From IMG/VR virus record IMGVR_UViG_3300027759_000045, positions 248,001-312,000 of that record: 64,000 nt of DNA. One strand, given 5' to 3'. The stretch is from a virus. A model generated the notes under the pieces. The model was not told where the DNA came from, did not search any database, and saw only the letters and a list, made by a program, of their open reading frames with translations. The translations under genes and the position numbers were made by a program. Of this stretch, positions 1 to 64,000 are shown one piece after another. Numbering within the stretch: position 1 is the stretch's first letter; each line of letters opens with the position of its first letter.

Positions 1-1
1 T

Positions 2-61
2 GCAGGATTTTTGCAATTGGCCTACAATCCCACCACTGGCGAAATTGTATATTACACCTAA
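2..61 (+). CDS. C-terminal end of a cut-off protein, possibly a tail or structural protein
   Basis: An open frame entering from the left edge ends with TAA at 59-61 and encodes about 19 residues with the ending AYNPTTGEIVYYT. Such short Thr/Gly/Tyr-rich tails are common at the ends of phage structural proteins, but nothing more can be said from 19 residues. The late-type promoter of the next gene starts right at its stop. Confidence 0.45.
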   Translation, partial: AGFLQLAYNPTTGEIVYYT

Positions 62-67
62 TAAATA
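62..67 (+). promoter_or_regulatory. T4-like late promoter box TAAATA
   Basis: TAAATA lies 5 nt before the ATG at 73. It matches the core of the T4 late promoter (TATAAATA), which is read by a phage sigma factor without a -35 box. The expected start of transcription is at or very near the ATG, so the mRNA would be leaderless. Confidence 0.55.
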
Positions 68-72
68 TCTAC

Positions 73-888
73 ATGAAACAACTATTATTTGCGCTGTTGA
101 TCGCAGCCACTAACTTATCATATGCGTGGGAACAAAGAGCCCCACTGCCGCCACAGGCCTGCGTGGCACACAGCCCATATGGATTTGCACAAACGCAACG
201 TCCAGCACAGCCAATTTGCCGCGAAGCATACCTGGTAGGATACGACGCTACTGTTAAGATTCCTGCGTATGTTGCATACACATTACTACCACAAAACGCA
301 ATAGGTTGCTGGCCACGTACAAATGCTTTTGTAGCAGACAGAAGTATTGTTGGTGGCGCCAAGCCAGATGACTATGCTGGCACAGGCTATGACAAAGGAC
401 ATGCGGCACCAGATGGTGATTTAAGTTGGAGTGAGATTGTGGAATACGAAAGTTTTTTAATGACAAACATGTATCCTCAACACGGCTCTTTAAATCGGGG
501 AATATGGAAGTTATTAGAGACGTCCATCAGAGGATGGGCAGTACAGCGAAACCAGGCTTTTACCATATACGTTGGCGCATTTTATGGCGCTGGTGATGAG
601 TTTATCGGTAACGGTGTTATTGTACCGCACGGCTATTATAAAATTGTAATCAATGATGCCACTGGTGAAATTGCCGGATGGGCATTTCCGCACACTAAAC
701 CTTATGTTAACTTAGGCAACGATCTAACTAAATTCCGTATGATGATTTCCAGCATTGAAAGCCGAGCAGGCGTTAAGTTTAGTTACCCACCTAAAGCACG
801 TGAAGTAAGTCCAGGCGCAGAATGGCCTGTTGATTACGGTGCATTAACTAATGCTAAACGTGCCCGCTGCGGCAAGAACGCAGAATAA
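73..888 (+). CDS. Secreted DNA/RNA non-specific endonuclease (EndoG/NUC family)
   Basis: 271 aa. Residues 1-18 form a signal peptide (Lys, hydrophobic core, SYA cleavage site). Residues 107-113 read DKGHAAP, the DRGH active-site motif of the beta-beta-alpha-metal nucleases, with His110 the likely general base. TNMYPQ (131-136) and Asn141 in a NxxxW context match the metal-binding segment of the family. The enzyme should cut DNA and RNA in the periplasm or outside the cell. Six cysteines suit an oxidising compartment. It is preceded by a late-type promoter, so it is probably made late; roles could be salvage of nucleotides, clearing DNA from lysates or blocking DNA entry by competing phages. 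The family call is solid, the role is inference. Confidence 0.85.
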   Translation: MKQLLFALLIAATNLSYAWEQRAPLPPQACVAHSPYGFAQTQRPAQPICREAYLVGYDATVKIPAYVAYTLLPQNAIGCWPRTNAFVADRSIVGGAKPDDYAGTGYDKGHAAPDGDLSWSEIVEYESFLMTNMYPQHGSLNRGIWKLLETSIRGWAVQRNQAFTIYVGAFYGAGDEFIGNGVIVPHGYYKIVINDATGEIAGWAFPHTKPYVNLGNDLTKFRMMISSIESRAGVKFSYPPKAREVSPGAEWPVDYGALTNAKRARCGKNAE

Positions 889-903
889 TCTATCTCTAGC
901 CGT

Positions 904-926
904 GGACATGTAAATACTGCATGTCC
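904..926 (+). promoter_or_regulatory. Inverted repeat enclosing the late promoter and the start codon of the next gene
   Basis: GGACATG (904-910) and CATGTCC (920-926) are perfect 7-bp arms around a 9-nt loop holding TAAATAC. The ATG at 921 is inside the right arm. If transcription begins upstream, this hairpin would hide the start codon; if it begins from the TAAATA box, the left arm is not transcribed and the start is free. Confidence 0.5.
911..916 (+). promoter_or_regulatory. T4-like late promoter box TAAATA
   Basis: TAAATA ends 4 nt before the ATG at 921, with no Shine-Dalgarno between. It lies in the loop of the inverted repeat at 904-926. Confidence 0.5.
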
Positions 927-2057
927 AATTTCTACTGTGCCGCACCCTGGCGTGGCCTACATATAAACCCACGTGGTGATGTTAAAACCTGTTGTGCAGG
1001 TAATCCCAACATGCTGGGAAACTTAAACACTCAAAACATTGTTGAAATACTCAATAGTGATCTTATGTCTGAAATACGGTCAAGTTTGTCCCAGGGTATT
1101 CCTCATGAGTATTGTTCAAATTGTGTAAAAGCAGAACGCTTTGGTGCAGACTCTGAGCGGGCCTGGCACAACAATGTAAATCCTGGGTTTGATTATGCCA
1201 CTGCTGGCAGTGAATATCATTATCCTGTTATTGTAGATGTACGGTGGAATACAACATGTAATTTAAGTTGTAACTATTGCGGCGAAGCCTGCAGTTCAAA
1301 GTGGGCTGGCCTAAAAGGTATTCCAGTCAAGTCAGGCACAAGACCTTACTATGATGCAGTGTGTGATTTTATTGAACAACACTATGAACACATACACGAA
1401 GTGGCATTGGTTGGCGGCGAGCCACTGTTACTGCCAGAGAATAATCGACTGCTAGATGTAATACCAAAAGATGCAATTGTTACACTGATTACAAATCTCA
1501 GTGGCGAACTTGAAAACAACAAAATATTTCAAAAGTTAGCAACACGAAATCGAGTTGGCTGGAGCATGAGCTTTGACAACATTGGTGAAAGATTGGAATA
1601 TGTGCGTCACGGCGCCGAGTGGTCGCAGATCAAACACAATCTTGGGTTGATCAAAGGATTAATGACCGCACAGGGCCAGTGGGGAGGCATACATGCTGTG
1701 TACAACATCTACAATGCCACACGTATTTGTGAACTGCGACAGTTTGCAGAAGACACTGGAACTACAGTGCTGTGGCAGAACCTATTTCAGCCTGAATACC
1801 TAGATCCGTTCTTGCATGGTCCAGTAGTTGCGGCCGAAGCCATTGCCGAGATTGAACGTTTCTATGCAATGGGCATTGCTACCACTGCTGAAAAAATGTT
1901 CTTTGACAATGCACTAGACATGTATCACAAGGTCACACAAGCCCGCCCTGGAATTGAACAACAATTCCGTGATCATATTTTTCTAAACGAAACCAAGTAT
2001 CACACAGATAAACATGGACAGTTCCAGCAGTTATGGCCGGAGTTCACCAATGTTTGA
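921..2057 (+). CDS. Radical SAM protein 1 (twitch/SPASM-like)
   Basis: 378 aa. The 4Fe-4S/SAM motif CxxxCxxC is at Cys113, Cys117 and Cys120 (CNLSCNYC), followed by GGEP at 165-168, the SAM-binding glycine motif. The N-terminal part carries extra cysteines (Cys6 in FYCAAPW, Cys24-Cys25, Cys65/Cys68 as CxxC), a layout shared with four other rSAM proteins of this window and likely to bind an auxiliary cluster. Enzymes of this class generate a 5'-deoxyadenosyl radical; the substrate cannot be read from sequence. The stop overlaps the start of the SGNH-like gene by 8 nt, so the two are translationally coupled, and terminase follows. Family confident, function unknown. Confidence 0.85.
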   Translation: MSNFYCAAPWRGLHINPRGDVKTCCAGNPNMLGNLNTQNIVEILNSDLMSEIRSSLSQGIPHEYCSNCVKAERFGADSERAWHNNVNPGFDYATAGSEYHYPVIVDVRWNTTCNLSCNYCGEACSSKWAGLKGIPVKSGTRPYYDAVCDFIEQHYEHIHEVALVGGEPLLLPENNRLLDVIPKDAIVTLITNLSGELENNKIFQKLATRNRVGWSMSFDNIGERLEYVRHGAEWSQIKHNLGLIKGLMTAQGQWGGIHAVYNIYNATRICELRQFAEDTGTTVLWQNLFQPEYLDPFLHGPVVAAEAIAEIERFYAMGIATTAEKMFFDNALDMYHKVTQARPGIEQQFRDHIFLNETKYHTDKHGQFQQLWPEFTNV

Positions 2058-2787
2058 GAATGCACCTTGTCATGTACAGCAACAGCATGCCGGCAAAACA
2101 CTGCTGTGGTGCAGTATTGACAGTGAACAAGAATACAATAAAAATTTAAAAAATACTCTGCAGCGTGAGTTGTTGTCTCAGAACGGCTGGATTGATCACA
2201 AGATAGAATACCAATACAATGCTCAAGGATTCAGGTCCAGAGAAATTGATCTGACTCAGCCCGGATTTGCTGTGTTTGGGTGTAGTTTTACTCAAGGTCT
2301 CGGACTTCCAGTGGATGAGCTGTACCATGAGAGAATTTCAAAAGAGCTCTCACTTCCAGTTGATAATTTTGGTGTGTTTGGTGCATCCAATGGACTTGCA
2401 TTTAGATTGGCTCACTATTGGCTGCCCATAATCAAACCGAGATTTGTAATTTTACAAACAACTTTTAGAGAACGATTTGAAATAATAAATCAACACAATA
2501 TCAGCACTGTGATGTCGCCAGCCTTTCCTCAAACAGCCACAGTGCAAGAAGTTTTTCGCGATTGGTGGTTCACTGACGCCAACAGCATTGCTGACAAACA
2601 ACGCAATGAACTGGCCATACAACAAGTGTGTCACCAGCTTGATATTCCTGTCCTGGTGATTGACGTTGAAGATTTTAGAAATCCTGTGTTGGGGTTATCG
2701 AGAGATTTAACTCACCCAGGTCCTCCTAGTCATCATCGAGTACATGCGCAAATAATTGACCACTTGAAAAGTTACCAACATGGCTAA
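2050..2787 (+). CDS. SGNH/GDSL-like hydrolase fold protein 1
   Basis: 245 aa from ATG 2050, which overlaps the previous stop by 8 nt; an upstream in-frame ATG at 2014 would overlap by 44 nt and adds only low-complexity residues. FGCSFTQG (in the first third) fits block I of SGNH enzymes with Ser as nucleophile, and DLTHPGPPSHH near the C-terminus fits block V (DxxH). The family includes esterases, acyl- and acetylhydrolases acting on sugars and lipids. It lies between an rSAM gene and terminase, an odd place for a sugar esterase. Two more proteins with the same hallmarks occur at 7536 and 25109. Confidence 0.65.
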   Translation: MFENAPCHVQQQHAGKTLLWCSIDSEQEYNKNLKNTLQRELLSQNGWIDHKIEYQYNAQGFRSREIDLTQPGFAVFGCSFTQGLGLPVDELYHERISKELSLPVDNFGVFGASNGLAFRLAHYWLPIIKPRFVILQTTFRERFEIINQHNISTVMSPAFPQTATVQEVFRDWWFTDANSIADKQRNELAIQQVCHQLDIPVLVIDVEDFRNPVLGLSRDLTHPGPPSHHRVHAQIIDHLKSYQHG

Positions 2788-4354
2788 AAGTTTAGAAGGC
2801 GTACTGATCAAAGCACCGCACCGCCGCCAATCTTTCTCAGAGTCAGAAATAACAGAATTTATGGACTGTGCAGACCCTGTGACAGGACCTGCATACTTCC
2901 TGGATCATTTCTTTTACATACAACATCCCACACAAGGCAAGATGCTGTATCATCCGTTTGAGTATCAGGCACGATTGATCAATGTGTATCATAACTATCG
3001 ATTTAGTATTTCGATGATGCCTCGACAAACAGGTAAGTCTACGTCAGCGGCTGGGTATCTATTATGGTATGCAATGTTTGTACCAGATTCAACAATCCTT
3101 ATTGCGGCACACAAATACACAGGTGCACAAGAGATCATGCAACGTATAAGATTTGCTTATGAGCTGTGCCCAGACCATATCAGAGCAGGCGTCACCAGCT
3201 ACAATAAAGGCTCAATAGACTTTGAAAACGGCAGTCGTATTATATCGGCAACAACTACAGAAACAACTGGACGTGGTATGAGTATCTCACTGCTGTACGC
3301 AGACGAGTTTGCGTTTGTTCGACCCACCATTGCCAAAGAGTTTTGGACCAGTATTAGTCCCACACTGGCAACTGGTGGTAAGGCCATTATTACGTCAACC
3401 CCAAATTCAGACGAAGATCAATTTGCTCTGTTGTGGAAAAGCGCCAACAAGTGTGAAGATGAATACGGCAACCCAACACCGCTAGGCATTAACGGATTTC
3501 GAGCATTCCGTAGTTTCTGGCAAGAGCATCCGGACCGTGATGACGCTTGGGGCGCCAGCATGGAAGCACAGTTGGGAACAGATCGATTCCGCCGAGAGAT
3601 TGGCTGTGAGTTCATTATCAACGATGAAACACTGATTGCACCGGCTATCTTGGTTGAGCTGGCAGGTCAGCAGGAACCATTGTATAGAACAGGACAAGTG
3701 CGTTGGTATAAACGTCCCGAGGCTGGTAAACTGTATGTTGTAGCCTTAGATCCAAGTTTGGGCACAGGCGGCGATCCTGCTGCCATACAGGTGTTTGAAG
3801 CCAATACTACCATACAAGTGGCTGAATGGCGCCATAATCGAACCACTATCCCGGCACAGATACGTATCTTATCTGACGTATGTAAACACATTAATGAAAC
3901 TGTAAAAGATCCCAAAAGCATTTACTACTCAGTAGAGAACAACACCATTGGAGAAGCCGCACTGATCTCTATTGCAGAGTTTGGCGAAGAAAACATTGAA
4001 GGCTATTTCTTAAGTGATAACTCTGTAGCTGGCGGCAGCCGTAGACTCCGCAAGGGGTTTAACACCACTAATAAAAGCAAACTATCGGCCTGTAGCAAGT
4101 TAAAGATATTAGTAGAATCCAAAAAAATGACCGTAAACAGTGCGCCCTTGGTCTCAGAACTCAAAACGTTTGTGGCGCACGGAACAAGTTATGCTGCCAA
4201 ACCCGGTGAAACAGACGACTTGGTGATGAGCACACTGTTGGCTATACGTATGATGCAGTTGTTGCAGAACTATCACACAGAAATGGACTCGCAGATGCGT
4301 GATTTTGGCGACACAATGATAGAACCCATGCCATTTTTTGCTACATTGCGTTAA
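2780..4354 (+). CDS. gp17: Terminase large subunit (gp17-like packaging ATPase/nuclease)
   Basis: 524 aa, normal for a T4-type large terminase. Walker A PRQTGKST at 81-88 and Walker B LLYADE at 171-176 form the packaging ATPase, with a coupling-type STPNSD around 203-208. The C-terminal RNase H-like nuclease shows ALDPSLG with Asp321, then VENN and a late ETDDLV acidic motif. It cuts concatemeric DNA and pumps it into the prohead at the portal. It starts 8 nt before the end of the SGNH-like gene. Confidence 0.95.
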   Translation: MAKSLEGVLIKAPHRRQSFSESEITEFMDCADPVTGPAYFLDHFFYIQHPTQGKMLYHPFEYQARLINVYHNYRFSISMMPRQTGKSTSAAGYLLWYAMFVPDSTILIAAHKYTGAQEIMQRIRFAYELCPDHIRAGVTSYNKGSIDFENGSRIISATTTETTGRGMSISLLYADEFAFVRPTIAKEFWTSISPTLATGGKAIITSTPNSDEDQFALLWKSANKCEDEYGNPTPLGINGFRAFRSFWQEHPDRDDAWGASMEAQLGTDRFRREIGCEFIINDETLIAPAILVELAGQQEPLYRTGQVRWYKRPEAGKLYVVALDPSLGTGGDPAAIQVFEANTTIQVAEWRHNRTTIPAQIRILSDVCKHINETVKDPKSIYYSVENNTIGEAALISIAEFGEENIEGYFLSDNSVAGGSRRLRKGFNTTNKSKLSACSKLKILVESKKMTVNSAPLVSELKTFVAHGTSYAAKPGETDDLVMSTLLAIRMMQLLQNYHTEMDSQMRDFGDTMIEPMPFFATLR

Positions 4355-4366
4355 GGCCAAGTTGGA

Positions 4367-4372
4367 TAAATA
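4367..4372 (+). promoter_or_regulatory. T4-like late promoter box TAAATA
   Basis: TAAATA ends 7 nt before ATG 4380 (spacer GAACACT, no Shine-Dalgarno). Predicts a leaderless or near-leaderless late transcript. Confidence 0.55.
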
Positions 4373-4379
4373 GAACACT

Positions 4380-6410
4380 ATGGCACAGAATACTCCCGGA
4401 CAACAACTTTTTGACCTACTGGTCACTCGTGGCTTTGACCCAGAAATACTAGACAGCTCTGGCAAAGCCGCACCCACAGCTGAAGATGCTGAAATTTACA
4501 GTTTTGAATTCATCACTGCAAACGGCACAAATCACGGCACAGTGGTTGTGATGCTGGGAGATGATAAGCAACTGGAATTGTTCAGTGGTGACAATGTTGG
4601 CCGCGGCATGGACAGCGAAGATAAAACAGAATGGTACGAGTTCCAACATCAGCTTAAGAACTTTGCCACAAAGAATTTCATGACATTTGGCAGTCAAAAT
4701 ATCAACAGACTCAAATACAGTATGCAAGGACAGGCTGCACTCAAAGAAGGCCTATACGAAAGTTGGAACGGCACAAAGAACATCAGTTGGAATGGTGGAC
4801 CAGATTCGGTACGCTTAATGATACGCCACAAACGTCCAATGGGTGTGAACGAAGCACGTTTCCGTCAAGTGGAAAGTTTGTTTTTAGAAACAGCAGAAGG
4901 TGAACGTTACAAGTTACCATTCCGTAACTTGGCAGGTGGCCGGGCTATGGTGGAACATGTGCGTCATGGCGGCAGACCATACGACATGCGCGGACAGCAT
5001 ATTGCCAACATGGTTGAAGAACTCAATGTGCTGAGTCGTTTCCGCAGAGCTAGTCAAGGTCGAGTGTTTGAAGGCGATACTGCCAATTTGGTAACTCAAA
5101 CAAACGAATATCATGCCACAATGAGCCGAACTCTTAAAGGACTGGCCTCCGCACGTGGCTACAACACGTACTTTGAAAATTGGAATCCAGCTGACATAAC
5201 AGAGCAAGATTTGATCATAGAAGACATCAAAACACTATTTGTTCAAGAAACAATTGATTCGCGAATTGAACAGGCCTTACCTATCTTGGCCCGTATACAA
5301 CAACAAGGAAATGCAATGAAAGAAGCAAACATATTTGAAACCTGGGCTAACAACCTATTAGAAGGCACATGGGCAACACCTGACACACCGGAAGAACAGC
5401 AAGAACTCATTGCTCTATTGTCACAAGAATTGCCGGTTGGTGCAGATGCAACCAATGCAACTGAACAGTTGTACAGTTTGGTTGGTGATGACATATTGTT
5501 TGATCAACTGCAAGATTTAGCCGAACAAGATCCCGATGCTGACTGCCGTAGTTTGGTTATTGCACGTATCACTGATATGGCCAGTAAAGGATTTGATGAT
5601 TTTGATATAGTGTTAGATGCACTCAAATCAGAACAGTTGGCCCCGCCAACAGTTGCGCCCAAAGCACCTGCTGTGCCGGCAGAAGCACCAGCCGAAGTTC
5701 CGCCCCCTCCTGTAGCTGAACAAGATGATGAAGAATATTCAGTTGATGGCGGAATGAACAACGAGTTGTTACAAGATGGCATGCTTGGAGCAATAGTAGG
5801 TGGCATTGGTGGTGCCGCACTGACAAAAAGTCCAGGTGGTGCAATGACTGGTGCCAAACTAGGCAGCGCCGCACAAGATGCATTTGGCGAAGAAGAAACA
5901 GATGGATCATGCAACTACACTGCTGAAGGCGAACACTGCCCAGAACACGGCCTAATGGAATGCGGCAGTATGTACGAAGGCGAGCAGGATACAATAGCTC
6001 GTTTGCAAGAACTATCAGGAATGAATAATTCCAAGCCTGAAATGGCAGAAGGCCAGGAAGACAGTCCAGTGGCCAGTGCTATCACACGTAGAATTTTACT
6101 GCAACGTTCGGATTTGTTGAGCAAGTACGGTCCAGAAAAAGTAACAGCCGCCATTGACGAAGTTGCAGACTTTGTAGGTGATGTAGAAGAAATTGGATCT
6201 AGTGACGTAAGTGGATGGATCAAGCAGATCGAACAAATGTTAGGCAATATGGCAGAAGAAGTTGCAGTGACAACCGGCAACCCACCTCTGGGAGAAACCA
6301 CAACGTTACAAGGCCAATATGGTCACTCTGGCAAACTTCAAACGTTTGATGACGTGGAAGAAGATGTGCTACACCGATTGCGAGAACTGTCCGGGATGAT
6401 TAGATCATAA
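4380..6410 (+). CDS. Large late protein of unknown function with glycine zipper and Cys/His motif
   Basis: 676 aa, not recognised. Residues 1-430 look globular. A Pro/Ala-rich linker follows (about 425-445), then a Gly/Ala-rich segment near 470-500 (GAIVGGIGGAALT) like a glycine zipper, which often inserts in or lies along membranes. Next comes CNYTAEGEHCPEHGLMECG, whose Cys/His spacing could bind zinc. The C-terminus is helical and acidic. It follows terminase and has its own late-type promoter, so it is probably a virion or assembly protein. An ejected internal head protein is possible but unproven. Confidence 0.8.
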   Translation: MAQNTPGQQLFDLLVTRGFDPEILDSSGKAAPTAEDAEIYSFEFITANGTNHGTVVVMLGDDKQLELFSGDNVGRGMDSEDKTEWYEFQHQLKNFATKNFMTFGSQNINRLKYSMQGQAALKEGLYESWNGTKNISWNGGPDSVRLMIRHKRPMGVNEARFRQVESLFLETAEGERYKLPFRNLAGGRAMVEHVRHGGRPYDMRGQHIANMVEELNVLSRFRRASQGRVFEGDTANLVTQTNEYHATMSRTLKGLASARGYNTYFENWNPADITEQDLIIEDIKTLFVQETIDSRIEQALPILARIQQQGNAMKEANIFETWANNLLEGTWATPDTPEEQQELIALLSQELPVGADATNATEQLYSLVGDDILFDQLQDLAEQDPDADCRSLVIARITDMASKGFDDFDIVLDALKSEQLAPPTVAPKAPAVPAEAPAEVPPPPVAEQDDEEYSVDGGMNNELLQDGMLGAIVGGIGGAALTKSPGGAMTGAKLGSAAQDAFGEEETDGSCNYTAEGEHCPEHGLMECGSMYEGEQDTIARLQELSGMNNSKPEMAEGQEDSPVASAITRRILLQRSDLLSKYGPEKVTAAIDEVADFVGDVEEIGSSDVSGWIKQIEQMLGNMAEEVAVTTGNPPLGETTTLQGQYGHSGKLQTFDDVEEDVLHRLRELSGMIRS

Positions 6411-6435
6411 AATAGTCATTAGAACAAATGCGTCA

Positions 6436-6441
6436 TAAATA
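6436..6441 (+). promoter_or_regulatory. Possible late promoter box TAAATA upstream of gp32
   Basis: CATAAATATC context, like the other late boxes, but it lies before the terminator at 6459-6494, so its transcript would have to read through. Function doubtful. Confidence 0.25.
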
Positions 6442-6444
6442 TCA

Positions 6445-6473
6445 TTGACGCTGACAACAAAAGCGTGTACACT
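6445..6473 (+). promoter_or_regulatory. Possible sigma70 promoter for gp32 overlapping the terminator
   Basis: TTGACG (6445-6450), 17 nt, TACACT (6468-6473). A start near 6480 would skip the left arm of the terminator hairpin, so initiation here would not be terminated. This would give gp32 an independent early transcript. Confidence 0.4.
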
Positions 6474-6494
6474 ACAACAGTGACACGCTTTTTT
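6459..6494 (+). terminator. Rho-independent terminator after the 4380 gene
   Basis: Arms AAAAGCGTGT (6459-6468) and ACACGCTTTT (6483-6492) pair perfectly. They are extended by CACT/AGTG across a bulged A and a 5-nt loop, and a T run follows. Confidence 0.8.
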
Positions 6495-6551
6495 CATTAG
6501 CATCACAGGCAACTTAGAAAACATTTTATAACACTAGAAAGGCAACTTAAA

Positions 6552-7532
6552 ATGGCATCATTAGCAGACATCCGAGCACGTCTCGCAGCCTCAGAAGGCA
6601 ACAACAAAGGTGGACAGTCCACTGGTGGCGATAACGCAATTTACGCACACTGGAACATGGAAGAAGGCGCATCCACTACCCTACGATTCCTCCCAGACGG
6701 CAACACAAAAAACACATTCTTTTGGCAAGAACGAGCAATGATTCGTTTGCCATTTAATGGCGTCAAAGGAGAGATGGAATCAAAACAGGTTTACGTACAA
6801 GTTCCTTGTATGGAAATGTGGCAAGAGACTTGTCCAATTCTTACAGAAGTACGCACATGGTTCAAAGACAAGAGTCTGGAAGACATGGGTCGTAAGTACT
6901 GGAAAAAACGCAGTTACATTTTCCAAGGCTTTGTGCGTGAGAATCCCCTGGCAGATGACAAGACTCCTGACAATCCCATCCGTAGATTCATCATTGGTCC
7001 TCAGTTGTTCACCATCATCAAAGGTGCACTGATGGATCCCGAACTGGAAGAAACTCCAACAGACACCTTGCGTGGCTTGGACTTCCGTATCACAAAAACG
7101 CAAAAAGGCGGATTTGCTGACTACAACACTTCAAAGTGGGCACGTAAAGAGTCTGCACTGTCAGAAGTGGAACAGGCAGCAGTGGATGCACACGGCTTGT
7201 TTGATCTCAGCACATTCTTGCCCAAGAAGCCAGACGAAGCGGCTGTGAAAGTCATGAAAGAAATGTTTGAAGCAAGTGTAGATGGTCAAGCATATGACAC
7301 AGAACGTTGGGGTGCTTACTTCCGTCCAGCAGGTGTATCTGCACCAGCAGGCAGTTCTGAGTCTGCACCAGCCAGTGCGCCTGCTCCAAAGGCAGTGCCT
7401 GCGGCTGTGTCAGACTTTGAAGATGACGAGCCACCTGTGGCCACAGCACCAGTCACAGCGCCTGCCGCTGCCGCACCTACTCAGAAAGCCGAAGACATTT
7501 TGGCCATGATCCGAGCACGTCAACAGAAGTAA
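6552..7532 (+). CDS. gp32: Single-stranded DNA-binding protein gp32
   Basis: 326 aa, close to T4 gp32. The N-terminus has the basic, cooperative-binding type start (LADIRARLA), the core is rich in aromatic residues (TFFWQER, YWKKRSYIFQGF, RRFIIGPQLF), and CMEMWQETCP may serve in place of the T4 zinc site. The C-terminus is Ala/Pro-rich with an acidic patch (FEDDEPP) before a final helix, as needed for contacts with UvsX, UvsY, helicase and polymerase. It coats ssDNA at replication forks and recombination intermediates. AGAAAGGCAAC upstream of the ATG is a fair ribosome site, and UvsX/UvsY lie downstream. Confidence 0.93.
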   Translation: MASLADIRARLAASEGNNKGGQSTGGDNAIYAHWNMEEGASTTLRFLPDGNTKNTFFWQERAMIRLPFNGVKGEMESKQVYVQVPCMEMWQETCPILTEVRTWFKDKSLEDMGRKYWKKRSYIFQGFVRENPLADDKTPDNPIRRFIIGPQLFTIIKGALMDPELEETPTDTLRGLDFRITKTQKGGFADYNTSKWARKESALSEVEQAAVDAHGLFDLSTFLPKKPDEAAVKVMKEMFEASVDGQAYDTERWGAYFRPAGVSAPAGSSESAPASAPAPKAVPAAVSDFEDDEPPVATAPVTAPAAAAPTQKAEDILAMIRARQQK

Positions 7533-7535
7533 TCG

Positions 7536-8261
7536 ATGTCAACAATGTTAGTCAGCGGCGATAGTTGGACAAGCTGTTGGCCGTTAGAGGAAAGATTAGG
7601 TCATCGAGACAATGGGTGGCCTAATCTTGTAGCATTGAACCTAAATTACAGATTAATTGATAAATCCAGGGCCGGGTCAAGCAATTATAGAATTTATAGA
7701 AAAGCATTTGATGGCCTACTAGATTCTAGCAACAACTTAGTTTTGGTTTTTCTTACCTCATGGACAAGAATGGAAACTGGATCCGGATATGGCGAAAAGC
7801 CTGGGCGTATCTACCAACATGTTCCTGGCCAAAAAACAAAAGAAACAGAATATGTTTTTAAACAGTTTTTTAACGGATACAAAAATTACACAGACATGCT
7901 AAGAATGATTATTTCTCTGCAGACTATAGCTAAATCTCAGGATACTAACTGTTATTTTTTGGACACGTTTGAAAACAACCTATTGTTTGATATCACATTG
8001 GATAAATTTAAACAAATTTTAAAATTTAACCCGGTATTGTATGATAATATGGATAACTGTCGAGTTGAAGATAAGTTCAACACAGTAAAATTATTAACAG
8101 CCGCAATTGATCGCAGTATGTTTATATCCAAGTCACCATATCAAGCACTAATTAAAGATTGTAATCTAGTTGAATCACATCCTGTCGAAGATGGGCACTC
8201 TAAAATTGCTAATGTAGTTTTAGAATTTTTAAAGGAAAAATACAATGGCAAAACCATTTGA
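7536..8261 (+). CDS. SGNH/GDSL-like hydrolase fold protein 2
   Basis: 241 aa. VSGDSWT at 6-12 is a clean block I (Gly-Asp-Ser) at the very N-terminus, and ESHPVEDGHSK near the C-terminus supplies the Asp and His of block V. No signal peptide is seen, so it acts in the cytoplasm. It sits between gp32 and UvsX, starting 3 nt after gp32 and overlapping the uvsX start by 17 nt, and is more AT-rich than both. This points to an inserted accessory gene. The substrate is unknown. Confidence 0.65.
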   Translation: MSTMLVSGDSWTSCWPLEERLGHRDNGWPNLVALNLNYRLIDKSRAGSSNYRIYRKAFDGLLDSSNNLVLVFLTSWTRMETGSGYGEKPGRIYQHVPGQKTKETEYVFKQFFNGYKNYTDMLRMIISLQTIAKSQDTNCYFLDTFENNLLFDITLDKFKQILKFNPVLYDNMDNCRVEDKFNTVKLLTAAIDRSMFISKSPYQALIKDCNLVESHPVEDGHSKIANVVLEFLKEKYNGKTI

Positions 8262-9306
8262 CATATCAAAGTTCCGCAAGGACATTACCAAAAGTATCCA
8301 AGGCCTGAGTATCGGATTTAACGATCCAACAGACTGGATTGGCACAGGCAACTATGCATTGAACTATCTTATCTCTGGAGACTTCAACAAAGGTATTCCC
8401 TTAGGTAAAGTAACTGTGTTTGCCGGTGAATCGGGCGCAGGTAAAAGTTATATCTGCTCCGGCAATATTGTAAAGAACGCACAAGAACAAGGCATCTTTG
8501 TTATTCTTGTGGACACAGAAAACGCACTTGATGAATCATGGCTACATGCATTAGGTGTAGACACCGGTCCGGCAAAGTTGCTTAAACTTAATATGAGCAT
8601 GATTGATGACGTTGCTAAAGCAATTTCAACGTTTATGATTGACTACAAAGCCCTGCCCGAAGAAGAACGTATGAAAGTTCTCTGGGTCATTGACTCGCTA
8701 GGCATGTTGTTGACTCCCACAGACGTTAACCAGTTTGAAGCAGGTGACATGAAAGGTGATATGGGTCGTAAACCCAAAGCACTTACTTCGCTTGTTCGTA
8801 ATTCTGTCAATATGTTTGGCAGTTATAATGTAGGACTAGTTGCCACCAATCATACATACGCAAGCCAAGACATGTTTGACCCAGATGACAAGATTAGTGG
8901 TGGCCAAGGTTTCATCTATGCATCAAGTATTGTGGTTGCCATGAAGAAGATGAAGTTAAAAGAAGACGAAGATGGCAACAAGGTAAGTGAAGTCAACGGC
9001 ATCCGTGCTGGCTGTAAAGTAATGAAAACACGCTATGCTAAACCTTTTGAAGGCATGCAAGTTAAGATTCCTTACTCAACTGGTATGAGTCCGCATTCTG
9101 GTCTGGTTGACTTGGCAGAAAAGAAAAACATTCTCAAGAAAGAAGGCAACAGTTTGGTGTTTGTCACAAGCGATGGTGAAGTGATCAAACAGTTCCGCAA
9201 AAAATGGGAAGCAAATGAAAATGGCTGTTTAGATAAACTTATGGCAGATTTTGCCAACCAGAAAGAAGAAAAAACAGCAATAGACGACACCACAGTGGAG
9301 GAATAA
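8245..9306 (+). CDS. uvsX: UvsX, RecA-like recombinase
   Basis: 353 aa. Walker A GESGAGKS at 61-68 and Walker B (LWVIDSLGM) near 150 place it in the RecA/UvsX family, and length and lack of a RecA-type C-terminal domain match UvsX. It forms filaments on ssDNA and drives strand exchange and recombination-dependent replication. It overlaps the preceding SGNH-like gene by 17 nt and is followed 1 nt later by a small acidic protein; gp32 and UvsY are close by. Confidence 0.95.
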   Translation: MAKPFDISKFRKDITKSIQGLSIGFNDPTDWIGTGNYALNYLISGDFNKGIPLGKVTVFAGESGAGKSYICSGNIVKNAQEQGIFVILVDTENALDESWLHALGVDTGPAKLLKLNMSMIDDVAKAISTFMIDYKALPEEERMKVLWVIDSLGMLLTPTDVNQFEAGDMKGDMGRKPKALTSLVRNSVNMFGSYNVGLVATNHTYASQDMFDPDDKISGGQGFIYASSIVVAMKKMKLKEDEDGNKVSEVNGIRAGCKVMKTRYAKPFEGMQVKIPYSTGMSPHSGLVDLAEKKNILKKEGNSLVFVTSDGEVIKQFRKKWEANENGCLDKLMADFANQKEEKTAIDDTTVEE

Positions 9307-9307
9307 C

Positions 9308-9577
9308 ATGGCAGTAGATTTAGCAAGCGAAATTTGGAATGAACTCAAACGGTATGTTAACACAGTAGATCGTGCAGAAGCTGCAGAAACTGTGGTACAG
9401 ATCTTGATGGACAATGATGCAGACGTAGAAGATATCCGTGCAGCCTTCAAGGGCGATTCGGATATCAAACGTGCGCTAACCGCATATCTTGACAACGATA
9501 AAGATTATGTAGACGAAGAAGATGCCGAAGAAGACGAAGACTTTGATGACTTTGATGACAAAGACTGGGAAGATTAA
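9308..9577 (+). CDS. Small acidic protein of unknown function
   Basis: 89 aa. The N-terminal 60 residues look helical, and the last 25 are almost all Asp/Glu with aromatic residues (DFDDFDDKDWED). The start follows GTGGAGGAATAAC, a strong ribosome site placed over the uvsX stop. The tail resembles the acidic C-termini used by ssDNA-binding proteins for partner binding, and the position between UvsX and UvsY fits a recombination accessory factor, but no family was recognised. Its stop overlaps the next rSAM start by 1 nt. Confidence 0.75.
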   Translation: MAVDLASEIWNELKRYVNTVDRAEAAETVVQILMDNDADVEDIRAAFKGDSDIKRALTAYLDNDKDYVDEEDAEEDEDFDDFDDKDWED

Positions 9578-10812
9578 TGTCTTTAAAAAAATACTTCCCG
9601 ATTAACTCACAAACCAGTTGTAGGTCAAAATGGTCGTGGAGTACATTATATTTAAATAAAGGTGCTACCGCATCGTGTCATAGGGCTAGTGTTTCTAGTA
9701 TACCAGAAAATTTTGAAGACTTTCATAACACTCCTATTAAAATACAGGATAGGAGTGTTATGTTACAATCTCAATGGCCCGGCAACGGGTGTGAATATTG
9801 TCAAGATATTGAACACAGCGGAGGTATTAGTGATCGTATGTTTCAAAATCAAATTCCAAATGTATACCCTAAAGAACTTGATCAAGACAATACGTTAACT
9901 GTAGTTAATCCTGCGGTGTTAGAAGTATTTTTTTCTAACACCTGTAATCTATCATGCATTTATTGTGATGCAAAACATAGTTCATCAATTCAAGCCGAAA
10001 ATAAAAAGTTTGGAGGTGCAATACTTCCTGAATTAAACTTTGAATACACTGATAACAAATATCGCGAGCTTGTTCCAAAATTTTGGGCATGGCTTGAAAC
10101 ACATAGCCTATCCTTACAACGATTACAAATTTTAGGTGGTGAGCCCTTCTTACAACCTGATGTGTTGAAGCTGATTGAATATTTTGAACAACATCCGCAC
10201 CCAGACCTAGAGTTTAATTTGGTTACCAACCTTATGTTGCCAATCAAGGTTATAGAACCTATATTGAAAAAACTAAGAGATCTAAAACAACAAAATAAGC
10301 TGAAACGAATTGATATCCAAGTCAGTGTCGATTGCTGGGGATCCGCACAAGAATACACACGGCATGGATTTATGTTAGATATTTTTGATCGTAACATGGA
10401 GTTGTTAATCGAAATGTCTGAATTTCGAATCGGCCTATTGTCAACTATAACTTCACTGTCGATTCCCAGCATGCCCGAGTTAGCACAAAAATACAATCAA
10501 TGGTGTACAAAACAAAAAATATTTTGGTACATGCATTTGGTTCTACCTAATAACAAAAGTGTGTTTGATCCCACTATGTTTGATTACTCTGTATTTGCCT
10601 CTAGCTTAGAATCTGTGTATAATTTATTACCTAAGGAAACTTGGGATGACAAAACCACTCTTGAAAGTTTTGATGGCATTGTATCTAAACTAAAAAACAA
10701 ATGTAAAACAGACCTTATAAGACAACAAGGTCTGTTGCAATATCTTGACACCAACGATTACAGAAGAAAGACCAAATGGAAAGACATTTTTTCCTGGTTA
10801 ACAATAGGATAA
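9577..10812 (+). CDS. Radical SAM protein 2 (twitch/SPASM-like)
   Basis: 411 aa. CNLSCIYC at Cys123, Cys127, Cys130, then LGGEP as SAM-binding motif near 186. N-terminal cysteines at 15, 34 and a CEYC pair at 72-75 parallel the layout of the other rSAM proteins. The DNA is AT-richer than uvsX or uvsY on either side. It splits the uvsX-uvsY pair and is packed tightly (1-nt overlap upstream, 3 nt downstream), so it is co-transcribed with recombination genes. Substrate unknown. Confidence 0.82.
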   Translation: MSLKKYFPINSQTSCRSKWSWSTLYLNKGATASCHRASVSSIPENFEDFHNTPIKIQDRSVMLQSQWPGNGCEYCQDIEHSGGISDRMFQNQIPNVYPKELDQDNTLTVVNPAVLEVFFSNTCNLSCIYCDAKHSSSIQAENKKFGGAILPELNFEYTDNKYRELVPKFWAWLETHSLSLQRLQILGGEPFLQPDVLKLIEYFEQHPHPDLEFNLVTNLMLPIKVIEPILKKLRDLKQQNKLKRIDIQVSVDCWGSAQEYTRHGFMLDIFDRNMELLIEMSEFRIGLLSTITSLSIPSMPELAQKYNQWCTKQKIFWYMHLVLPNNKSVFDPTMFDYSVFASSLESVYNLLPKETWDDKTTLESFDGIVSKLKNKCKTDLIRQQGLLQYLDTNDYRRKTKWKDIFSWLTIG

Positions 10813-10815
10813 CAC

Positions 10816-11268
10816 ATGTGGTACAGTAAAGTTACAGCCAATCTTGGACTCATACCAGACTTTATACAACACTATGAGAATGAGTTAGATCTGGCCAAGC
10901 GAGATTGCAAAATTGGTGGTATAGTAGAAAAAAACATCACCGCATTGCCGGGCATCACAGAGCATAGGTTTAATCAGTTGCAAGAAATTGAGGCAGTGCT
11001 TAATTTTCTCAACATTCAACTGCGCAAGATTCGTCGCAAACACTTTCAGAAATATTTGGAAGGATATGCAAGAGCATTAACTAGTAGGGATGCTGAAAAA
11101 TATGTGGATGGCGAGGATGAAGTAATTGACTACGAAACCATTATTAACGAAGTGGCATATTTACGAAATCGATTTTTGGGCATTATGAAAGCAATGGAAA
11201 GTAAAAACTTCATGTTGGGACATGTGGTTAGACTGCGAGCAGCCGGTATGGAAGATATACAGTTATGA
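10816..11268 (+). CDS. uvsY: UvsY-like recombination mediator
   Basis: 150 aa versus about 137 for T4 UvsY. The basic segment RKIRRKHFQKYLEGYARALTS and the conserved-looking DAEKYVDGE, followed by a helical C-terminus, fit UvsY of T4-like phages. UvsY loads UvsX on gp32-coated ssDNA. The position downstream of UvsX agrees. Overlaps the following methyltransferase by 4 nt (ATGA). Confidence 0.8.
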   Translation: MWYSKVTANLGLIPDFIQHYENELDLAKRDCKIGGIVEKNITALPGITEHRFNQLQEIEAVLNFLNIQLRKIRRKHFQKYLEGYARALTSRDAEKYVDGEDEVIDYETIINEVAYLRNRFLGIMKAMESKNFMLGHVVRLRAAGMEDIQL

Positions 11269-12023
11269 CATTCAGAAACGATGACGAAAGTCATGCACAC
11301 AGTTTACAAACACTCAATACCTTGTTTGAGTACGATGACTTTATGGAAAGCATTGGCACACTGGTTGACCTAGGGTGTGGGTCAGGCGCTGATCTAGAAT
11401 GGTGGGCAACTAGAACAACTCGAGACGATGCCCCGATACCCCTGAATATTCGTTGCACAGGCATAGACACAGGTTCCACACCTGCTGTGGTTAAAAAGCA
11501 TTCTAACATTGTGTATCAAAAAATAGATTTTGAAAATACAGAAAATCTGCCTGGCAAGTCAAAGTTTGATGTGTTGTGGTGCCACAATGCATTTCAACAC
11601 TGTATCAACCCACTGGCAACATTGGCCAAGTGGAACGCTATTGCTGAACCGGGCGGCATGTTGATTATGGCAGTTCCGCAAACCACCAACATGGATATAC
11701 GTCAACTGGCATTTGTGCAACCAAATGGATGTTATTATCATCACACTGTTGTGAGTTTAATGCACATGCTGGCTGTCAATGGTTGGGACTGTAATTCGGG
11801 ATTCTTTTTAAAACAACCAGACGACGAATTCATACATGTAATTGCTTATAAGAGTGAACATGCCCCAATGGATCCAAAGACTACTACTTGGTATGAGTTG
11901 GCAGATAAAAACTTATTACCAGAATCTGCGGTAGCAAGTGTAAATCGCTACGGGCATGTAAGACAACAAGATCTTGTACTGTCCTGGATTGACAAGAGTT
12001 TGTCTTGGCTAGGTCAACAATAA
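11265..12023 (+). CDS. Class I SAM-dependent methyltransferase 1
   Basis: 252 aa. VDLGCGSGAD is motif I; FDVLWCHNAFQHC is the motif IV/V region and PGGMLIMAVP the post-motif strand, typical of Methyltransf_11/23 folds. It opens the glycan island, is translationally coupled to uvsY by ATGA, and ends convergently (15-nt overlap) with a capsule-type glycosyltransferase. Likely substrate is a sugar or lipid-linked glycan, by context only. Confidence 0.8.
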   Translation: MTFRNDDESHAHSLQTLNTLFEYDDFMESIGTLVDLGCGSGADLEWWATRTTRDDAPIPLNIRCTGIDTGSTPAVVKKHSNIVYQKIDFENTENLPGKSKFDVLWCHNAFQHCINPLATLAKWNAIAEPGGMLIMAVPQTTNMDIRQLAFVQPNGCYYHHTVVSLMHMLAVNGWDCNSGFFLKQPDDEFIHVIAYKSEHAPMDPKTTTWYELADKNLLPESAVASVNRYGHVRQQDLVLSWIDKSLSWLGQQ

Positions 12024-12842
12024 ACGTCGAAGTGGCAATCCTGAGGCAATTTCTTCTGTGTACCATTCTGTGTGTGCTAGACTCTCTAGCCACGCAGTTC
12101 GGTCTGGTTTTGCCGGATTGTTGATTGTGGACAAATCTGTATTGCCAACAGGTGCAGCCAAACTACTAGCATGTACAAACGCCGGCACTCCATTTAACAC
12201 AGCCTGTGCGCCAGGTCCACTGTTATGATTGATCACGGCCCATGCTGTTGACAAGCACCGATCATAATCAAAACTGTCATATGTTCCTTGTATGGGCCGA
12301 GGCATCTCGATAACACAGCCAGGAATATCACTGATACGCTGTCTTGGGTGCGGCCTTATAACAATAGGTCTGTCTGTGTGTTTTCTAACAGCATTGGCAG
12401 TTTCGGTTAACCAAGCCACTGTGGGCGGCTGTCCTGTCCATTGCTCAGAATCAGATCGTTGTGCGGCAATCACAATGTTGTAACCAGCATTGGTCCAAGG
12501 CCTAGCTTCCAGTCTCAACTGTGCCGCACGTCCTGGAATTAACTTTTTTCCATAGTATGCATTGTTACCGGTTCCGTTGACACCTAACTTCCAAGTACTG
12601 CCACGACGTAGCATGCCCACCTCAACCACAACAACAGGGCGATTACTGTTGCGGAATGTTTGCCATACGCCTTGATTGTGCTTCATACGACCGTGCCACA
12701 ACTGACTCCAGATAACAGCAACATCTGCTGAACTATCCATGCTGTTGTGTTCGATACCTATGCTGTCAAGTCCTGCACGTACAGCCGCAAACACCGGTGG
12801 GCTGTTAAGCGCACCGTATTGATCAAAAATACTTACTCTCAT
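12009..12842 (-). CDS. Capsule polysaccharide-type glycosyltransferase 1 (KpsC/KpsS-like)
   Basis: 277 aa. The C-terminal half has RPIVIRPHPRQ followed by WAVINHNSGPGAQAVLNG and VPAFV. This basic RPHP plus NSG/S-x-x-xEA-type pattern is that of capsule biosynthesis transferases related to Kdo transferases. Two more proteins of the same type are at 15481 and 16400. Faces the 12884 gene head to head. Target is unknown: host lipopolysaccharide/capsule or a phage glycan. Confidence 0.6.
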   Translation of the reverse strand: MRVSIFDQYGALNSPPVFAAVRAGLDSIGIEHNSMDSSADVAVIWSQLWHGRMKHNQGVWQTFRNSNRPVVVVEVGMLRRGSTWKLGVNGTGNNAYYGKKLIPGRAAQLRLEARPWTNAGYNIVIAAQRSDSEQWTGQPPTVAWLTETANAVRKHTDRPIVIRPHPRQRISDIPGCVIEMPRPIQGTYDSFDYDRCLSTAWAVINHNSGPGAQAVLNGVPAFVHASSLAAPVGNTDLSTINNPAKPDRTAWLESLAHTEWYTEEIASGLPLRRLLLT

Positions 12843-12854
12843 AATATACCCGGT

Positions 12855-12860
12855 TAAATA
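12855..12860 (+). promoter_or_regulatory. T4-like late promoter box TAAATA
   Basis: TAAATA 23 nt before ATG 12884, with a Shine-Dalgarno (AAGGAAA) in between; an ordinary leadered late promoter, in contrast to the leaderless ones. Confidence 0.5.
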
Positions 12861-12883
12861 TACACTTAGTTATAAGGAAAACA

Positions 12884-13690
12884 ATGAGTCGTAAATTCTC
12901 TGTGGTCACTACATTCAACGCATCGGGCTACAAAAAATACGGCAAAAGAATGATCGAAACATTCCTAAAAACCTGGCCAGCAGAAGTTGACTTGATAGTG
13001 TATACCGAAGATTGCATCATTACTGAATCTGCACCCAACTTGCGTGTGTTAGATCTGCACAGTGACAGTCCTGAACTAGTGGCATTCAAAACAAAATGGC
13101 GCAGTGTTCCCAAGGCCAATGGTGATGTGTCTGCTGATCCAACAAGAAGTAATCGCAAAGACGCTGCCAAAGGATTCAAATGGAATGCTGTACGCTTTGC
13201 TCACAAAGTATATGCCATATTTGCCGCTGCCCAGGCCGCAACTGATTGGCTGTTGTGGATGGATGCCGACACTGTGTGCCACAGTCCCATTACACTGTCG
13301 CAATTGCACAATCTATGTCCCGCCACAGCTGATATTTGTTTCTTAGGTCGTAGAGGCAAGTATACCGAATGTGGATTGTATGCTATGAATCTGTGTTCTC
13401 CCGGTACAGTAGACTTTCTCAAAGAGTTTCAGCGTGTGTATGACGATGCAGAGAACGGAATATTCACCATGAAAGAATGGCACGACAGCTTTGTGTTTGA
13501 TGTTGTGCGTAACTCAATGGCATTGGCACAACACGATTGGAGTAGCCATTTGATTTCAGGAGAAGGTCATCCACTTATAAATTCTGACTGGGGAGCATAC
13601 CTGGATCACCTTAAAGGCAGCAGAAAAGATCAAGGGCGTAGCAGAAACACCGACTTGGTAGTAAAAAGAACCGAGGCGTATTGGCAATGA
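12884..13690 (+). CDS. Glycosyltransferase with DxD motif (GT-A type)
   Basis: 268 aa. LLWMDADTV near residue 125 contains the metal/nucleotide-sugar binding DxD. ALL-beta/alpha N-terminus KFSVVTTFNASG and the SFVFDVV/GEGHPLINSD C-terminal region fit a GT-A fold transferase of the glycogenin/GT8 broad group. Cytoplasmic, no membrane segment. First of three genes on the plus strand of the island, followed by FkbM and two methyltransferases. Confidence 0.65.
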   Translation: MSRKFSVVTTFNASGYKKYGKRMIETFLKTWPAEVDLIVYTEDCIITESAPNLRVLDLHSDSPELVAFKTKWRSVPKANGDVSADPTRSNRKDAAKGFKWNAVRFAHKVYAIFAAAQAATDWLLWMDADTVCHSPITLSQLHNLCPATADICFLGRRGKYTECGLYAMNLCSPGTVDFLKEFQRVYDDAENGIFTMKEWHDSFVFDVVRNSMALAQHDWSSHLISGEGHPLINSDWGAYLDHLKGSRKDQGRSRNTDLVVKRTEAYWQ

Positions 13691-13711
13691 AAATATTCAA
13701 GGAGACTCGCA

Positions 13712-14359
13712 ATGTATGAAAGCCACGGATGGTGGTTCCCGGATACGGAAACACACTTCCCACAAATGCTCAACAAGAGTATCAGCAAAGGCGGCCCTGC
13801 TGAATATCAGTATCAAGTGCGCAACAAGAGTTTGACCTATGTTACTCAGTTCAGAACTGGTATAGATATTGGTGCCAATGTAGGCCTATGGAGTCGATCA
13901 CTTGTGACAAAGTTTGAGCGTGTGATTGCGTTTGAGCCAGTGCCGTTGTTTAGAGAATGTTTACAACGGAATGTTGCAGGCAAGAACTTTGTTATTATGC
14001 CTGTGGCCTTGGGTGATCAAGACACCACTGCACAAATGACCATAACTGAAGGCAATACTGGACACACTCACATAGATCCCGCCAGTATTGGGTCGGGTGA
14101 TACCGCTGTGGTCAAACTGGACAACTTACACATTGATAATGTAGACTATATTAAAATGGACTGTGAAGGATTTGAGTATCGTGTTATACAAGGCGCAGAG
14201 CAGACGATTCGACAATGGCGTCCTGTTGTGGTTGTGGAACAGAAGCCACACGACATGTATTCAAAGCAGTATGGACAATTTGCGGCCATTGGCCTGTTGG
14301 AATCATTTGGCATGCACAAGCTAGCCCAAGTCAAAGACGATTGGATCATGGGATGGTAA
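13712..14359 (+). CDS. FkbM-family methyltransferase
   Basis: 215 aa. GIDIGANVGLWS is motif I, VIAFEPVP the acidic loop that binds SAM ribose, and VDYIKMDCEGFEYRVIQGA the FkbM signature. FkbM enzymes O-methylate sugars, polyketides or lipids. The start follows CAAGGAGACTCGCA, a strong ribosome site. Overlaps the next gene by 7 nt. Confidence 0.85.
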   Translation: MYESHGWWFPDTETHFPQMLNKSISKGGPAEYQYQVRNKSLTYVTQFRTGIDIGANVGLWSRSLVTKFERVIAFEPVPLFRECLQRNVAGKNFVIMPVALGDQDTTAQMTITEGNTGHTHIDPASIGSGDTAVVKLDNLHIDNVDYIKMDCEGFEYRVIQGAEQTIRQWRPVVVVEQKPHDMYSKQYGQFAAIGLLESFGMHKLAQVKDDWIMGW

Positions 14360-14940
14360 GTTCTTACTACAAAGAATCAGTCAAACTAGGTGCAGTGTTT
14401 CAACAAGAAAACAAAAGCTGGGACGGCAAAGATACATTTTCATACCATCGACAGATACGAGATGTGGCACAACGTTATAAATGTAAGACTGTACTTGATT
14501 ACGGATGCGGAAAAGGACATCAGTGGGCAGAAACTACAGCATTTTGGCCTGACACTACGCCTATGACGTTTATTAACTATCTTAATGTTGATAGTGTGGT
14601 TCAATACGACCCGTGTGTTACAGAATTTTCCAGCGAACCTCCCGACCAAAAATATGATTTAGTTATCTGCAATCAAGTGTTAACTTACATACCCGATGAT
14701 GATTTAGAATGGGTCAAACAAAGATTAATGAACTTGGCCGGAACAGCTTGTTTTATAGGCATGCATGTTCAACAGCCTAAGGCCAAAAAACAAATATATA
14801 ACAAACAATACTTTTCTGTTGATCGCAGTCAAGATTGGTACAGAGAATTTTTTAGAAACTGGCAAGGTTCAGACTTGCACTGGTGGTTTCGAGATAAACC
14901 GTATAACCCTAATTGGATGAACAATGACACTAATAGATAA
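14353..14940 (+). CDS. Class I SAM-dependent methyltransferase 2
   Basis: 195 aa from ATG 14353, which overlaps the FkbM stop by 7 nt; the longer open frame upstream is only a shadow of FkbM. VLDYGCGKGHQW is motif I; YDLVICNQVLTYIPDDD the motif IV region. Rich in Trp near the C-terminus. Tightly linked to the next methyltransferase (17-nt overlap). Confidence 0.75.
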   Translation: MVSSYYKESVKLGAVFQQENKSWDGKDTFSYHRQIRDVAQRYKCKTVLDYGCGKGHQWAETTAFWPDTTPMTFINYLNVDSVVQYDPCVTEFSSEPPDQKYDLVICNQVLTYIPDDDLEWVKQRLMNLAGTACFIGMHVQQPKAKKQIYNKQYFSVDRSQDWYREFFRNWQGSDLHWWFRDKPYNPNWMNNDTNR

Positions 14941-15493
14941 AGATTACAAAGACCAACTGGCATACTTGCATCAAGCAGGCAAGTTTAATAACGGACATAC
15001 AGCCTATCCAATTGTCAAAGACTTTATTGAAAAATATCAGCCTACCGGTGTGTTGGACTTTGGGTGCGGGCAAGGAGGACTAATTGCCGCAATCAAAGAA
15101 CTACATCCCACCATTGAGGTTGCCGGATACGATCCTGGCAATCCGCTCTTCCAATATTTACCAAAACGCCCAATGGATACTGTAGTCAGTACAGATGCTA
15201 TAGAACACATTGAGCCTGATTACCTTGATGCTACATTACGCACCATCGATGAAAAAATGCAACGTTGTGGCTTTTTTAGAATTGCCTGTTATCCAGCAAA
15301 AAAACACCTGCCTGATGGGCGCAATGCTCATCTCATAGTTGAATCACCAGAGTGGTGGCGCAACAAAATACAAAGTATTATGGATGTTGATATTGTGTGG
15401 GAAAATATACAAGTGGTAGATAAAACATCAAAATGGCCCAATGTCAAAGGCCATAACTACGATGTTGTTGTTGTAAAACGTCAGGTCAAGTAA
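14924..15493 (+). CDS. Class I SAM-dependent methyltransferase 3
   Basis: 189 aa. VLDFGCGQGGL is motif I, EVAGYDPG the acidic loop, TVVSTDAIEHIEPDYLD motif IV. Together with its two upstream neighbours it forms a run of three overlapping methyltransferase genes. Its end overlaps a convergent glycosyltransferase by 13 nt. Confidence 0.78.
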   Translation: MTLIDKDYKDQLAYLHQAGKFNNGHTAYPIVKDFIEKYQPTGVLDFGCGQGGLIAAIKELHPTIEVAGYDPGNPLFQYLPKRPMDTVVSTDAIEHIEPDYLDATLRTIDEKMQRCGFFRIACYPAKKHLPDGRNAHLIVESPEWWRNKIQSIMDVDIVWENIQVVDKTSKWPNVKGHNYDVVVVKRQVK

Positions 15494-16410
15494 GGCAAAA
15501 ACTTTTGATATATTTTGCCTGACCGGGCTTCTTCATCACTCCAGTGAGCAGCGGCCAAGTCTTGCACCCATTGCTGACGATCAAATATTACGGGTGATTC
15601 AATGCCGGACACATTTTTATTTGCCACCGCCCAACTCACACAACTTGAATCATCGGCAAACACAGGTATGCCAGCACACACTGCTGCCACACTGGCTGAA
15701 CTATTAAACAGCACCACAGAGTGTGCGTCTACCAGGTTGTCGGTTAGTTTACTATGCTTGGGATCTATAACAGATACATTCCATTTTGCTTTGTATTTTG
15801 GTGATGTAAATTGGTCAAAGTTCTGCATTGCATAAGAACCTGGATGTGGGCGCACAACAATTGCTCTTGTGGTGTACAGCCTTATCTCTTTGATTTTTGC
15901 ATCAAGCCATTGATTGGGATCTAACGACTTCATTGAAAATCCTCCATCACGTTGCATACATATCAATACATGTCCGTTGTTGACCTGTGGCGTGGCCAGT
16001 TGTAAAGATAATCGTTGGCTGATCTCTTGCCATTTCTCAGAGCCGCTATTTTTATTTGCATACTCGGCACAATCATAAAACGGTCCACCTAGGCTGTATC
16101 TTAAGTAAGTGCTGGAGTCATCAAGATATTTCCAACAACTGGCATCAATGCACATGGTCTTGAATTTGTGGCGTTGTTGCTCGGTAATAATTTGTTTTCG
16201 TAACGCAATGTTTGGTCCACCAGTGCTTGCTGTTGTCCATCCTAGTATCACTGCTAATCGTGCAGGTTGGTATTTGAAATCCCATTCAACATGAACACGA
16301 TGCCCTGTTTTAGTGACTCCCGCGGCAAAGCTTTCTAAGCATGCAATTTTCCTAGAATACTTCCGAGGATTTGCCACGCTACTGACGTATACAACTACAT
16401 CAAAGGTCAT
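15481..16410 (-). CDS. Capsule polysaccharide-type glycosyltransferase 2 (KpsC/KpsS-like)
   Basis: 309 aa. HVLICMQRDGG, then IVVRPHPGSY, then SVVLFNSSASVAAVCAGIPVFADD: the same order of basic RPHP and Ser-rich loops as in the protein at 12009. Last gene of a four-gene minus-strand operon that begins at 18911. The overlap with the preceding gene is 11 nt. Confidence 0.6.
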   Translation of the reverse strand: MTFDVVVYVSSVANPRKYSRKIACLESFAAGVTKTGHRVHVEWDFKYQPARLAVILGWTTASTGGPNIALRKQIITEQQRHKFKTMCIDASCWKYLDDSSTYLRYSLGGPFYDCAEYANKNSGSEKWQEISQRLSLQLATPQVNNGHVLICMQRDGGFSMKSLDPNQWLDAKIKEIRLYTTRAIVVRPHPGSYAMQNFDQFTSPKYKAKWNVSVIDPKHSKLTDNLVDAHSVVLFNSSASVAAVCAGIPVFADDSSCVSWAVANKNVSGIESPVIFDRQQWVQDLAAAHWSDEEARSGKIYQKFLPYLT

Positions 16411-17476
16411 TTAAGATCTGCCATGCCGTGCCATCCCGCATCTCAGCTTCAGTAAACTGACAATATGCAATATGTCTTGCCCATGCGTAAACTTCATCTA
16501 AAGTTGGTATTTTTAAAGATTCTATTTCGCTAACACTATTGCTACACAGTGGCGCGGCCGCATTTGGTCCTAGTGTGATGGCAGGTTTGCCCAATAGCAA
16601 TGCTTCACCGGCTGCAATGCTAGAGAATGTCACTAGACAATGCACATCACGATCTAGGGCCAACTCCAGGGTATCATCAACAAGCCTGGCTGTACGACCT
16701 GGCTTGGTACGCACTATAATGGGACGATCCGTATGTTGTTTTATTTCTGCTTGTGTTTGTTCTAACCAATCTTCTAATATGATATCATAGTTGTTCAATA
16801 GCTTTTGACTAGGAGGAGCAATCAGGATATTTGTTCCTCTTCGCATTTTTGCAATGCTAACACCAGTTTTTTCAAATCTGTCTCCGGGTCGTTCTACAAT
16901 GTCACCAAACCATTGTACATCATTTTTGGTAATGCGATGATACAATTTTTTCTTAACGTTGCCAAAATATCCTGTGTCAATGTAATAGAAATCTCTCCCC
17001 GCAGCCTGACAGGCCTCCATTTGTTTCCCTTGAGCAATCCCACGTATCACCACCGGTGTTGATGTAGTTTCTTCTCGAGCCCAGGTGCTTAATCTGCCGC
17101 CGGAGCCTTGTATAAAACTTTGCAAAATTGGATCGTACCGTTTTCCCTTTTTCTCGTACATGAGTTCAAAATCCTTGCTATCACTCGATATGGCTGCTAC
17201 ATTTCCGGTGTTTAGTAATTTGATCCGATCCACAATAGAATCAATGCTGGCGCCATAGTAATGCCCATCAGGATCTACCCTCCATTTTAGTATATCTCTA
17301 AAAATACTTTTGATAGGGCCAGTGACCATATCCAACTCGTGTATTGCTAAAGGAGGAGGAGGTGGGTTAACATCTGGTTTTTGTTTCTTTCCAAACGCCA
17401 ATTCCCAATTGCTTGCAAATGTATTTGCATCAACACTTTTAGGTCTTGGTGTTGATCCTTTACCAACAGCACTCAT
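16400..17476 (-). CDS. Capsule polysaccharide-type glycosyltransferase 3 (KpsC/KpsS-like)
   Basis: 358 aa from ATG 17476, which overlaps the previous stop as ATGA; an in-frame ATG at 17497 is less likely. The N-terminal 60 residues are polar and Pro-rich. ILIAPPSQK, PIIVRTKPGR and CLVTFSSIAAGEALLLGKPAIT repeat the pattern of the other two capsule-type proteins. Cytoplasmic. Donor and acceptor unknown. Confidence 0.6.
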   Translation of the reverse strand: MSAVGKGSTPRPKSVDANTFASNWELAFGKKQKPDVNPPPPPLAIHELDMVTGPIKSIFRDILKWRVDPDGHYYGASIDSIVDRIKLLNTGNVAAISSDSKDFELMYEKKGKRYDPILQSFIQGSGGRLSTWAREETTSTPVVIRGIAQGKQMEACQAAGRDFYYIDTGYFGNVKKKLYHRITKNDVQWFGDIVERPGDRFEKTGVSIAKMRRGTNILIAPPSQKLLNNYDIILEDWLEQTQAEIKQHTDRPIIVRTKPGRTARLVDDTLELALDRDVHCLVTFSSIAAGEALLLGKPAITLGPNAAAPLCSNSVSEIESLKIPTLDEVYAWARHIAYCQFTEAEMRDGTAWQILNDL

Positions 17477-18159
17477 TCTACCAACCTTTGCTGGCAATAT
17501 TCAGTAAGTATGCGTTCTCTGTGCCACTCATCACCTTGAGGGGTGTCAGCAAACTCTTGGAAACAAGGCGTGCCTAGCGTGTAGTGTAGCAGTTTAGCAT
17601 CTTTGTTCACGCCATATTCATCAGGTAACCAGTTCCATTCAGGGGGTAATTCTCCAATACGTTCATCATCTATCCACGAGAAGCGGTGGAGCTCACTGCC
17701 TGTGGATTTTTGTATAAATTCTGGCGTGAGCTTACGATTAGGAAAACTATTACAGTTCCATAAGATTACACTGCTCCAATTCTTACGTGGGTAGTCTTCA
17801 TTTCGTGCTCCTAAGTATTTTACAGGCATGCGTGTTTTGTAATCGTGTTTGACCACCATAACATCATTATAAGGATTTCGTAACTCCCACAGTTCAGTAA
17901 TATCACCGCGTACAATCATGTCACCATCAATAAAGATTGCCCATCCTGTGTATTCTTGCAGGTGAGGCACAAGAAATCGTGTGTAGATAAAGTGATTACT
18001 GCCATCTGTGTGCGTTTCTTCGTAGTCTCGAAACAAGTTTAAGGCCACTGGAATAATAGCCACAGGCTTTGATGCATGCCGTATGATTGAGTTGGCACAG
18101 GTGTGAAAAGCAATGGCTTCTCTTGGATCGTACCCAACGTACACTGGTATTGCTTTCAT
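17473..18159 (-). CDS. GT8-like glycosyltransferase
   Basis: 228 aa. IPVYVGYDPREAIAFHTC is the N-terminal nucleotide-binding strand seen in GT8-type proteins; IFIDGDMIV has the DxD; SSVILWNC and LLHYTLGTPCF match the conserved later blocks. Retaining glycosyltransferase acting on nucleotide sugars is expected. 4-nt overlaps with the genes on both sides show coupled translation. Confidence 0.72.
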   Translation of the reverse strand: MKAIPVYVGYDPREAIAFHTCANSIIRHASKPVAIIPVALNLFRDYEETHTDGSNHFIYTRFLVPHLQEYTGWAIFIDGDMIVRGDITELWELRNPYNDVMVVKHDYKTRMPVKYLGARNEDYPRKNWSSVILWNCNSFPNRKLTPEFIQKSTGSELHRFSWIDDERIGELPPEWNWLPDEYGVNKDAKLLHYTLGTPCFQEFADTPQGDEWHRERILTEYCQQRLVE

Positions 18160-18911
18160 CGTCGTTCAATATCCTCTTCCACACAGTCTTCACCGTATTG
18201 AATTTCGATTAGTCGAAGCGGTTGATCAGTTTCGTTGCACAACATGTGCCACTGATTTTTTTTAATCCAGACGTAATCATGCACAGCAAAGTGTCCAACA
18301 AGATCGTGATCGCTGGAATTATCCAAGGTATACACCGCGGCTTCTCCTTCGGCAACAAACCAAAACTCAGCACGTTGATCATGGCGTTGCATGCTTAGAC
18401 ATGTCTTGGGTGCCACAGTTAGTTCTTTGAGTTTGGTGGTTGCACCAACTTCGTGTAACACACGATAGTAACCCCAGGCACGTGAGGTCCGGGGAGTTTT
18501 CCACTCCTCTAGTATCCACGAACTTGAATTGGCCTTGTTGTCTCCGCCCACCCCGAACACAAACTCCACATCGTCAAACACCTGTTCTGGAATGTTATCC
18601 GGTGTGCGGTCTCCGCCATTGGCAAAAATGATTTCATCGTTGGGGTATTTTTCTTGGACCAGGCGAATAGCATCACATGCTGTGCCATCTGAGTCATCAA
18701 ACTCAATGACGTCGTCCACCATGTGCAGATTATCTAACACTGTCATACGTTCATGCCAAGGCATAAACGGGCGACCTTTTTTGCGTGTGAGCCACAAATC
18801 TGAGTTTAATCCCACAACCACATGATCACCTAAATGATTAGCATGATTGAGATAGGATATGTGTCCAGAGTGTATAGGGTCAAACCCGCCGGTTACTATA
18901 ACTATTTTCAT
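18156..18911 (-). CDS. Fusion of a sugar-phosphate nucleotidyltransferase and a cupin
   Basis: 251 aa. GGFDPIHSGH at 8-17 with HxGH is the active site of the cytidylyltransferase-like superfamily (as in HldE C-domain and TagD); GRPFMPWHERMTVLDNL matches the conserved ERxxxL region. From about residue 155 a cupin follows: RHDQRAEFWFVAEGEAAVY, then H-x-VHDYVWIKKNQWHML, as in type II mannose-6-phosphate isomerases. The enzyme probably activates a sugar phosphate with NMP and may bind or isomerise it in the cupin. First gene of the minus-strand glycan operon. The fusion is unusual, each domain is clear. Confidence 0.75.
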   Translation of the reverse strand: MKIVIVTGGFDPIHSGHISYLNHANHLGDHVVVGLNSDLWLTRKKGRPFMPWHERMTVLDNLHMVDDVIEFDDSDGTACDAIRLVQEKYPNDEIIFANGGDRTPDNIPEQVFDDVEFVFGVGGDNKANSSSWILEEWKTPRTSRAWGYYRVLHEVGATTKLKELTVAPKTCLSMQRHDQRAEFWFVAEGEAAVYTLDNSSDHDLVGHFAVHDYVWIKKNQWHMLCNETDQPLRLIEIQYGEDCVEEDIERR

Positions 18912-18916
18912 AAAGA

Positions 18917-18922
18917 TATTTA
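18917..18922 (-). promoter_or_regulatory. T4-like late promoter box TAAATA (minus strand)
   Basis: Read on the minus strand, CATAAATATCTTT precedes the ATG at 18911 by 5 nt. Drives the four-gene glycan operon; leaderless start predicted. Confidence 0.55.
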
Positions 18923-18938
18923 TGTGTGTATATAACGG

Positions 18939-18944
18939 TAAATA
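18939..18944 (+). promoter_or_regulatory. T4-like late promoter box TAAATA
   Basis: TAAATA ends 4 nt before ATG 18949, back to back with the minus-strand box at 18917-18922. Helps to fix the start of the next gene. Confidence 0.5.
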
Positions 18945-18948
18945 TCAA

Positions 18949-19671
18949 ATGATGCCCGATAGCAACCCACTAGACTGTGCCTGTGTGATACACGGCGACG
19001 GATATACCTGGGATTATGTAGAACGACTGCACAGTATGTTGTGTAGGAATCTAAGTCGCCCAGTAAGACTGCATGTTTATACAGAAGCAAACAGAATAGT
19101 TCCAGACCATATGATCAAACATGCTTTGATTGATTGGGGCTTTGCAGGTCCTAAAAAATCCTGGTGGTATAAGCTACAGTTGTTTAATACAGAACATCAT
19201 TCGGGTCCTTTACTGTACTTTGATCTAGACACCGTAATTACAAAAAACATTGATTGGATTTGGCAATTACCACAGCGACATTTCTGGGCAGTGAGAGATT
19301 TTAGATATCTGTGGAAAAATACTTGCACAGTATCGAACACCAGTGTGATGTGGTGGAACACTGAACACTATCAGCATGTTTGGAAAGAAGTGGTTAGCCA
19401 AGATATTAGGCAATTTACCAGCAAATATCGAGGTGATCAAGACTTGATCTCAGCAATAATACCAGTTGGAAATCGTAGATTTTTTAACACGGACTGGGTT
19501 AAAAGTTGGCGTTGGCAGTGTTTGGATGGCGGGTTTAATTTTTCAAAACGCAAGTACTTGGCTCCCAACACTGGAACTGTAGTAGATGACAATACCAGTA
19601 TTTTGGTGTTTCACGGCAGTCCAAAACCACACGAAATCACAGACCCGGCGGTAATAGATCATTGGCAATGA
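18949..19671 (+). CDS. Glycosyltransferase with DxD motif
   Basis: 240 aa from ATG 18949 (a second ATG follows at once). Upstream in-frame starts at 18922 and 18859 exist, but they would overlap the promoters or the divergent gene. LLYFDLDTVITKN contains the DxD; WWYKLQLF, TSVMWWN and RGDQDLIS are blocks typical of phage and bacterial GT-A transferases that use nucleotide sugars. VLVFHGSPKPHEI near the end is a common final motif of this group. Likely the third DxD glycosyltransferase of the glycan island. Confidence 0.72.
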   Translation: MMPDSNPLDCACVIHGDGYTWDYVERLHSMLCRNLSRPVRLHVYTEANRIVPDHMIKHALIDWGFAGPKKSWWYKLQLFNTEHHSGPLLYFDLDTVITKNIDWIWQLPQRHFWAVRDFRYLWKNTCTVSNTSVMWWNTEHYQHVWKEVVSQDIRQFTSKYRGDQDLISAIIPVGNRRFFNTDWVKSWRWQCLDGGFNFSKRKYLAPNTGTVVDDNTSILVFHGSPKPHEITDPAVIDHWQ

Positions 19672-19677
19672 TAAATA
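19672..19677 (+). promoter_or_regulatory. T4-like late promoter box TAAATA
   Basis: GATAAATAAC context, 22 nt before ATG 19700, with AGGAGAG as Shine-Dalgarno. Confidence 0.55.
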
Positions 19678-19699
19678 ACACTAACAGGAGAGATATCAA

Positions 19700-20254
19700 A
19701 TGACTCAGAGATTATTCAAATTAAAAGGCAACCTTAGCGTTCTACCGGCAACAGGGACAGTAACAGTAAATGGTACTGAAGTATTCAACGGAACATTTAG
19801 CGAGGGTGCCATTGGCGAGCCCGATGGTTTTTTGTGCGAATTTGCATATACATTTGACGACTCAGCTGGTACAGATACTCAATTGCCAGTGGTGGTAACA
19901 TGTGCTTCTGGAGTGGCACATGTTGGCATGTTCAAATACAATTATGCAAAAATTATTAATCCTGCATTAACCCCAGAAGAACTTGCATATGTTACTTCGG
20001 GCACTATATCGTCGGCTCCGGCCCAAATAAAAGCAGACGTAGCAGCCAAAGGCGGCTGGTATATTCATGACGAAACTACATTTGCATATGGGTTGACACC
20101 AGAGCTGTGTGACGATAACCGAACAACAGAAGTAATAAATGGAGTTCTGCTTCCAGAAACAGACGGACACTTATATATCTATATGGCCGCCGCATCAGTG
20201 CTTACATTCACAACAATTGTGTTTTCAAGTGTTAACCCGCCAGCACCTGTGTAA
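19700..20254 (+). CDS. Probable late structural protein, unknown
   Basis: 184 aa, mostly beta-type, rich in Thr, Val, Ala and Gly (ATGTVTVNGTEVFNGTF). No family recognised. Its late promoter, strong ribosome site and own terminator resemble those of the 38756 gene, which suggests an abundant virion protein such as a decoration or fibre component. Confidence 0.7.
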   Translation: MTQRLFKLKGNLSVLPATGTVTVNGTEVFNGTFSEGAIGEPDGFLCEFAYTFDDSAGTDTQLPVVVTCASGVAHVGMFKYNYAKIINPALTPEELAYVTSGTISSAPAQIKADVAAKGGWYIHDETTFAYGLTPELCDDNRTTEVINGVLLPETDGHLYIYMAAASVLTFTTIVFSSVNPPAPV

Positions 20255-20277
20255 TTTATAACGTATTTTCACAATAA

Positions 20278-20304
20278 AAACCCTGCATTATGTAGGGTTT
20301 TTTT
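20278..20304 (+). terminator. Rho-independent terminator
   Basis: AACCCTGCATTATGTAGGGTT folds with one G-T pair and is followed by a T run. It ends the late gene at 19700 and precedes an early promoter. Confidence 0.85.
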
Positions 20305-20308
20305 ATGG

Positions 20309-20337
20309 TTGACTGAAAATTCCCAATTTGCTATAAT
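20309..20337 (+). promoter_or_regulatory. Early sigma70 promoter, extended -10
   Basis: TTGACT, 17 nt, TATAAT with TGC before the -10 box. The spacer contains AATTCCCAATTTGC, which recurs in the other early promoters. Confidence 0.85.
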
Positions 20338-20367
20338 AGTGGCATACTAAGTAAAAAGGAACACAAG

Positions 20368-20577
20368 ATGGGTTACATGGTAGTTGACACCACAGACCAA
20401 ATGCGTCAAAAATACGGTCCTCGTCCTGGCCTAGAAGGGCCGTTTAACTTCTCTGGACAAGTGTTGTATTATGACAACAAACAAGGCGCCTACTACGATC
20501 CCACTACAGATTTTTACGTAGAACAGGCAGAGATGGATATAATCAACAACAGACTGTACGAATTGCTTAAAAAATAA
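20368..20577 (+). CDS. Small early protein, unknown
   Basis: 69 aa, charged and Tyr-rich (GQVLYYDNKQGAYYDPTTDFYV), no family recognised. AAAAGGAACAC precedes the ATG. Alone behind its own strong host-type promoter, as expected for an early host-takeover protein. Confidence 0.75.
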   Translation: MGYMVVDTTDQMRQKYGPRPGLEGPFNFSGQVLYYDNKQGAYYDPTTDFYVEQAEMDIINNRLYELLKK

Positions 20578-20613
20578 GCAGATTTTGTTGTAAAAAAGCC
20601 ACAATTCAAGTGG

Positions 20614-20642
20614 TTGACCGAATATTCTCAATTTGCTATAAT
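20614..20642 (+). promoter_or_regulatory. Early sigma70 promoter, extended -10
   Basis: TTGACC, 17 nt, TATAAT; nearly identical to the promoter at 57302-57330 through ATAGCATAG downstream of the -10 box. Confidence 0.88.
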
Positions 20643-20671
20643 ATAGCATAGATTAACAAAAAGGAACCAAA

Positions 20672-20851
20672 ATGCAGACAGCCACAGCAATCAAAGTTAT
20701 ACAAAAAGATGCAGAATTTTTAGGTATGGGATTTTTGGAAATGATGCAGTTTATCCAAAAGAGTCCACTTGCACAGACACAAAAAACAATGGAAGCATAT
20801 CGTGCAGTGATGGAATCGGGTGCCAAGATGTTTGCCCCGGTTGACGTTTAA
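20672..20851 (+). CDS. Small early protein, unknown
   Basis: 59 aa (MQTATAIKVIQKDAEFLGMG...), Met-rich and helical. Start set by AAAAAGGAACC before the ATG and an early promoter 30 nt upstream. Its last codons (GTTGACGTTTAA) supply the -35 box of the next promoter. No family recognised. Confidence 0.7.
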   Translation: MQTATAIKVIQKDAEFLGMGFLEMMQFIQKSPLAQTQKTMEAYRAVMESGAKMFAPVDV

Positions 20852-20869
20852 TTCTACATCTGCTATAAT
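20841..20869 (+). promoter_or_regulatory. Early sigma70 promoter, extended -10
   Basis: TTGACG, 17 nt, TATAAT with TGC in front. Overlaps the end of the small gene before it. AAAGGAGCC and the AAA ATPase follow. Confidence 0.82.
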
Positions 20870-20899
20870 ACAATTTTAACGCACAAAAAGGAGCCAACT

Positions 20900-21931
20900 A
20901 TGAGTGCCATTCGTATTGTTAACGGCGAGTATCGCAAGAACCCTGTCCGTAACACTGCCTTTACTCTTGTGTCAGGTTTTACATCTGGCGCCAAGGGCAA
21001 TTATGTAACCGTAAAAAACAACGGTGCCTTTCCCGATTGCCCCGATACCATCCGTATCCGGGTAAATTCCATCCGAGACTTTGAATATGTAAATGGAGAT
21101 TCCGTGAGTACCACACCTACAGCCGAGATTGAAAACCCCGTCCCAGTAGTTAACGAGACCGATGATGAAGCTATGGATCGTATCCGTGAGCGTTTTGACA
21201 TCCTGCACGAGATGACAAAGGCCACTGTGACAGGCGACATCCGTGCTATGATCGTTAGCGGCCCTCCGGGTGTGGGCAAGAGCTTTGGTGTAGAACAAGA
21301 AATTGACAAGGCCTGCTTGTTTGATAAACTTGCAGGCAAGCGACTCCGTGCAGAGGTAGTCAAAGGCAGTGCCACTCCAATTGGCCTGTACCAAACCTTG
21401 TACAAGTATTCTGACGCCAACAGTGTGATTGTTTTTGACGACTGTGACAGCATCTTGTTAGATGACGTTGCACTTAACCTGCTCAAAGGTGCCTTGGATT
21501 CGGGCAAGAAGCGTGTGATCTCCTGGTTATCAGAAAGCAGTGCTTTGCGCAGAGAAGGCATTCCAGAACGTTTTGAATTCAAAGGCAGTGTTATCTTTAT
21601 CACTAACTTAAAGTTTGACAAGATGAAGAGCCAGAAGTTGCGGGACCACTTGGATGCACTGCAAAGTCGTTGCCACTACCTGGACTTGACCTTGGACACC
21701 ATGCGTGACAAGTTGTTGCGTATCAAACAGATTGCCAAAGATGGCGTGTTGTTTGCAGACTACGATTTTGACGAGTATGCATCAGATGATATCATTGACT
21801 TTATGCATGTGAACAAAGATCGTTTGCGTGAGGTATCTTTGCGTATGGCGCTTAAGATTGCAGACTTGCGCAAGAGCTTTCCTGGCAACTGGAAACGCAT
21901 GTCAGAGACCACTTGCATGAAGAGTGCCTAA
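20900..21931 (+). CDS. AAA+ family ATPase, early
   Basis: 343 aa. Walker A GPPGVGKS at 121-128, Walker B VIVFDDCD at 176-183, sensor 1-type FITNL near 235. The N-terminal 85 residues are a separate beta-rich region. It lacks the SRC arginine-finger motif and N-terminal ERYRP of clamp loaders, so it is not a clear gp44. Such ATPases in phages remodel proteins or DNA complexes; the target is not evident. Codon use is regular and GC is higher than in the rSAM genes. Confidence 0.82.
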   Translation: MSAIRIVNGEYRKNPVRNTAFTLVSGFTSGAKGNYVTVKNNGAFPDCPDTIRIRVNSIRDFEYVNGDSVSTTPTAEIENPVPVVNETDDEAMDRIRERFDILHEMTKATVTGDIRAMIVSGPPGVGKSFGVEQEIDKACLFDKLAGKRLRAEVVKGSATPIGLYQTLYKYSDANSVIVFDDCDSILLDDVALNLLKGALDSGKKRVISWLSESSALRREGIPERFEFKGSVIFITNLKFDKMKSQKLRDHLDALQSRCHYLDLTLDTMRDKLLRIKQIAKDGVLFADYDFDEYASDDIIDFMHVNKDRLREVSLRMALKIADLRKSFPGNWKRMSETTCMKSA

Positions 21932-21932
21932 T

Positions 21933-22025
21933 ATGGCCTGGATAGGTGTCCTAATGTTGCTAATGTTGGGACACCTTGGGTGGTCTTTGCTTTATGCTTT
22001 TATAATTTTAATGTTTGGAGATTGA
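21933..22025 (+). CDS. Very small membrane protein
   Basis: 30 aa (MAWIGVLMLLMLGHLGWSLL...), one hydrophobic helix. The ATG lies 2 nt after the AAA ATPase stop and the end overlaps the ribosome site of the next gene. Single-helix proteins like this are common in early phage regions. Confidence 0.5.
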   Translation: MAWIGVLMLLMLGHLGWSLLYAFIILMFGD

Positions 22026-22026
22026 T

Positions 22027-22200
22027 ATGTCAGGAAAAGCCAAGTCTGTTTACTTAACAGTAACACCCAAAGGCCAGTTTACGTCAGTGTTCCGTAAAAC
22101 ATTTTTTGATGCCAAGGCATACAACGACTATGTCAAATCAGAAGAGTTCCGGGCAAAATGGCCTGCAGAGAAGTACGATGTAGTAAAAGAAGTTTATTGA
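22027..22200 (+). CDS. Small protein, unknown
   Basis: 57 aa from ATG 22027, which is 1 nt after the previous stop and follows GGAGATTGAT. Basic and aromatic (KTFFDAKAYNDYVKSEEFRAKWP). No family recognised. Confidence 0.65.
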   Translation: MSGKAKSVYLTVTPKGQFTSVFRKTFFDAKAYNDYVKSEEFRAKWPAEKYDVVKEVY

Positions 22201-22212
22201 CAGGAGTGCCAA

Positions 22213-22314
22213 ATGTACAAGATTTATGATGGTGAGTTGTTTTTGTTTGCTGTGGATACCCAGTATGAAGCAGACGAACAGCGTGATCAAGGTTTTCGCG
22301 TGGTAGTTGGTTAG
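22213..22314 (+). CDS. Very small protein, unknown
   Basis: 33 aa (MYKIYDGELFLFAVDTQYEA...) after CAGGAGTGCCAA, a good ribosome site. It ends shortly before a double hairpin. Its size is too small for a family call. Confidence 0.55.
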   Translation: MYKIYDGELFLFAVDTQYEADEQRDQGFRVVVG

Positions 22315-22333
22315 TTCATTTTTTCTCCTTTTT

Positions 22334-22361
22334 CCCGGGAGTAGGTTGGCTCCGTCCCGGG
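22334..22361 (+). terminator. Hairpin, first of a tandem terminator
   Basis: CCCGGGA (22334-22340) pairs with TCCCGGG (22355-22361), followed by CTTTTAT. Weak T run, so the second hairpin may do most of the termination. Confidence 0.55.
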
Positions 22362-22370
22362 CTTTTATGG

Positions 22371-22402
22371 CAGACACCCTTAAAAAAGGTGTCTGTCTTT
22401 TT
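22371..22402 (+). terminator. Rho-independent terminator
   Basis: CAGACACC (22371-22378) pairs with GGTGTCTG (22388-22395), then TCTTTTT. Its T run overlaps the -35 box of the uvsW promoter. Confidence 0.88.
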
Positions 22403-22429
22403 GACTTCTTGAGATAATAAGTATATAAT
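22401..22429 (+). promoter_or_regulatory. Sigma70 promoter of uvsW
   Basis: TTGACT, 17 nt, TATAAT. The -10 box ends 6 nt before the uvsW ATG, so the transcript should be leaderless. Confidence 0.75.
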
Positions 22430-22435
22430 GTTAAT

Positions 22436-23896
22436 ATGAAAAGATGCACAATACAAATTAAAGATGAAGTAAACATTAAACTGGAAGGGCTTGAACTTGA
22501 CGCCAGGCGTGCATTAGTAAACACATTTAAATATGACGTTCCGGGCGCACGTTATTTGCCTGCGGTCAGGTTAGGTCGCTGGGATGGCAAGGTCAGTTAC
22601 TTTCAACTTGGTGGTAGCACTTATGTAAACTTACTACCTGATATTATTCCCATATTAGAAAAGTTCAACTATGACATTGAACTAGATGACCAACGCGAAT
22701 ATTCTACTGTGTTTGACTTTACACAGATCAAAGAAGATTCGTTTGCACATAAGGTGTGGCCCAAGACACACCCAATGGCAGGTGAACCTGTGGTGTTGCG
22801 TGACTACCAGGTTGAGATTATCAACAACTTCCTGGGCAACCCGCAATGCATACAAGAAGTGGCCACAGGCGCAGGCAAGACGCTGATGACAGCGGCATTG
22901 AGTTTAAGTATAGAACCATATGGACGTTCAATTGTTATTGTGCCCAACAAAAGTTTGGTAACGCAAACAGAAGCAGACTACAAGAACTTGGGCTTGAATG
23001 TTGGTGTGTACTTTGGTGACCGTAAAGAGCATGGCCGGACACATACCATTTGCACATGGCAAAGTTTAAATGTGCTAATGAAAAACACAAAGAACGGCGT
23101 AGCAGATGTCACTATCCAGGACTTTATTGAGGACGTGGTATGTGTAATGGTGGATGAAGTACACATGGCCAAGGCAGATGCACTTAAATCCTTGTTAACA
23201 GGCATCATGGCTAGAGTGCCAATTCGGTGGGGTCTAACAGGAACTGTGCCCAAGGAACCATTTGAGTTCCAAGCATTAAAGTGCAGTCTTGGCCCTGTTA
23301 TTAGCCAACTCAGTGCAAGTGAACTACAGGATCGTGGTGTGCTGGCACAGTGTCATGTGAACATTGTGCAGTTGGTAGACCACGCAGAGTTTTCAAATTA
23401 TCAAAGTGAGTTGAAGTTCTTGCTGGAAGAGCCAGACAGACTCACTGCCATTGCCAACTTGGTGTCGCAGGTCAATGACACCGGCAATACACTAGTATTA
23501 GTAGACCGTGTAGCAGCCGGTCATGCTTTGATTGAACGCCTGGGCGATCGAGCAGTGTTTGTATCAGGTGCAACCAAAGCAGGAGCAAGACAAGATGAAT
23601 ACGACGAAGTGGCCACCAGCACTGGCAAGATTATTGTGGCGACTTACGGTGTGGCCGCTGTGGGTATTAATATTCCAAGGATTTTTAATTTGGTTCTTCT
23701 TGAACCCGGAAAGAGCTTTGTCCGTGTTATACAGTCAATTGGGCGCGGCATTAGAAAAGCGGAAGACAAAGATCATGTAGAGATCTGGGACATAACCAGC
23801 ACATGTAAATTTGCCAAACGACACTTGACCAAACGTAAAGTATTTTATCGTGACGCAAACTATCCGTTTTCTCAGGAGAAACTAGAATGGAAATAA
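22436..23896 (+). CDS. uvsW: UvsW-like DNA/RNA helicase
   Basis: 486 aa. VATGAGKT (142-149) is motif I, VMVDEVHMA the DExH motif II, LTGT motif III, and QSIGRGIRK motif VI of superfamily 2. The N-terminal 100 residues (GRWDGKVSYF) match the substrate-gripping domain of UvsW. UvsW unwinds R-loops and branched DNA, reverses forks and switches replication from origin to recombination mode. No Shine-Dalgarno precedes the start; promoter -10 box is 6 nt away. Confidence 0.93.
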   Translation: MKRCTIQIKDEVNIKLEGLELDARRALVNTFKYDVPGARYLPAVRLGRWDGKVSYFQLGGSTYVNLLPDIIPILEKFNYDIELDDQREYSTVFDFTQIKEDSFAHKVWPKTHPMAGEPVVLRDYQVEIINNFLGNPQCIQEVATGAGKTLMTAALSLSIEPYGRSIVIVPNKSLVTQTEADYKNLGLNVGVYFGDRKEHGRTHTICTWQSLNVLMKNTKNGVADVTIQDFIEDVVCVMVDEVHMAKADALKSLLTGIMARVPIRWGLTGTVPKEPFEFQALKCSLGPVISQLSASELQDRGVLAQCHVNIVQLVDHAEFSNYQSELKFLLEEPDRLTAIANLVSQVNDTGNTLVLVDRVAAGHALIERLGDRAVFVSGATKAGARQDEYDEVATSTGKIIVATYGVAAVGINIPRIFNLVLLEPGKSFVRVIQSIGRGIRKAEDKDHVEIWDITSTCKFAKRHLTKRKVFYRDANYPFSQEKLEWK

Positions 23897-23902
23897 TTTA
23901 AA

Positions 23903-25051
23903 ATGACCCCGCTAAAATGTTTTCACTTGGATCACGGGTATTCAAGCCTGACTTCGTCGCCGTGTTGCCAAGTAGAGATTCCCGGTAATCGTTCTACTTC
24001 TGGTAACAGAATTGACAGTTTTTCGACATTGCATAAAAACAAGCATTATATCGAAATAAAACAAAGTATGGATCAAGGCATATGGCACGATCTATGCAAC
24101 ACATGTCGTGTTGTTGAAGCACGGAAAGGTGACACACTCTCGTATCGACAACATTCACTACCCAAATATCACATGCCACCCTATGATATAAATGATGGAT
24201 TAATTGATATACAGCTGGCTCCGGGCTATTTGTGCAATATTCAATGCAGGTCTTGTACTCCGGCTCTTAGCAGTAGTTGGATCAACGAAAGTAGAGATAT
24301 GCCAGTAACCCTGGCCGCTCCTGGTACACAACATTATGCCATGAAGAATGACATTAAGTTTTCGACTATAAAAGTTTTGCCGAGTCCAGTGTATGATTAT
24401 ACCAAAGACGATTGGTCATCTGTAAAATATGCAAGTTTTGTCGGAGGCGAGCCGATATATAATCCTGAATTTTATGTTCAATTAAAAAAATTGTTTAACG
24501 AAACTAACGGATCAGCTGTGATAAGTTTTGCCACAAATGGAACTATTCCATTGGACTTGACAAAGTATCCGTGGATTGCTGATTTTAAAAATATTCAAGT
24601 TAATTTCAGTATCGATTCAATTGGCAGTAGCGCAGAGTTTATTCGAACTGGAACTGTCTGGAGCAAAGTTGAAAAGAATATACAATTTTACAAATCAATG
24701 AATATTGACACTGCGTACCACATGACAAATAGTGTGTTAAATATATTAGACACAAATAGAACAATAGACTATTTAGAATCCATAAATATTTGCAGTAGCA
24801 AATTAGTAACGCATGTTATTGATCCTGTCTATCTGAATTATAGTGTATTAACCGAAGATGAAAAATTAAAAATTATAGAACGAATCCGTGGTACCAACGC
24901 TGACTATATCATCTCAGCATTGACTGATTGCGAATACAATCCAGATAATCGATCAAAATTCTTTCTGTTTATGGAGCACACAAAAAATTACCATAGTATG
25001 GATTGGAAAGATTACCTGCCGGATCTGTATAATATCATGAATGAGGCTTGA
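23903..25051 (+). CDS. Radical SAM protein 3 (twitch/SPASM-like)
   Basis: 382 aa. CNIQCRSC at Cys111, Cys115, Cys118; VGGEP about 70 residues later. N-terminal Cys6, Cys21-Cys22 and CNTC at 65-68 match the extra-cysteine layout of rSAM proteins 1, 4, 5 and 7. Starts 6 nt after uvsW. Followed by an SGNH-like gene, repeating the rSAM-SGNH order seen at 921-2787. Confidence 0.83.
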   Translation: MTPLKCFHLDHGYSSLTSSPCCQVEIPGNRSTSGNRIDSFSTLHKNKHYIEIKQSMDQGIWHDLCNTCRVVEARKGDTLSYRQHSLPKYHMPPYDINDGLIDIQLAPGYLCNIQCRSCTPALSSSWINESRDMPVTLAAPGTQHYAMKNDIKFSTIKVLPSPVYDYTKDDWSSVKYASFVGGEPIYNPEFYVQLKKLFNETNGSAVISFATNGTIPLDLTKYPWIADFKNIQVNFSIDSIGSSAEFIRTGTVWSKVEKNIQFYKSMNIDTAYHMTNSVLNILDTNRTIDYLESINICSSKLVTHVIDPVYLNYSVLTEDEKLKIIERIRGTNADYIISALTDCEYNPDNRSKFFLFMEHTKNYHSMDWKDYLPDLYNIMNEA

Positions 25052-25108
25052 CTTTGTTACAAAATTCCTGTGCTATACAGTCAATTGTTTGCGGCAGTAG
25101 GAACTAGA

Positions 25109-25759
25109 ATGGAAGTAAAAAAGCCTAAATTGTTAATAGTTGGGGACAGTTTTTTCTACAGTGATGCTAAGTTTCCAGGACAGCATTGGTCTGAAATGTT
25201 GCCGGGCTATGAAACGGATAACCGTGCTTACCCGGGGCATTCAATCGGTATGATACTGTGTGATCTAGTTGAAGGACTAGCATCTGGTGCTGACGCTGTG
25301 GTAATTGGGTTTACTGGATCTGGAAGACTTGAATTTGAAAACACCAACACTGATGTTAGTCGACAGTGGATAACCAGTCAACACCGGCATCTGCTAAATC
25401 AAGACCAGAAATTGTTAATGACCTTGCGCCAGTCATTAACTGATCCTGAATGGGACAACATCGGCGCATTTTGGCAAGTCATTGGCACCTTGAGCATGTT
25501 GAAGAGTCGCAACATTCCTTTTGTGTACTCGCTGGGCATATATCAACTGCATCTGCCAGATACCAAAATGTTAGCCCAACACAGTGATCTGGTCAAAGAC
25601 CAACTGTCTAGATTTTCTTCACATGCACTGGTCAATAATCTAGCAACATACCCGCTAGAGCTACAAACAAAGTCGCCGTTGTTTCATGTGCCCGATCGTG
25701 CTTGGCAAAGTCAATTTGCTGCCGAAGTAGATGAAAAACTAAAAACACTTGACATTTGA
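25109..25759 (+). CDS. SGNH/GDSL-like hydrolase fold protein 3
   Basis: 216 aa from ATG 25109 (GTAGGAACTAGA upstream); a GTG at 25070 is the alternative. LLIVGDSFFYS is block I with the GDS nucleophile. The usual block V is less clear: FHVPDRAW near the C-terminus could supply Asp but the His is not in the standard place. So it may be an inactive or diverged member. Downstream of rSAM 3. Confidence 0.55.
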   Translation: MEVKKPKLLIVGDSFFYSDAKFPGQHWSEMLPGYETDNRAYPGHSIGMILCDLVEGLASGADAVVIGFTGSGRLEFENTNTDVSRQWITSQHRHLLNQDQKLLMTLRQSLTDPEWDNIGAFWQVIGTLSMLKSRNIPFVYSLGIYQLHLPDTKMLAQHSDLVKDQLSRFSSHALVNNLATYPLELQTKSPLFHVPDRAWQSQFAAEVDEKLKTLDI

Positions 25760-25777
25760 CTTTATATACTGTATTAT
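25749..25777 (+). promoter_or_regulatory. Sigma70 promoter ahead of the 25784 gene
   Basis: TTGACA, 17 nt, TATTAT. It overlaps the end of the SGNH-like gene, and the -10 box ends 6 nt before ATG 25784, as at uvsW. Confidence 0.65.
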
Positions 25778-25783
25778 ACATAC

Positions 25784-26287
25784 ATGAGAATACTAACACT
25801 TGACCAAAACAGAGCCTACGACCTCGACCATCTTCCAGAGGAAGTCGAAGACATGAGGTTTGCTATATTTGACAACAGTGATCCCAAAGATCCCGACTAT
25901 CATTATATTCCACTTATCTTTCTTGAAAGTTTTAATGCACCTGCGTTAGTACTACAAATTGGCGAACATAAAATACGCATGCCCATGGACTGGCAAGTGC
26001 TGATTGGCGAACCCGAAGTGGGCGACTTAGAAGTACTGCCATTGACCAGTATCAACGATCGTGGGTTTAAAGTGTTCCAGTTCAATCCATTGAGCAGTTT
26101 CCGGCCAAGTTTTCCAACCATTGAAATTGTGGATGTGTATCACGAAGTGGCCTGGTATGCTCCTAAACTAAAGAATGGACAGATGTTGTGTATTCCATTG
26201 AGTGATGATCCCAAGCCAGACTGTGTGTATTTTGTCAAAGACATTAGTCGTAATTGCGAAATTGTGGACTACGACAAGGCCTGGTAA
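25784..26287 (+). CDS. Conserved-looking phage protein, unknown
   Basis: 167 aa, compact, beta-rich, with no Walker, metal or membrane motif. Acidic N-terminal third. It is coupled to the next gene by TAATG. No function assigned; place in the replication block suggests an early or middle protein. Confidence 0.72.
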   Translation: MRILTLDQNRAYDLDHLPEEVEDMRFAIFDNSDPKDPDYHYIPLIFLESFNAPALVLQIGEHKIRMPMDWQVLIGEPEVGDLEVLPLTSINDRGFKVFQFNPLSSFRPSFPTIEIVDVYHEVAWYAPKLKNGQMLCIPLSDDPKPDCVYFVKDISRNCEIVDYDKAW

Positions 26288-26736
26288 TGAGCGATAAACT
26301 AAACATTGCCAATGAGATGCAACAGTTTGATCGTAAGAATCGAGACTTTTACAATGAGCTGTCAGATGAAGAACGCAAGAAATTCTCAAACTTTTTAATG
26401 TTGCGATGGGGTAGTGCAGTAGAAGGGTCAAGGGAACTGCAGGAGTTTTATGTCATTGCACTGAATGAACGCTTTAACAAACACTTCTTTACACTGAGTA
26501 AACATCCAGGACTGCAATGGCTGTGTGCCACAACAGTGAGTCCTGGCATGGGCACACCGAGGCATACCTGGATTGCTCCTAAGAAAAAAGAACCCGGAGC
26601 CAGTGGCATACGCAAGCAGTTGGCAGAGATGTATCCGCATCTCAAAGACGATGACATTGCGGTGCTGGCGTCAATCACCACCAAAAAAGAAATTGACGAG
26701 CACATGAAGTTGTTAGGGCAAGACACTAAAAAATGA
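26287..26736 (+). CDS. Replication-region protein, possibly clamp-loader small subunit-like (gp62)
   Basis: 149 aa from ATG 26287, which overlaps the previous TAA; a TTG at 26254 is less likely. ELSDEERKKFSNFLMLRWGS and LQWLCATTVSPG with HTWIAPKKKE form a helical, Lys-rich protein with the size and the aromatic/basic C-half of small clamp-loader subunits in marine T4-like phages. No gp44 or gp45 is in the window, so this is a weak suggestion. Confidence 0.35.
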   Translation: MSDKLNIANEMQQFDRKNRDFYNELSDEERKKFSNFLMLRWGSAVEGSRELQEFYVIALNERFNKHFFTLSKHPGLQWLCATTVSPGMGTPRHTWIAPKKKEPGASGIRKQLAEMYPHLKDDDIAVLASITTKKEIDEHMKLLGQDTKK

Positions 26737-27407
26737 GTTACACCTGTCAGTATTGTCGGAAAGACTTTGTCAAGGAAACAAGTCTCACTGTGCATAGTTG
26801 TGAGCCACGTCGTCGTAGACAGGAACGTTCGGAGCGTGGAGTCGAACTGGGTTTTCAAGCCTACATTAAGTTTTATGAAATGACACAGGGCAGTGCCAAA
26901 CTAAAGTCATTTGATGACTTTGCTGACTCACCGTACTACCGAGCATTTGTAAAGTTTGGTCGATACTGTGTGTCCATACGTGCTATTAACCCTGCACGTT
27001 TTATGGAATGGGTACTGAAACAAAACAAAAAGATTGATCACTGGTGCCGCGATGCTGTATACACAGAATATTTGATATACTATTTGCAAGTAGAAAACAT
27101 CAACGATGCACTGGCTCGTGCAATGGAGTACAGCATCGACTGGGCAGAGAAAACAGGCAATCCCGCTCAGGACTGTTTACGCTATGGCGGCACCAATGCC
27201 ACTGTGTATGCAGTGACAACAGGTCGTATCAGTCCTTGGGTAATTTACAACTCAGAGTCCGGACAACGGTTTTTAAGTACCTTGGATGCTGGTCAGATTG
27301 CCATGGTTTGGCCATACATTGACTCGGATGTCTGGCAGAAAAAGTTTACGGATTACTCTGCAGACCAAGAGTATGCTAAAGAAATATTAACACAGGCAGG
27401 ATGGTAA
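26733..27407 (+). CDS. Protein with N-terminal C2H2-type zinc finger
   Basis: 224 aa. YTCQYCRKDFVKETSLTVHSC at 3-23 has CxxC...HxC spacing of a zinc finger; the rest is helical and Trp/Tyr-rich without a known domain. DNA or RNA binding is likely by the finger and the basic stretch RRRRQERSER. ATGA overlap with the gene before. I believe similar proteins occur in T4-like cyanophages, but no function is known to me. Confidence 0.7.
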   Translation: MSYTCQYCRKDFVKETSLTVHSCEPRRRRQERSERGVELGFQAYIKFYEMTQGSAKLKSFDDFADSPYYRAFVKFGRYCVSIRAINPARFMEWVLKQNKKIDHWCRDAVYTEYLIYYLQVENINDALARAMEYSIDWAEKTGNPAQDCLRYGGTNATVYAVTTGRISPWVIYNSESGQRFLSTLDAGQIAMVWPYIDSDVWQKKFTDYSADQEYAKEILTQAGW

Positions 27408-27408
27408 C

Positions 27409-28323
27409 ATGATTCAAATTGACTTTCAAGGTGGCGCACATGGAAACTTCTTAGAATTTATTTGCAATACATTGTGTGGGCTGACCGATGATCAATTGCC
27501 GTTTAATAGTGCAGGCGCATCTCATGCAAAGAAGTATACTGGAAGAAAGACTTTTTTTTCCGATCATTATTCTTTTCTTAAAAAAGAACTGGGAGAAAAA
27601 GTTATTAGTATTCAGATTGCCGAAGATGATTTATTGCCGCTTAATCAAATTAGTTTATTAAGAGCTGGCGACCATGGATATGATAATGACTATCTTGAAA
27701 TGGACACCTACAATAAACTTAATAATGATAGTTATCGTTGGGTACTAGATAACATCATTGCCAATTTCTTTAAAGGACAAATTCAAACCAGTTACAATAA
27801 CGTTAAAGATGTGTCATGGCCCGATATACACACACTTGATGATTTTATCCTGTTGCCGGAGCATATACGTAATGAGTGTATTAATGTTCATAATTTAGAA
27901 TTATTAGAACTTAACAAAGACCATCCGGATTGTCCAAGGCACGTACTCAGAGAATTTTTTCAATTAGGATTTGAAAATCCTAGCCAACAAGGGTTTATTC
28001 AACAACAACACACAATGATTAATTATGGTAATAGACAAGTTTATATTTTTCCTTTCCGTTGTTTTTATGACACAGATTTATTCCTTGATCAAATCAAACA
28101 GATTGCTCAATGGGCGGAAATACCATATACTCAACACGATAAGATAGTCAAAATCCACAGTGAATTTTTAAAACGACAACCATACAAGCACAGTAAAATT
28201 AAATGTGATGTAATGGTGCAAGATATAATATCTAATAGACCAACAGGAAGTGCTCGAGATCTATTAGAAGAAGCGTACATAAACGCACAATTAAAAAAGC
28301 ATAATCATGAGTGCAGATATTGA
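27409..28323 (+). CDS. Unknown protein, possibly sulfotransferase-like
   Basis: 304 aa. The N-terminus (IDFQGGAHGNFLEFICNTL) has a Gly-rich turn after a beta strand that could be a phosphate-binding loop like the PAPS loop of sulfotransferases; the C-terminal part (FRCFYDTDLFLDQIKQIAQW) also recalls that fold. The match is weak and no catalytic residue is certain. AT-rich compared with its neighbours, so probably an acquired gene. Confidence 0.35.
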   Translation: MIQIDFQGGAHGNFLEFICNTLCGLTDDQLPFNSAGASHAKKYTGRKTFFSDHYSFLKKELGEKVISIQIAEDDLLPLNQISLLRAGDHGYDNDYLEMDTYNKLNNDSYRWVLDNIIANFFKGQIQTSYNNVKDVSWPDIHTLDDFILLPEHIRNECINVHNLELLELNKDHPDCPRHVLREFFQLGFENPSQQGFIQQQHTMINYGNRQVYIFPFRCFYDTDLFLDQIKQIAQWAEIPYTQHDKIVKIHSEFLKRQPYKHSKIKCDVMVQDIISNRPTGSARDLLEEAYINAQLKKHNHECRY

Positions 28324-28885
28324 CATTGACTTTGCAGACCGCAGTCAACTACTTGAATTAATCCAGCACACACCTGCACGTCAAACGGTGCAAGGGCAGG
28401 CACGCAGGCACAACTCGGGTGTGTATGTAACAGACATTCCGCAGGATCCTGTGAATCGTTGTGCGGCCATCGACTACGAAGCTGCCGAACAACTGGGTTA
28501 TTTTAAAATTGACTTTTTGAACATGAGTGTTTATCAGTTGATTACCAGTCCAGAACACTATGCCACAGCAGTGGCCACAGAACCTGCTTGGTCCCAGCTG
28601 TGGCAAGAACCAGAATGGGCAAAACAACTAGCACACGTTGGCAACTATACAGACCTGCTGAGCGCAATGCGCCCGGATAGTATTCCAAGAATGGCAGCGT
28701 TTATCAGTATCATTAGGCCAGGCAAGGCACACTTGCAACGGCAGCCCTGGGACATGGTGTTTGATTCTGTGTGGGATGGTGATGAAAGTCGAGGCTACAC
28801 ATTTAAGAAAAGCCACGCAATCAGTTACGCAGCCTTGGTAGCATTACACATGAACCTGCTCAGTCCATCCGTCGCACAAGCGTAA
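28307..28885 (+). CDS. Miniature DNA polymerase III alpha (DnaE)-like protein
   Basis: 192 aa. Five blocks appear in the same order as in the DnaE catalytic core: DIDIDF at 4-9, HNSGVYVTDIP at 35-45, FKIDFLN at 66-72, IRPGKAH at 136-142 and FKKSHAISYA at 166-175. In DnaE these are DxDxDF, HAGGVVI, KFDFLG, FRPGP and FNKSHSAAYA; Asp401, Asp403 and Asp555 of E. coli correspond to Asp in the first and third blocks, which are kept here. The PHP domain, most of palm, fingers, thumb and all C-terminal domains are missing: DnaE has about 1160 residues. It may be a relict with a new binding role. Overlaps the gene before by 17 nt. Confidence 0.6.
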   Translation: MSADIDIDFADRSQLLELIQHTPARQTVQGQARRHNSGVYVTDIPQDPVNRCAAIDYEAAEQLGYFKIDFLNMSVYQLITSPEHYATAVATEPAWSQLWQEPEWAKQLAHVGNYTDLLSAMRPDSIPRMAAFISIIRPGKAHLQRQPWDMVFDSVWDGDESRGYTFKKSHAISYAALVALHMNLLSPSVAQA

Positions 28886-29237
28886 TGCTTTTGCGTTTGC
28901 CTTTTTTCAGTGCAATATCAGCAAGGCTACACACAGGACCGTGTAAGATTTCCAAGTCTTTGTTGGCAAATGTGCGTAGACAAGGACGGAATACATCCCA
29001 GTCTTTCTTTAAGAAGATATTGATGGGAATACTTCTATTGCTCTCCCACCACCAGGCATTGGCCAACTCTAGAAATCTTTGTTTCAGCACAGGGTCGTGT
29101 ATGCTGCCAAAGTCGTATATGGTGGTAACTGACACGTCTTGATTCTGCACAATGCCCACATACTCCGTGGAAGCATATACACACAGTGTAATAAAGGGGT
29201 ATTGTTCGCTGAGTTTAGTAAAGATATCATTGGCCAT
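28860..29237 (-). CDS. Late minus-strand protein, unknown
   Basis: 125 aa, no motif recognised. Trp cluster AWWWESN in the middle, basic C-terminus (KKGKRKSITLVRR). Convergent overlap of 26 nt with the DnaE-like gene. Its own promoter TATAAATA stands 6 nt before the ATG. Confidence 0.68.
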   Translation of the reverse strand: MANDIFTKLSEQYPFITLCVYASTEYVGIVQNQDVSVTTIYDFGSIHDPVLKQRFLELANAWWWESNRSIPINIFLKKDWDVFRPCLRTFANKDLEILHGPVCSLADIALKKGKRKSITLVRRMD

Positions 29238-29243
29238 CGGTGG

Positions 29244-29249
29244 TATTTA
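29244..29249 (-). promoter_or_regulatory. T4-like late promoter box (full TATAAATA, minus strand)
   Basis: On the minus strand GGTATAAATACC matches the T4 late consensus in full; TAAATA ends 6 nt before ATG 29237. The best late match on this strand. Confidence 0.65.
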
Positions 29250-29292
29250 TACCGTGCATTTTTGGCTAAATTTAAAGGTTATCTTTTGTCGC

Positions 29293-29298
29293 TAAATA
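29293..29298 (+). promoter_or_regulatory. T4-like late promoter box TAAATA
   Basis: GCTAAATACA, ends 7 nt before ATG 29306; divergent with the box at 29244-29249. Confidence 0.55.
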
Positions 29299-29305
29299 CA
29301 TCCAT

Positions 29306-30415
29306 ATGTATTCAACCACTGCTTACCTTTACCAACAAGTAACTCGAGTTATTGTAGTCGACACCAGTGGTGCTTATTTCAATTTGAGGTACAATCCTGT
29401 GTATGCTAAAAAACTAACAATTAACAAAGGTGTTGACAATGTGATCTTGTTTGAGTTCATCAATCAAGACGAAAAGCCTGTGAATATCACAGGCAGCACA
29501 CTGACATTTAGAATAGTTAGCCAAAATGGTGATGCGTTATTGGTTCAAAAAGAAATGGTTGTTATCAATGCACAGTATGGTCGTGCCAAAGTAACACTGA
29601 CCACTGCAGAACTTGACACAGTGCTGGCACAGCCCGCTGCCTACAGCATCATGCGAGCCAGCGGCAATCTAATAGAAGCAGTGTACACAGACGCACAATC
29701 AGGTGCCCGTGCTCCGCTTGACGTAGTAGACAGTGTGTATCCTCAGTACGTGCCCAGTGCCAATTTGACAATTCCCACAACAGAAATCACAGCTCAGGTC
29801 AGTTATGGTGGGTCCAGCAGTAGTGTATACCCCGACTGGGCACTAAATGCCGGCAGCTCAATCAACAACTACAGTCCTTACCAACCAACTGAATTCTACA
29901 GCAGTTTCATAGAACCAGTGGGTGCGGTAACCACAATACAGATGGACTTGCTTGGCTACACAGGTACAATCAAGGCCCAGGCCGCAGAAAACTATCAAAG
30001 TATCTGGTACAATGTTACAGAATCTACACAGTACTATAACAGAACTGAAACCATTTACATGAACGTGATTGGATGGCATCCGTTGTTGCGTTTGTGTTTC
30101 AACAACAGCATATACACCACCGGTACAAATGGTCAAGCAATGGGCAATCCGGGACAGGCCACTGCCACTGTGGCCAATGGCATTGTCACAGGAGTCACTG
30201 TTTCTAATCCAGGGTTTGGTTATTTGGCTCCGCCACTGATTGAGTTCGTGGGCGAAGGCGCAGGTGCTGTGGCCACTGCCAGTATATCAGGCAGTTCAAT
30301 CAGTGGCATTACCTTGATATCCGGTGGTTCCGGATACCGTCCAGTTCCTCCTACCATGCAGTCAGTACAGGTGCTTGTTTCCACCGGACGTGTGGTAAAC
30401 TTGAAGTATCGTTAA
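29306..30415 (+). CDS. Virion protein, baseplate/fibre-like
   Basis: 369 aa. Residues about 35-110 (KKLTINKGVDNVILFEF, NITGSTLTFRIVS) resemble the N-terminal domain of phage upper-baseplate proteins (BppU type). The C-terminal 100 residues have two Gly-rich beta repeats ending in NPGFGYLAPP and GGSGYRPVPP, a repeat known in large phage tail proteins. A late promoter precedes it. Host-contact or baseplate structural role likely. Confidence 0.68.
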   Translation: MYSTTAYLYQQVTRVIVVDTSGAYFNLRYNPVYAKKLTINKGVDNVILFEFINQDEKPVNITGSTLTFRIVSQNGDALLVQKEMVVINAQYGRAKVTLTTAELDTVLAQPAAYSIMRASGNLIEAVYTDAQSGARAPLDVVDSVYPQYVPSANLTIPTTEITAQVSYGGSSSSVYPDWALNAGSSINNYSPYQPTEFYSSFIEPVGAVTTIQMDLLGYTGTIKAQAAENYQSIWYNVTESTQYYNRTETIYMNVIGWHPLLRLCFNNSIYTTGTNGQAMGNPGQATATVANGIVTGVTVSNPGFGYLAPPLIEFVGEGAGAVATASISGSSISGITLISGGSGYRPVPPTMQSVQVLVSTGRVVNLKYR

Positions 30416-30426
30416 GCCAAAACAAG

Positions 30427-30455
30427 TTGCATTGTCTTAAAAAACATGTTACAAT
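30427..30455 (+). promoter_or_regulatory. Sigma70 promoter of the primase gene
   Basis: TTGCAT, 17 nt, TACAAT with TGT before the -10 box. Ends 6 nt before ATG 30462. Confidence 0.62.
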
Positions 30456-30461
30456 AGTAAC

Positions 30462-31430
30462 ATGATCGACGTGTTGGCATTTTTACCAGGCAAAAGAAAA
30501 CAGTCTAGTTCTGGGTGGATTTCCTTCAACGCACCTTGTTGCGTACACACTGGCAACACACCCGATCGTCGTGGACGTGGTGGTATCAAACTGTCTGACC
30601 AGGGCTGGAGTTATCATTGTTTTAACTGTGGCTATACTGCAAGTTTTATTCTTGGACGCAATATCGGATTCAAAGCACGACGCTTGCTGGAATGGATAGG
30701 CGTTCCTGAAAACGATATCAATCAGATCAATCTTGAAAGCATGCGACATCGTAGCATGGAAGGCATGATTGAAGATCGTCAGCGTGTTTGGAATAATCTT
30801 GCACCGATTGAGTTTAACGAAGCAGAGTTGCCGCCATTTGTGGATTTTGTAACACCAGACCGATCTGAGCATTGGGCATATCTCAGGAACAGACATGTGC
30901 CAGAAGACTATCCTGTTATGGTATCGGCCGCAAACCCAACTCGTCCTAGTGTAGTGGTTCCGTTTACATACAACAATCAAGTGGTAGGTAGTACCATACG
31001 TTTCCTGGATGATCGCAATCCACGGTACATTAACGACATGCAGAAGGGCTACGTGTTTGGCATAGATCTACAGCAAGCAGGATGGCAAAATGTAATTGTG
31101 ACAGAAGGTATCTTTGACGCACTCAGTATAAGTGGTGTGGCTGTGATGCACAACGAAATCAGTGATGATCAAGCAAGACTAATACGTAGCCTAGGACGCA
31201 ATGTCGTTGTGGTCCCAGATCAAGACAAGGCAGGCGTGGCATTAATCGATCGTGCTGTGGAACTGGGATGGAGTGTAAGCATTCCGGACTGGCCACCCGG
31301 CGTTAAAGATATCAACGATGCTGTGAAACTCTGGGGCAAGTTGACAACTTTGCTAACTATTATGCAAGCAAAAGAAACCAGTAAGATCAAAATAGAACTA
31401 AGGAAACGACAACTTGTCAAACGAATATAA
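30462..31430 (+). CDS. gp61: DNA primase (gp61-like)
   Basis: 322 aa. Zinc-binding N-terminus with Cys26/Cys27, His29 and CFNC (53-56). TOPRIM domain with VIVTEGIFDAL near 210 (Glu) and VVVPDQDKAG near 250 (DxD). It makes RNA primers at the fork together with helicase gp41, whose gene follows after an inserted rSAM gene. No Shine-Dalgarno before the ATG. Confidence 0.92.
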   Translation: MIDVLAFLPGKRKQSSSGWISFNAPCCVHTGNTPDRRGRGGIKLSDQGWSYHCFNCGYTASFILGRNIGFKARRLLEWIGVPENDINQINLESMRHRSMEGMIEDRQRVWNNLAPIEFNEAELPPFVDFVTPDRSEHWAYLRNRHVPEDYPVMVSAANPTRPSVVVPFTYNNQVVGSTIRFLDDRNPRYINDMQKGYVFGIDLQQAGWQNVIVTEGIFDALSISGVAVMHNEISDDQARLIRSLGRNVVVVPDQDKAGVALIDRAVELGWSVSIPDWPPGVKDINDAVKLWGKLTTLLTIMQAKETSKIKIELRKRQLVKRI

Positions 31431-32514
31431 CAACTGGTGTCCGGAAGTTTATCGTAGTTTATATGTTGACCGGCATAATGACAATCAACTTCAAGTTGCA
31501 CCTTGTTGTCAGGCAACTATACAAACAGTGCCAGTTGAAAATTTTAATTTTAATACAAACGAGTACTTGCAGTCAATTAGGCAACAATTTGCAGATGGAA
31601 AAAAGCCACTGGCCTGTTCGAGATGCTGGCAAGATGAAAATGCTGGCAAGAAAAGTAGAAGATTAAGTGCTATAGAATTTTTTGAACTGCCAACTGAATC
31701 CGACACAGTGATATTAGAAAGTGTTGATCACAGTGCAACATGGGCATGTAATTTAGGTTGCATCATGTGTGGCCCACAGAACTCTAGCACATGGGCGACA
31801 GAACTTAATATATCACAAAAATCGTTATCGGCAATGGGTAGAAAATTTCAAAAGCAAAATAAGTTATTTGATTATTTAGATCTAACTAATGTTAAAAAAA
31901 TACATTTTAACGGCGGCGAGCCAATGCTTAACAATGATCAATTTAATATACTAAAGAGTATTGATTTATCAAATGCTTTTGTGAGTTATAACACAAACGG
32001 AACGGTGTATCCTAGTCTAGACATAATTAATTTGTGGGAAAAAACAAAATTAGTAAAATTGTTCTTTAGTGTAGACGCAACTGATACAGCATTTGAGTAT
32101 GTCAGACACCCTGGAAAATGGGATACGTTAGTTAATAATATCAACCGTATGCGTAAAGAATTACCTGGAAATATCATGTTTGGGTTTAACGTAACTGTGG
32201 GAAATTATAATGTACTTGAAATGCCACTGGTATATGAATGGTTTATGGAAAATTTATCTACAAATAGAGAAGGCGATAGTAGTGACTTTTGTTGGCAACT
32301 CGCATATAATTATAATGTAACTGATCTTTTGCCAAATATAAAACAGGAAGCAATGTCTGCACTGTCCTCAATTGATCAGTTTAGTGGACTTGTAAAAATT
32401 TTAAAATCTACAATGAATAGTCACAATGATAATTGGATACAAGGGTTGAATCAAATTGATCAGAGAAGAAACACAAGTTGGAAAAAAAGTTTGCAAATTG
32501 GAAAGTACTATTAA
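31414..32514 (+). CDS. Radical SAM protein 4 (twitch/SPASM-like)
   Basis: 366 aa from a TTG start at 31414 with AAGGAAACGACAAC before it; overlaps the primase end by 17 nt. CNLGCIMC at Cys112, Cys116, Cys119 and FNGGEP about 55 residues on. N-terminal Cys9, Cys31-Cys32 and CSRC at 68-71. Strongly AT-rich insert between primase and helicase genes, which are partners. Substrate unknown. Confidence 0.84.
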   Translation: MSNEYNNWCPEVYRSLYVDRHNDNQLQVAPCCQATIQTVPVENFNFNTNEYLQSIRQQFADGKKPLACSRCWQDENAGKKSRRLSAIEFFELPTESDTVILESVDHSATWACNLGCIMCGPQNSSTWATELNISQKSLSAMGRKFQKQNKLFDYLDLTNVKKIHFNGGEPMLNNDQFNILKSIDLSNAFVSYNTNGTVYPSLDIINLWEKTKLVKLFFSVDATDTAFEYVRHPGKWDTLVNNINRMRKELPGNIMFGFNVTVGNYNVLEMPLVYEWFMENLSTNREGDSSDFCWQLAYNYNVTDLLPNIKQEAMSALSSIDQFSGLVKILKSTMNSHNDNWIQGLNQIDQRRNTSWKKSLQIGKYY

Positions 32515-32517
32515 ACA

Positions 32518-33957
32518 ATGTTAAAAGATTATGGATTAGAAGTCCAGAGATTATTCTTAGAAATGATGTTGGAAGACGCCAGCAGTTATGTGCGTGTTCA
32601 AAACATTTATAATCCACAAAACTTTGACCGGAGCCTGCAGCCGGCGGCTGAGTTCATTAAAGAGCACACGGACAAGCATAAAACTATGCCTGACAAGTTG
32701 CAGATTAGTGCAACTACAGGAATCAAACTGCAACCTGTGCCAGATTTGAACGAAGGACACTTTGATTGGTTCATGACCGAGTTTGAAGGCTTTACCAAGC
32801 GTCAAGAACTTGAACGTGCTATTCTTAAAAGTGCAGACTTGTTAGAAAAGGGAGAGTTTGAGCCAGTTGAGAAACTGATCAAAGACGCAGTACAGATATC
32901 TCTTACAAAAGACATGGGCACAGATTACTTTGCTGATCCTGCGAGTCGTATCAACCGATACTTTAACTCAGGCGGCCAAGTAAGCACAGGATGGCCACAA
33001 CTAGACCGGCTGTTGTATGGTGGATTCAGTCGTGGTGAACTGAACATCTTTGCAGGCGGATCTGGTTCGGGTAAAAGTTTAGTAATGATGAACATTGCGT
33101 TGAACTGGCTACAGCAAGGACTTAGTGGTGTGTACGTTACACTAGAACTCAGTGAAGAACTTACCAGTTTACGTACAGATGCTATGTTGACCAATATGTC
33201 AACAAAGGATATCCGTAAAGACATTGACACAACTGAACTCAAAGTTAAACTAGTTGCTAAGAAGTCTGGCCAGTATCGTGTTAAGGCATTACCGGCGCAA
33301 AGCAACATTAACGACATCCGTAGTTATATCAAAGAAGTACAGATCCAAACAGGGATCCGAGTAGACTTCCTGATGATTGACTATTTGGACTTGCTAATGC
33401 CAGTTAGTGCTAAAGTTAGCCCCAACGACTTGTTTGTTAAAGACAAGTATGTTTCAGAAGAACTGCGTAACTTAGCCAAGGAACTGGGTGTGCTGATGGT
33501 TACTGCATCGCAGTTAAATCGTAGTGCTGTTGAAGAGATTGAATTTGACCACAGTCATATTTCAGGCGGTATCAGTAAAATTAACACAGCAGATAATGTG
33601 TTTGGTATCTTTACTTCACGTGCTATGAAAGAACGTGGCAAGTATCAGATCCAGTGTATGAAATCTCGAAGCTCGACCGGCGTTGGTCAAAAAATTGATT
33701 TGGAGTATAACATTGAAACTATGCGCATTACTGATGAAGGTGGGGACGAAGGGACAGGGTACAACCGACCCCAAAGTTCACTTATGGACTCAATCAAAGC
33801 AAAAAGCCAACTCAAGTCTGCTGACACCACAGAAGACAAATCCCCACCGTGGGAAAAAGCCACAGGAACTCCTGCTTGGGAACAGCCAGCAAAAGTAACA
33901 GGCGATGTGCAAAGTGCTAAATTAAAACAACTGCTCGGTCAGATTAAAAATACTTAA
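32518..33957 (+). CDS. gp41: Replicative DNA helicase (gp41, DnaB-like)
   Basis: 479 aa. Walker A GGSGSGKS at 180-187, Walker B FLMIDYLDLL, and the DnaB-type SQLNRSAV/HISGG region after it. N-terminal 130 residues form the primase-interacting domain. It unwinds DNA 5'-3' on the lagging strand. The C-terminal 70 residues are a polar, Pro/Lys-rich tail, longer than needed for the ring and perhaps flexible. Starts 3 nt after rSAM 4. Confidence 0.94.
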   Translation: MLKDYGLEVQRLFLEMMLEDASSYVRVQNIYNPQNFDRSLQPAAEFIKEHTDKHKTMPDKLQISATTGIKLQPVPDLNEGHFDWFMTEFEGFTKRQELERAILKSADLLEKGEFEPVEKLIKDAVQISLTKDMGTDYFADPASRINRYFNSGGQVSTGWPQLDRLLYGGFSRGELNIFAGGSGSGKSLVMMNIALNWLQQGLSGVYVTLELSEELTSLRTDAMLTNMSTKDIRKDIDTTELKVKLVAKKSGQYRVKALPAQSNINDIRSYIKEVQIQTGIRVDFLMIDYLDLLMPVSAKVSPNDLFVKDKYVSEELRNLAKELGVLMVTASQLNRSAVEEIEFDHSHISGGISKINTADNVFGIFTSRAMKERGKYQIQCMKSRSSTGVGQKIDLEYNIETMRITDEGGDEGTGYNRPQSSLMDSIKAKSQLKSADTTEDKSPPWEKATGTPAWEQPAKVTGDVQSAKLKQLLGQIKNT

Positions 33958-33961
33958 GATA

Positions 33962-35035
33962 TTAACATTCTATTAGCATATTATGTAATTCAGGCAAATA
34001 ATCTTTCATCTGAATTTTTTTAGATGTATCTTGTATTTTAATTTGTTCAAGCATCATTTGAAAATTTTGTTGATCTTGGTTGGTGTGTATTGGTCCTAAG
34101 AAAGTATTATAATCAACTGCAGATAATTGACTTTTTAATAATTTCTTAATTGATTCTGACAGTGCTCTAGGCTGTAACCAACTTGGATTATATACCGGGC
34201 TTACCGAGTACACTATATTATTTTCATTAAACCATTTGATGGTTTTGTTATGATATAAAATATTTAAATTGCTCAATGTGTAATTTGAACTAATATTGTC
34301 AGTTAATTCTCGAAAAAATGTTAGATTGTTAGTAAGATCTGTCCAGTCAAGTGGATATCTCATGTATTCAAATACAGATTCTATTCCGTCGATGCTGACA
34401 GAAAAATTAAGATTCTTAAATTTTGATAAGACTTGTTTTTGCCTGGAAGTTAATTCTACACTGCCGTTAGTTACTATACTCAAAAATACTTCAGTATTTC
34501 CCAATTCAACAAGATATTTTAATAACTCAAAATTTTTCTTTTCATACAAAGGTTCACCGCCGATTAGACTTAATATTTTAAGTTCTTTAAAATTAACTTT
34601 TTCTTTTATCTTGTCTATATCAACAAATTTATTTGAGTTTGGCGGAATATCTAAATCAATGCGCTTGGCCAACTGTGCCCAACTGCTACTACAGTTAGGG
34701 CTACAGCTTATACAAGTTGCATTACAAGTATTACTGGTAAACAATTTGAGAATTAAGATATCATTTAATTTGCCGTTGGTTGCATCTTGTTTTATAGATT
34801 CTAGATCCCTATCCCAATAAAAATCTAATGCACTATTTTTTACTTGTCGATCACTTTTTGATCCATATTCTTCAAGATTCCAACATTTTTGACACGCCGA
34901 ACTTTTAACTCCTGATAACAAGTCTGATTTAATTTGATCAATGTTGTAATTTCGAGGTAGTAAACAGCAATGTGTTTCTTGGCCATTCCAAACTACTTCT
35001 TTTCCTACCCAGGGTAAAACACAAAATGTATCCAT
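33962..35035 (-). CDS. Radical SAM protein 5 (twitch/SPASM-like), antisense
   Basis: 357 aa. CNATCISC at Cys104, Cys108, Cys111, followed by IGGEP. N-terminal Cys5 in FCVLPW, Cys23-Cys24 and CQKC at 48-51. The only rSAM gene on the minus strand; it ends 4 nt after the helicase stop, convergent. Very AT-rich: a hand count of 34021-34080 gives 15 G+C in 60. Its own late box lies 4 nt before the ATG, so it is timed apart from the helicase. Confidence 0.84.
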   Translation of the reverse strand: MDTFCVLPWVGKEVVWNGQETHCCLLPRNYNIDQIKSDLLSGVKSSACQKCWNLEEYGSKSDRQVKNSALDFYWDRDLESIKQDATNGKLNDILILKLFTSNTCNATCISCSPNCSSSWAQLAKRIDLDIPPNSNKFVDIDKIKEKVNFKELKILSLIGGEPLYEKKNFELLKYLVELGNTEVFLSIVTNGSVELTSRQKQVLSKFKNLNFSVSIDGIESVFEYMRYPLDWTDLTNNLTFFRELTDNISSNYTLSNLNILYHNKTIKWFNENNIVYSVSPVYNPSWLQPRALSESIKKLLKSQLSAVDYNTFLGPIHTNQDQQNFQMMLEQIKIQDTSKKIQMKDYLPELHNMLIEC

Positions 35036-35039
35036 CTTT

Positions 35040-35045
35040 TATTTA
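35040..35045 (-). promoter_or_regulatory. T4-like late promoter box TAAATA (minus strand)
   Basis: Minus strand TTAAATAAAAG, ends 4 nt before ATG 35035. Leaderless start predicted. Confidence 0.48.
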
Positions 35046-35069
35046 AGTATAATGTATGTTAGAATCAAA

Positions 35070-35075
35070 TAAATA
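35070..35075 (+). promoter_or_regulatory. T4-like late promoter box TAAATA
   Basis: AATAAATAACAC, 22 nt before ATG 35098 with AAAGGGTTCGGGA between. Divergent from the rSAM 5 promoter. Confidence 0.5.
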
Positions 35076-35097
35076 ACACAAAGGGTTCGGGACCAAA

Positions 35098-35346
35098 ATG
35101 CAGAAGAAAACTCGTAGTTTATTAGAAGAATTAGACAGCATGTATGTGGAGCGCGACTCCCGCTATGTTATCGAAAATCGTGCTGGTAACATCATAGCCA
35201 GTGCTATACGCCTGCTAGAGCAGATTGACTCCAGTTATGAGCCCGAGGTGGCTAAAAATTTGCAACGAAAGTTGATCAATGCTATCAACCTACGCGACCC
35301 TGGCAAATTTACAAGAACCGTGAGAAAAACTGATGCAAATTCATGA
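35098..35346 (+). CDS. Small helical protein, unknown
   Basis: 82 aa, charged and helical, no family. Overlaps the next gene by 14 nt. Start of a late operon 35098-38685. Confidence 0.72.
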   Translation: MQKKTRSLLEELDSMYVERDSRYVIENRAGNIIASAIRLLEQIDSSYEPEVAKNLQRKLINAINLRDPGKFTRTVRKTDANS

Positions 35347-36820
35347 GTTAAATCGTCCACGTCGCACTGACGAAGGTGTTTGGGATGTGGTAAAAGGTGT
35401 TGGCAAAGCTGCCGCTACTGGACTCGCCCAAGCTGTATCTCCTGGAGCAGGAACAACGCAAGACTTCAGGGCATCAAGTGCAGGTATCCTTGATCCTGTA
35501 AAAAAATTAGCCGCTGTAAAGGCAAATTCAGCAATGGTCAAACTGGCAACAGAGTATGCTGATGCATGGTTAACAGATAAAAGATCACAAGTGTCGGCAG
35601 CTCCTGCACCTGCTCCTGCTCCTGCACCTGCGGCAGCTCCTGCTCCTGCACCTGCGGCTGGTAAATTAACTCCAGCACAACAAAATGCATTGAAAGACAA
35701 ATTGAAAGGGCAACGAGGCGCTGGCAAAACAACTGCCACCCAGACCGGCTCGGGATTCAAAGACTATGTTAGCGGAAGTCAAAACAAGTTAATTACCAAT
35801 CCAGATGGTAGTACTTCAATGAAGAAACTACAGCGTGAATCAAACTATTATAATTTTGATTACATCTTAGAAAGCATTATTAACATCAACGAAAAAGCCG
35901 CAGTGGCCAATCAGCCTGTTACCAAACCAGCACCTGCCACTGGCAACGCTCAAGGATTCAATTACAACAACGTGATGAAGATGCCGGGCATGGAAAAATA
36001 TGCCACACCTGCAGGTCAGCCAAAGCCAGGACAGCCACCTGCAGGTCAGCCAAAGCCAGGGCAACCACCTGCAGGGCAACCCGATACTGACGCACAACCA
36101 CCTGCAGGGCAACCAACGCCAGGGCAACCACCTGCTGGACAAGCACAACCACCTGCTGATGCAGGTGCCGGAGCAATGGGTGCTATGGCAGGACAACTAG
36201 CCAAAGGTGGAGCAGCAGGACCAAACACAATGGCTAATGCTCCAGTAAGCAAAACAAATAAAGCCAAGCCTGGAAATCCAAATGCCGGACAAGCACAACC
36301 ACCTGACAATCCTGAATATATTAAAAACTTCTTAGAGTTTGCCAATGAAAAAGTTGCCATGCGCGATTCAGCCACGTACAAAATGCTTGGATTAACAGAC
36401 GCTGAAGGATCTGAATTAGGGCCAGAGTTAGATGATGCCAAGCAAGCAGTTATTGATGCCCAGGGCAATCCTGCCAACACTAAAACAGCAGTTAAAAATT
36501 ATATTTTAACTGCTATGGCCGCACTACAACTGGTGACATCACAAAATTCTGTGAAGGCCGCATCACCCGAAGCACCTGCATATGGACAGCAACCACCACC
36601 GGCAGCCGGCACCACTGGAGCAGCCGCTGGCACTGCACCGGCTACAGGTCAATTGACAGGAGCCAGTGCAGTGAAATTGTTAAACGATGCCGGGTTGACT
36701 GCTCAAATTTTAACCACAGCCGGGAAAAAAATTCAGGCCGCCACCGGCAACAAAAAACTATCTACCTCAGGTGATTCGGTGATTGACACCATGCTACAAG
36801 GTATGGGATACACTGTATGA
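35333..36820 (+). CDS. Pro/Ala/Gly-rich late protein with PGQPPAGQ repeats
   Basis: 495 aa. A Gly/Ala N-terminus (VVKGVGKAAATGLAQAV), an Ala-Pro run around 90-110, and PGQPPAGQPK-type repeats around 225-275. The C-terminal 150 residues are more ordered. Low complexity suggests a flexible, extended part of the virion or an internal head protein. ATGA overlap with the next gene. No family recognised. Confidence 0.75.
   Translation: MQIHELNRPRRTDEGVWDVVKGVGKAAATGLAQAVSPGAGTTQDFRASSAGILDPVKKLAAVKANSAMVKLATEYADAWLTDKRSQVSAAPAPAPAPAPAAAPAPAPAAGKLTPAQQNALKDKLKGQRGAGKTTATQTGSGFKDYVSGSQNKLITNPDGSTSMKKLQRESNYYNFDYILESIININEKAAVANQPVTKPAPATGNAQGFNYNNVMKMPGMEKYATPAGQPKPGQPPAGQPKPGQPPAGQPDTDAQPPAGQPTPGQPPAGQAQPPADAGAGAMGAMAGQLAKGGAAGPNTMANAPVSKTNKAKPGNPNAGQAQPPDNPEYIKNFLEFANEKVAMRDSATYKMLGLTDAEGSELGPELDDAKQAVIDAQGNPANTKTAVKNYILTAMAALQLVTSQNSVKAASPEAPAYGQQPPPAAGTTGAAAGTAPATGQLTGASAVKLLNDAGLTAQILTTAGKKIQAATGNKKLSTSGDSVIDTMLQGMGYTV
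36010..36150 (+). repeat. Tandem coding repeats (PGQPPAGQ units)
   Basis: Several imperfect copies of CAGGTCAGCCAAAGCCAGG followed by ACAGCCACCTG lie in register with the reading frame. Copy number may vary between relatives. Confidence 0.8.
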
Positions 36821-38685
36821 TATTAAAAGAAGGCGGCAATGTTTTTAAAGACGCAAATGGCCGTATACTAACACAGCGCATTAACCAAGCAGACGTTGCT
36901 CCCACACTCGCCTGGCTTGACCAAATGTTACCGGGCCTGGATCTACAAGACAATACATTAGGCTCCACAGGTAGAAAACCCACGTCGGGCGATTTGGATC
37001 TGGCAGTGGATGCCAATCAAGTCAGCAAAGAACAGTTGGTTACACGGCTGACACAATGGTGTCAAAGCCATGGTTTCAAACCAGAAGACTACATTAAAAA
37101 GTCCGGCATTTCTGTACACTTTAAAACGCCCATCACTGGTAACCCCAATTCAGGTTATGTGCAAACAGACTTTATGTTCTTGACTAATTTACCTTTTTCT
37201 AAATTTGTACTAAGTGCGCCTGCAGACAGTGCGTATCGTGGGCAAGACCGTAATGTGTTGATGAACAGCATTGCCAAAAGCATGGGTTACAAACTAAATC
37301 AAACTGCAGGCATTGCTGACCGTGCCACCAACAAGGTTATCACGGATGACCCGGATAAGATTGCTCGACTGTTGTTGAATAAACAAGCAACTCGAGCAGA
37401 CTTGAACAGTGTAGAAACCATTGTGGCCGCACTGGAAAATGATCCCAAGCGTGATGCCAAGCTGGCAGATGCACGTGAACACTTTGCCAAGATTGGCGTT
37501 CCTTTCATGGAAAGTGAAGAACCCTTATATAAAGAATACAACGAAGTGAACTTCTTGGCTCGACTGCGTGATCGCATTGTGAATCAAGGCATGTCAGTGA
37601 TTGTGGAAGGCGCCAAGGATGCACGTATTGAACACCTGGAAGATCTAGTGTTTGAAAAAGGCACACGTGGTATTCGTGATGCAGTTGAAATCATGCGCCA
37701 CGCCGCAGAAGACACACGCGGTACTACCACAGTGAAGTGGGATGGCAAGCCTGCTATCATATTTGGCCGCAAGCCAGATGGCACGTTTGTGCTCACAGAC
37801 AAAAGTGGATTTGGCGCCAAAGGATATGACGGCTTGGCCACATCTCCGGATCATATTGCTAGAATGATGGCCATGCGGTCGGGAGATCGTACAGAGTTAA
37901 TTGGGCTTTATCAAAAGTTGTTTCCATTGTTACGTGCTGCCACCCCAGACAACATGCGTGGGTTTGTACAGGGTGATTTACTGTACACCAACACACCTCC
38001 TGAACAGGCCGGCGCTTATGTGTTCCAGCCAAATTTTGTTGAATACAAGATACCTGCCAGCAGTAAACTGGGACAACGCATTGGCCGCAGTGAAGTGGGC
38101 GTGGCTGTACACACACGATATCGTGATGTTGATGCCGCTCCTGAAGCAATCAAACAGGTCACACTGAATGAAGTTCCGGGACTGTTGCTGATTGAGCCCA
38201 GTGTCAAAGACATTCGCAACGTTGAATTAAACAGTGGCCTAGTTAAACAGCTGAGTCAAATTGTGTCCACACAAGGCACTGCCATTGACAGTTTGTTCAA
38301 CCCTGCTGACCTACGTGCTGCCGGCATTACTGATTTGCCACAGTTGTGCAAACGCTACATCAACTCTAGAATTACCAGCAACTACGACAACTTGCTGAAC
38401 GGCTTTGGAGACTGGCTAAAAACCAATGTAACACCACGCAAGTTCAACAACATTGTGGAATATCTGCAAAGTCCACGCACAAACATGGCGGGCATCACTT
38501 CGGCATTCACTGCATTCCTGTTGTTGCACGACATCAAAACAGACATGCTAGGGCAGTTAGATCGCCAACAGCCCGGGCAAGAAGGCTGGGTACTGGCCAC
38601 CCCTGCAGGCCGTGCCAAACTGGTAAATCGCTTTGGATTCAGTGCCGGAAATCGTGCCCTAAACAATCCAGATCAAACAGCCTAA
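36817..38685 (+). CDS. Fusion protein: polymerase-beta-type nucleotidyltransferase and ligase-like domain
   Basis: 622 aa. Residues 49-65 read GSTGR...GDLDLAVD, the GS and DxD signature of the polymerase-beta superfamily, with Asp118 in QTDFM as possible third acid. The C-terminal half has VKWDGKPAI at 306-314, where Lys307 fits the adenylated lysine of ATP-dependent ligases (KxDG), then GDLLY (386-390) and FVEYKIP (407-413) as later motifs of the fold. Function could be end repair of DNA or RNA, or protein modification. I think related proteins carry the Pfam label DUF6267; this is from memory. Confidence 0.6.
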   Translation: MILKEGGNVFKDANGRILTQRINQADVAPTLAWLDQMLPGLDLQDNTLGSTGRKPTSGDLDLAVDANQVSKEQLVTRLTQWCQSHGFKPEDYIKKSGISVHFKTPITGNPNSGYVQTDFMFLTNLPFSKFVLSAPADSAYRGQDRNVLMNSIAKSMGYKLNQTAGIADRATNKVITDDPDKIARLLLNKQATRADLNSVETIVAALENDPKRDAKLADAREHFAKIGVPFMESEEPLYKEYNEVNFLARLRDRIVNQGMSVIVEGAKDARIEHLEDLVFEKGTRGIRDAVEIMRHAAEDTRGTTTVKWDGKPAIIFGRKPDGTFVLTDKSGFGAKGYDGLATSPDHIARMMAMRSGDRTELIGLYQKLFPLLRAATPDNMRGFVQGDLLYTNTPPEQAGAYVFQPNFVEYKIPASSKLGQRIGRSEVGVAVHTRYRDVDAAPEAIKQVTLNEVPGLLLIEPSVKDIRNVELNSGLVKQLSQIVSTQGTAIDSLFNPADLRAAGITDLPQLCKRYINSRITSNYDNLLNGFGDWLKTNVTPRKFNNIVEYLQSPRTNMAGITSAFTAFLLLHDIKTDMLGQLDRQQPGQEGWVLATPAGRAKLVNRFGFSAGNRALNNPDQTA

Positions 38686-38708
38686 ACCTGATTTTTTGTC
38701 AACTTGTA

Positions 38709-38714
38709 TAAATA
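38709..38714 (+). promoter_or_regulatory. T4-like late promoter box (full TATAAATA)
   Basis: TATAAATA at 38707-38714, the full T4 late consensus on the plus strand. AAGGAG follows before ATG 38756. Confidence 0.72.
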
Positions 38715-38755
38715 ATTGCAGGTCCAACGTGACCATATACTAAGGAGATTTAAAA

Positions 38756-39166
38756 ATGGCTTATATTACACAAGTAAACGGCAACTTCGAACCAGTTGTT
38801 AATCAAGACTCAGGCACAGTTGCCGCATCACCTGGCGCAGGCTGGAACAGTGGTGCTAACACAGTGACCAGTGGCACAACAGTTAACGTTGCAGGCCCTA
38901 AGTTAGACTTCGGTACAGTTACTTTCACTGGTAACGCTACTGTAAGTGGTACTTCATTGGGACAAGCATTCTTGACAATTCAGACACAATGCACAATTGC
39001 TATGTACGAATTCACAACCAACAGTAGTAACACTGCTACATTGGCTCTGGCTACATACCCAACTGGTGCATGGAACTATGCTAACGGTCAAGATCTAGAC
39101 GTGGCATTGACTGCCGCTCTAGGCTATGCTGTTACCACAGCTGCCACAGCAACATTCACAAACTGA
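38756..39166 (+). CDS. Probable abundant virion protein
   Basis: 136 aa, Thr/Ala/Asn-rich beta protein, no family recognised. Full late promoter, strong Shine-Dalgarno (AAGGAG) and its own terminator point to high expression, as for a head decoration or fibre protein. Confidence 0.7.
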   Translation: MAYITQVNGNFEPVVNQDSGTVAASPGAGWNSGANTVTSGTTVNVAGPKLDFGTVTFTGNATVSGTSLGQAFLTIQTQCTIAMYEFTTNSSNTATLALATYPTGAWNYANGQDLDVALTAALGYAVTTAATATFTN

Positions 39167-39186
39167 TCTAAACAGTTTTTGAAACA

Positions 39187-39218
39187 AAAACCCTGGAATA
39201 AAACCCAGGGTTTTCTTT
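39187..39218 (+). terminator. Rho-independent terminator
   Basis: AAAACCCTGG (39187-39196) and CCAGGGTTTT (39205-39214) pair over 10 bp, then CTTTT. Confidence 0.88.
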
Positions 39219-39224
39219 TGACGT

Positions 39225-39230
39225 TAAATA
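39225..39230 (+). promoter_or_regulatory. T4-like late promoter box TAAATA
   Basis: GTTAAATACT, ends 7 nt before ATG 39238 with no Shine-Dalgarno. Confidence 0.5.
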
Positions 39231-39237
39231 CTTCATC

Positions 39238-39492
39238 ATGATGGTGAGCAAAATAACTGAAGTAACAATATTTGAAAGCCCCGATGGTGGCCGCACAGTG
39301 TATGCTCGCCAACCTGGCAGTAGCGCAAGATCCTTGCACTATCAAGACCCCAAACTAAAACAAGAACTAGAAGATCTTGAAAACAAACGTCGTTGGGCAG
39401 AAATATTTGAATCACGTCACAACAGTGTAGCACTCAACGAACTATGCAACAAAGTTGAAGTGTTATACGAACTAATTAAAAAGACGCCATGA
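39238..39492 (+). CDS. Small late protein, unknown
   Basis: 84 aa (a second ATG follows directly at 39241). Charged, likely one coiled helix in the second half. ATGA overlap with the next gene. First of a run of small overlapping late genes. Confidence 0.7.
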   Translation: MMVSKITEVTIFESPDGGRTVYARQPGSSARSLHYQDPKLKQELEDLENKRRWAEIFESRHNSVALNELCNKVEVLYELIKKTP

Positions 39493-39938
39493 GATTTGTA
39501 GTACAAACATTCTTTGACATCACTGCCACCGGCGTCACAGGACATTATAAACCTGCCCGGGTGCCGTTCCGAGATCACGCAGGCAATGTAATAACCGACG
39601 AGTTAGACTGGGGTCGTGCTAGAAATCAACAAAGAAACTGGGAAACACTCACACAAATACTGGGACTACGTACACAGTTGTTCCGCATACAAGAACCCAT
39701 GGTGGATGCATCAAATCGTGCATGGATGTTTGAATTTGAAACAGAAACTGACAACATCTACGGCACAGATGATGATTTAACCTTGGTACTACGTGCAGAT
39801 GCCGAAGGTGTGCCCATGCTGTTAGGACTGGACAATAGACCAGAAATGTCCACTGTGCTGATTACACATGGCCCCCAACAGAACATATGGTTCGCTCCGA
39901 TCGCCATAAATAATGCATTGGAGACCCAACATGGTTGA
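39489..39938 (+). CDS. Late protein, unknown
   Basis: 149 aa, beta-rich, no motif. I recall similar proteins as unnamed genes of T4-like cyanophages. The end overlaps the next start by 8 nt. Confidence 0.7.
   Translation: MRFVVQTFFDITATGVTGHYKPARVPFRDHAGNVITDELDWGRARNQQRNWETLTQILGLRTQLFRIQEPMVDASNRAWMFEFETETDNIYGTDDDLTLVLRADAEGVPMLLGLDNRPEMSTVLITHGPQQNIWFAPIAINNALETQHG
39907..39912 (+). promoter_or_regulatory. Possible late promoter box TAAATA
   Basis: CATAAATAATG inside the end of the 39489 gene, 18 nt before ATG 39931. Confidence 0.35.
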
Positions 39939-40194
39939 TACCACTGCTATTGAGAAAAAAAGTCTAGAAGCACACGTAGAACTGTGTGCAGAACGTTATA
40001 GTCAATTGGAACTGCGGTTAGATAACGTAGACTCTAAAATTGCCAGCCTGGAACAGATGGTTGCACAGATACGTGATATGGTCAGAGACATGGCTGCCAA
40101 ACGCAACGACCAATTGATTTCATGGGGTCTAGGTGCAATGGGCTCAATGGCCGCGGTCATTGGATGGCTGCTTGTGACTTATGTTTTTAAATGA
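39931..40194 (+). CDS. Small coiled-coil protein with C-terminal membrane helix
   Basis: 87 aa from ATG 39931 (GGAGACCCAAC in front); ATG 39913 is an alternative. Residues 10-60 are a heptad-rich helix (SQLELRLDNVDSKIASLEQM), the last 25 a membrane segment (WGLGAMGSMAAVIGWLLV). This shape occurs in holin-like and tail-anchored proteins of unknown role. No endolysin is near, so a holin is only one option. Confidence 0.65.
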   Translation: MVDTTAIEKKSLEAHVELCAERYSQLELRLDNVDSKIASLEQMVAQIRDMVRDMAAKRNDQLISWGLGAMGSMAAVIGWLLVTYVFK

Positions 40195-40688
40195 AAATAG
40201 ATAAAGAAATTTCTCGAGAAATCCTTAAAGAATTCCCCACACTAGAACACAACAGTATCTGGAAAAATTCTGATGGCGACTACACAGTATTTGGAAAATA
40301 CAGTATTGTCAAAGAAAGTCAAGGCTACCGAGTACACTGTGCCTTAACTGATGTTGGCGTTTTTCACACTACTAAATCAGCATTGAGTTGGTGCATTGCC
40401 GACAAATTTAAACAATACAATGTGGCCCGCGATTTAATGCAGTTAGACAACAGTTTACATCATTTAACCGTGGATATCGGCACCAGAGCCGCCATTGGTG
40501 ATCGCACCAAAAATGCTGATCAACGTGAAATCATTCTAACCAAGTTAGAAAATAAGATTTTAAAGAAAAAAGAAATAGAAAATAGATTAGCCAAATGTGT
40601 GAATTGGGCTAAATATTATCAACAACGAGGATTCGATAATGAAACTGCAAGAATTGGCCGTACTGCCGCAATCAAAACAAGTCGCTAA
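40191..40688 (+). CDS. Late protein, unknown
   Basis: 165 aa, basic, helical C-terminus (KLENKILKKKEIENRLAK). ATGA start overlap with the membrane protein, and a 50-nt overlap with the next gene in another frame. No family recognised. Confidence 0.65.
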   Translation: MKIDKEISREILKEFPTLEHNSIWKNSDGDYTVFGKYSIVKESQGYRVHCALTDVGVFHTTKSALSWCIADKFKQYNVARDLMQLDNSLHHLTVDIGTRAAIGDRTKNADQREIILTKLENKILKKKEIENRLAKCVNWAKYYQQRGFDNETARIGRTAAIKTSR

Positions 40689-41529
40689 AGTATTCGAAAG
40701 TTACTTTGGTAAAAGCATTACCTTTGAATCAATTTCAAAGCGTCAAGCACATGCCATGTTAGGCCGTGTGCGTGGCTTACTGGGCGAACATCGCCGTACA
40801 CCTGCATTCCATAAGAGCGAACAAGATTCAGCATACTTGAAATTAGTAATGCTAGAGCAGGTGTTGGCTAAAAAAATCAAAGAAGAGATTCCAGCGAACA
40901 CAACAATGGGAATGCCAGATCCTAACAAAACAAAACAAGCTCTCAGTAAGATCACTGATCCTAAACTCAAGTCAGCAATGACCAAGAGTGCTGCCGGTCA
41001 AACGCTGTCACCAGACGAACAAAAGATGGTACAAGGTGCCGCATTATCTGCCGCCATGGCCGCTGAAAGTCGTCGTAAAACAGGCCGTCGATTAGCCGAG
41101 AGCGAAGTACAACAAGCACAGGTTATCTTGGCCAGTCAAGACATGGTTGATCAAGTTCAGCGCATGATTGAACAAGTTACTTCTATTCAGTTCAAAGATT
41201 TGCCAGCCTTGGTTGATCAAATCCGTAACGAAATTGGCTATGACCAAGCTACCAAATTCAATGCAGATGCCACAGCCGCACTGGGCGGAATGGTACAGAA
41301 CCTACAGCAATCTAAGATTCAATTAGAAACTGCCATGGGCACAGTGACCGGACAAGCACCTGTGGTTCCGGGCGAAGTGGCTCCTGATGTTGGTGCAGAA
41401 ATGCCTCCAATGGACGCTGGTGCAGAAATGCCTGCTGAACCCGGTGATGAACTAGATGCACTGGCTGCCGATGCAGAAGCAGACCTCGAAGAGCCTGTTA
41501 AAACTGGACTAGGTCGCGAGCGTAGATAA
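40639..41529 (+). CDS. Late protein, possibly head-associated
   Basis: 296 aa. The ATG at 40639 follows GAGGATTCGATA and is the first start that fits. Helical with a Pro/Ala/Asp-rich C-terminal 70 residues (acidic, DALAADAEADLEEP). Such acidic tails occur in scaffold or internal head proteins. Not recognised. 1-nt overlap with the next gene. Confidence 0.62.
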   Translation: MKLQELAVLPQSKQVAKVFESYFGKSITFESISKRQAHAMLGRVRGLLGEHRRTPAFHKSEQDSAYLKLVMLEQVLAKKIKEEIPANTTMGMPDPNKTKQALSKITDPKLKSAMTKSAAGQTLSPDEQKMVQGAALSAAMAAESRRKTGRRLAESEVQQAQVILASQDMVDQVQRMIEQVTSIQFKDLPALVDQIRNEIGYDQATKFNADATAALGGMVQNLQQSKIQLETAMGTVTGQAPVVPGEVAPDVGAEMPPMDAGAEMPAEPGDELDALAADAEADLEEPVKTGLGRERR

Positions 41530-41870
41530 TGCGCCTACGAGAGTTTGACGAGTCTGCCAACAGCGCCCTTAAACTAGCGGCGCTGAGTCAGTTTCTCAGC
41601 GACAGAGCTGAAGACGAAGCAGCCTCAAAACAAATTAGTCAAGCAGCCTTTGTTGACTTGGCACAGTCAATGGGTGTTAACGTAACTGAACAGAACCTAG
41701 GTGACATGATCAGCCGTGAACCATTGAGCAACTTGCTTGAACCACTTGAGCCAAATTCGGGTGTGGTTAGATTCAAAGGCAACACCGAAGCCACAACAGG
41801 CATGAGTGTTGATCAAGCACGTGAAGTTGTTGACAGCAATGCCAAAGCAGCCTTGAAGCGTCGCCAATAA
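41529..41870 (+). CDS. Late protein, unknown
   Basis: 113 aa, helical, no motif. Starts on the last base of the gene before, so coupled. Begins MRLREFDES, like the N-termini of small prohead-associated proteins in some T4-like phages. Confidence 0.65.
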   Translation: MRLREFDESANSALKLAALSQFLSDRAEDEAASKQISQAAFVDLAQSMGVNVTEQNLGDMISREPLSNLLEPLEPNSGVVRFKGNTEATTGMSVDQAREVVDSNAKAALKRRQ

Positions 41871-41894
41871 AACACTCTCGCCAGACACTGGCAT

Positions 41895-41900
41895 TAAATA
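41895..41900 (+). promoter_or_regulatory. T4-like late promoter box TAAATA
   Basis: ATTAAATATC, ends 7 nt before ATG 41908 without Shine-Dalgarno. Confidence 0.53.
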
Positions 41901-41907
41901 TCGCTAC

Positions 41908-42801
41908 ATGACACAAAAAATCTTGATTGACAAGTTAGAATTCTACATCACCAACGTGTGTAACTTAACTTGCAACGGCTGTAATCGCTACAACAATTAT
42001 AAATTCAGCGGATGGCAAAGTTGGGCAGAAGCCGAACCTGTTCTCACTCGCTGGGCAGAAAAAATAGACATACGACATCCTGTAATCCTTGGTGGCGAGC
42101 CACTGCTTAATCCTGACATTGTTAAATGGATTAACGGTATTAGGCAATTGTGGCCCAAGCATTCGGGAGTTCAAGTGCAAAGCAACGGAACACGCATCGA
42201 CTGCGTTAAAGGGTTAGATGAGGCTCTTAATCCTAAAGAGGGAAACTGGTTGGGCATTAGTATACACAATCCCAATGACCGAGAAGAAATATTTGCTCGT
42301 GTACGAAACTTCTTAGGACCTACTGTAATAGAAACACAACGCAAAGATGATCCAATTGGTAGCAATTATCAATTTATTAATGATAAAAAATTAACAATCC
42401 ACGCCTGGATGAGCAACAAGTTTGTTCAAAGCAATATTATTGAACTTCCAGACAACAAGTACACACTGTATCAGAGTGATCCTACACGGGCACACGAAAA
42501 CTGTACCTTCCGTAGATTTAAAAACTATCACATGATCAATGGGAAAATCTACAAGTGCGGTCCAGCCGCTCTAATGCCCGAATTTGATGATCAATACCAT
42601 TTTGAAATAAGCGATGAGGATCGTGCTATGCTACACAGCTATCGACCGTTGACCATTGATGAGTTTGATCTACGTGGCAAAGAGTTTATTGACACGATTG
42701 ATAACCAAATTGATCAATGCAAGTTTTGCCCAGAATCATACGAATACAAACCCATCACATTCAGTGATCGTAAAAAACCCTGGATAAAAGAACCAAAATG
42801 A
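41908..42801 (+). CDS. Radical SAM protein 6 (short, C-terminal Cys cluster)
   Basis: 297 aa. CNLTCNGC at Cys18, Cys22, Cys25 lies at the N-terminus, without the Cys-rich extension of the other six. LGGEPLLNP follows near 60. C-terminal cysteines (HENC, YKCG, CKFC) fit a SPASM/twitch auxiliary cluster. So it is the most canonical rSAM enzyme of the set, similar in build to peptide- or sugar-modifying ones. Opens the iron-sulfur island. Confidence 0.85.
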   Translation: MTQKILIDKLEFYITNVCNLTCNGCNRYNNYKFSGWQSWAEAEPVLTRWAEKIDIRHPVILGGEPLLNPDIVKWINGIRQLWPKHSGVQVQSNGTRIDCVKGLDEALNPKEGNWLGISIHNPNDREEIFARVRNFLGPTVIETQRKDDPIGSNYQFINDKKLTIHAWMSNKFVQSNIIELPDNKYTLYQSDPTRAHENCTFRRFKNYHMINGKIYKCGPAALMPEFDDQYHFEISDEDRAMLHSYRPLTIDEFDLRGKEFIDTIDNQIDQCKFCPESYEYKPITFSDRKKPWIKEPK

Positions 42802-42824
42802 TAGTAAATACATGCAGAATGTAG

Positions 42825-51494: not shown

Positions 51495-52595
51495 ATGAGC
51501 CAACAACAATACAATTTAAAAACAAAAACAGACTATCTCAATCGCAAGATGTTTCTTGATCCTGCAGGCCCTGTGACTATCCAGCGATTTGAGGAGGTTA
51601 AATATCAGAAACTAGCCAAGTACGAGCAAGAGGCACGTGGATTCTTTTGGGTACCCGAAGAGATTTCGTTGACCAAAGATTCACAAGACTTTAAAGATGC
51701 GTCAGACACAGTCAAGCATATCTTCACCAGCAATCTGCTACGTCAAACTGCGCTGGATAGTTTGCAAGGACGTGGTCCAAGTCAAATCTTTACGCCGGTA
51801 GTATCATTGCCAGAACTAGAAGCGTTGGTTTACAACTGGACGTTCTTTGAAACTAACATTCATAGTCGCAGTTACAGTCATATTATTCGCAACATCTACA
51901 ACGTGCCCAAGGAAATGTTCAACACAATTCATGACACTAAAGAAATTGTAGATATGGCATCAAGTGTAGGCAACTATTACGACCGACTACACATGATCAA
52001 CTGCCGTAAAGAATTATTAGAAGACTTTCCCGAGCGTGAACACATCAAAGCAATCTGGATGGCCTTACATGCAAGCTACGCATTAGAAGCATTTCGCTTC
52101 ATGGTATCATTTGCCACAAGTCTAGCCATGGTAGAGAACAAGATCTTCATTGGCAACGGCAATATCATTCAGTTGATCCTGCAGGATGAAATCTTACACA
52201 AAGAGTGGACCGGTTGGATGATTAATCAAGTGGTCAAAGAAGATCCACGCTTTGCTGCCATCAAAGGTGAATGTGAAGCAGAAGTGTATCAGCTGTACAT
52301 GGATGTTATTCGTGAAGAAAAAGAGTGGGCAGAATACCTGTTCAAGTTTGGGCCCGTGATTGGACTCAATGCCAACATCCTGCGTGACTTTGTGGACTTC
52401 ACTGCTAAAAACGCACTCAATGAGATTGGCATTAAATATCTGGCACCTGCTCCTAAGTCAACACCAATCCCTTGGTTTAACAAACATGTCAACACGTCGA
52501 ACAAACAAACTGCACTGCAAGAGAACGAGTCGACTAACTATGTTATCGGCATCATGAGTGACACGCTAGATTACGACGAATTACCAAATTTATAA
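51495..52595 (+). CDS. nrdB: Ribonucleotide reductase class Ia, beta subunit (NrdB)
   Basis: 366 aa. Di-iron ligands visible in NWTFFETNIHSRSYSHI (Glu-xx-His and the Tyr radical residue) and ILQDEILHKEW (second Glu-xx-His). C-terminal DYDELPNL binds the alpha subunit. Supplies the tyrosyl radical. Confidence 0.97.
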   Translation: MSQQQYNLKTKTDYLNRKMFLDPAGPVTIQRFEEVKYQKLAKYEQEARGFFWVPEEISLTKDSQDFKDASDTVKHIFTSNLLRQTALDSLQGRGPSQIFTPVVSLPELEALVYNWTFFETNIHSRSYSHIIRNIYNVPKEMFNTIHDTKEIVDMASSVGNYYDRLHMINCRKELLEDFPEREHIKAIWMALHASYALEAFRFMVSFATSLAMVENKIFIGNGNIIQLILQDEILHKEWTGWMINQVVKEDPRFAAIKGECEAEVYQLYMDVIREEKEWAEYLFKFGPVIGLNANILRDFVDFTAKNALNEIGIKYLAPAPKSTPIPWFNKHVNTSNKQTALQENESTNYVIGIMSDTLDYDELPNL

Positions 52596-52605
52596 AAAGG
52601 AAAAT

Positions 52606-52863
52606 ATGAAAGCTACAGTATGGAGTAAAGATCAGTGCCCTTATTGCGACCAAGCCAAGGCATTGTTAAAGCAAAAGGGCATTGAGTTTGAAGAACGCAA
52701 TGTGACTAGAGACTGGACTCGAGAACAACTATTAGAAGCAGTACCAACTGCTAGAACAGTGCCGCAAATATTTTTAGATGATAAACTTGTTGGCGGATTT
52801 ACAGAACTTAAAAAGTTATTTGAACAGGAAAACGCTGTTGGGTACAGCGACGGAGTATTATAA
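52606..52863 (+). CDS. grx: Glutaredoxin
   Basis: 85 aa. CPYC at 11-14 and TVPQIF with GGFTEL, the usual glutathione-binding residues. Reduces NrdA. AAAAGGAAAAT before the ATG. Confidence 0.95.
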   Translation: MKATVWSKDQCPYCDQAKALLKQKGIEFEERNVTRDWTREQLLEAVPTARTVPQIFLDDKLVGGFTELKKLFEQENAVGYSDGVL

Positions 52864-52864
52864 T

Positions 52865-53155
52865 ATGTTAATTGATAAAGGCGCCTCAATAGGTGAAGTA
52901 GTGACGTTTAAACTAACGTCCGGTGAAGAGTTAATTGGAAAATTAATTGAAGAAACCGATGTATACTATAAACTGTCACGTCCAATGGTGATTGCCATGG
53001 GCGCCCAGGGTCCTGGACTGATGCCTTATTTGTTCACAGTGAGTCCGGACAAAGATATCAAACTGTCAAAGGGCACAGTCACAGTGGTGGCAGCCACAGA
53101 TAAGGCCTTTGCTGATCAGTTTATTCAAAGCACCACCGGCATTATTGTACGATAA
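52865..53155 (+). CDS. Small beta protein, unknown
   Basis: 96 aa from ATG 52865, 1 nt after the glutaredoxin stop; an upstream frame from 52778 is inside grx. GEVVTFKLTSGEELIGKLIEE looks like an SH3/Sm-type beta barrel. Similar unnamed proteins occur, in my memory, in T4-like marine phages. Confidence 0.7.
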   Translation: MLIDKGASIGEVVTFKLTSGEELIGKLIEETDVYYKLSRPMVIAMGAQGPGLMPYLFTVSPDKDIKLSKGTVTVVAATDKAFADQFIQSTTGIIVR

Positions 53156-53158
53156 ATA
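53153..53158 (+). promoter_or_regulatory. T4-like late promoter box TAAATA
   Basis: GATAAATAAC, 18 nt before ATG 53177; AAGGACAAAC between. Confidence 0.53.
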
Positions 53159-53176
53159 ACGCACAAGGACAAACAC

Positions 53177-53470
53177 ATGCCAAACGTACAACGACAGGGT
53201 GACACAAACTCAGTAGGCGGAGCAGCCGGGGCAGGAGTGGCATCTGTGCGAGTAAATGGCATACCTATTGTGGTTGACGGTACCAGTGTTTCGGCCCATG
53301 CACCATGGCCTCAACGTAGATACAACCCGCACCCACCACACGCTGCCGCAGGCACTGCTGGCGGCAGTGGCACAGTACGTGCCGGCGGCAAACCTGTTGT
53401 TAGAACAGGAGACGCTGACACATGTGGACATGCTCGTGTAGGCGGCAGTCCTGACGTAAGGGCAGGATAA
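53177..53470 (+). CDS. PAAR-type spike tip protein (gp5.4-like)
   Basis: 97 aa. Gly-rich start, VNGIPIVVDG, HPPH, and GGKPVVRTGDADTCGH: the PAAR pattern with His/Cys zinc ligands. Caps the central baseplate spike that pierces the outer membrane. 1-nt overlap with the large protein that follows. Confidence 0.88.
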   Translation: MPNVQRQGDTNSVGGAAGAGVASVRVNGIPIVVDGTSVSAHAPWPQRRYNPHPPHAAAGTAGGSGTVRAGGKPVVRTGDADTCGHARVGGSPDVRAG

Positions 53471-55533
53471 TGGCCGGATCATTGTCGCCACTGCAACTGC
53501 AAGCTGCTGCTGGTTTATTTCAAAATCAAGGCTACATTATTGTTGCAAATTTAACTGCCAATGTTAATGCATATAACTCAACTGCGTTGTTGACTCCTTT
53601 GATAAATGCCATCGGCAATGCAGGACCCGCCGCCGGGAATTTAACACCAGAAACAATAGCGTCACTACAAACATTTGCCAACACCACTTGCCCTGCACTA
53701 GCCGATTCCATAGTGGCCAACATTGTAGCACCTGTATCAACCACATTGAGTAATCCTGGAATGTCCGGCATTATTACACTGACCGCAGAAGCGTACATGG
53801 GCAACGTCGATCTCAGTATATTTGCACAGAATTTTATTCAGGCAAATAGTTATTGCTCAACTGTGAATAGTTTTATCAACAGCGCAGTAAACGCCAACGA
53901 TTATTTAGGTCCTACATTTACTGGCATGGACAATCTTGTCACAGCAGGCCTTACTGAGATCAATCGTGCCACGGCAGCCACGGGCGATGACTTGTACAAT
54001 GCTGGTCAATACATTGATCTAGGCAATCTTGACAACTACGGAACCCCGTTGGCACTGATACAACAGATATCTCGTCGTGCTGGAACCATTAGTCCGTTGA
54101 TCTCAGTATTGAGCACAGCCGGCGTGCCCGATAACATTATTCTCAATCTCAATGATCCTGCTGTGGTAGTTACTGACACTGTGCAAAAACTTATGTATAA
54201 CGCATTGCTTGGTGTCACCGGTGACGAACTTGCAAATATATTAAGAATCCTAGATGTATGGACTCCAAACATCAACACATTGGCAGACTTATTGAATCCT
54301 GCTGTGATGTTGCCCAACAGTTATCCATCGCTGACAACACCAACTGCAGATGGTCCACGTGCTATTTACATCACTGCTCCGGTGGAACCACCTGTTGACT
54401 ACGATAATTTAACCCCTGAACAGAGTCAGTTAATACTCGACGAAGAAGCTGCCGTGAGAGCAATTGATCGTCCACTGGCCTGTGAGATACGTCAAAGTGA
54501 AAATCCAGTCACTGCAGGATCCACTGCCAGTCCTGTTACAGGAGACACTTCCGGCAACACAGGATCTGGCAATCAATACACACCCAATAGTGCATTGTTA
54601 CCAGCAGTGGCCGGCGACCAAGCTGGCATAAGTTATGAGCGACTGAGCGTGATGACAACGCCAGGACTGGCACTGGTCAACAAAGCATTATCCTGCTCAC
54701 TTGACCAAGTTACCAATATTGGTCGTATGAATTTACCACAGTTGTCTGCGGCATTTTTAGCAGCCGAGACCAACAAAGGGTTGCCAGCAATCCTAGACCA
54801 GACTGCTCCATTACCAACTGCAGACGTAAGCTACTATGCAAATAGTATAGCAACAGGATCTGGCGTAAATGGAACTATATTGTTGACTGATATTCTTGGA
54901 ACTCCAGCAACCCAGAATGTTGCTGACAATATTGGAAACTGTGTTGCTATTATTAATAATTTGCAAACAGCAAATGCATTGGGTAATTTGATTACCATAT
55001 ACAATGGCATATACGCAAACACAATTGCGTCAGACGAGGCCAATGTATTGTTGTTGATTCCAATAGCAGTGACTGAGATTGGAAATATTATTGCTGCCTA
55101 CCCTACAGAAACGGCCAGTCTTAACACAAACTTTTCAGCAATCAGCACACAGATAACAAAAGAAACTGAATTACAAGTTCGAGCAGGTATGGATGTTGGC
55201 AATGTACTAGGCAATAACCAATCGGCTATTATGAGTTTTGTGTCGTCGCTACCGAGTTTTGGGCTTGACACCAAAGTAGGCGGTTCAGCGCAGTATCTAG
55301 AACTTGTGGCCAACATTGATTTGTCAACTGCCAATACCATTGCTGAAACAAGTGCAGGTCAATCTACTGTGGCAGTGCTACGTGAAGGCCGCACAACAGC
55401 CGCCCTTAATGTTGCAGGTGTAGGGACATCAGCTACCACTGTGGACCCAATACCATCAACTCCGCCTCCGCAAGCTGTGTTAAGCAGTTCTAGAATCTTT
55501 GAAAGAGAAGCGCAGAGTCAAGTAATTTATTAA
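53470..55533 (+). CDS. Large virion protein, probably baseplate/tail
   Basis: 687 aa, Ala/Thr/Asn-rich and helical with a Gly/Ser/Thr linker near 350-370 (TAGSTASPVTGDTSGNTG). Coupled to the PAAR gene, thus likely part of the baseplate hub or spike. No family recognised. Confidence 0.7.
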   Translation: MAGSLSPLQLQAAAGLFQNQGYIIVANLTANVNAYNSTALLTPLINAIGNAGPAAGNLTPETIASLQTFANTTCPALADSIVANIVAPVSTTLSNPGMSGIITLTAEAYMGNVDLSIFAQNFIQANSYCSTVNSFINSAVNANDYLGPTFTGMDNLVTAGLTEINRATAATGDDLYNAGQYIDLGNLDNYGTPLALIQQISRRAGTISPLISVLSTAGVPDNIILNLNDPAVVVTDTVQKLMYNALLGVTGDELANILRILDVWTPNINTLADLLNPAVMLPNSYPSLTTPTADGPRAIYITAPVEPPVDYDNLTPEQSQLILDEEAAVRAIDRPLACEIRQSENPVTAGSTASPVTGDTSGNTGSGNQYTPNSALLPAVAGDQAGISYERLSVMTTPGLALVNKALSCSLDQVTNIGRMNLPQLSAAFLAAETNKGLPAILDQTAPLPTADVSYYANSIATGSGVNGTILLTDILGTPATQNVADNIGNCVAIINNLQTANALGNLITIYNGIYANTIASDEANVLLLIPIAVTEIGNIIAAYPTETASLNTNFSAISTQITKETELQVRAGMDVGNVLGNNQSAIMSFVSSLPSFGLDTKVGGSAQYLELVANIDLSTANTIAETSAGQSTVAVLREGRTTAALNVAGVGTSATTVDPIPSTPPPQAVLSSSRIFEREAQSQVIY

Positions 55534-55631
55534 ATCCACCCGCCAAAGTCGGTGGATAAATTAATCGGATGAACTTCCCATCCGTCTTGTGCCCATCGTA
55601 GTAACATCAATAATGTGTCTAAATAGTTCAT
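55530..55631 (-). CDS. Tiny ORF D of a minus-strand cluster
   Basis: 33 aa (MNYLDTLLMLLRWAQDGWEV...). ATG overlaps the stop of ORF C (ATGA). Its end overlaps the last bases of the 53470 gene, convergent. Translation is supported only by the chain of overlaps. Confidence 0.35.
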   Translation of the reverse strand: MNYLDTLLMLLRWAQDGWEVHPINLSTDFGGWI

Positions 55632-55711
55632 TTATCAAACTCCTGCACTAGATATACGAGAATTATTGCCCCAAATATTATAATTTGAACCGCGACTAAT
55701 CCTATGTCCAT
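55628..55711 (-). CDS. Tiny ORF C: single-helix membrane peptide
   Basis: 27 aa, one hydrophobic helix (VAVQIIIFGAIILVYLV). Starts 2 nt after ORF B and after TTGGAAGTAATC; ends in an ATGA overlap with ORF D. Confidence 0.45.
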   Translation of the reverse strand: MDIGLVAVQIIIFGAIILVYLVQEFDK

Positions 55712-55713
55712 GA

Positions 55714-55818
55714 TTACTTCCAATAATTGTATTTGCTGGCAGGACTTTGACGATATTCGTGAATCATCTCTGCCCAGGCAATTAACCCGTCATACACTGT
55801 GTTGATAATTTTTTTCAT
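55714..55818 (-). CDS. Tiny ORF B of a minus-strand cluster
   Basis: 34 aa (MKKIINTVYDGLIAWAEMIH...), amphipathic with basic C-terminus. ATGA overlap with ORF A, with GCAAGGAAG as ribosome site in ORF A. Confidence 0.5.
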   Translation of the reverse strand: MKKIINTVYDGLIAWAEMIHEYRQSPASKYNYWK

Positions 55819-55982
55819 AGATAACTTCCTTGCCGGCGGTCATATTCTCTAGTCCAATGATCTACATCAGACACATCTTGTACATTCTTGCTTGCTAAGA
55901 AGGCTTCTAACTTGTTTTGATAGTTCTGTGATGGGAACATCTCGGCTAGACGCTCAATTAGTTTTGCTATTGTTGCTGTCAT
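55815..55982 (-). CDS. Small protein A, resembling DUF3563-type bacterial proteins
   Basis: 55 aa. KLEAFLASKNVQDVSDVDHW and REYDRRQGSY recall the Yxx-L-xxSxDxxDxE...R pattern of DUF3563 proteins in enteric and betaproteobacteria. AAAGGAAAAAGCA is a strong ribosome site. First of four overlapping ORFs on the minus strand behind a late box at 56028-56033. Confidence 0.6.
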   Translation of the reverse strand: MTATIAKLIERLAEMFPSQNYQNKLEAFLASKNVQDVSDVDHWTREYDRRQGSYL

Positions 55983-56001
55983 TGCTTTTTCCTTTAGTAT
56001 T

Positions 56002-56022
56002 GTAGAAACTCGTGGTTTCTAC
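56002..56022 (-). promoter_or_regulatory. Hairpin at the predicted 5' end of the minus-strand cluster
   Basis: GTAGAAAC (56002-56009) and GTTTCTAC (56015-56022) are perfect arms with a 5-nt loop. A transcript from the late box would start near its edge, so it would cap the mRNA. Another GTTTCTAC is at 56058-56065, and TTGCGTCGCAA, itself a palindrome, at 56036-56046. Confidence 0.5.
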
Positions 56023-56027
56023 TGAGT

Positions 56028-56033
56028 TATTTA
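56028..56033 (-). promoter_or_regulatory. T4-like late promoter box TAAATA (minus strand)
   Basis: Minus strand ACATAAATAACTC, 45 nt before ATG 55982. With leader and Shine-Dalgarno, unlike the leaderless late genes. Confidence 0.5.
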
Positions 56034-56083
56034 TGTTGCGTCGCAATATACCTAGTGGTTTCTACTAATAAAATAGTCAAAAA

Positions 56084-56107
56084 TAAACCCACTTGAAAGT
56101 GGGTTTA
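56084..56107 (-). terminator. Rho-independent terminator (minus strand)
   Basis: TAAACCCACTT and AAGTGGGTTTA form an 11-bp inverted repeat, followed on the minus strand by TTTTTGAC. It ends the transcript of the 56495 gene, just after the TAA at 56105-56107. Confidence 0.8.
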
Positions 56108-56281
56108 TGTGGTACCGTGTGTTTCGTGATACCGTTTAAGCGCCAGCATTCTGGCCACGTATAATCTATATTGAACGTAATCGGAAAGTTCGTCGTCCGG
56201 AACTAGTTGTCCAAACTCTGCGCTTCTCCGATTACGCCCAAATTTGACTTCATCATCTATGACAAAGTCTTCATCATCAAG
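56105..56281 (-). other. Coding-like frame without a start codon, downstream of the 56283 gene
   Basis: The frame reads about 58 residues (LDDEDFVIDDEVKFGRNRRS, then LVPDDELSDYVQYRLYVARM and a His-rich end) and stops at 56105, right at the terminator. It looks like real protein, acidic then amphipathic, but has no ATG, GTG or TTG in a sensible place. It could be reached from the 56283 gene by a +1 frameshift near its stop (GCG AAA TAA), by a rare start such as ATA, or be split by a sequence error. Confidence 0.4.
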
Positions 56282-56282
56282 A

Positions 56283-56495
56283 TTATTTCGCGGCTGGAGT
56301 AGCGGCTTTGCTGTCTGCTTTAGGTGCGTCTTTCTTAGCAGGCTCACTTTTTGCAGGCGTTGCTGTCGCAGGAGCGGCAGGGGCTGTGGCAGCAGGTTTG
56401 GCTTCTGCTTTCTTTTCTTCTTTCTTGGCAGCAGGTGCTTGAGCAAATGCAGAAAGAGCAACAGTGGTGGCGATTAAAGCGATAAGTTGTTTCAT
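56283..56495 (-). CDS. Small secreted Ala/Lys/Pro-rich protein
   Basis: 70 aa. Signal peptide MKQLIALIATTVALSAFA, then only Ala, Pro, Lys, Glu, Thr, Ser (AQAPAAKKEEKKAEAKPAAT). CAAGGAGATACC precedes the ATG. Proteins of this kind are frequent in Burkholderiales genomes, so it may come from such a host. Role unknown, possibly envelope-directed. Confidence 0.75.
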   Translation of the reverse strand: MKQLIALIATTVALSAFAQAPAAKKEEKKAEAKPAATAPAAPATATPAKSEPAKKDAPKADSKAATPAAK

Positions 56496-56571
56496 GGTAT
56501 CTCCTTGATTAGAAACTGTAGACCTGGACTTTCCTGGCTACACATATATAACGCCACAGCCTGCACATCGG

Positions 56572-56600
56572 TTGACACAGAATTGGTATTTTGTTATAAT
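56572..56600 (+). promoter_or_regulatory. Early sigma70 promoter
   Basis: TTGACA, 17 nt, TATAAT. Spacer differs from the repeated family. Transcribes the 56629 gene. Confidence 0.82.
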
Positions 56601-56628
56601 TTGGGCATATAGTAAAAAAAAGGCACAT

Positions 56629-57030
56629 ATGGAATTGCACGTTGAAGCCGGACCCAAAACCAAACGCTACATTGAAGCACTGGTTCCCAGCATGTTGGCC
56701 CAGCTTGGACTTGCTAAAAATCAAAAATTGCTGATGATCAAAGTGGACCCTGATCTAGATGAATTGGGCACCACAATTCCCTTGACAGGAATTGACACTT
56801 ACTTGGTGGTGTTAAAACCCACTAGAGATCTGTATGCCCTGGGCGTTACCCTGGCCCATGAGCTGGTGCATGTACGACAGATGGCTAGAGGCATACTAAA
56901 AATCATGCCAAAAGGCAAAAAATGGCGGGGCAAATACTATGGCAGAAATGTGGCATATTTACAACAGCCCTGGGAATTAGATGCCTTTGCCCGGCAAGAA
57001 ATTGTGTTTCGCAGAGCAATTGAGTTGTGA
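56629..57030 (+). CDS. HExxH zinc metalloprotease-like protein
   Basis: 133 aa from ATG 56629; a longer open frame from TTG 56572 would overlap the promoter. HELVH at 77-81 binds zinc, Glu116 in PWELDAF could be the third ligand as in gluzincins and SprT-like proteins. Basic. Early expression suggests cutting or binding of a host protein. Confidence 0.68.
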   Translation: MELHVEAGPKTKRYIEALVPSMLAQLGLAKNQKLLMIKVDPDLDELGTTIPLTGIDTYLVVLKPTRDLYALGVTLAHELVHVRQMARGILKIMPKGKKWRGKYYGRNVAYLQQPWELDAFARQEIVFRRAIEL

Positions 57031-57036
57031 TTTCGG

Positions 57037-57065
57037 TTGACCAATAATTCCCGAACTGCTATAAT
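57037..57065 (+). promoter_or_regulatory. Early sigma70 promoter, extended -10
   Basis: TTGACC, 17 nt (AATAATTCCCGAACTGC), TATAAT. Ends 6 nt before ATG 57072, so the transcript is likely leaderless. Confidence 0.86.
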
Positions 57066-57071
57066 CATAGT

Positions 57072-57305
57072 ATGAAATTAGATACAAATGAAATTTTGCA
57101 GTGGGCCGGGGCTATTTTTATAGTAGCAGGCCATAGCCTAAATGCAGTGGGTCCAACAGCCCATCCTTACAATATCCTTACATTTTTTATTGGGACTATT
57201 TTGTTCCTGATCTGGACTGTGCGTGTTGCAAATAAACCACAGATGTTTGTAAATCTTGTAAGTGTTGCAATTGGGCTGATTGGGCTGATAAAAGCCATTG
57301 GTTGA
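57072..57305 (+). CDS. Small early membrane protein
   Basis: 77 aa with three predicted membrane segments (WAGAIFIVAGHSL, ILTFFIGTILFLIWTV, LVSVAIGLIGLI). No family. No Shine-Dalgarno. Its stop overlaps the -35 box of the next promoter. Confidence 0.72.
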   Translation: MKLDTNEILQWAGAIFIVAGHSLNAVGPTAHPYNILTFFIGTILFLIWTVRVANKPQMFVNLVSVAIGLIGLIKAIG

Positions 57306-57330
57306 CCGAATATTGCCCTTTTGCTATAAT
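57302..57330 (+). promoter_or_regulatory. Early sigma70 promoter, extended -10
   Basis: TTGACC, 17 nt, TATAAT, then ATAGCATAG as at 20614-20642. Confidence 0.88.
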
Positions 57331-57360
57331 ATAGCATAGTTTAACAAAAAGGAGCCAAAA

Positions 57361-57690
57361 ATGACTTTAAGATACGAAACAGTTGGTGAAATGATTACTC
57401 AAAACGAACAAGAAAAATCAATCCGCGTCGCGGTTGGACGAGACATGCAACGTCAACGTGAAATTGGCATGTATGGCATCACCGAAGCTGACATGTGTGA
57501 AAACATCGAATCTTCGATCACATTCAAAACTTCGGGTCCTGCAATGATTGTGGCCAGCTTGATGAGTGATGCACAAGAGATGATGGCTTACGAAAAGCCC
57601 AATTCCCGCACTATTGAAGCTCAGCGTCAACTGCTCAATCGTGCTAAATTTGTCTTGTTTACCTACATCATGGACAAACAAAACGGTTGA
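57361..57690 (+). CDS. Early protein, unknown
   Basis: 109 aa, helical, no motif. AAAAAGGAGCC precedes the ATG. Last codons (GGTTGA) make part of the next -35 box. Confidence 0.75.
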   Translation: MTLRYETVGEMITQNEQEKSIRVAVGRDMQRQREIGMYGITEADMCENIESSITFKTSGPAMIVASLMSDAQEMMAYEKPNSRTIEAQRQLLNRAKFVLFTYIMDKQNG

Positions 57691-57715
57691 CCCGAAATTC
57701 CCAAACTGTTATAAT
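57687..57715 (+). promoter_or_regulatory. Early sigma70 promoter, extended -10-like
   Basis: TTGACC, 17 nt (CGAAATTCCCAAACTGT), TATAAT. Confidence 0.87.
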
Positions 57716-57745
57716 ACTTGTATAGAAACTAAAAAGGATTCCGAA

Positions 57746-58099
57746 ATGACAGCAATAGCAACACAGATCACAGAGCAGTTGGTACAAGATGCAACCAATG
57801 AAGCAGGCATTCAGGCACGTACAGCGGCCAAGGCATTCCACGCCAAACATGGCGATCGTGATGCTTGTGGATTTGCTTGGGTCAATGTGTTTGGCGTTCG
57901 CTCAAACTCAAAATTGGGCAAGTGGTTGCAGGCCGCAGGCTTCCGTAAGGACTACACAGGTGCATTGAGCCTGTGGAACCCCAGTGGCTTCCCAACACAG
58001 AGCATCAGCATTTTGGAAGCAGGTGCAGAAGCCTATGCCGAAGTACTGAAGACCAAACTGGGCCTGACACAGGTCTACGCCGGAAGCAGATTAGATTGA
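57746..58099 (+). CDS. Early protein, unknown
   Basis: 117 aa from ATG 57746 after AAAAAGGATTCCGAA; the longer frame upstream crosses the promoter. Gly/Ala-rich with LGKWLQAAGFRKDY. No family recognised; looks nucleic-acid-binding by its basic central part, which is only a guess. Confidence 0.73.
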   Translation: MTAIATQITEQLVQDATNEAGIQARTAAKAFHAKHGDRDACGFAWVNVFGVRSNSKLGKWLQAAGFRKDYTGALSLWNPSGFPTQSISILEAGAEAYAEVLKTKLGLTQVYAGSRLD

Positions 58100-58128
58100 T
58101 TGACCGATAATTCCCAAACTGCTATAAT
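58100..58128 (+). promoter_or_regulatory. Early sigma70 promoter, extended -10
   Basis: TTGACC, 17 nt (GATAATTCCCAAACTGC), TATAAT; overlaps the previous stop. Confidence 0.88.
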
Positions 58129-58157
58129 ATACACATAGTAAGAAAAAAGGAAAAAAG

Positions 58158-58358
58158 ATGTCAAGTTTTGCCGAAGATGTATTTGCAATTAATCCCAATA
58201 TCACAGCAGAGAATGATGTTCTTGCACTAGGGTTTGAGGTTGTAAAAAAAGCACAAGGACTCAAGTCCGCCCGGTACTATTTTTGGTACCATGAAGATTT
58301 CCCTTCAGATTTAATTAATGAATATTTTTGGTTGCAACAACAGAAAGAGGTAGCGTAA
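58158..58358 (+). CDS. Small early protein, unknown
   Basis: 66 aa, aromatic-rich (YYFWYHEDFPSDLINEYFW). Followed 1 nt later by the next gene. Confidence 0.72.
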   Translation: MSSFAEDVFAINPNITAENDVLALGFEVVKKAQGLKSARYYFWYHEDFPSDLINEYFWLQQQKEVA

Positions 58359-58359
58359 A

Positions 58360-58836
58360 ATGGGTACACGTTCAAGAATTGGTGTCATGCACGGCGACGT
58401 TTGTAAATCAGTCTACTGTCACTGGGACGGCTATCTGGACCACAATGGTGTAATATTGCAAGAGCACTATTATGACAGTGCCAAAGCCAACCACCTGGTG
58501 TCACTGGGCGACATTTCTTCTTTGGCTCGCAACATTGACTTTCCAGATGGCGAGTTTCATACTTTTGGTTCTCCTATGGAAAATGTAACTGTGTTTTACG
58601 GTCGTGACCGTGATGAAGACGGCACAGATTTTGCAACAGATCATACCTTTGAAGCGTTCTTTGAACGTGCCAAAAATTGCGGTGCAGAGTGGTATTACAT
58701 TATGAAAGATGGTGTATGGTACGTGGGCAATACACATGAAAATGACGCCCGGTATTACCAAAAGTTGGTGTTGTTATTGAAGGCCTTAGTGGACGAAATG
58801 GAAGTCAGCAAGACCTGGGACTCAGTTGACCTGTAA
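58360..58836 (+). CDS. Conserved phage early protein, unknown
   Basis: 158 aa. It opens MGTRSRIGVMHGDV and has VYCHWDGYLDHNG, which I recognise from many unnamed phage proteins of this size. The stop overlaps the next promoter. No function known. Confidence 0.78.
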   Translation: MGTRSRIGVMHGDVCKSVYCHWDGYLDHNGVILQEHYYDSAKANHLVSLGDISSLARNIDFPDGEFHTFGSPMENVTVFYGRDRDEDGTDFATDHTFEAFFERAKNCGAEWYYIMKDGVWYVGNTHENDARYYQKLVLLLKALVDEMEVSKTWDSVDL

Positions 58837-58854
58837 TTCCCAAACTGCTATAAT
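58826..58854 (+). promoter_or_regulatory. Early sigma70 promoter, extended -10
   Basis: TTGACC, 17 nt (TGTAATTCCCAAACTGC), TATAAT. Confidence 0.88.
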
Positions 58855-58885
58855 ACACACATAGTAAACGAAACAGGAGCCTGAG

Positions 58886-59158
58886 ATGGATATCAAAGAA
58901 ATTAACTCTGCAATTATGTTTGGTAATTTGACCAATGATCAGTTGTCCAGTGTGATTGATGCAGTGAAGTTTGCCCGAGCGCAACTGACCCAACAAAAGA
59001 AACGCAGTTTCTCAATCGGCGACAAGGTAAAGTTTACCAGCAATCGCAATGGATTGACATACGTTGGCAACGTTCGTAAAGTTAAAATTAAATTTGTGCT
59101 GGTTAGTACGCCAGGCGGTGTGTTCAATGTGCCAGCCAACATGTTGGAGACAGCATGA
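58886..59158 (+). CDS. Small protein with SH3/KOW-like C-terminal domain
   Basis: 90 aa. The first 40 residues are helical (TNDQLSSVIDAVKFARAQL), then FSIGDKVKFTSN...GNVRKVKIKFVLV is a beta-barrel pattern like KOW or SH3 folds. ATGA overlap with the next gene. Confidence 0.7.
   Translation: MDIKEINSAIMFGNLTNDQLSSVIDAVKFARAQLTQQKKRSFSIGDKVKFTSNRNGLTYVGNVRKVKIKFVLVSTPGGVFNVPANMLETA

Positions 59159-64000: not shown

Follow-up and report, generated by a model that had tools for sequence, protein, structure and literature searches.

A small DnaE-like phage protein as the likely C-terminal half of a split minimal C-family DNA polymerase

The open reading frame (ORF) at positions 28307-28885 of the analysed window encodes a DnaE-like protein, here called B. 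Based on its sequence and predicted structure, B is very probably the C-terminal subunit of a two-subunit minimal C-family polymerase of large phages. It would share one joint active site with a partner protein, A, that is encoded far away on the same genome. The window is a stretch of 64,000 nucleotides, covering positions 248,001-312,000 of a 346,856-base IMG/VR record (IMGVR_UViG_3300027759_000045), and A lies about 248 kb from B.

Gene B and its DnaE-like blocks

The ORF runs from ATG to TAA with no internal stops, and the reverse strand contains only short fragments. The initial annotation had described five DnaE-type blocks in DnaE order within the 192 amino acids. All of them are present in an intact ORF that matches PHROG 11778 over its full length:

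28307..28885, plus strand: B, putative C-terminal part of a minimal Pol III alpha (DnaE-like) catalytic core that is split in two, 192 aa (PHROG 11778, AlphaFold model)
28316..28333, plus strand: DIDIDF block, residues 4-9; D4, D6 and D8 align with E. coli D401, D403 and D405 and are invariant in the 12- and 52-sequence alignments
28409..28441, plus strand: HNSGVYVTDIP block, residues 35-45, corresponding to DnaE HAxGxVV (hhalign to full-length phage DnaE); H35 and G38 are invariant
28502..28522, plus strand: FKIDFLN block, residues 66-72; K67 (E. coli K553) and D69 (E. coli D555) are invariant, as is L71; the profile aligns on E. coli alpha 540-560
28712..28732, plus strand: IRPGKAH block, residues 136-142, corresponding to DnaE RPGP; I136, R137, P138 and K140 are invariant; on E. 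coli alpha 614-642
28802..28831, plus strand: FKKSHAISYA block, residues 166-175; H170, the counterpart of the steric-gate residue His760 in E. coli alpha, and Y174 are invariant; on E. coli alpha 739-767

PHROG 11778 ("DNA polymerase", 197 positions) matches residues 3-186 of B with an E-value of 3.9e-52, and PHROG 405, the family of full-length phage DnaE, gives a weaker match (E 1.2e-7), so that the likeness to DnaE is not due to chance. The Pfam scan of B returned no matches, and Pfam alone would therefore miss it. A profile of 52 homologues searched against the PDB hits Pol III alpha chains only, with weak E-values (best 0.011), and places four collinear blocks on E. coli alpha at residues 403-424, 540-560, 614-642 and 739-767, such that B spans approximately residues 401 to 767. 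The relationship to DnaE claimed by the initial annotation was borne out by the profile-profile comparison with full-length phage DnaE (hhalign, E 2e-5). A single-sequence phmmer search of B against the PDB found only a multicystatin, which we rejected as spurious because the 52-sequence profile returns Pol III alpha only.

The residues D4, D6, D8, H35, G38, K67, D69, R137, P138, K140, H170 and Y174 are invariant in a deep alignment of 12 sequences, which includes the distant Stenotrophomonas phage RAS14 (27% identity) and Alishewanella phage Slicko01 (29%). The alignment pairs D4, D6 and D69 with E. coli D401, D403 and D555, which show absolute conservation across the C family (PMC3919608), and D8 with D405, which is kept in DnaE and replaced by Asn in PolC (PMC3919608). 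The histidine equivalent to H170, E. coli H760, is the proposed steric gate (PMC8485763). The catalytic-type aspartates, which had been noticed in the first and third blocks, are thus kept in homologues down to 27-29% identity, namely as D4, D6 (and D8) and as D69.

The AlphaFold model of B, built with 47 sequences, has a mean pLDDT of 79.8. In a Foldseek search against the PDB its 13 best matches are all Pol III alpha, with Taq alpha at the top (E 2.8e-4). An unrelated fold, or homologues lacking the aspartates, had been named beforehand as evidence against a DnaE origin; the predicted fold is related to DnaE and the homologues retain the aspartates. In this respect the initial annotation was right, and B can be regarded as a DnaE-derived piece of palm and fingers.

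Among close relatives B has a dN/dS of 0.06-0.13, which indicates strong purifying selection and therefore a strongly constrained protein. In a tblastn search 103 phage records match B, of which 89 cover at least 80% of the ORF, and the good matches have 26-43% identity. Jumbo phages make up most of these records, with hosts such as Enterobacteriaceae, Pseudomonas and rhizobia. A scan of IMG/VR for relatives of B found at least 586 stretches. In the relatives B is usually annotated as a hypothetical protein and sometimes even as a membrane protein, so the pairing with A is easily overlooked.

The partner gene and the conserved break

The Pfam model of the Pol III alpha core (PF07733) detected a second gene in this record, at about 28 kb and outside the window:

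Record positions 27,960-28,469 (PF07733/alignment match to 28,472): A, putative N-terminal half with the GxGRGS block, 169 aa (PF07733, PHROG 11127)

PHROG 11127 ("DNA polymerase") matches A over its full length (E 1.2e-40), and hhalign aligns A with full-length phage DnaE (E 1e-6). The profile of the A family aligns with E. coli alpha 323-393 and ends there. A terminates with ...GVGRGSSVASYVLYKLQVHRIDSMYYNLDVEEFLR-stop, and the start of B in the window, MSADIDIDF, is the DnaE block that follows the end of A (MPDFDVDF, with D401 and D403). The initial annotation had stated that 80 percent of DnaE is absent. This is correct for the ORF itself and incorrect for the genome, in which part of the missing palm is encoded by a separate gene of the same record.

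The position of the break is conserved. In 80 of 80 IMG/VR homologues A ends 35 residues from the G of GVGRGS, at EF(L/I)(R/K)-stop, and in 80 of 80 IMG/VR homologues of B the D-x-D-x-D motif starts at residue 4, after MSA or MRA. Five phage isolates have a longer N-terminus of B, with an extension of at most about 20 residues. PF07733 gives one match per genome in all seven phage genomes, covering only the first ~98 model positions, and the remainder is encoded elsewhere. No intein halves were found at the break between A and B; the metagenomic A proteins end at EF(L/I)(R/K)-stop and B begins with M-(S/R)-A-D-x-D, three residues before the DxDxD motif, which leaves no room for them.

The GxGRGS nucleotide-binding block is present in A and absent from B, and G136, G138, R139, G140 and S141 of A are invariant in 57 sequences. 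As the residues are divided, with GxGRGS in A and the Asp, Lys and His residues in B, neither half has a full active site and both together have all of it. B is consequently not the standalone miniature DnaE first suggested, the nucleotide-binding half of the palm being a second gene.

For A, the AlphaFold model was built on the close homologue L098 and has a mean pLDDT of 84.3, and its eight best PDB matches in Foldseek are Pol III alpha (probabilities 0.54-0.99, E-values above 0.05). The Foldseek TM-scores are moderate (0.3-0.47), as is expected for models of A and B that are pieces of one domain. Sequence similarity to solved structures is weak, with best E-values of 0.008-0.011.

Co-occurrence and gene neighbourhood

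The tested IMG/VR records of 290 kb or more (ten of ten) and isolate genomes (seven of seven) all contain both A and B; the records were chosen for containing one of the halves, which weakens this test. The records with only one half are 130-262 kb long and are probably fragments. A family B DNA polymerase is present in all seven genomes tested, and the record of the window phage has a PF00136 match at 73,888 in a frame of 888 amino acids. Alishewanella phage Slicko01 (L195, 141,431 bp) contains A and B about 11 kb apart. Since this genome of 141 kb is below the 200-kb limit, the split system is not limited to jumbo phages.

The PHP domain has no match in the record of the window phage. A search for the fingers module PF17657 as a further separate piece found nothing in 19 of 20 records, among them that of the window phage. 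The PF17657 match in the remaining record, G002, belongs to another, unsplit DnaE-like protein and was rejected as a third piece. This protein of 557 amino acids (L194:730-2403, minus strand) occurs beside the split A and B, starts near the palm without PHP and matches PHROG 405 best (E 9e-60). A DnaQ/epsilon-like exonuclease was considered as an obligate partner and rejected as a fixed component, because it occurs in only six of 15 records and is missing from the genome of the window phage. In Bacillus phage KLEB27-3 (L208:2786-7156) a full-length DnaE is annotated as two CDS with an HNH endonuclease ORF between them; this interruption is probably of the intron type and without relation to the A/B split.

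The gene order around B is single-strand binding protein, UvsX, UvsW-like helicase, B, a convergent small ORF, a structural-type protein, a DnaG-type primase and a DnaB-like helicase. The annotated neighbours in the window include:

22436..23896, plus strand: UvsW-like helicase, upstream of B (PHROG 16, E 1.7e-72)
28860..29237, minus strand: small convergent ORF whose 3' end overlaps that of B (PHROG 11637, conserved, function not assigned by PHROG)
30462..31430, plus strand: DnaG-type primase, downstream of B (PHROG 47, E 2.5e-34)
32518..33957, plus strand: DnaB-like replicative helicase, downstream of B (PHROG 19, E 8.3e-71)

The order of UvsW-type helicase, B, convergent small ORF and primase/helicase is also found in 121Q, Paride, Phosso and GAP32, with Atu_ph07 partly annotated. 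A small minus-strand gene convergent to B, usually with overlapping 3' ends, occurs in 121Q, Paride, Phosso, Atu_ph07, GAP32 and Slicko01. The ORF of 304 amino acids directly 5' of B (27409-28323), which overlaps the start of B, has no PHROG matches, and other phages have other genes at this position. The neighbourhood of A in 121Q and Paride contains a clamp loader.

The window also carries radical SAM domain matches in six ORFs (921-2057, 9577-10812, 23903-25051, 31414-32514, 33962-35035 on the minus strand and 41908-42801), one of which also has a SPASM domain. Some of these matches are under the curated cut-off, and the density is unusual for 64 kb of phage DNA. A NifU/IscU-type scaffold at 43406-43798 (Pfam: PF01592, E 1.8e-54) adjoins an A-type Fe-S carrier at 43782-44102 (Pfam: PF01521, E 1.2e-18). 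This phage Fe-S assembly pair could supply the radical SAM proteins.

Proposed function, alternatives and known systems

According to the proposed model, A would bring the GxGRGS loop, which binds the nucleotide phosphates, and the helices that run into the palm. B would bring the strands with the metal-binding aspartates (D4/D6 and D69), the RPG block, K67 for contact with the dNTP, and the steric-gate H170 on a fingers helix that is shortened. Most probably A and B bind each other as unspliced chains, given that no intein was found and that both chains stop or start only a few residues from the break; their association would restore a single active site for the addition of nucleotides to a primer. 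The likeliest role would be an auxiliary one, such as primer extension, gap filling, or lagging-strand or recombination repair synthesis of the phage genome, given that the family B replicase is always present and that B lies between the UvsW-type helicase and the primase/helicase genes. Lacking a thumb, PHP and a clamp-binding region, the enzyme would be expected to have low processivity, and this would fit short synthesis during recombination-dependent replication beside the family B replicase. A further-reaching proposal, which we consider speculative and rather unlikely, is that the two unspliced, distantly encoded proteins form a functional polymerase or nucleotidyltransferase that is the smallest C-family enzyme and has an activity unlike that of DnaE. 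Such a difference in activity might follow from the missing thumb and clamp contact, candidate activities being primer synthesis, template-independent addition or gap-limited synthesis, and the assembly of A and B could then act as a switch.

Two observations count against a polymerase: the thumb (the gap between B residues 12 and 35), PHP and the PF17657 fingers module are missing from A and B, and the two genes lie far apart in different neighbourhoods. One could read A and B instead as a DnaE-derived structural or regulatory factor, for example a DNA-bound accessory of the clamp loader or primase, which has kept the fold and lost polymerisation. The missing thumb, PHP, clamp-binding region and most of the fingers would agree with this, as would the full family B replicase in the same genomes. 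We nevertheless judge it improbable, since loss of catalysis is not expected when the metal-binding aspartates, the dNTP-contacting lysine, the GxGRGS block and the steric-gate histidine are invariant down to 27% identity. Much less probable still is that B works alone, as a decoy, a poison or a tiny nucleotidyltransferase, for instance by binding the host clamp or tau or by inhibiting host DnaE, as the initial annotation had proposed. B is indeed short, encoded singly and without a partner in its own operon, but every large genome tested also encodes a partner half whose break complements that of B exactly, and a decoy does not explain this co-conservation. A decoy or poison would not need the invariant metal ligands, the steric-gate histidine or a co-inherited GxGRGS partner, and B contains nothing equivalent to the regions with which DnaE binds the clamp and tau. 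With the nucleotide-binding half of the palm in a second gene, the nucleotidyltransferase idea fits at best a two-protein complex.

It is also hardly to be expected that a hidden split intein joins A and B post-translationally into one polypeptide, although cyanobacterial DnaE offers a precedent. Inteins are known from the family B polymerases of these phages (PMC6892783). In the metagenomic families, however, A ends 0-1 residue past EFL(R/K) and B starts three residues before DxDxD, and the extensions in isolates do not exceed about 20 residues. The chance that B is left over from a formerly complete DnaE, as a pseudogene that mutation has split and that is now decaying, is close to nil. Large parts of DnaE are missing, but the dN/dS values given above refute decay, in agreement with the initial annotation. 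The 103 matching phage records, the IMG/VR stretches, at least 586 in number, and the uniform break point also speak against it.

The proposed two-subunit polymerase resembles bacterial Pol III alpha (DnaE and PolC) in its collinear catalytic blocks, in its predicted fold and in the aspartates equivalent to D401, D403 and D555, and D8 of B is the DnaE-specific aspartate (E. coli D405; Asn in PolC; PMC3919608). It differs in being made of two chains with 361 amino acids in total, compared to about 1160, and in lacking PHP, the thumb, full fingers, HhH, the clamp-binding motif, OB and the tau-binding domain; a total of 361 amino acids leaves no space for the C-terminal domains of DnaE, and the pair is therefore placed with the minimal split form already described and not with full-length DnaE. 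Cyanobacterial DnaE is likewise encoded by two distant genes, and a split intein in its halves joins them into the full-length protein. A and B share the two distant genes, whereas they have no intein residues and their break is elsewhere, inside the palm.

The window gene is half of a two-gene system that has already been described. Iyer et al. 2021 (Viruses 13:63, PMC7824862) reported a split minimal Pol III alpha in group 2.2 jumbo phages that occurs together with a family B polymerase and without the remaining domains of Pol III. In their proposal, which was reached independently of the present analysis, the two halves come together as one enzyme, used for one strand or for repair. The window phage is alike in every point tested: it has a separate small C-terminal half for metal and template binding, a distant N-terminal half for NTP binding and a family B polymerase, but lacks further Pol III domains. 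A "truncated" alpha subunit of 172 amino acids had been noted earlier in the CBB genome by its authors (PMC5259590); its size and annotation identify it as half A. PHROG 11778 (B) and PHROG 11127 (A) are both labelled "DNA polymerase", and the entries do not call them halves of one enzyme. We found no report of a laboratory test of the split polymerase in the literature searched, which excluded most subscription journals. A polymerase active site divided over two freely encoded proteins is unusual. The present one occurs widely, and the A/B pair offers a small, tractable test of the minimum C-family polymerase and of the reason for its retention in phages with a family B replicase. What is added here to Iyer et al. 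2021 is that the break is conserved to the residue, that the full catalytic set is split between the halves, that the steric-gate histidine is invariant and that B is under purifying selection, together with hundreds of metagenomic members and the presence in 141-kb Alishewanella phages.
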